The position numbers and the translations under genes were made by a program. A stretch of 24,874 nucleotides of DNA from a virus. Below the pieces are notes generated by a model that saw only the letters and a program-made list of their open reading frames with translations, had not been told where the DNA came from and did no database searches. Location: the IMG/VR virus record IMGVR_UViG_3300046001_009212, positions 1 to 24,874 of that record; one strand, given 5' to 3'. Of the stretch, positions 1 through 24,874 are shown piece after piece (the first letter of the stretch is position 1; each line of letters starts with the position of its first letter).

Positions 1-1376
1 TTTACTTAAAATTAGACCCTGAAAAAGGTATTGTTGGGGTACAACAACTACCAACAATAGAAATTGAAAGACATGAGGTTGGGGTTAGTGCAAAAATATC
101 AGTTGACATAACACAAGAATTAGAGAAAGACAAAAAATCCCTTCATTTTACTTGGAAGAATAAAAATATGGAATTTCAATCATGGGAGATTGCTCACTTT
201 AGATTATTAGGTGACGATAGAAAACTTCCTTACGGAACTTCAATGTTAGAAAAAGCAAGAAGAATTTGGAAACAATTATTACTATCAGAAGATGCGATGT
301 TAATTTATCGTACATCAAGAGCTCCTGAGAGAAGAATGTTCAAAGTCTTTGTGGGTAATATGAATGATGATGATGTTGAGGCATACGTAAACCGTGTTGC
401 AAACAAATTTAAAAGAGAACAAATTGTTGACAAAAATACAGGTAATGTCGATATGAGGTTTAACCAAATGGCGGTTGACCAAGATTATTTTATCCCTGTT
501 AGAGACCCATCAGCTCCTGACCCAATTACTACTTTACCTGGTGCAACTAACTTATCAGAGATTGCTGATATTGAATATATCCAAAAGAAATTATTAACCG
601 CTCTTCGTGTACCTAAAGCATTTTTAGGTTTTGAAGAAGTTGTTGGTGATGGTAAAAACTTGGCATTACAAGACATTAGATTCGCACGTACAATTAACAG
701 AATCCAAAAGAGTATGTTAGCCGAGTTAAATAAAATTGCTATTGTTCATTTATTCCTATTAGGATTTGAAGATGAACTTTCAAACTTTACTATTGGTCTT
801 ACAAATCCATCTACTCAAGCGGATTTATTAAAAATTGATGTTTGGAAAGAAAAGGTATTATTATACAAAGACTTAGTATCAGACCCAGGAAATGGTATTC
901 AAGCAACCTCATCTACATGGGCTAAGAAACATATTTTTGGATGGTCAGATGAAGAAGTTCGTTTAGATTTACAACAACAAAGAATTGAAAGAGCAGTTGG
1001 GGAAGAACTTAAAGCGACTGCAACAGTTATTACTAAAACAGGATTATTTGATAACATAGACAAATTATACGGAAGTGCAACAGGTGCAACACCAGCAGTA
1101 GGTGCAGAAACAACACCAGGAGGAACTGAAGAATTAAGTTCACCACCATCATTTGGGGGAGGAGAGGAATTACCTGACCTTGGAGCTGAAGCACCACCGG
1201 CAGGAGAAGCTCCACCGGGAGGGGAGCCTGAATTAGCTCCCGAATCTAAGAAAAAAGACTTAAATATTTTGATAGAAAACAATTTAATTGAGGGGTCTTC
1301 TATGATAAACTTAGGTCATGGACAAGATTCTTTAGGAGAAATTTCAAAAGAACTTGATAAGTTATTAAATTCGTAA
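1..1376 (+). CDS. 20: Portal vertex protein, T4 gp20-like (5' end missing)
   Basis: This is the portal protein, the dodecameric ring at the head vertex through which DNA is packaged and to which the tail attaches. The frame is open from position 3 to the stop at 1374-1376, so the gene enters from the left; the ATG at 168 is internal. It contains the gp20 hallmarks LPYGTSMLEKARRIWKQL and IYRTSRAPERRMFKV (RAPERR at 318-335), then VGN, a PGATNLSEIADIEYIQKKL stretch and ALRVPKAFLGFE. About 457 residues are present, against 524 in T4 gp20. The C-terminal ~100 residues are unusual: a Gly/Pro/Glu-rich low-complexity linker, then a short helical tail with LIENNLIEG that resembles a peptide in neighbouring head proteins. 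The next gene starts 13 nt after the stop. Family assignment is firm; the role of the tail is inferred. Confidence 0.95.
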   Translation, partial: YLKLDPEKGIVGVQQLPTIEIERHEVGVSAKISVDITQELEKDKKSLHFTWKNKNMEFQSWEIAHFRLLGDDRKLPYGTSMLEKARRIWKQLLLSEDAMLIYRTSRAPERRMFKVFVGNMNDDDVEAYVNRVANKFKREQIVDKNTGNVDMRFNQMAVDQDYFIPVRDPSAPDPITTLPGATNLSEIADIEYIQKKLLTALRVPKAFLGFEEVVGDGKNLALQDIRFARTINRIQKSMLAELNKIAIVHLFLLGFEDELSNFTIGLTNPSTQADLLKIDVWKEKVLLYKDLVSDPGNGIQATSSTWAKKHIFGWSDEEVRLDLQQQRIERAVGEELKATATVITKTGLFDNIDKLYGSATGATPAVGAETTPGGTEELSSPPSFGGGEELPDLGAEAPPAGEAPPGGEPELAPESKKKDLNILIENNLIEGSSMINLGHGQDSLGEISKELDKLLNS

Positions 1377-1383
1377 TATTTAT
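1376..1383 (+). promoter_or_regulatory. Candidate late promoter motif ATATTTAT
   Basis: An ATATTTAT octamer overlaps the portal stop codon and ends 6 nt before the ATG at 1390. The same motif recurs just upstream of several other virion genes here. Its assignment as a phage late promoter is inferred from that recurrence and from the gp55-like sigma gene in the window. Confidence 0.4.
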
Positions 1384-1389
1384 TTGAAA

Positions 1390-2097
1390 ATGAGTAAAAT
1401 GACTTTTGGAAAAATTAAATCCTTTATTGAGAATAATCTGCTAGAATCCTACAAAAATGAGAAGGATTTCAAGAAGACATTGAGAGAATTCAAACATAAT
1501 GTTTTGAGTAATAAATCTATGTCAAAAGCTTATGACCTATACAACCAATTGAGTACACCTCAAGGGTTAAGTGAGTCTGATGCCAAAGAATTTTTGGATG
1601 AAGGAATTTCTTTATTACAAAAAGTTTTACCGTCAATTAAATTACCAAGAACAATATCAGAATCGGTTAAAAACCGTTATAACGATATTGATACATTAGT
1701 TTATACTCAAAAGTTAAACTTAATAGAAAGAATTGAATCTAAAAAAAATATAGTTTCTATCCTTACCTCTAAACCTAATACGGTTAAAGAATCCATTAAT
1801 ATTCCCATAAAATCTATGGTTAGTATCGCTAACCAAACATTAAGAAATTATTTGGATAACTTAGATGAAAATTCTAAAAAAGAATTTATACAACTTGTTT
1901 CTGAAGACACTAAAGTTTTGGAAGATAAGTTTGAAGTTATTCGTGAAAGTGCGATTTCTAAACTTCAAACATTATTAGAAAAAGAAGAAGAAAATGAAAT
2001 TAAAACAAGAATTTCTGAAACAATTAATAAATTAAAAGACGAAAAGTTTGACCAAATGAATTTTTTAAGATTAAAAAATCTTGAATCATCAATCTAA
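1390..2097 (+). CDS. Helical head/core-associated protein, unrecognised
   Basis: This protein of about 235 residues is charged, probably all-helical and coiled-coil rich. It has no signal peptide or membrane segment. I do not recognise a family. It occupies the place of the small prohead core genes 67/68 between portal and protease in T4, so a core or head role is plausible but rests on position only. The N-terminus carries FIENNLLES (residues 12-20), resembling the portal C-terminal LIENNLIEG and containing a possible LxE prohead-protease site. I chose the ATG at 1390 over a TTG two codons upstream (1384), because the TTG touches the ATATTTAT motif. Its 3' end overlaps the convergent bS21 gene by 9 nt. 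Confidence 0.75.
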   Translation: MSKMTFGKIKSFIENNLLESYKNEKDFKKTLREFKHNVLSNKSMSKAYDLYNQLSTPQGLSESDAKEFLDEGISLLQKVLPSIKLPRTISESVKNRYNDIDTLVYTQKLNLIERIESKKNIVSILTSKPNTVKESINIPIKSMVSIANQTLRNYLDNLDENSKKEFIQLVSEDTKVLEDKFEVIRESAISKLQTLLEKEEENEIKTRISETINKLKDEKFDQMNFLRLKNLESSI

Positions 2098-2280
2098 ATT
2101 ATCTTTTTTACTTTGAATATATTTTGCCTTTAAAATCTGTGCTCTTTTAAGTACAGATTTTTTTGTATACTCTTTTCTCAGATTTAATTTTTGGTTTTGT
2201 TTTGTCTTAATGACTTTGGACTTAAGAGTCTTTAAAGCTCTTTCAATATTATCCCCACTATTAATTTTTACTATTATCAT
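2089..2280 (-). CDS. rpsU: Ribosomal protein bS21 (phage-encoded)
   Basis: This 63-residue, very basic protein matches bacterial bS21, a small-subunit protein near the 3' end of 16S rRNA that acts in translation initiation. The pattern seen is an N-terminal strand MIIVKI, then GDNIERALKTLKSKVIKTK (compare GENIERALKRxKRKxEKTG in Bacteroidota), LNLRKEYTKKSVLKR and a basic tail. The length matches Bacteroidota bS21 (about 64). Tyr54 lies in KAKYIQ; from memory, a tyrosine at this position in Flavobacterium bS21 stacks on the anti-Shine-Dalgarno region. The gene is antisense to the head operon, converges on the 1390-2097 gene with 9 nt overlap, and has no Shine-Dalgarno. A weak host-type promoter may lie upstream. 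Phage-encoded S21 is known from aquatic phages; its use here is inferred. Confidence 0.88.
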   Translation of the reverse strand: MIIVKINSGDNIERALKTLKSKVIKTKQNQKLNLRKEYTKKSVLKRAQILKAKYIQSKKDNLD

Positions 2281-2288
2281 ATAATATA

Positions 2289-2322
2289 CAAATATCTTGT
2301 TGTTTTAAAAAAATTTTGACAA
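2289..2322 (-). promoter_or_regulatory. Weak host-type promoter candidate for bS21
   Basis: On the minus strand, TTG (2320-2322) is followed after 23 nt by GATATTTG (2289-2296), one mismatch from the Bacteroidota -7 element TAnnTTTG. The spacing is at the long end for Flavobacterium promoters. The -7 box lies 8 nt upstream of the ATG, so the transcript would be almost leaderless. GATATTTG also resembles the phage (A/G)TATTTAT motif, so the promoter class is ambiguous. Confidence 0.3.
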
Positions 2323-2380
2323 TTTGAGATATATGTCTTATTTTTTTGTAGAACATAAACACATATAATAATGAAAATTA

Positions 2381-2818
2381 ATGAAAAAGGGAAAAAGTGT
2401 AAAGTTAAATTTATACAATCCAATTAAATCCGTCTACGGTACAGTAGATTCTAAAAATCTAAAATCTGTTTACATAAACATACAATCATGGGTAACCCCA
2501 AAAGAAGATTATGATAATTGGAACCGAATTGTTTCTAATTTAGGAAGAGAAATAAAACATTCTGTCTATGACTCAATAAACACTAAATTATTTCAAGATA
2601 AAAGTATTGTGGATTTAGACCTTAGAACTAGTGGAATATCTCACGGAAAAAAATCTTTTTTTAATTTAGAAATCAACCTATACACAAACTCTGAATTAGA
2701 TTTTAAATCAATTGAAATTAAAGATTCAATTAAAATAATTGTAAAATCAGTATTCAGAAACAACATACTACAAAACAAATATTTTGATTTTTCAACATCA
2801 AAAAAAACTAATGAATAA
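2381..2818 (+). CDS. Unknown protein in head cassette
   Basis: This is a predicted 145-residue soluble basic protein that I do not recognise. It alternates short hydrophobic strands (SVYINIQSWVTP, NLEINLYT, IKIIVKSVF) with polar stretches, suggesting a compact alpha/beta or beta-rich fold. There is no signal peptide, membrane segment or Cys cluster. It lies between bS21 and the protease, in the interval that holds small prohead core genes in T4. The ATG at 2381 follows an AATTA leader with no Shine-Dalgarno. Another ATG at 2371 is out of frame. It may be a head-assembly accessory, but that rests on location only. Confidence 0.7.
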   Translation: MKKGKSVKLNLYNPIKSVYGTVDSKNLKSVYINIQSWVTPKEDYDNWNRIVSNLGREIKHSVYDSINTKLFQDKSIVDLDLRTSGISHGKKSFFNLEINLYTNSELDFKSIEIKDSIKIIVKSVFRNNILQNKYFDFSTSKKTNE

Positions 2819-2836
2819 TAAACTATTGATTACCGC

Positions 2837-2844
2837 ATATTTAT
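2837..2844 (+). promoter_or_regulatory. Candidate late promoter motif ATATTTAT
   Basis: ATATTTAT ends 13 nt before the protease ATG at 2858, close to the spacing seen before the genes at 7454, 10385 and 13952 (minus). If it acts as a -10-like element, the mRNA leader would be only a few nucleotides. The promoter role is inferred. Confidence 0.45.
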
Positions 2845-2857
2845 CATAAAAGATTAA

Positions 2858-3574
2858 ATGAAAAAGTTAAGAATATTAGAGGCAAGTGAGACTGGTCACG
2901 GAATTTTAATTGAAACAGATGCGGGTTGGGTTTCCCCTAAAGAGAAACACAATGAGATTGTTTTGAAAGAAGCTAAAGAAATGGATTATAGAAACCCATT
3001 TGAATTTTATGCAGTACTACAAAAATATGATACACCAAACAGAAATGGTAGGTCATACCCTGAAAGAATCCTTAAAAGAGAAGCAGATAACTACAAACAA
3101 ACAATTGCTAAAGGGTTATCAACTTCTGAATTAAATCACCCTGAATCATCTCTTATTGATTTAGATAGAGTAGCCCACATCATTACTGATATATGGTGGG
3201 ATAAAAATATTTTAATGGGTAAGTTAAAATTATTAACTTCACCAGGGTTTCACGAAAGAGGGATTGTTTCAACTAAAGGAGACCAAGCAGCAAACTTAAT
3301 GAGACAAGGAGTTACTTTAGGGATTTCATCTCGTGGGGTTGGTTCACTTAAAAAAGTTGGGGAAAGAAATGAAGTACAAGATGATTTTGAATTAATCTGT
3401 TTTGACTTAGTGTCATCTCCATCAACACCAGGAGCTTACTTATTTTCAAATGCTGAAGATAGAGATAAGTACGAAGAAAATTTAGACGAAGAAAAAAAAT
3501 ACAAACAAAATAATGGAGTTGTTGAAAAAGAAGTTGACTTAATGAGAAAATTAAACGATTTTTTAGGAAAATAA
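2858..3574 (+). CDS. 21: Prohead core protease, T4 gp21-like
   Basis: This is the serine protease of the T4-type prohead, which cleaves scaffold and capsid proteins during head maturation and then itself. The family signature is clear: NRNGRSYP (61-68), the catalytic-His motif ELNHP (His94), and the nucleophile region GISSRG (155-160, Ser157 or Ser158), followed by CFDLVSSPSTPGA (181-193). The length of 238 is close to T4 gp21 (212). The N-terminus has RILEAS and LKEA, good matches to the (I/L)xE cleavage rule of this protease, consistent with autoprocessing. The C-terminal ~40 residues are charged and may also be removed. It lies just upstream of the scaffold and capsid genes, as in T4. Confidence 0.95.
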   Translation: MKKLRILEASETGHGILIETDAGWVSPKEKHNEIVLKEAKEMDYRNPFEFYAVLQKYDTPNRNGRSYPERILKREADNYKQTIAKGLSTSELNHPESSLIDLDRVAHIITDIWWDKNILMGKLKLLTSPGFHERGIVSTKGDQAANLMRQGVTLGISSRGVGSLKKVGERNEVQDDFELICFDLVSSPSTPGAYLFSNAEDRDKYEENLDEEKKYKQNNGVVEKEVDLMRKLNDFLGK

Positions 3575-3586
3575 AAAAACACAAAC

Positions 3587-3796
3587 ATGGAAGAAAAGTA
3601 TTTTGTTGCAAAAATTCAGTATGATTTACCTGATGAGAATACAGGTAAGATTAGAAAAATCAGAGAAGAGAAGTTAGTTAAAGGTTATTCTGTAACAGAT
3701 GTTGAGGCAAAAGTTACAAAAAAATATGAGGGGTTTACTCATGAGTGGAGAATAACGGCAGTATCGGAAAGTAAAATTGACGAAGTTATTGAGTAA
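3587..3796 (+). CDS. Small DUF4494-like protein
   Basis: This 69-residue protein begins EEKYFVAKIQYDLPDENTGK, followed by KIREEKLVKGYSVTDVEAKV. That pattern resembles the start of the Bacteroidota DUF4494 family (WF.CKVRYEK...E.YLVDALSFTEAE..I), a short beta-rich domain of unknown function found in these bacteria and their phages. The protein is shorter than cellular members. It starts 12 nt after the protease stop, with an A-rich leader and no Shine-Dalgarno, and is followed directly by a terminator, so it probably closes the protease transcript. The family call is from recalled pattern and is moderate; a role in head assembly would be a guess. Confidence 0.75.
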   Translation: MEEKYFVAKIQYDLPDENTGKIRKIREEKLVKGYSVTDVEAKVTKKYEGFTHEWRITAVSESKIDEVIE

Positions 3797-3820
3797 TTAA
3801 TTAACAATTTAAAAAATAAA

Positions 3821-3846
3821 AAAGTGGTCTTAGGGCCACTTTTTTT
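3821..3846 (+). terminator. Rho-independent terminator after protease block
   Basis: AAAGTGGTC and GGCCACTTT form a 9-bp stem (one G-T pair) with a TTAG loop, ending in a T run. It lies 24 nt after the stop of the DUF4494-like gene and separates it from the scaffold gene, which has its own promoter candidates. Confidence 0.85.
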
Positions 3847-3855
3847 GTTTAGGTA

Positions 3856-3863
3856 ATATTTAT
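3856..3863 (+). promoter_or_regulatory. Distal ATATTTAT motif upstream of scaffold gene
   Basis: ATATTTAT lies just after the terminator and 88 nt before the scaffold ATG. It may be a distal late promoter that would give a leader of roughly 80 nt. A second, closer element is present at 3922-3940, so this one may be redundant or a chance match in AT-rich DNA. Confidence 0.3.
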
Positions 3864-3921
3864 GTAATAAAATAAACTTTGTTTACAATATGGTCAAATT
3901 GAATTTTTATCATATTGGAAC

Positions 3922-3940
3922 TATTTATAAGTTATAAATA
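3922..3940 (+). promoter_or_regulatory. Palindromic late promoter element TATTTATA-AGT-TATAAATA
   Basis: TATTTATA (3922-3929) and its exact reverse complement TATAAATA (3933-3940) are separated by 3 nt. The right half is the exact T4 late promoter octamer and ends 11 nt before the scaffold ATG at 3952. The left half matches the motif used before other genes here. Whether it works as a promoter, a pair of promoters or an operator cannot be told from sequence. Confidence 0.5.
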
Positions 3941-3951
3941 ATTAATTTTTC

Positions 3952-5532
3952 ATGCAAGAAAATAACAAATTAGTACAAGAGGCACTTATTCAAATGAGAC
4001 AAGTTGAAGAAGCGATAGCCGAAAATGCAAAAGGAATACTTGCTTCAACTATGAAGGAAGAAATCAATCAGTTAGTAAAAGAATCTTTATCTGAACAAGA
4101 TGATGATGAGGTTGAATTAGATGTTGATATGGATGACGACGACATGGAAGATGTTGACGTTGACATTGATACTGATTATGAAGATGATGACGTAGACATG
4201 GATTTTGACATGGATACTGATTCTGAAGAAAGTCCGATAGACTTAACTGACGCTTCTGACGAAGAAATTCTTAAGGTGTTTAAAGCAATGGGTGAAGAAG
4301 ATGGCATCATAGTAAAAAAAGATGGTAACGATATTCACTTAACTGACAATGACTCTGATGAAGAATATCTAGTTAAGCTTGGTGAATCTGAAGAAGAATA
4401 TTACGAAGATATGGATGGAGATATGGATGAAGAACACGATGTTGATACAGAAGATGTAATTAACGCAATCTTTTCTAAAGACGGTGACGCTTCAGATATT
4501 GAAGTAGACCAAGACGACGAAGAAGTTATGTACGAAATCGAATTTGAAGAGGATGACGATATGTTAGACGAAGAGGATGACGATATGTTAGACGAAGAGG
4601 ATGACGATATGTTAGACGAAGAGGATGACGATATGTTAGACGAAGAAGACGAAGACGAAGATTTGGGCGAATCTTACAACCGAAGAAAAACTGTTAGAGA
4701 AGCAAAATCAACAATTAAACCTAAAGGTGTTGGAATTGGCTCAGGACCTAAATTCACTTACAAAGATAAAGCTGCGGGTGGATTTAAAGAGGACAAAAAA
4801 CAAGGTCCTAAATCAGTGGGTACTGGTAAAGCAAAATTTGAATACAAAGCGGGAGCAAATATGGAAGGAAAATCCAAAGTTGTTAAGGCAGAAACAAAAG
4901 AAGGTCAAGGATACAAAGACAAAGAAGATGAAAGGTTAGCAATGAAACATGGTAAAATTGCTTCAAAAGACCTTAAAACGACTAAAGCTCGTAGAGATGA
5001 CGCAGGTTTTGAAAAGAGAGAAACTAAAGAAGCTGCTAGAACTTATGGAATGGGTTCCAAAGAAGGTAGAGGACTTAGAAAAGGTATTACTAATAACAGA
5101 AATTATGTTTATGGTAATAGTGGAGTAAAAGTAGAATCTACTCAACAAGAAGTTAATATGTTGAGAGAGAAAAATGAAGAATACAGAAAAGCGTTAAATA
5201 TTTTCAGAGAAAAACTTAACGAAGTTGCAATCTTCAATTCAAACTTAGCGTATGCGACTAGATTGTTCACTGAACATTCGACTACTAAAAAAGAGAAAAT
5301 AAATATCTTAAGAAGATTTGACGATGTTGAAACTTTAAAAGAATCTAAAAATCTTTATCAGTCAATTAAAGGTGAGTTATCTAAACCAGATACAAAATCA
5401 ATTAATGAATCAGTAGAAACAAGATTAACAAAACAAGTTTCTTCAGGTTCATCATCTACACTAATTGAATCTAAAACTTACGAAAATCCTCAATTCATGA
5501 GAATGAAGGATTTGATGAGTAAATTAGGGTAA
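3952..5532 (+). CDS. 22: Prohead core scaffold, T4 gp22-like, with polyampholyte insert
   Basis: This is the internal scaffold on which the prohead shell assembles, later digested by gp21. Residues about 400-480 carry the gp22 signature: LNIFREKLNEVAIFNSNLAY, then ATRLFTEHSTTKKEKINILR and RFDDVETLKESKNLY. At 526 residues it is about twice the size of T4 gp22 (269). The extra mass is a strongly acidic segment (residues ~49-238), including four identical 8-residue Asp/Glu repeats at 200-231, followed by a Lys/Gly-rich basic segment (~243-390). Several LxE sites (for example LSE at 46-48, LIES near the C-terminus) fit protease digestion. It sits between protease and capsid genes, as in T4. The gp22 identity is firm; the role of the charged insert is unknown. 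Confidence 0.92.
   Translation: MQENNKLVQEALIQMRQVEEAIAENAKGILASTMKEEINQLVKESLSEQDDDEVELDVDMDDDDMEDVDVDIDTDYEDDDVDMDFDMDTDSEESPIDLTDASDEEILKVFKAMGEEDGIIVKKDGNDIHLTDNDSDEEYLVKLGESEEEYYEDMDGDMDEEHDVDTEDVINAIFSKDGDASDIEVDQDDEEVMYEIEFEEDDDMLDEEDDDMLDEEDDDMLDEEDDDMLDEEDEDEDLGESYNRRKTVREAKSTIKPKGVGIGSGPKFTYKDKAAGGFKEDKKQGPKSVGTGKAKFEYKAGANMEGKSKVVKAETKEGQGYKDKEDERLAMKHGKIASKDLKTTKARRDDAGFEKRETKEAARTYGMGSKEGRGLRKGITNNRNYVYGNSGVKVESTQQEVNMLREKNEEYRKALNIFREKLNEVAIFNSNLAYATRLFTEHSTTKKEKINILRRFDDVETLKESKNLYQSIKGELSKPDTKSINESVETRLTKQVSSGSSSTLIESKTYENPQFMRMKDLMSKLG
4549..4644 (+). repeat. 24-bp in-frame tandem repeat, four perfect copies
   Basis: Four identical 24-bp units run from 4549, 4573, 4597 and 4621, each encoding the eight residues EDDDMLDE. 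The copies are identical at every codon, so they look recently duplicated or homogenised. The unit is a multiple of three, so copy-number change keeps the scaffold frame. Confidence 0.97.
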
Positions 5533-5570
5533 AAAAATAAAAATAAATAAAATTAATAAAAACCAAAAAA

Positions 5571-7373
5571 ATGGGAGCATTATTAGAATCAGGTCTAGTT
5601 GGTAACATCGGGTTAAAACACCTTAAAGTTATCAAAGAAGACACAATCAACAAATGGGACAAATTAGGATTCTTAGAGGGTCTTAAAGGTCACATGAGAG
5701 AAAACGTAGCACAACTTTACGAAAACCAAGCATCGTATTTAATTAACGAAGCATCATCTACATCTGATACAGGTGCATTTGAAACTGTGGTTTTCCCAAT
5801 CGTTAGAAGAGTATTCTCTAAACTTTTGTCAAATGACATCGTTTCAGTACAAGCTATGAACTTACCAATCGGTAAATTATTCTACTTCGTACCAAATATT
5901 CAAGCATACACTGATGAATCAAACGCAAACACAGGTATCCACTACGCACCGTATGGTTCACCAAACGCGTCTGACGCACAAACACCAAACAGTGGTTATG
6001 ACTATAACAACACTAAAGACCTTTATGATAGATTCTACGAAGGTAATGAACCAGCTTTAGACCCACCAGGTTTATTTGACTATTCAAAAGGACAATTTTC
6101 TGCAATCACAGCTACGGTTACTACTGTATCATGGTTAGCGGACCAATTAGTTCCTTCAGGTTATAGTGAAGATAACTATAGAAAAGTTCTTATTGTAATG
6201 TCAGGTTTTGCATCTGATGGAGCAGGTAAATTAATCGGTCCTGACGGTCAACCGATGGATAACGAAGCGTTCTTATCTGATTTAACAGTTTATGGTGTTG
6301 CGGGTAACCCTACAACAGCAGCAAATGTTAATAACCCTTACTTATTTAGAGTTGTAACTCAAAGATATGGTAAAGGTATTGTTCAATATGGTAACAATAA
6401 CTCAACTTTAGTATTCCCTAACAGTAAAACTGATGGTGGTCAATATGACAACTTATGTGATGCTCAAGGTAAAATTTACTTAGAGGTTGATTTACAAGTA
6501 CCGGTTTGTATCACTTGTGGTGGTTCAATGGACGGTTATACAGGTTCAACTTTCTCATCTACAACAGCTTTAGATAGTGCGTTCACTGCTAAATATAGAA
6601 TCTACAAAAACTTAGAGTTTGAAGATAGAATCGGTGAGGTATCTTTCGACCTTATGTCAGTTACAGTTTCTGTAACAGAAAGAAAATTAAGAGCACAATG
6701 GTCTCCAGAAATGGCACAAGACGTTGCGGCATTCCACAACATTGATGCTGAAGCTGAATTAACGGCTTTATTATCTGAACAAGTTGCAGCTGAAATCGAC
6801 CGTGAAATCTTAAGAGATTTACGTAAAGGTGCAGCATGGAACTTACGTTGGGATTACAATGGTTGGAAACGTTTAGGTTCTTCTGCAGTTCCTTATACTC
6901 AAAAAGACTGGAACCAAACGCTTATCACAGCGATTAACCAAATCTCAGCTCAAATCCACAAATCTACATTAAGAGGTGGAGCTAACTGGATTGTTGTTTC
7001 TTCTGAAATCTCAGCTATCTTTGACGATTTAGAATACTTCCACGTATCAAACGCTTCTCCTGAGCAAGACCAATACAACATGGGTATTGAAAGAGTAGGT
7101 ACTTTAGCAGGTCGTTACCAAGTGTACAGAGACCCTTATTTCCCACCAAACCAAGTGTTATTGGGTCACAAAGGAACATCATTGTTAGACACAGGTTACA
7201 TCTACGCACCGTACGTACCTTTACAATTAACTCCAACAATGTATAACCCATTCAACTTCACACCAATCAAAGGTATCATGACTAGATACGCTAAGAAAAT
7301 GGTAAACAACCGTTTCTACGGTAGAATTACAGTTGATGGTGTAAGAACATTTGACTTAAGAGAGTTGAGATAA
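5571..7373 (+). CDS. 23: Major capsid protein, T4 gp23-like
   Basis: This is the HK97-fold major capsid protein that forms the head shell. Conserved gp23 features include an N-terminal propeptide with NKWDKLGFLEGL and ENQASYLINE, VRRVFSKLLSNDIVSVQAMN, the core block RKLRAQWSPEMAQDVAAFHN followed by IDAEAELTALL (from about residue 371), and a C-terminal TPIKGIMTRYAKKMVNNRFY. By analogy with T4 (cleaved after SFLTE), gp21 should cut after LINE at residue 60. The length of 600 exceeds T4 gp23 (521), with extra sequence around residues 110-270 where gp23 carries its insertion domain. The A-rich leader AAAAACCAAAAAAATG without Shine-Dalgarno fits strong initiation in Bacteroidota. No ATATTTAT motif lies nearby, so it may be read through from the scaffold promoter. 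Confidence 0.97.
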   Translation: MGALLESGLVGNIGLKHLKVIKEDTINKWDKLGFLEGLKGHMRENVAQLYENQASYLINEASSTSDTGAFETVVFPIVRRVFSKLLSNDIVSVQAMNLPIGKLFYFVPNIQAYTDESNANTGIHYAPYGSPNASDAQTPNSGYDYNNTKDLYDRFYEGNEPALDPPGLFDYSKGQFSAITATVTTVSWLADQLVPSGYSEDNYRKVLIVMSGFASDGAGKLIGPDGQPMDNEAFLSDLTVYGVAGNPTTAANVNNPYLFRVVTQRYGKGIVQYGNNNSTLVFPNSKTDGGQYDNLCDAQGKIYLEVDLQVPVCITCGGSMDGYTGSTFSSTTALDSAFTAKYRIYKNLEFEDRIGEVSFDLMSVTVSVTERKLRAQWSPEMAQDVAAFHNIDAEAELTALLSEQVAAEIDREILRDLRKGAAWNLRWDYNGWKRLGSSAVPYTQKDWNQTLITAINQISAQIHKSTLRGGANWIVVSSEISAIFDDLEYFHVSNASPEQDQYNMGIERVGTLAGRYQVYRDPYFPPNQVLLGHKGTSLLDTGYIYAPYVPLQLTPTMYNPFNFTPIKGIMTRYAKKMVNNRFYGRITVDGVRTFDLRELR

Positions 7374-7393
7374 TCAATATCTTATTTAACAAT

Positions 7394-7423
7394 AAAAGGG
7401 TTCCTAATGGAACCCTTTTTTTT
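7394..7423 (+). terminator. Strong Rho-independent terminator after capsid gene
   Basis: A perfect 11-bp stem, AAAAGGGTTCC with GGAACCCTTTT, closes a TAAT loop and is followed by a T run. It ends the scaffold-capsid transcript 20 nt after the capsid stop. Confidence 0.93.
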
Positions 7424-7431
7424 ATTATAGA

Positions 7432-7439
7432 GTATTTAT
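7432..7439 (+). promoter_or_regulatory. Candidate late promoter motif GTATTTAT
   Basis: GTATTTAT lies just after the capsid terminator and ends 14 nt before the ATG at 7454. The gene needs its own promoter because of the terminator. The late-promoter role is inferred from recurrence. Confidence 0.5.
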
Positions 7440-7453
7440 AATAAAATAGTAAA

Positions 7454-8881
7454 ATGATTAAACAAAATTGGAATATAGATACGAAAGAAGTTAAAAGAAT
7501 ATTGATGATGCATGAGAGTGCAACAAAAAATTTATATTTAATAAAAGAACAAAACACTTCTGCAGTTCAATCTTCAACAAATCCCGATGAAATAACCCTC
7601 GAAGGAAAAAGTTTTTTCTCAAATGGAAAATGGAAATCTTTATCACCTGAAGGTAAAGAAGAATTAGATGGTCAATTAGCAAATGCTGCAAAATTTTTAA
7701 CATCAAAAAAAGGTAGAGTTGTTTATGTAAAAATTATTGCCGGAGAATCTCAGGTAACTAATACTGATAATGAAAACCCTGCACGCCCAAAAGTTGACCC
7801 TGGATATCTTTCAGAAAAAAGAGCAACAACAATGAAAGAATATTTGACCAAATATTTTGATAACTTAGTAAGTCAAGGTATTATTTCAAATAAACCAATA
7901 TTTGAGGCACCTGAAGTTATTATTGGTTCAGAGAAATACACTAAAGGAATTGATAATCCTAACGACGAAAAATATAAACCTGAAAGATTTGTTAAAGTAG
8001 AATTAAAATTAAAATCTCCTGCAGAATGTGTTGTTGGTTTAACTGTAGAGGTTATGTATAACTCAGTTGAAAACACAAGGTTTCCATGTAGAGGTGACCA
8101 TAGATGTAATGAAGCTGAATTTGCGATTAAATTAAATGGTGTTGAAATTGGTATTGCTAATTTAAATAATGAATATGATGGAAAGAGTAAGACCAGCGGA
8201 CCAATTGTTGTAACAGATGAACAAGCAAAACAAATTATAGGTGACAAAAGTAAAGATATTATAATTAGTTTACAATGTTTGTCAGGAAATAAATGCCATT
8301 CAAGTTCTCCTGAAGTTAAAATCAGTAAAGGAAATTCTATTATTTATTGGGGATGTTCTCCATCATTAACAGAATTTGGAGACACGGCTGATAAAATTAT
8401 TTTAGTTTTAGACAACTGTGGTAATTTGAAGAAAAAAGGGACTGAAACCGAAAATACAGGTGATGAAAAAACCCCGATTAATGTTAAACCTACAGGTAAA
8501 GTATTAGAATTCCCTATTGGGGTCACAACAGATATGGTGGAAAGAGTTAAATTTTTATCCGATAATAAATTTATAAAATCTACACCTGAAAAAGATGGTA
8601 GTTATTTGGTAATTCATAATAGATTTGGTAATAATCATGGTGTTAGTCTTGGAGATAGGGTTAAATTAGTTAAAAAACCACTTATCAGGTTTATTAAATG
8701 CCCTATAAATGAAACACCTGAATCTCTTGGTAAATCATTAATGGCTAGTAAAACAATAACACCAGTTACGGATAAAAGGTCTATAACTATACCAACTCAA
8801 GATGTGTATAAAGTATTACAAAGTGCACTTATAAATAAAGTAACCTATAAAGAGGGTGACTATATTAAACTTGTTAAGTAA
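7454..8881 (+). CDS. Virion-associated protein with OmpA-like domain (tentative)
   Basis: This 475-residue protein follows the capsid gene, where T4 has the vertex gene 24. The N-terminus KEVKRILMMHESATKNLYLI is an amphipathic helix. Residues ~48-187 look like an OmpA/MotB-type peptidoglycan-binding fold: VVYVKIIAGESQ, a loop, GYLSEKRATTMKEYLTKYF (the LSxxRA helix, 119-124), and a closing RFVKVELKL strand. The middle (~190-320) is beta-rich with several cysteines (FPCRGDHRC, LQCLSGNKC, WGCSPS, DNCGN). The C-terminus has another soluble domain. No signal peptide is present, so it is probably a structural or entry protein rather than an exported one. The OmpA-like call is from pattern only. It has its own late-type promoter and converges on the lipoprotein gene. 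Confidence 0.8.
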   Translation: MIKQNWNIDTKEVKRILMMHESATKNLYLIKEQNTSAVQSSTNPDEITLEGKSFFSNGKWKSLSPEGKEELDGQLANAAKFLTSKKGRVVYVKIIAGESQVTNTDNENPARPKVDPGYLSEKRATTMKEYLTKYFDNLVSQGIISNKPIFEAPEVIIGSEKYTKGIDNPNDEKYKPERFVKVELKLKSPAECVVGLTVEVMYNSVENTRFPCRGDHRCNEAEFAIKLNGVEIGIANLNNEYDGKSKTSGPIVVTDEQAKQIIGDKSKDIIISLQCLSGNKCHSSSPEVKISKGNSIIYWGCSPSLTEFGDTADKIILVLDNCGNLKKKGTETENTGDEKTPINVKPTGKVLEFPIGVTTDMVERVKFLSDNKFIKSTPEKDGSYLVIHNRFGNNHGVSLGDRVKLVKKPLIRFIKCPINETPESLGKSLMASKTITPVTDKRSITIPTQDVYKVLQSALINKVTYKEGDYIKLVK

Positions 8882-8884
8882 GTA

Positions 8885-9103
8885 TTAGTTACCTGATAAG
8901 GTATCTACAGAAATCTTTACATCTTCAAACAATTTTTTGTCTTCTTTTGACATTTTACCAAAACTTTTTTTATAAGCTTTATGGCACATTCTTTTGAATT
9001 TTTTTTCGGTAACCATCTTACCGTTTGCTAATTCAATAGTTTTTTGACTTACACATGAAGTTAAAAATATTACTGTGATTAAAATTACGATTAAGTTTTT
9101 CAT
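8885..9103 (-). CDS. Small lipoprotein, moron-like
   Basis: This is a 72-residue protein with a lipoprotein signal: basic start MKN, hydrophobic core LIVILITVIFL and lipobox LTSC with Cys17. The mature part (~56 residues) is soluble and Lys-rich. The residues after Cys (VSQKTIE) lack the acidic surface-export signal of Bacteroidota lipoproteins, so it likely faces the periplasm. I chose the ATG at 9101-9103 over an upstream TTG (9130), because the predicted transcription start lies between them. It is antisense to its neighbours, 3 nt from the end of the 7454-8881 gene, with its own host-type promoter. A role in superinfection exclusion or cell-envelope change is plausible but unproven. Confidence 0.85.
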   Translation of the reverse strand: MKNLIVILITVIFLTSCVSQKTIELANGKMVTEKKFKRMCHKAYKKSFGKMSKEDKKLFEDVKISVDTLSGN

Positions 9104-9127
9104 AGACTGTTTTATTTTTTTATTGTA

Positions 9128-9156
9128 CAAATATACACATTTTTATTGATTCCAAA
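9128..9156 (-). promoter_or_regulatory. Host-type Bacteroidota promoter for lipoprotein gene
   Basis: On the minus strand, TTTG (9153-9156), 17 nt, then TATATTTG (9128-9135) match the Bacteroidota TTTG / TAnnTTTG promoter exactly. Transcription would begin near 9121, about 18 nt before the lipoprotein ATG. This implies transcription by host RNA polymerase with its primary sigma factor. Confidence 0.7.
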
Positions 9157-9168
9157 AATATTTTGAAT

Positions 9169-9176
9169 ATATTTAT
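9169..9176 (+). promoter_or_regulatory. ATATTTAT motif, distal promoter for zinc-ribbon gene
   Basis: ATATTTAT lies 102 nt before the ATG at 9279 and would give a leader of about 95 nt that contains a small hairpin (9202-9216). It overlaps the upstream edge of the divergent lipoprotein promoter region. Confidence 0.35.
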
Positions 9177-9201
9177 TATTAGATTTTAGTTTATCAGTCC
9201 C

Positions 9202-9216
9202 CAACCTTAAAGGTTG
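9202..9216 (+). other. Small leader hairpin upstream of 9279 gene
   Basis: CAACCT and AGGTTG form a 6-bp stem with a TAA loop in the untranslated region before the zinc-ribbon gene. No T run follows, so it is not a terminator. It could affect mRNA stability or translation, or be incidental. Confidence 0.35.
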
Positions 9217-9278
9217 TTGAGTATTCACGGACACGAAGGTATTGGTAACATAGTCATTAACTATAATAAAATTAAAAA

Positions 9279-10085
9279 ATGAATTACTCAACTACGGTGG
9301 GCAAACCGACTGCACACATTACAAAGAAAAAGTCGCGTCTTAAGGTCTATAACGGCCACATTATCTTCTTAAATGACAAAGATAATTTCGAATTCGAAAT
9401 CCATAATCCAAAACAAAAATCGGTACTTGTAAAAATCAAATTGAATGGTCAATACATCTCAACAAGTGGGGTTGTATTAAGACCAGGTCAGAGGATGTTT
9501 TTAGAACGATTCTTGGACACTAACAACAAGTTTGAGTTCAGTACCTATAAAATTAAAAATACTCCTGAAAACATATCGGCAATCGATTTGAATGGGGATG
9601 TTAGAATTGAGTTTTATGATGAACAAGAACCTATTAGAAATAATTTCTATTATACAAATGGACTTACTTACACAAATTTACATCACTCAGGTACGGGTTC
9701 ATTCCAACCTATGGGTGTAACAACAACAAACATTCACAATTATTCTACAAATACAAGTAATTTAACTTCAGGTATTTCATCAACAGCGTTTAATACTTCA
9801 ACTAATACTGCTGGCGTTATAACCAATACATTTGCGGGACCAAACATTAGAAGTAAAAAATCTCTTGAAACCGGCAGAGTTGAGAAAGGTGATAAATCCA
9901 AACAAAATTTTACTAATTCATATGAGAATTTTAATTATCACACATCACATGAAATTAGTTTTAAATTACAACCATTAAGTACTAAGAATAAAACCACAGA
10001 AGACATTAGACAATATTGTACGGAATGTGGTACCAAGACAAAAACAAATTTTAAATTTTGTCCGTCTTGTGGAAATAAATTATAA
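9279..10085 (+). CDS. Viral beta-domain protein with C-terminal zinc ribbon
   Basis: This 268-residue protein has two clear parts. The N-terminal ~120 residues form a beta-rich domain with FEFEIHNPKQKSVLVKIKLN, GQYISTSGVVLRPGQRMFLE and RFLDTNNKFEFSTYKI. I recall similar sequences from large DNA viruses and phages, without a known function. A Ser/Thr/Asn-rich linker follows (~125-230). The C-terminus carries YCTECG and FCPSCGNKL, a CxxC...CxxC zinc ribbon (treble-clef/ribbon type). No membrane segment is seen. It may be a virion protein or a nucleic-acid or protein adaptor. It is flanked by a leader with a hairpin and by a bidirectional terminator, so it is probably a single-gene unit. Confidence 0.85.
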   Translation: MNYSTTVGKPTAHITKKKSRLKVYNGHIIFLNDKDNFEFEIHNPKQKSVLVKIKLNGQYISTSGVVLRPGQRMFLERFLDTNNKFEFSTYKIKNTPENISAIDLNGDVRIEFYDEQEPIRNNFYYTNGLTYTNLHHSGTGSFQPMGVTTTNIHNYSTNTSNLTSGISSTAFNTSTNTAGVITNTFAGPNIRSKKSLETGRVEKGDKSKQNFTNSYENFNYHTSHEISFKLQPLSTKNKTTEDIRQYCTECGTKTKTNFKFCPSCGNKL

Positions 10086-10088
10086 ATA

Positions 10089-10117
10089 AAAAAAGGGTCC
10101 CGTGAGACCCTTTTTTT
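10089..10117. terminator. Bidirectional terminator between convergent genes
   Basis: GGGTC and GACCC pair around a CCGTGA loop, extended by an A run on the left and a T run on the right. It can serve the plus gene ending at 10085 and the minus gene ending at 10116. The minus gene's stop lies inside the T run. Confidence 0.85.
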
Positions 10118-10343
10118 ATTCTTCAGATTTGGTTAAATGAGTATTAACCATCCTAATTGATTTGGAAACTAGCTCAGTCTCCCTTAAATCGTACAATCTA
10201 GCTTTATGAGCATATTCTATTGCCTGAGCAAGGATGTAAAATGATTGTTCAATTGTTAAATTATCAGTTAATTTATCAATGTCTTCGGGAGTATAATATG
10301 CGATAGAATCAAATAATAACCCCATAGGTTCTTTTTCTGTCAT
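10116..10343 (-). CDS. Small unknown helical protein
   Basis: This is a 75-residue acidic protein that I do not recognise. It is predicted helical, with a core DIDKLTDNLTIEQSFYILAQ followed by AIEYAHKARLYDLRETELV and a charged tail. There is no signal peptide or Cys motif. It is divergent from the 10385 gene with a 41-nt shared intergenic region, and converges on the zinc-ribbon gene across a bidirectional terminator. The start at 10343 follows an ATTATTAAAATT leader. Upstream, CATTTATTA on its own strand resembles the late motif with one change. Its small size and isolated antisense position suggest an accessory gene. Confidence 0.7.
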   Translation of the reverse strand: MTEKEPMGLLFDSIAYYTPEDIDKLTDNLTIEQSFYILAQAIEYAHKARLYDLRETELVSKSIRMVNTHLTKSEE

Positions 10344-10361
10344 AATTTTAATAATAAATGG

Positions 10362-10369
10362 ATATTTAT
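10362..10369 (+). promoter_or_regulatory. Candidate late promoter motif ATATTTAT in divergent region
   Basis: ATATTTAT ends 15 nt before the ATG at 10385. On the opposite strand, a near match CATTTAT (10354-10360) lies 10 nt before the divergent start at 10343. The 41-nt region may therefore hold back-to-back phage promoters. Confidence 0.45.
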
Positions 10370-10384
10370 GGTTAAGTTAAATAT

Positions 10385-11086
10385 ATGAATAAAAAATCAA
10401 TAAGGGAAGCGACAGGGTCAGGTTCATCAGGACATTATAAAGTTCCAATTGTTCTTGCACCACAACAATGGAAACCAGACCAATTGGCGCCATTCAATAC
10501 CCCTGTTTACAAATACACTAATGCGGAATTGGCTTATGAAGAAGCTGATGGTGATTATTTAGAAAGTCCTGAAGAAAGAAAAAAAATAGAAGCTAATACT
10601 GAAAAATTATCTCGTATTGATACATATCTAAAAAGTTTTTATACAGGACAAAATGATGAAGACGGTAGTAGTATATCAGATGTCGAAAGTCCTGAAGAAA
10701 TAATTAAACGAGATGTTGGTCCACTTAAAGAATCTTTTTTAAAAGAAGATTTAGCGGTTTGGTTTGGAACTAAAAAGAAACCAAAAGGAAGTTCACAGCC
10801 AAAAGGACCATGGGTTAATATTTGTCGTAAAAAAGAAGGTGGGGGACATCCTCCGTGTGGTAGACCTGAGGCTAGTGATAAGGGATATCCTAAATGTCGT
10901 GCTGCCGGTGTTGCCAGTAAAATGACCGACTCACAAAAAAGGTCTGCATGTCAACAAAAAAGAAAGGCTGAAAAAACACACTCTAAATCAGGTACGGGTA
11001 ATAAGCCTAAAATGACTTCTTATAAACCAAAAAACGAACAGTTACAAGAGTTAATAAAAAAAGTTCTCAGAGAGAACTTTCGTTAG
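10385..11086 (+). CDS. Cys/Lys-rich viral protein (DUF5872-like domain)
   Basis: This 233-residue protein has an N-terminal half that is polar and acidic (KVPIVLAPQQWKPDQLAPFN, then YLESPEERKKIE). Its C-terminal half matches a basic Cys-containing domain common in cyanophages and giant viruses: DLAVWFGTKKKPKG, WVNICRKKEGGGHPPCGR, GYPKCRAAGVASKMTDSQK and KRKAEKTH. I associate that pattern with DUF5872; function is unknown, but the abundance in viruses and Lys/Arg content suggest a virion or DNA-binding protein. The last residues, LQELIKKVLRENFR, repeat a helix also found near the ends of other head proteins here. It has its own late-type motif and overlaps the convergent 11067-11492 gene by 20 nt. 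Confidence 0.85.
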   Translation: MNKKSIREATGSGSSGHYKVPIVLAPQQWKPDQLAPFNTPVYKYTNAELAYEEADGDYLESPEERKKIEANTEKLSRIDTYLKSFYTGQNDEDGSSISDVESPEEIIKRDVGPLKESFLKEDLAVWFGTKKKPKGSSQPKGPWVNICRKKEGGGHPPCGRPEASDKGYPKCRAAGVASKMTDSQKRSACQQKRKAEKTHSKSGTGNKPKMTSYKPKNEQLQELIKKVLRENFR

Positions 11087-11492
11087 TAATTTTTTCTAAT
11101 ATTTTTGATAAAGAGTGTTGAATTTGTCCTTGCATCTCTATCTCAAATTCCATTCTATTTTTTTCAACTTTTTCATCAAATATTGAAGAGAGTTTATCAA
11201 ATAAATTTTGGCAAATATCAATATCATAATTATAAATGTGGTTTGTAATGTTTAATCTTAAACCATTTAATAAAATGAATATTCCTAATGGTTCGTTTTT
11301 AATATATCTTTTTTCGGATAATGGTGCAATTAAAAACGTGGAATCAGGATGGTTAATTAATTTTCTAAAAATTGCTGAAGATTTAATTTCATTACGATTA
11401 TAGTTTTTTTTACGATTTAAAAAATATTGTTTAAAAAGAATATAAATTTTTAATCTTAATCTTTTAAAAAGTCTGCTATAAAATTTTCTCAT
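11067..11492 (-). CDS. Unknown basic protein under a host-type promoter
   Basis: This is a 141-residue protein that I do not recognise. The N-terminal ~35 residues are very basic and aromatic (MRKFYSRLFKRLRLKIYILF), possibly a membrane- or nucleic-acid-binding helix. The middle has a beta-like STFLIAPLSEKRYI and GIFILLNGLRLNI, and the C-terminus is a charged helix. It overlaps the 3' end of the plus gene by 20 nt. It lies at the end of the minus-strand region but is separated from the upstream gene by a terminator, and it has a near-perfect Bacteroidota promoter. That suggests host-driven, perhaps early, expression and an accessory role. Confidence 0.7.
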   Translation of the reverse strand: MRKFYSRLFKRLRLKIYILFKQYFLNRKKNYNRNEIKSSAIFRKLINHPDSTFLIAPLSEKRYIKNEPLGIFILLNGLRLNITNHIYNYDIDICQNLFDKLSSIFDEKVEKNRMEFEIEMQGQIQHSLSKILEKITNESSL

Positions 11493-11518
11493 TAGTTTAT
11501 CCTTATTTTTTTATTCAA

Positions 11519-11548
11519 CAAAGATAATTGTTTTTTTTATATTACAAA
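11519..11548 (-). promoter_or_regulatory. Host-type Bacteroidota promoter for 11067-11492 gene
   Basis: On the minus strand, TTTG (11545-11548), 18 nt, then TATCTTTG (11519-11526) match the TTTG / TAnnTTTG consensus. Transcription would begin near 11512, about 20 nt before the ATG at 11492. It lies just downstream of the terminator that closes the long minus-strand operon. Confidence 0.7.
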
Positions 11549-11560
11549 CTATTTTAAATA

Positions 11561-11589
11561 AAAAAAAGAGTAATTAACTCTCTTTTTTT
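11561..11589 (-). terminator. Terminator at end of long minus-strand operon
   Basis: Read leftward, GAGT and ACTC pair around a five-base loop and are extended by flanking A and T runs, followed by a T run. It lies just after the stop of the 11596-12060 gene. The GC core is short, so strength is uncertain. Confidence 0.6.
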
Positions 11590-11595
11590 ATCATA

Positions 11596-12060
11596 TTAAC
11601 AATATGCACCTGAACAATGTTTTTTCCCGTCAAGTCCTGCAATTGTTCCTTTACAAACTTGAACGGCAAAACCGTTAGAATAAGCTGAAGGGTAAACTTT
11701 ATATTTTGATTTTGCTGCGGCTAATCCACGAGCACATAATTTAGTACCTGTTTTTTTACGACCTTCTTCTACCATATCATATTCGTTATTCATCCCTCCT
11801 TTTTCTTCATTCATTAAAAAATCAAATACTTGGTCTATATTAGTTTTTGCTTCGGTTATATGGTCATCAGCCCAATCATGTCCATTTTGAATTATCTCAT
11901 CAATTTGGTCATGGTCCATCTCTAACATAATCTCACATTGTCTTTTTATTTGGACTAAATTACTAAAGAACATATAATTTACTCCTCTTTCTTCAGATAA
12001 AACTTTTTTAACTAATCTTGTTAAATCTGATTCTGTTAATTTTACTATTCTATTTGCCAT
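11596..12060 (-). CDS. Small virion-type protein with Cys-rich C-terminal domain
   Basis: This 154-residue protein opens with IVKLTESDLTRLVKKVLSEE, a short motif that recurs at the N-termini of small phage proteins and resembles peptides in four other head-related proteins here. The middle is acidic and helical. The C-terminal ~50 residues match a small phage domain: TKLCARGLAAAKSKYKVYPS, AYSNGFAVQVCKG and a final HCSGAYC. LSE at 21-23 is a possible prohead-protease site, which would release the N-terminal peptide. It is the last gene of the minus-strand operon. A structural or packaged role is likely but not shown. Confidence 0.82.
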   Translation of the reverse strand: MANRIVKLTESDLTRLVKKVLSEERGVNYMFFSNLVQIKRQCEIMLEMDHDQIDEIIQNGHDWADDHITEAKTNIDQVFDFLMNEEKGGMNNEYDMVEEGRKKTGTKLCARGLAAAKSKYKVYPSAYSNGFAVQVCKGTIAGLDGKKHCSGAYC

Positions 12061-12065
12061 TGTAT

Positions 12066-12446
12066 TTAAATTTTTATAAAAGTTATGTTAACATTACCAC
12101 CGTTTTCCATTAAGTTCCAAGGTTGTAATTCAATCCACCCATTTTGAGTGGCGTTAAAAAGAACACCGTTATAATCTCCACTAGCGGAAATTGTGAATGG
12201 TGATTGCCATCCTGGGTCAAATCCACTTCCACCACCTGACCAAGAAGAACCTGCAACATCTGTAAAAGTTCCTGGTGTTGATGGGTCGTAAAACCTAATG
12301 GCGTTAGTATTGTTTGTGAATGACGAATCAAATTCGTAATCAAATGTTTCATTATTATTACATCCTCCAATATTACCTATTTGACTATTCATTACAAGTA
12401 AACTTAAACCTGAATTATTTGTAATGTGAAATTTAACTGGCCCCAT
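12066..12446 (-). CDS. Beta-rich unknown structural protein
   Basis: This 126-residue protein is rich in Gly, Asn, Ser and aromatic residues, with alternating strand-like segments (VKFHITNNSGLSLLVMNSQI, SPFTISASGDYNGVLF, NGWIELQPW, GNVNITFIKI). There is no signal peptide. The composition resembles phage tail-fibre or head-decoration domains, but I do not recognise a family. It sits 5 nt before the 11596-12060 gene and 6 nt after the 499-residue structural gene, so it is co-transcribed with virion genes. Confidence 0.75.
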   Translation of the reverse strand: MGPVKFHITNNSGLSLLVMNSQIGNIGGCNNNETFDYEFDSSFTNNTNAIRFYDPSTPGTFTDVAGSSWSGGGSGFDPGWQSPFTISASGDYNGVLFNATQNGWIELQPWNLMENGGNVNITFIKI

Positions 12447-12452
12447 ATTTTA

Positions 12453-13952
12453 TTATTTTCTATTTACGATATTAAATGTTAATTGTTTCTTATAAGTATC
12501 TTTTTCACCTGAAGTGTTCACTTGAATATCCACATAATATTGGTTAGGTATTTTATCTCTCATATCAAACATGAAAAAATATTCATTTGGTGTTCTACTA
12601 AGAGGTGTCCAATCTTGTACTTGTACTTCAGTTGTTCCTTCTTTAACATATACTCTGTAAAACGCCGAAACATCTAATAACATTTGTTGGGCGGTGTAAG
12701 CCTTTTTAATTGTCACCCCAACCTTTCTGATATCTGAGTTAAGAATTTGTTCGTTTTGTAAAATACCATAAAAATTAAACCCATAAATTTGTGGGTCTTT
12801 AGATACTGACCCAATTTGAATACCCGCTTTATATTCTTGTAATACAAATTGATTTGTTACATTTGAGATACCTTGACCATTAATTGTCAATCCTGACCAC
12901 ACATCATAATATTGACATGGTGTTGCTCCTGTAAATCCATTAGGGACAGTTACCTCATAGATTCCTTTTGTTTTTAAACAAGTAGATAAAGTTGCCATAC
13001 CGGAAACAGCATTTCCATTTCGGTCCTCAATTCTAACAATTGGTGTTGAATCTAAATTTACTAAATCACCGTTTTGATAAACATATAAATATAGTTTATT
13101 AATTTGACTCTTTAAAAATTGATTTCTATCGTCTTTTACAATATCATCATAGTTTGTTAAAAGGTATGGTTGGTAAAATGTTTGAGTATGTCTTGAGAAA
13201 AACGCTACACTATAACTTTCGGTTAAACCTGTAATATTTTCTATTTGGGGTAAATAAGCTACTCCCCATCCCGTAACTCCTGTCAATGTCCCATTAAGGA
13301 TACTATTAATTTCATTTGACATGTCCATGTTAAGGTCTTCATTACCTAACTCAAAATGTTGTCTTGCAACAATTGTAAGTCCTGAAAAATTAACATTTCC
13401 ACTATTTGTGTTACTATAAACACCTGGCTGTGACCAATCATTAATAGTAGTTGTTTGATACCAATTTGATGGTCTTGTGGAAAATGCTCTACTGTCAACA
13501 TATGTTAACGGTGCAGAACCACCCACACCACTATTTTTTGCGATATTAAAATCATTATAATCATACCCAACACCTTCATCCCAATACTGTGAGGTACCTG
13601 TTGTTCCTGAAGTTTTTGGTATTCTAAATAATATTAAATCAAATGATGTTGCTCTTCTTCTTTCATTTGACATAAACGAATTTAGTAATTCATTATCAAA
13701 TGAAGATGTGTTTGTCATCTTTAATGTATGAGTCATTGCTGAAGTACATCCTGTAGATATTACACCTGTAGCAACATTTTGTTCTAACAAAGATAAATCT
13801 AAGTTAAAGAGTAATCTTGAGTATCCATAGTTAGGAACTACTAAATCTGAAGCACCAAAGTTTAACTCAATAACAGGGTTTCTTCCTGTATTAACAAATG
13901 AGTTTGATACGATGGTATTATTTTTATCTATGTATGACCTTAAAATTGACAT
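12453..13952 (-). CDS. Large beta-rich virion protein (appendage or baseplate), unassigned
   Basis: This is a 499-residue beta-rich protein. The start SILRSYIDKNNTIVSNSFVN followed by PVIELNFGASDLV and YSRLLFNLDLSLLEQ resembles DNRLRE-type carbohydrate-binding beta-sandwich starts, where a short strand precedes RxLLxFDxS. The central part has FFSRHTQTFYQPYLLTNYDD and LYLYVYQNGDLV, and the C-terminus further Ig-like strands ending NQYYVDIQVNTSG. It follows the OB-fold baseplate gene in the same operon. A role as a baseplate, neck or fibre component, possibly glycan-binding, is inferred. A late-type motif lies 13 nt upstream of its ATG. Confidence 0.8.
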   Translation of the reverse strand: MSILRSYIDKNNTIVSNSFVNTGRNPVIELNFGASDLVVPNYGYSRLLFNLDLSLLEQNVATGVISTGCTSAMTHTLKMTNTSSFDNELLNSFMSNERRRATSFDLILFRIPKTSGTTGTSQYWDEGVGYDYNDFNIAKNSGVGGSAPLTYVDSRAFSTRPSNWYQTTTINDWSQPGVYSNTNSGNVNFSGLTIVARQHFELGNEDLNMDMSNEINSILNGTLTGVTGWGVAYLPQIENITGLTESYSVAFFSRHTQTFYQPYLLTNYDDIVKDDRNQFLKSQINKLYLYVYQNGDLVNLDSTPIVRIEDRNGNAVSGMATLSTCLKTKGIYEVTVPNGFTGATPCQYYDVWSGLTINGQGISNVTNQFVLQEYKAGIQIGSVSKDPQIYGFNFYGILQNEQILNSDIRKVGVTIKKAYTAQQMLLDVSAFYRVYVKEGTTEVQVQDWTPLSRTPNEYFFMFDMRDKIPNQYYVDIQVNTSGEKDTYKKQLTFNIVNRK

Positions 13953-13965
13953 TTACCTTTTTAAT

Positions 13966-13973
13966 ATAAATAT
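13966..13973 (-). promoter_or_regulatory. Candidate late promoter motif ATATTTAT (minus)
   Basis: Read on the minus strand, ATATTTAT ends 13 nt before the ATG at 13952. It touches the stop codon of the upstream baseplate gene. Motif and spacing match those before the plus-strand genes at 2858, 7454 and 10385. Confidence 0.5.
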
Positions 13974-15508
13974 CAATTAAGTCGGATATTGCTGTTAAGT
14001 ATTTTTTCTAATGAATTATTTAATTCTTCAAGAATTTTATCAGCGTTAGAACCGTCTTGTGTTATAGGTACTGGAGGTAATCCTGGGTATGAGTGTGTAT
14101 GTGTTAATAGGAATCTAACAATCATATCAATCAACTCTAATAACTCTTCTCCTCTAACCATACTTGATGTATTGGGCATTATATCGTTGGCAAATTTTTC
14201 AGAAGAAATACCATAAAGAGTGTTAGCAAAATTAATTCTTTCTTTACCAGGTATTTGAGAATTATGAGATAATAAAAATACTTTACTACTACCTAACGCA
14301 CCATATGAAGATTCGGCATTAACATATTTAAATTGAGGAACAACTTTTTTAATTGGTGTTCGTGGAATACCAACTTTATTTTTTGAGTAAATTAAACCGG
14401 ACCCACCTTTAAGTGCGGGACTAAGTTTAATACCTCGGTATATTTCACTAACATTATTGACAACCGCACTATTTGCAAACGCCCCTTCATCTGTTGATGG
14501 TACCAATAATGAGTACATAGCTTTACTTGGTCTATAAAACATAGGGAATTTATTATTATCATTGTTATCAGGAAATAATTGTACACCACTTTCAGTAACA
14601 TTAGTTTTATTACAAGTTTTAATAAAATCATTAATAAAATTAATAGTCTCTAATTTTGATAACGCCATAAATGGTACTGTCGCAACTAATTTTTTTAAAT
14701 TTTCAGATACTACGCTGGTTAAAGTTAAATTTTTTGAATTTGTTGTGGAGTCTGCTTTTAATTGGTATAAATAAACCGCCCCTGTAAATTTATCTAAAAG
14801 GTTTTCAGGGTTAATAACAACCCATTCAATTAAATATTTTGTAAGAACCACATCTTCTTTTAGTTCATAATAAACTTTGGGAGATAATTCTTCTTTTGTA
14901 GATTGAAATTTACTAAGTTGTAAAAACCCTCTTTGTTGATTTGCAACAGGAATAACATTTTCTTTTAAATATTGACCTTTAAATTTACCCGCTCTTAATA
15001 AAACTTCATTTTCTTTTACAATAAGGTCAGCACTACCTCTACCTAAAATTGCATTATCTCCAGGTTGGGGAAATACACCTTCATGAACACTATTATCAGT
15101 ATAGGAACCATCTTGATTTTTTAATGGTTTTGGGTTTTTAATTTGCGTACCCGTACCTGTGAATTTATTACCACCATAATAAAATTCTTTAAAGGTTGCT
15201 GTTGGAGTTGAAAAAGTGTTTTGAACATAATATTGATTTTGATATTTAAAATCTTTGTTCATAAAAATAACTTGGACTAATTCATCTACTTTAGGTATTG
15301 CGTAAACAAAATACGGTAATAAAGTATTAAAGACTAAAGGGTCTCTTGAAGTCCAAATATCTTTCTCTTCATTCCATGGTGGGTCAGTGACACTTTTTAA
15401 AATATCATCTATGTTATCTATTAGTCTAATACCTCTAATCCTACCTAACATCATAGGGTCTTCAGTATTTAATACTTTACATTGGAAAAATATTGAATTA
15501 TCAGCCAT
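13973..15508 (-). CDS. Baseplate/spike protein with OB-fold, gp5-like
   Basis: This 511-residue protein begins with FFQCKVLNTEDPMMLGRIRG, the usual start of the gp5/gpV OB-fold of contractile tail spikes (rc.n..DP..lGRvRv). FVYAIPKVDELVQVIF and YYVQNTFSTP follow as further OB strands. GDNAILGRGSADLIVKENEV then LLRAGKFKG resembles the repeated-strand region after the OB-fold. Near the C-terminus is LLTHTHSYPGLPP (His470 and His472), similar to the HxH motif of phage spikes that can hold a metal ion. I see no lysozyme domain, unlike T4 gp5. It probably forms part of the baseplate hub or spike. It overlaps the upstream small gene by 8 nt. Confidence 0.82.
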   Translation of the reverse strand: MADNSIFFQCKVLNTEDPMMLGRIRGIRLIDNIDDILKSVTDPPWNEEKDIWTSRDPLVFNTLLPYFVYAIPKVDELVQVIFMNKDFKYQNQYYVQNTFSTPTATFKEFYYGGNKFTGTGTQIKNPKPLKNQDGSYTDNSVHEGVFPQPGDNAILGRGSADLIVKENEVLLRAGKFKGQYLKENVIPVANQQRGFLQLSKFQSTKEELSPKVYYELKEDVVLTKYLIEWVVINPENLLDKFTGAVYLYQLKADSTTNSKNLTLTSVVSENLKKLVATVPFMALSKLETINFINDFIKTCNKTNVTESGVQLFPDNNDNNKFPMFYRPSKAMYSLLVPSTDEGAFANSAVVNNVSEIYRGIKLSPALKGGSGLIYSKNKVGIPRTPIKKVVPQFKYVNAESSYGALGSSKVFLLSHNSQIPGKERINFANTLYGISSEKFANDIMPNTSSMVRGEELLELIDMIVRFLLTHTHSYPGLPPVPITQDGSNADKILEELNNSLEKILNSNIRLN

Positions 15509-15710
15509 TATTTCTTTCTTGGTATGCTTTTAACACATTATTATACAATTCTTCAAGTTTATCTAAATAAAGAGTTGTATTAATGATTGTTTGTTTAGTG
15601 GTTTCAAAATCTGATGATAATAAATCCATAAATTCAACTAACTTATTGTTAGGTAAAGTTTTTAAATTTTTTTGTTCGTTAATTATATTTTCAAATTCTT
15701 CGTTTTTCAT
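15501..15710 (-). CDS. Small coiled-coil protein in baseplate operon
   Basis: This 69-residue, fully helical, charged protein (FENIINEQKNLKTLPNNKLV, then a LDKLEELYNNVLKAY heptad-like region) has no recognised family. It is tightly packed: it starts 1 nt after the stop of the 693-residue gene and its end overlaps the baseplate gene start by 8 nt, suggesting coupled translation. It may be a chaperone or small baseplate part; this is from context only. Confidence 0.75.
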   Translation of the reverse strand: MKNEEFENIINEQKNLKTLPNNKLVEFMDLLSSDFETTKQTIINTTLYLDKLEELYNNVLKAYQERNNG

Positions 15711-15711
15711 A

Positions 15712-17793
15712 TTACATAAATTTTCCTGTTTGAGTAGCTAATCCAACAGTGTATACTTTACCATCTTCTGTTATGTTTGACGCCACTGATTTATTTGACG
15801 AAGAATTAAATTGTAACATCAAATTTGGACTACCATCGGGCATAGGTCCTGTTGGCATACCTGACGATTGTAACGCTTGTATTGTTTTCATGGTCATTTG
15901 TGTTGCGGATATACCAGGTAATGACCCTGCCAATGCTAAAAGTGGTAATGGTATTTCAGGTTGAGCAGTAGGTATAAGTTGTCCAATTGTTGTAAGTAAT
16001 AATAAAATATTATCTAATAAATTTTTACATTTTCTGTAATCATCAATTAATTGGGAAATAAGTAATGCAATTTGAATTAATCGTAAAATCATTGCGATTT
16101 TTTTTCCGTATCTTTCTTTAACAAGGTCAATAACTATTTCAGACATTAAATTAATAATCTCTTTTTTTAATATTTCAAATAACGCTTTTAAAAATTCTGA
16201 ATTAACTCTTGATATTACTTGTATTGAAAATGATTTGTATACTTTTAAAAAATCAGACGCATTTGTTACAACATTACTATTTGGTTGATTAACATTTGCT
16301 CCTGTGTTACCAATAGTGTTTACCGATTGTGTCGCAGTGTTTGCACTTGTAATTGCCTGATTATATGTGTATGTTGCCCCTGATTGAACTACGGATAATA
16401 ATGTGTATAGAGGTAATAATACTTTTGGGCTTAACACACTGGCTGCAACTGCTAACGGTATTTGTTTAATAATATTAGTGTTTATTGAAACTTTAACATC
16501 AAAATTTGCAGGAATGGCAAGTTTCCATTCTGGATTTTCAGAAATAGAATCTATCATTTGTTCAACAAATGCAACTTGTTGTGCAACCGTCTTCCCTGTT
16601 GACTCTCTAAATTCAATTAATTGACTAATAAGTGATTCACTATCGACAGGTAATTTAATATTATTACAGTCTTCAAATTCCATCACACCATTCTGAATGT
16701 TAGAAATTTTAACTTGAATATTTCTTAAATCAACTTCAGTTAATTCATAAAAACTATCATCAACACCATCTAATTCAGCGATTTTAGCTACCCCACTAAC
16801 ATCAATTTCTCTTCTATTATCAAAACATAATCCTAAAATTCTTTGTATTAATAATTCAAATTTAGTTGATTGCTCTAATTGTCCAAATCCTGCTTGTAGA
16901 TTAATACTAACCGCTCCTGAAATAAGGTTTATAAGATTTGCGGTAATATCAACATTATCTACTAATTTGATAGAACTATAATAATCAGATAAAAATTCTC
17001 CGACTTGGTTACCAACATTACCTGAATCATTTGTACGATTAAGTAATATAACTCTGTAATAATCTCCGGTAACTCCAAAACTATTTGTATTTGAATATTG
17101 GACATCAAATAAATTTTGACCTGATTTACCTAAATAATTTTGACCATTAATATCACTAAAAGACCTACCTTGATTATTTTGAGTCATCAAAGTATAAAGT
17201 TGTTTGTTCATTGGAAATGCTACATCACCACCATACGGTTTAAATTTTGAATCTGCTGAAGGTTGTTCTTTTTCGTAAAAAATTTTACCAAAATCAGTCT
17301 CAGGAGATTGTTTTAAATTTGAAAAAAGGTCAATTGAACTAACAGGTATGTAAATACCATCGGCTTGCGGTAACAAAGCCATTGGTGTTGATTGTAATGT
17401 CGCAGGGTCAGTTCCTTGAAATGTTTGTTCTATTGAACATCCTAAAGCCTTAATTGTTTCTTCTTTAACAATACCAGCAAGTTTTGGTTCTATTATGGCG
17501 GCAATCTCCAACATTTTTTTTTGTATAAATGAAGAAGTACCTGACCCAGAACCTTTAAGTTGATTTACAAATGCCAACATTTGGGACATTGAATTAGGTG
17601 GCTCCCTTTGAAATCTTTTTTGTTGGTCTTTAATCTTATTTAATTGTGTAGTTAACTGTGTTGTAGATTTTGTAGCAGAATTAGCGGCATTTTTAACTAA
17701 ATCCTTTCCAGCAGTAGAAACTTCTAAATAAGTTTTTGCTGATTGGATTTTACTTTGAATGGATTCCGCTGCCGAGTTAATATCTAATTCCAT
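15712..17793 (-). CDS. Large virion protein, unrecognised (baseplate region)
   Basis: This is a 693-residue protein that I cannot assign. The N-terminal ~120 residues are helical and coiled-coil like (AKTYLEVSTAGKDLVKNAAN, then KIKDQQKRFQRE). The middle is mixed alpha/beta with GDYYRVILLNRTND and EFEDCNNIKLPVDSESL. The C-terminal third has strongly hydrophobic helices at about 567-584 (IAMILRLIQIALLISQLI) and 596-610 (NILLLLTTIGQLIP), a Pro/Gly-rich LPLLALAGSLPGIS, and a polar tail. The size, coiled coil and buried hydrophobic helices could fit a baseplate wedge protein or a tape-measure-like protein with membrane-active segments. It lies between a small unknown gene and the baseplate genes and has no separate promoter. 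Confidence 0.8.
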   Translation of the reverse strand: MELDINSAAESIQSKIQSAKTYLEVSTAGKDLVKNAANSATKSTTQLTTQLNKIKDQQKRFQREPPNSMSQMLAFVNQLKGSGSGTSSFIQKKMLEIAAIIEPKLAGIVKEETIKALGCSIEQTFQGTDPATLQSTPMALLPQADGIYIPVSSIDLFSNLKQSPETDFGKIFYEKEQPSADSKFKPYGGDVAFPMNKQLYTLMTQNNQGRSFSDINGQNYLGKSGQNLFDVQYSNTNSFGVTGDYYRVILLNRTNDSGNVGNQVGEFLSDYYSSIKLVDNVDITANLINLISGAVSINLQAGFGQLEQSTKFELLIQRILGLCFDNRREIDVSGVAKIAELDGVDDSFYELTEVDLRNIQVKISNIQNGVMEFEDCNNIKLPVDSESLISQLIEFRESTGKTVAQQVAFVEQMIDSISENPEWKLAIPANFDVKVSINTNIIKQIPLAVAASVLSPKVLLPLYTLLSVVQSGATYTYNQAITSANTATQSVNTIGNTGANVNQPNSNVVTNASDFLKVYKSFSIQVISRVNSEFLKALFEILKKEIINLMSEIVIDLVKERYGKKIAMILRLIQIALLISQLIDDYRKCKNLLDNILLLLTTIGQLIPTAQPEIPLPLLALAGSLPGISATQMTMKTIQALQSSGMPTGPMPDGSPNLMLQFNSSSNKSVASNITEDGKVYTVGLATQTGKFM

Positions 17794-17796
17794 ATA

Positions 17797-18162
17797 TTAT
17801 CTCATTCTGTAAGTTTCTTCGTCATTTGAAACATCTTTATCTATTAGATTTTGAATTATATCATCATCTAAATCTGCCATTGAGAATGATTCAGTATTAT
17901 TATTACTTTTTTCCCAAATTCCTGATTGAAGTTTTGAAAGACTAATTTTCTTTTCAACACAATCATTAACTATTTTTTGTTGTTTTTCAATGACAGGACC
18001 AATAGTGGTCATATCTGCAGGGTCTTTTAACATAGATAACATTTTATTTTGTATTCTAATTGCAGTCTGTCTTTGTTCTACAAGTTCATTGTAGATTTCT
18101 TGCATTAAAGATAATATTGAATCTTTAGTAAAATTAATTTCTTTTCTTTGAGGTCTAGGCAT
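17797..18162 (-). CDS. Small helical structural-operon protein, unknown
   Basis: This is a 121-residue helical protein with a central coiled-coil region (LSLMQEIYNELVEQRQTAIR, then KMLSMLKDPADM) and an acidic C-terminus (MADLDDDIIQNLIDKDVSND). No family is recognised. It ends 3 nt before the 693-residue gene and starts 19 nt after the sigma gene stop, with a late-type motif in that gap. It is therefore the first gene of the probable late virion block. It may assist baseplate or tail assembly, but that is from position only. Confidence 0.75.
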   Translation of the reverse strand: MPRPQRKEINFTKDSILSLMQEIYNELVEQRQTAIRIQNKMLSMLKDPADMTTIGPVIEKQQKIVNDCVEKKISLSKLQSGIWEKSNNNTESFSMADLDDDIIQNLIDKDVSNDEETYRMR

Positions 18163-18166
18163 AACT

Positions 18167-18174
18167 ATAAATAC
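18167..18174 (-). promoter_or_regulatory. Candidate late promoter motif GTATTTAT (minus)
   Basis: Read on the minus strand, GTATTTAT ends 4 nt before the ATG at 18162. It lies exactly between the sigma gene and the virion block, where a switch from middle to late transcription would be expected. The spacing is shorter than at other sites, so the transcript would be nearly leaderless. Confidence 0.45.
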
Positions 18175-18181
18175 TTTTCTA

Positions 18182-18928
18182 TTAGTTTTTCATTTTAATT
18201 TGAATAATCATGTACAATTTTTTAAATCTTTTAATAGAACTTCTAATTTCTTTAGTGCTTAAATTTGTCATTTCTCTTAAAGAAAGTAGAATAACATTTT
18301 TATTAAATTTGTTATTATCCGCTCCTGAAAATATTGTTTCATAATTATCAAATAAATCAACAAGGGCATATCCTAATTTTCGTTCATTCTCATTTAAATT
18401 TTCTAATTCAATAAAATCTTTTAATTCTTTTAAATATTCATTGATGACGACTTGAGTTTCCACAATATCATCATCAATTCTATAACTCATATCAGCTCTT
18501 TCTTCTAAACTAGCCGAAATATCTTCGTATGAAATTTTTCTATTTGTTTCTTTTTGGTCTTTAATTATTTGACCCATCAAATAATTTTTACAAATAGTAC
18601 CAAAATAAGAATAGGCCTTTTTATTCTTATCTGGTTTAAATTTATCAACCTTTGTCATTAAAAAAGAATGAGTGTCGGTGTGAATTTCAGTAAAGTCCAT
18701 ATCTTTACGATATAATTTATATCGTCGTATGATGGATGAAATCATCTTATCGAGAGGGCCTCTTAAAAATTCGTTATAAATTTTATTTTTATCTTGTGAA
18801 CTTTCAGCAATTAAAAAATTTCTAACCGCTTCTTCTTCTCTTACATCAAAATAATTTAAATTGACTGGCTTTCTCCCCCTTTTTTTAGATAAAACATCTT
18901 CTGTCGTTGCAGATAGAGTTTCTTGCAT
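18182..18928 (-). CDS. 55: Late-transcription sigma factor, gp55-like
   Basis: This 248-residue protein resembles the T4-type gp55 family, small sigma factors that direct host RNA polymerase to phage late promoters with the sliding clamp. The sequence shows a basic KKRGRKP near residue 15, YFDVREEEAVRNFLIA (26-41), a helical region with IIRRYKLY and DFTEIHTDTHSFLMTKVDKF, and KKAYSYFGTICKNYLMGQI (103-121), the region-2-like core that contacts the polymerase and -10 DNA. The C-terminal LSLREMTNLSTKEIRSSIKR may be a helix-turn-helix-like segment. It follows directly on the GT2 gene stop and precedes the virion block. Family call is good; promoter specificity is inferred. Confidence 0.88.
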   Translation of the reverse strand: MQETLSATTEDVLSKKRGRKPVNLNYFDVREEEAVRNFLIAESSQDKNKIYNEFLRGPLDKMISSIIRRYKLYRKDMDFTEIHTDTHSFLMTKVDKFKPDKNKKAYSYFGTICKNYLMGQIIKDQKETNRKISYEDISASLEERADMSYRIDDDIVETQVVINEYLKELKDFIELENLNENERKLGYALVDLFDNYETIFSGADNNKFNKNVILLSLREMTNLSTKEIRSSIKRFKKLYMIIQIKMKN

Positions 18929-19735
18929 TTATACATTTTCAGATTGATATTTTATGACTCTATCGTCAGTGAAAAAATATTCTTTTTTTGCGGTTTGAAT
19001 CCAAAATTTAACTTCATCTTCAACCATTCTTTCATCACCATTTTTGTAATTCCAAAAAATTGAACCTTCTCTTAAATTAACATGTTTGTATCCAAGTTTT
19101 GGTATTGTCATAATAGATACTGAATTGTAAGTAAGTCTTAATAAAAACTCATAAATAAATGTAAGTTTCATTGAGGATTTAAACCCTCCAAAGTCTTCAA
19201 TAATTTCTTTTTTAAATACGGAACCCGCTGTTTGGAAATTTTGATAATCTTGTAATGTTTCATTAGTTAAAAATCCCATCTCTTGTGTAAAGTTTGCAGC
19301 GAATGTTGCCTCATTAGTAAATCCTGCGAAAAGACCTTTTTCATCAGTTTCAACCACTACAGGTAAAAACATTTGTGTTTCAGGGTAAGCTTCAGAATAT
19401 GTTTTAACATTTTTAAACCAAATAGACGAATATTCGTCATCAAATTCAAAAAGGGATACCCAAGTACTCTTTGCGTTTTTTATTCCATAATTCACTTGTT
19501 CACAATAGTTAGGAGCTTCTCCCCATGGTAATTTAGATACTTGTAAATCGCCAAAATCATAATTGTTAAGATGATTAACTAATGATTCTTCATTAGTGTG
19601 TACAATGATTAACTCTTCAAAACCAACTTGTTGAGTTTTAAGAGATGATATTGCCTTTTCAAAATAGTCCTCAAAGTTTTTTGCTTTTGAGGATTTAATT
19701 GGTAGTATAACCGAAAGTGATAATTTATTGCTCAT
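18929..19735 (-). CDS. Glycosyltransferase, GT-A (GT2-like)
   Basis: This 268-residue protein has a GT-A start LSLSVILPIKSSKAKNFEDY, then AISSLKTQQVGFEELIIVHT, typical of GT2 enzymes that bind a nucleotide-sugar. A DxD-like metal site appears as FEFDDEYSS (98-101 FDDE). QTAGSVFKKEIIEDFGGF and FIYEFLLRLTY fit the acceptor side. There is no membrane segment, so it is cytosolic. Donor and acceptor are unknown. It sits between a GT-B enzyme and the late sigma gene, with 1 nt and 0 nt gaps. The target may be a virion protein, host glycan or DNA base; nothing here decides which. Confidence 0.85.
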   Translation of the reverse strand: MSNKLSLSVILPIKSSKAKNFEDYFEKAISSLKTQQVGFEELIIVHTNEESLVNHLNNYDFGDLQVSKLPWGEAPNYCEQVNYGIKNAKSTWVSLFEFDDEYSSIWFKNVKTYSEAYPETQMFLPVVVETDEKGLFAGFTNEATFAANFTQEMGFLTNETLQDYQNFQTAGSVFKKEIIEDFGGFKSSMKLTFIYEFLLRLTYNSVSIMTIPKLGYKHVNLREGSIFWNYKNGDERMVEDEVKFWIQTAKKEYFFTDDRVIKYQSENV

Positions 19736-19736
19736 A

Positions 19737-20789
19737 TTATTCTTCTGTTTTTGAAATTTGTTGTTCGAATGAATCCGCTCTATTGTTTAAGTAACCACTA
19801 AATAAGGTTACAACTGATGATTCAAATTTATGTTTATCTGAAAATGGTTCCACAGTTTTTTTCATTTCATCAAAAACTTCAGGATTTATATTATCCTCAA
19901 GCCAATTTTGTACATAATCTGCGATAATGTCTGGAAATAATGTTTGGTCTGTAATCCAAATACCATTGTTTTCTGTCATCCAATCAGGAGATAGATTTGG
20001 TACTTTACCAATCACAGGTACATTACATTTCATAGATTCTAATGGGAATGTACCAAACCCACTGTGGTCGTCAATCCAAACACTAACAAAACAATCACTT
20101 AAAGAATTGGCAAATTCTTTTTCAGAAAGACCTCTTAAATCTCTAAATGTGAACCATCTATATTGAGGGAATTTTAAATAAAAAGCTTTAATGATGTTTA
20201 TAGAATCACTTTGTTCTTTAGTGTGAATACCAATAATTGGCATTGGGGGTGTTGATTTTGGTTTAAAAAATTCTGTGATATACGGCTCAATAATATCAAA
20301 AGACGCTTGTCTCATAATTCTTTCCGCATATTCTTTTTGTTTGTTTGATGTTGTTAAACATTTCATAAACCCAAATTGAGACCATGATTGTCCTGGTTGT
20401 AATGTTTCTAACATATGTGCGTATTGTTGATTAAATACAATTTTTGCACAAGGTAATTGTTTTACTTGGTCCATTACGTACCCAAAAATTTCAGGTATGA
20501 TTAAAAAATCTTCAGGTGAGATTTCTAAATTTTGTCCCTCAATAGCTCTATGAGGTAAAGACATATATTCCTCATTTAACCAAGCAGCGACACCAGCGTA
20601 TTCTGCCTTTTCGTGTAATATGATTGGATTAAATCCGTTGTCTTTTAATGTTTTTGCCATTTGGTAAATAAGTCTGATAGAAGCCTTTGCGTTACCTTTA
20701 GTATCTTGTACTAAAAAATATATCCTTGCTTGTTTATCTCTTAATACTTGGATGGAGTTTAATACTTTTTCTTGAATTGTGTTTTCCAT
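19737..20789 (-). CDS. Glycosyltransferase, GT-B (GT4-like)
   Basis: This 350-residue protein has a GT-B layout. An N-terminal Rossmann half begins ARIYFLVQDTKGNAKASIRL. A linker leads to the C-terminal half with MPIIGIHTKEQSDSINIIKA and the donor-binding motif DHSGFGTFPLESMKCNVPVI (Glu251 in the GxxxxPLE position). That motif matches the G.G..plEAMacG.PVI pattern of GT4-like enzymes. It has no signal or membrane segment. It is 4 nt downstream of a small unknown gene and 1 nt upstream of the GT2 gene, so the two enzymes are likely co-expressed and may act in sequence. Substrate is unknown. Confidence 0.86.
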   Translation of the reverse strand: MENTIQEKVLNSIQVLRDKQARIYFLVQDTKGNAKASIRLIYQMAKTLKDNGFNPIILHEKAEYAGVAAWLNEEYMSLPHRAIEGQNLEISPEDFLIIPEIFGYVMDQVKQLPCAKIVFNQQYAHMLETLQPGQSWSQFGFMKCLTTSNKQKEYAERIMRQASFDIIEPYITEFFKPKSTPPMPIIGIHTKEQSDSINIIKAFYLKFPQYRWFTFRDLRGLSEKEFANSLSDCFVSVWIDDHSGFGTFPLESMKCNVPVIGKVPNLSPDWMTENNGIWITDQTLFPDIIADYVQNWLEDNINPEVFDEMKKTVEPFSDKHKFESSVVTLFSGYLNNRADSFEQQISKTEE

Positions 20790-20793
20790 ATTA

Positions 20794-21075
20794 TTAATAA
20801 TGATTGATTAATTTTTTATTTAAAAGACTATTAAATGCTATTCTAAAGGGAATACTTGTGTTTGAACTACCTTTCATCCCTAATTTTTCATCAACAGTGT
20901 CTTGTTCAGTTAAGATTGTTTCTAATAACATTTTTACCATATCAAATTTGATAATGTTAATTTTTATTTCTGTCTCTCCTGATAAAGTTTCAGGTATTTC
21001 CTTGTCTGACATGTCAAGGTATTGTTCAATTACATCTAAATCAATGTAATAATTTTCTCCTAATACACTTATCAT
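20794..21075 (-). CDS. Small unknown protein in sugar operon
   Basis: This is a 93-residue acidic protein of unknown function. It begins MISVLGENYYIDLDVIEQYL and has a central strand EIKINIIKFDMVKMLLETIL and a polar C-terminus. There are no obvious catalytic motifs. Its start overlaps the stop of the HAD-like gene by 4 nt (ATGA), so the two are probably translationally coupled and may work together. It could be a small partner or regulator, but that is inference. Confidence 0.75.
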   Translation of the reverse strand: MISVLGENYYIDLDVIEQYLDMSDKEIPETLSGETEIKINIIKFDMVKMLLETILTEQDTVDEKLGMKGSSNTSIPFRIAFNSLLNKKLINHY

Positions 21076-21668
21076 ATTATTTCTTCTATTTTTAATTTGA
21101 GTTCTTTAATCTTTGATATTGAATACTCTGTTTTTATATCTGAGTTATAAGATGTGTCATATTTAACAATGATTTTATCCTCAGGATGGTTTAATAATAG
21201 TTTAGGATTTGCTGTAAGTAAAATGTCTACTGAATTCCAAAGTAAATTAATTGTACTTTCACTATAAAATCTAACAGATTCAATCAAACATCCAAATTTA
21301 GAAATGAAAAATAAAGTCGCTGGTTTAGATTTTCCAATTTCATCTGAAACAATTACTATTTCGTGATTGTCTCTCATATCTAAATAAAAATCATTTAAGT
21401 CTGACATACTTGAATTTTCTACGGAACCTGAATGTCCAAAAATTTCCATGGTATGTTCTTTGTATAAAAAATTATACAAATCATCTTCATCTTTAAAATT
21501 AAGATGAGAAAGTATATCTAAAGAAGTTAAGTCAGATATTACTTTATACTCAAACTCTTCTTCGTTTTCTTCTTTAAATGGATTATCAATATACCATTTT
21601 TCATACTCTTGTTGAATTTTTTTTAAAGTATCTCTAAGTACACCATTTACCTCAATACCAATTCTCAT
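21072..21668 (-). CDS. HAD-like phosphatase-fold protein with altered catalytic motif
   Basis: This 198-residue protein starts MRIGIEVNGVLRDT, matching the motif I region of HAD hydrolases (D-x-D-G-V-L). The two catalytic Asp positions are Glu6 and Asn8 here. A motif-II-like strand ends IVIVSDEIGKSKPATLFFIS with a Lys in place, and a motif-IV-like segment is WNSVDILLTANPKLL. The fold call is from pattern only. Loss of the nucleophile Asp suggests that it is not a normal phosphatase; it might bind a nucleotide or be regulatory. It overlaps PhoH at its start and the small unknown gene at its end, both by ATGA. Confidence 0.72.
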   Translation of the reverse strand: MRIGIEVNGVLRDTLKKIQQEYEKWYIDNPFKEENEEEFEYKVISDLTSLDILSHLNFKDEDDLYNFLYKEHTMEIFGHSGSVENSSMSDLNDFYLDMRDNHEIVIVSDEIGKSKPATLFFISKFGCLIESVRFYSESTINLLWNSVDILLTANPKLLLNHPEDKIIVKYDTSYNSDIKTEYSISKIKELKLKIEEII

Positions 21669-22405
21669 TCTTCGTATCTTTTTAAGATTTTAGAAATTAA
21701 TGGATTTCTCACAATATCTTCTGGTTTAAATTCAAATACCCCAACATCTTCCATGTCTTGGAATTTTTTAAGAGCATCCCACAATCCTGTTTGGGTTTTA
21801 TCTTTATGTCTATCAAATTGTTCTAAATCTCCTGATATAAAAAACTTGGAGTTAAAACCAATTCGGGTTAATAATAATTTCATTTGACTTGGAGTTGAAT
21901 TTTGAGCTTCTTCAAAAATTAAAATTGAGTTATCAATATTCATTCCTCTCATATAAGCTAACGCAAAAACTTCAATCGCTTCAATATCTTTTAGTTTTTC
22001 TCTTATGTCTTTACCAATAATTTTATTTAAAAGATAATATGAGGGAAAAATATAAGGGTCTAACTTTTCCTCAACCCCACCAGGTAAACTACCTAATTTT
22101 TCTTCAGCTTCTACTGCCGGTCTTACAATAATAATTTTTTCATATGGAGTTGTTGGGTCAATTAATAAGTCCACAGCCGCTTTCATTGCTATGTAACTTT
22201 TACCAACTCCCGCAGGTCCTGAACATATTGTAATTTGATTTGTAGATAACTTATCATAATATGTTTTTTGACTTTCTGATAAAAATTTTTGTTTTGTCTT
22301 TTTAGGGACAATTGAACAAATTAAATCTTTTTTATTGATAGGTTTGTTAGTTGTTTCAGGTGTAGGTGTTGGTTTAGTGTTCTTTGATTTGCTGTATGTC
22401 GCCAT
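21665..22405 (-). CDS. phoH: PhoH-like ATPase
   Basis: This 246-residue P-loop ATPase matches PhoH. It has Walker A GPAGVGKS (63-70), IIIVRPAVEAEEKLGSLPGG, Walker B ILIFEEAQN (161-169; the first acidic residue is Glu), TRIG at 180-183 and SGDLEQFD at 191-198. PhoH proteins are common in marine phages, sometimes linked to phosphate stress and RNA metabolism, but their function is uncertain. The N-terminal ~40 residues are a Thr/Pro/Lys linker. It lies in the sugar/accessory part of the minus-strand operon, overlapping the HAD-like gene by 4 nt. Confidence 0.93.
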   Translation of the reverse strand: MATYSKSKNTKPTPTPETTNKPINKKDLICSIVPKKTKQKFLSESQKTYYDKLSTNQITICSGPAGVGKSYIAMKAAVDLLIDPTTPYEKIIIVRPAVEAEEKLGSLPGGVEEKLDPYIFPSYYLLNKIIGKDIREKLKDIEAIEVFALAYMRGMNIDNSILIFEEAQNSTPSQMKLLLTRIGFNSKFFISGDLEQFDRHKDKTQTGLWDALKKFQDMEDVGVFEFKPEDIVRNPLISKILKRYEE

Positions 22406-22423
22406 TTAAATTATTTTAATTGT

Positions 22424-22807
22424 TTATTTGTATTCAATATAATCTTTTTGTTCTCTAACTTCTGAATTGGTTATATCGTTAATTTTATTTTTTAACGAAA
22501 ACCTTTCATCATTAGTGTAGTATACTTTTCTTGCTAATTCAATAAAATGGGAATCAAAATTTTTTGTTGATTCAATTGTTCTTAACTCATCCTCAATTTC
22601 CCATAAATTTAAATTAACTTCGTTTAGTTCACGGTATAATTTTAAAATTTCTTCATCATCTAAATAAATTGATGACATATTATAAATTAGTTCAAATTCA
22701 TTATTAATGAATGATAATTTTTCTTCATTTAAAATCTTTGTTTTTTTTACATGGAGAATAGATAATTTATCAATCAACTCTCCAACACTTACAGGTATTG
22801 TTACCAT
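22424..22807 (-). CDS. DUF6165-like protein of sugar clusters
   Basis: This 127-residue helical, charged protein begins VTIPVSVGELIDKLSILHVK, matching the DUF6165 start (I.S.GELIDKLTILEIK), then KLSFINNEFELIYNM. Members often lie near polysaccharide or LPS genes and sulfo/glycosyltransferases, with unknown biochemistry. Here it sits 3 nt after GDP-mannose dehydratase and before PhoH, consistent with a glycan-related context. No catalytic residues can be identified. The family call is from recalled pattern. Confidence 0.82.
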   Translation of the reverse strand: MVTIPVSVGELIDKLSILHVKKTKILNEEKLSFINNEFELIYNMSSIYLDDEEILKLYRELNEVNLNLWEIEDELRTIESTKNFDSHFIELARKVYYTNDERFSLKNKINDITNSEVREQKDYIEYK

Positions 22808-22810
22808 AAT

Positions 22811-23791
22811 TTAATTTTTTGTGTAAAAGTTTATCCAATGTTCAATCATTTCATCTAACATTGCCTCAAATGTGTATTCAGGTGACCATCCTGTTACCAA
22901 ATTTAATTTTGATGAGTCTCCCTTTAAATCACGAAGTTCCTCAGGTCTTAAGAATTTTTCATCAACTGTAACATAGTCTTTATAATTTAACCCTAACTTT
23001 GAAAAAGTATACTCACATAAATCTTCTACTGAATGTGAAATCCCTGTCGAACATACATAATCATCTGGTTTGTCTTGTTGTAATATCATCCACATTGCTT
23101 TTACATAATCTTTAGCGTGGCCCCAATCTCTAGTTGCTTCTAAATTACCTAATTTTAATTCATTTGATAATCCTAATTTAATCTTAACCGCTTCTTTACA
23201 AACTTTATTTGTAACAAAGTTTGTTCCTCGTCTTGGAGATTCGTGATTAAATAAAATACCGTTGGAAATAAACATACCATACGAGTTTCTATAGTTTCTC
23301 CCAATATTATAACTAAACACTTTGGCACACCCATAAGGTGATACAGGATTTAATGGGGTGGATTCTCTTTGGAACCCATCTTCGTCAATTGAGTTTCCAA
23401 ACATTTCTGAAGAAGATGCTTGGTATATTTTAATAGACGGTTTAATTAATTTAACTGCTTCTAATAAATTAAGAGTTCCAATACCTGTGACATTGGCTGT
23501 GTATATTGGTTGGTCAAACGAAATCCTAACATGGGATTGTGCTGCCAAATTATAAATTTCATCAGGATTTGTTTTTTGAATTACAGAAATTAATGAAGAT
23601 AAATCAGTTAAATCCGAGTAGTGTAGGTTAATTTGGTTAAATATGTTATCCAATCTTGCAGTTTGGTTTTCTGCTACTGAATTTCTTTTTAAAGTCCCGT
23701 GTACTTCATATCCTTTTTCAAGTAAAAATTCTGCTAAATAAGAACCATCTTGACCATTTATTCCTGTTATAAGTGCAATTTTTTTTGACAT
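22811..23791 (-). CDS. gmd: GDP-mannose 4,6-dehydratase
   Basis: This enzyme converts GDP-D-mannose to GDP-4-keto-6-deoxymannose, the precursor of fucose, rhamnose, perosamine and colitose. The short-chain dehydrogenase core is complete: GINGQDGSYLAE with GxxGxxG (10-16), NLAAQSHV, SSSEMFG with catalytic Ser127 and Glu129, and YGCAK with Tyr153 and Lys157. NHESPRRGTNFVT and RDWGHAKDYVKAMW are typical Gmd blocks. Length 326 is slightly short of E. coli Gmd (373), mostly in the C-terminal part. It is 1 nt after a fucosyltransferase-like gene and two genes after a DegT-type aminotransferase, so it should feed a GDP-6-deoxy sugar to a local transferase. Confidence 0.95.
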   Translation of the reverse strand: MSKKIALITGINGQDGSYLAEFLLEKGYEVHGTLKRNSVAENQTARLDNIFNQINLHYSDLTDLSSLISVIQKTNPDEIYNLAAQSHVRISFDQPIYTANVTGIGTLNLLEAVKLIKPSIKIYQASSSEMFGNSIDEDGFQRESTPLNPVSPYGCAKVFSYNIGRNYRNSYGMFISNGILFNHESPRRGTNFVTNKVCKEAVKIKLGLSNELKLGNLEATRDWGHAKDYVKAMWMILQQDKPDDYVCSTGISHSVEDLCEYTFSKLGLNYKDYVTVDEKFLRPEELRDLKGDSSKLNLVTGWSPEYTFEAMLDEMIEHWINFYTKN

Positions 23792-23792
23792 A

Positions 23793-24581
23793 TTAATTTA
23801 ATCTTGTGTAGTTTAATTTTGAGTTTGAAAATATTGAGAATGTTGATAAATTTGACTTAGTACAAAATAATTTTTTTGTCATACCTAAAGTATACGCACC
23901 AAAAACAATTTCTTGAATGTGTTGTTTAATTGACTCCTCATCATTTTTTAATTTAAAAAATGGATTATCTTCAGTCTTTGATGAAGTAAATTCATCAAAA
24001 GTTATTAGTTTATTACCGTATCTTTTTTTAAATTCATTTAAATCATTAAGATTATCACACATTAAAAACACATTTTCAAACTCTTCTTTTTCTAATGTCT
24101 TAAATATTTCTGATAAATCTATTGTTGAAACATAGTGTACACTTGACATATCAGTGGCTCTTCTATGAAATCCTATAGTTTTTGTAAAATCAATTTGGGG
24201 ATGTCTTGACGAAAATAATTGTTTCATCTCATCATTTAATATAAAGTTATCTTTAATAATTGATTCACACATTTTTAAGTCTTTTGGTACAAATGTTTCA
24301 CTTTCATACGCATTTAATGGTGAAATATAATTAACTAACTCAATGTTAGAATATTCATTAACATTATTTAAATAATCATCTTTGTCTTGGACAAAACAAA
24401 CATCATAAATGTTTTGACTACCATAACCAAATATATTTGATAAGTCATAATATATTTTTAATTTTTCATCTGGATAATTTAACAATACATTATGTATATG
24501 GACAACAGCTTCGGTTATGTATGAAAAATAACCTCTTTGATGAACACCATTACCTCTTGCGGGTTTAAAGTACTTCAACAT
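23793..24581 (-). CDS. Fucosyltransferase-like protein
   Basis: This 262-residue protein lacks a signal peptide or membrane segment. IGFHRRATDM (His139, Arg140, Arg141, Asp144) resembles the HxRRTD motif I of alpha-1,2 and alpha-1,6 fucosyltransferases (GT11/GT23), which binds the GDP part. VFLMCDNLNDLNEFKKRYGN (192-211) fits the following Rossmann strand and helix, and KKLFCTKSNLSTFSIF a later core motif. Its N-terminus GNGVHQRGYFSYITEAVVHI is a donor-side pattern seen in such phage-encoded transferases. It is directly upstream of gmd, supporting a GDP-sugar donor. The exact sugar could be a 4-amino or 3,6-dideoxy derivative. Moderate confidence. Confidence 0.7.
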   Translation of the reverse strand: MLKYFKPARGNGVHQRGYFSYITEAVVHIHNVLLNYPDEKLKIYYDLSNIFGYGSQNIYDVCFVQDKDDYLNNVNEYSNIELVNYISPLNAYESETFVPKDLKMCESIIKDNFILNDEMKQLFSSRHPQIDFTKTIGFHRRATDMSSVHYVSTIDLSEIFKTLEKEEFENVFLMCDNLNDLNEFKKRYGNKLITFDEFTSSKTEDNPFFKLKNDEESIKQHIQEIVFGAYTLGMTKKLFCTKSNLSTFSIFSNSKLNYTRLN

Positions 24582-24586
24582 CTATA

Positions 24587-24874
24587 TTAATATTTTAGTA
24601 AGATATCACAAATTCTATCAATATCTTCTTTTGTCATTTTATCATGATTTGGAACATAAACTCCTCTTTCATCTATAATTGAACAATTAGGTAATTTATT
24701 CTCACCATATAATTTTTTGTAAAATGGTTGAGTCCCCATAGACCCTGAAATTAATGGTCTACATGAAATATTATTGTCCGTTAATTCTTTAATTAAATTT
24801 TCTTTATCTATTAAAGTTTTGGTGATAACAGGGATTGCAAAATTTGATGTATAAATATCGTCAAAAGTTTTATG
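24587..24874 (-). CDS. DegT/DnrJ/EryC1-family aminotransferase, C-terminal fragment
   Basis: This partial gene enters from the right edge and ends at a TAA at 24587-24589. The 95 visible residues read FAIPVITKTLIDKENLIKEL, NNISCRPLISGSMGTQPFYK, LPNCSIIDERGVYVPNHDKM and TKEDIDRICDIL. That is the typical C-terminal domain of sugar aminotransferases or PLP dehydratases of the DegT group (PNHxxMTxEDI ending). Members act on GDP-4-keto-6-deoxymannose (perosamine synthetase, or the 3-dehydratase ColD) or on other NDP sugars. The active-site Lys is outside the window. Position near gmd suggests that GDP-4-keto-6-deoxymannose is the substrate. It starts 5 nt before the fucosyltransferase-like gene. 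Confidence 0.85.
   Translation of the reverse strand, partial: HKTFDDIYTSNFAIPVITKTLIDKENLIKELTDNNISCRPLISGSMGTQPFYKKLYGENKLPNCSIIDERGVYVPNHDKMTKEDIDRICDILLKY

Follow-up and report, generated by a model that had tools for sequence, protein, structure and literature searches.

A phage bS21 gene without a Shine-Dalgarno sequence that may escape and repress the autoregulated rpsU of its host

bS21 is the ribosomal protein most often encoded by phages, and why phages carry it is a standing question. In Flavobacteriales, bS21 together with bS18 and bS6 hides the anti-Shine-Dalgarno (anti-SD) sequence, and rpsU is typically the sole gene with a strong SD: it is best translated by ribosomes that lack bS21, which creates a feedback loop (PMC9976891). 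This autoregulation depends on Tyr54 and on the strong SD; a Y54A exchange or depletion of bS21 raises the expression of rpsU reporters and leaves SD-less reporters hardly changed in vivo (PMC9976891). Chen et al. 2022 (PMC9723584) described 47 bS21-encoding huge phages of freshwater Bacteroidetes, divided into clades a-e and with predicted Bacteroidetes hosts. They noted an aromatic residue 54 and a divergent helix 1 alongside a conserved 16S-binding half, reported high in situ expression of bS21 alongside late genes in metatranscriptomes, and proposed that the phage bS21 substitutes into host ribosomes; packaging into virions was also raised. McNutt et al. 2023 (PMC9976891) discussed such phages too, with autoregulation as a possible counter-defence of the host. 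Entry of a phage bS21 into ribosomes has been shown only for the protein of another phage, pelagiphage HTVC008M, and into 70S ribosomes of E. coli (Mizuno et al. 2019, PMC6375957).

The locus described here lies on a viral sequence of 24,874 nucleotides (IMG/VR record IMGVR_UViG_3300046001_009212, the window), which matches a portion of a 129,618-bp IMG/VR contig at 99.8% identity. A 317-kb contig is homologous to it; the two contigs hold 22 and 20 tRNA genes, respectively. Two hallmarks of the group of Chen et al. are found: the reverse-strand bS21 gene inside the portal-protease-major capsid protein (MCP) region and, via the two contigs, the large genome with many tRNA genes (Table 1). The kind of gene is thus already known, and the antisense arrangement, the hosts, Tyr54 and much of the hypothesis have been published (PMC9723584). 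The text of that paper makes no mention of promoter, terminator or autoregulation; the leader contrast, promoter box, antisense terminator and empty site described below were not found in published work, subscription journals and preprints lying outside the search.

Table 1. Features of the bS21 locus and the surrounding head genes (positions in the window).
Feature	Position	Strand	Remarks and evidence
T4-like portal protein (gp20)	168..1376	+	Pfam PF07230, E 3.6e-64, profile 156-426
hyp237, conserved hypothetical	1384..2097	+	9-bp tail-to-tail overlap with the bS21 3' end
Phage bS21 gene, 63 aa, ATG start, Tyr54	2089..2280	-	Pfam PF01165, PDB 7jil, purifying selection
Predicted intrinsic terminator (stem-loop and T run) of the portal-hyp237 transcript	2132..2164	+	antisense inside bS21 codons 39-50
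Late-promoter-like box TATTTGTA	2287..2294	-	at -14 of the bS21 ATG, no SD in leader; sequence, box statistics
TTGACA-17-TATTTT promoter-like site of hyp145	2316..2344	+	reverse complement is the conserved GTCAAAA upstream of bS21
hyp145, conserved hypothetical, divergent from bS21	2381..2818	+	
Prohead protease (Peptidase_S77)	2858..3574	+	Pfam PF03420, E 5.4e-23
Major capsid protein (gp23)	5571..7373	+	Pfam PF07068, E 5.3e-71

The reading of the initial annotation, a 63-residue bS21 of the Bacteroidota pattern with Tyr54 that should align with bS21 profiles, holds: the open reading frame is a genuine bS21. It matches the Pfam family Ribosomal_S21 with an E-value of 6.5e-9 and 35.8 bits, above the curated cut-off of 27, and aligns end to end with chain z of 7jil, the bS21 of Flavobacterium johnsoniae (phmmer, E 1.2e-12), with 51% identity over the full length and its Tyr54 opposite Tyr54 of 7jil. 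The AlphaFold model is helical (pLDDT 90), and seven of its eight weak, non-significant Foldseek matches are bS21 chains (E 0.39 or worse, TM about 0.5); PHROGs has no good bS21 model for the protein (E 0.085). Values of dN/dS are low, 0.05-0.24 in comparisons with 13 relatives and with a median of 0.17 within the clade, indicating a real gene under purifying selection. The C-terminal segment for binding of the 16S tail is conserved, including Tyr54. By this residue the protein would belong to the Bacteroidota-type bS21 that occludes the anti-SD, in which an aromatic residue 54 makes a stacking contact with A1534 of the tail. Position 54 is Tyr or His in each of the 67 distinct proteins that make up the phage clade (His in 14).

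The genes of the cassette are arranged in the order portal, hyp237, bS21 (antisense), hyp145, protease, DUF4494, scaffold-like protein and MCP. The initial annotation had placed bS21 antisense between portal and protease and suggested looking for it at the same site in related phages: orientation and T4-like head cassette are as described, the direct neighbours are instead hyp237, which follows the portal gene, and hyp145, which precedes the protease gene, and well over 100 loci in IMG/VR have this gene order. The portal match covers the later part of the profile only, and the gene's true start is probably upstream of the window, or was missed. The scaffold-like acidic protein (3952-5532, plus strand, 526 aa) has a tandem EEDDDMLD repeat and is 16 residues longer (542 aa) on the 99.8% identical contig; near-identical phages thus probably differ in how many repeats they have. 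Further downstream, two glycosyltransferase-like genes and a GDP-mannose 4,6-dehydratase gene on the minus strand (18929-20789 and 22811-23791) are situated near a PhoH gene (21665-22405), which fits modification of surface sugars.

The most pronounced difference between phage and cellular genes is in the leader. SD energies were calculated as pairing of the leader with the 16S tail GAUCACCUCCUUUCU, assuming a canonical anti-SD throughout, and an extended SD was defined by a threshold of -13 kcal/mol. This threshold is reached or exceeded in strength by 77 of 80 rpsU leaders of cellular Flavobacteriales (median about -20), versus none of 80 close phage bS21 leaders (median -1.55). An IMG/VR scan with the bS21 protein confirmed at least 585 relatives, the best 80 of which were retained. 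At -1.5 kcal/mol, the leader in the window has no extended SD of the kind found in autoregulated Bacteroidota rpsU. The three cellular exceptions are L148 (N-masked), L153 and L129, the latter a chromosomal gene of Salegentibacter sp. R32 (L129:3001-3195) that has no SD and adjoins a sigma-factor gene. Among 59 more distant viral bS21 genes only one has a strong SD: this gene, on a 119-kb viral contig (L239:5001-5192), keeps AAAGGAGG with -14.3 kcal/mol. Absence of the SD is general in these phages and extends beyond the bS21 gene, in agreement with the SD-less phage mRNAs of the initial annotation: phage start regions have no SD and are A-rich at -3 and at -11 to -13, which are host-like signals. 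The missing SD may simply reflect the phage's own expression signals.

In place of an SD, most phage bS21 leaders have a late-type box at -12 to -14, mostly TATTT[G/C]TA at -12; some have TATTTATA without a mismatch, at -12 or near -22 or -36. TATAAATA, the late box of T4, is the reverse complement of TATTTATA. This octamer is found 95 times in the 317-kb relative (L162-L177). Chance would put 3.6 of these copies on the sense strand within the 60 nt that precede a start; 54 lie there, and their distances from the ATG peak at -12/-11 and around -21. The box is also present in L178-L184 and in the window, where it precedes the gene of the scaffold-like protein (3952), the one that follows MCP (7454) and a pair in the reverse block. 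By these statistics, TATTTATA behaves as a promoter box of the phage, probably a late one. The T4 late box is found at -13 to -6; by analogy, the proximity of the box to the ATG suggests that late messages of the phage may be leaderless or have very short leaders. The G form of the box also resembles the host -7 element TAnnTTTG, and a host sigma factor may recognise it. The conserved [AT]GTCAAAA upstream of bS21 was set aside as a part of bS21's own promoter, because its reverse is the TTGAC[AT] -35 element of hyp145, which is conserved in sister phages without bS21 too.

These sister phages are represented by seven loci (L262, L263, L265, L266, L267, L269 and L270) with proteases 88-92% identical to that of the window. 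The gap between hyp237 and hyp145 is 135-139 bp and holds a terminator, and bS21 was not found anywhere on the seven records, all of which are fragments. In a protease tree with a distant outgroup, the seven group together (SH-aLRT 98) within the phages that have bS21, and loss of bS21 in this clade is likely, rather than gain. At least one lineage can therefore do without bS21. Nor do the flanking genes need it: hyp237 and hyp145 persist in the sisters, so that no functional bond of bS21 with either of them is required.

In the window, the terminator of the head genes is predicted to lie within the bS21 coding sequence, on the opposite strand, making this a candidate dual-use stretch. Only 6 of 1500 synonymous recodings of bS21 with phage codon usage gave a terminator of -10 kcal/mol or better, and among 56 distinct genes the synonymous codon diversity has a mean of 0.085 in the stem codons versus 0.33 elsewhere. 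A covariation count on the stem was uninformative, as there is too little variation; the case for the terminator is thus built on the recoding test and the low synonymous diversity. In 69 of 99 distinct bS21 loci, the interval contains a terminator of -8 kcal/mol or better. About 30 of the 99 have none there; the embedded terminator is therefore clade-specific, and we reject it as a universal trait. One group (L073/L074/L200/L220) has a different terminator, at the bS21 stop. That the U run of the terminator has driven the exchange P41K is not supported, because K41 is also found in phages without the terminator.

How might the phage benefit from its bS21? The initial annotation had suggested that SD-blind ribosomes favour the SD-less mRNAs of the phage. 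This is weak, since the host mRNAs of Flavobacteriales lack an SD as well, and reporters without one are barely affected by mutation or depletion of bS21 (PMC9976891). With nearly all host mRNAs lacking an SD, SD-blindness alone cannot tell phage from host mRNAs; it does discriminate against host rpsU. We tentatively prefer an explanation that builds on this, and judge it, taken as a whole, slightly less than an even bet: the gene would encode a Bacteroidota bS21 that has adapted to the virus and, produced late in infection, escapes the feedback loop, fills the 30S subunits and represses host rpsU. With an SD-less leader and a late-type box, the phage bS21 would be translated by ordinary, bS21-replete ribosomes and so evade host autoregulation. 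The protein would load onto 30S subunits that lack or are losing bS21 and the anti-SD would stay occluded; SD-dependent translation of host rpsU would be shut down, and the phage bS21 would progressively own the ribosome slot. Replacement of the host protein is plausible by analogy, because the bS21 of a pelagiphage is taken up into 70S ribosomes of E. coli (PMC6375957). The strictest form, a one-way replacement in which the SD-less, late-promoter-driven bS21 silences host rpsU and is itself immune, is possible and rather more doubtful.

The contrast in SD strength, the retention of Tyr or His at position 54, the late-type box and the purifying selection count for this explanation, together with the published rpsU autoregulation (PMC9976891) and late expression (PMC9723584). 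The bS21-less sisters, His54 in a part of the clade, the strong SD of L239 and the general absence of SDs in these phages count against it. Judging by the phage gene, which has Tyr54 and no SD, host autoregulation may be exploited by the phage rather than act as a counter-defence. The leader contrast gives the question of why phages carry bS21 a specific prediction: in F. johnsoniae, for which reporters exist, phage bS21 would be expected to reduce rpsU'-gfp and to take the place of the host protein. Sister phages that lack bS21 offer a natural control.

Helix 1 of the phage clade has a block of fixed changes in comparison to cellular bS21 (R18T, F/Y19L, R21S, F23V, R30Q and others), and these may confer an mRNA preference, make the protein harder to remove, or contribute nothing apart from supply. 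A preference is the core of the model of Chen et al., in which phage bS21 replaces that of the host and the altered helix 1, close to where the mRNA passes, gives the ribosome a preference for late phage mRNAs. The fixed differences next to a conserved 16S-binding half agree with it, as PMC9723584 likewise concludes, and leaderless or short-leader late messages, if these exist, could be selected by a changed ribosome. However, invariance at positions 24-28 is partly built in, the clade being defined by a motif at these positions, and no distinct phage signal was found at the phage starts, with their host-like A-rich positions and lack of SD; we regard this model as unlikely. Marginally less likely still is that phage bS21 only serves to complete 30S subunits in the late stage of infection, once host expression has failed, with selectivity unchanged and no effect on rpsU that matters. 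That bS21 joins late, is exchangeable and, in F. johnsoniae, is essential (PMC9976891) speaks for such a supply role, and the about 20 tRNA genes of these phages are consistent with general support of translation, but the uniform block of helix-1 changes is left unexplained. A non-ribosomal role in RNA binding, head assembly or virion packaging, the last as raised by Chen et al. (PMC9723584), would fit the conserved position among head genes but is very improbable, given that ribosome-facing residues including Tyr54 are conserved and sister phages with a matching head cassette manage without bS21.

Of the known systems, the Pelagibacter phage HTVC008M (PMC6375957) shares a phage-encoded bS21 and differs in host phylum. 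Cellular Flavobacteriales bS21 (7jil; PMC9976891) resembles the phage protein in whole-length identity, Tyr54 and the RAQI-KA-YIQ segment and differs in helix 1 (RYKRKFDKTG in the cellular, TLKSKVIKTKQ in the phage protein). In the phages of Chen et al. (PMC9723584), bS21 is likewise antisense and flanked by hypothetical genes on either side within the TerL-portal-protease-MCP region; the aromatic position 54, the divergence of helix 1, the many tRNAs and genomes of about 300 kb are shared too, and no essential difference was seen. TerL, the basis of clades a-e, lies outside the window. The bS21-less outgroups of that study were set by TerL distance, whereas the bS21-less phages described here are a close sister clade.
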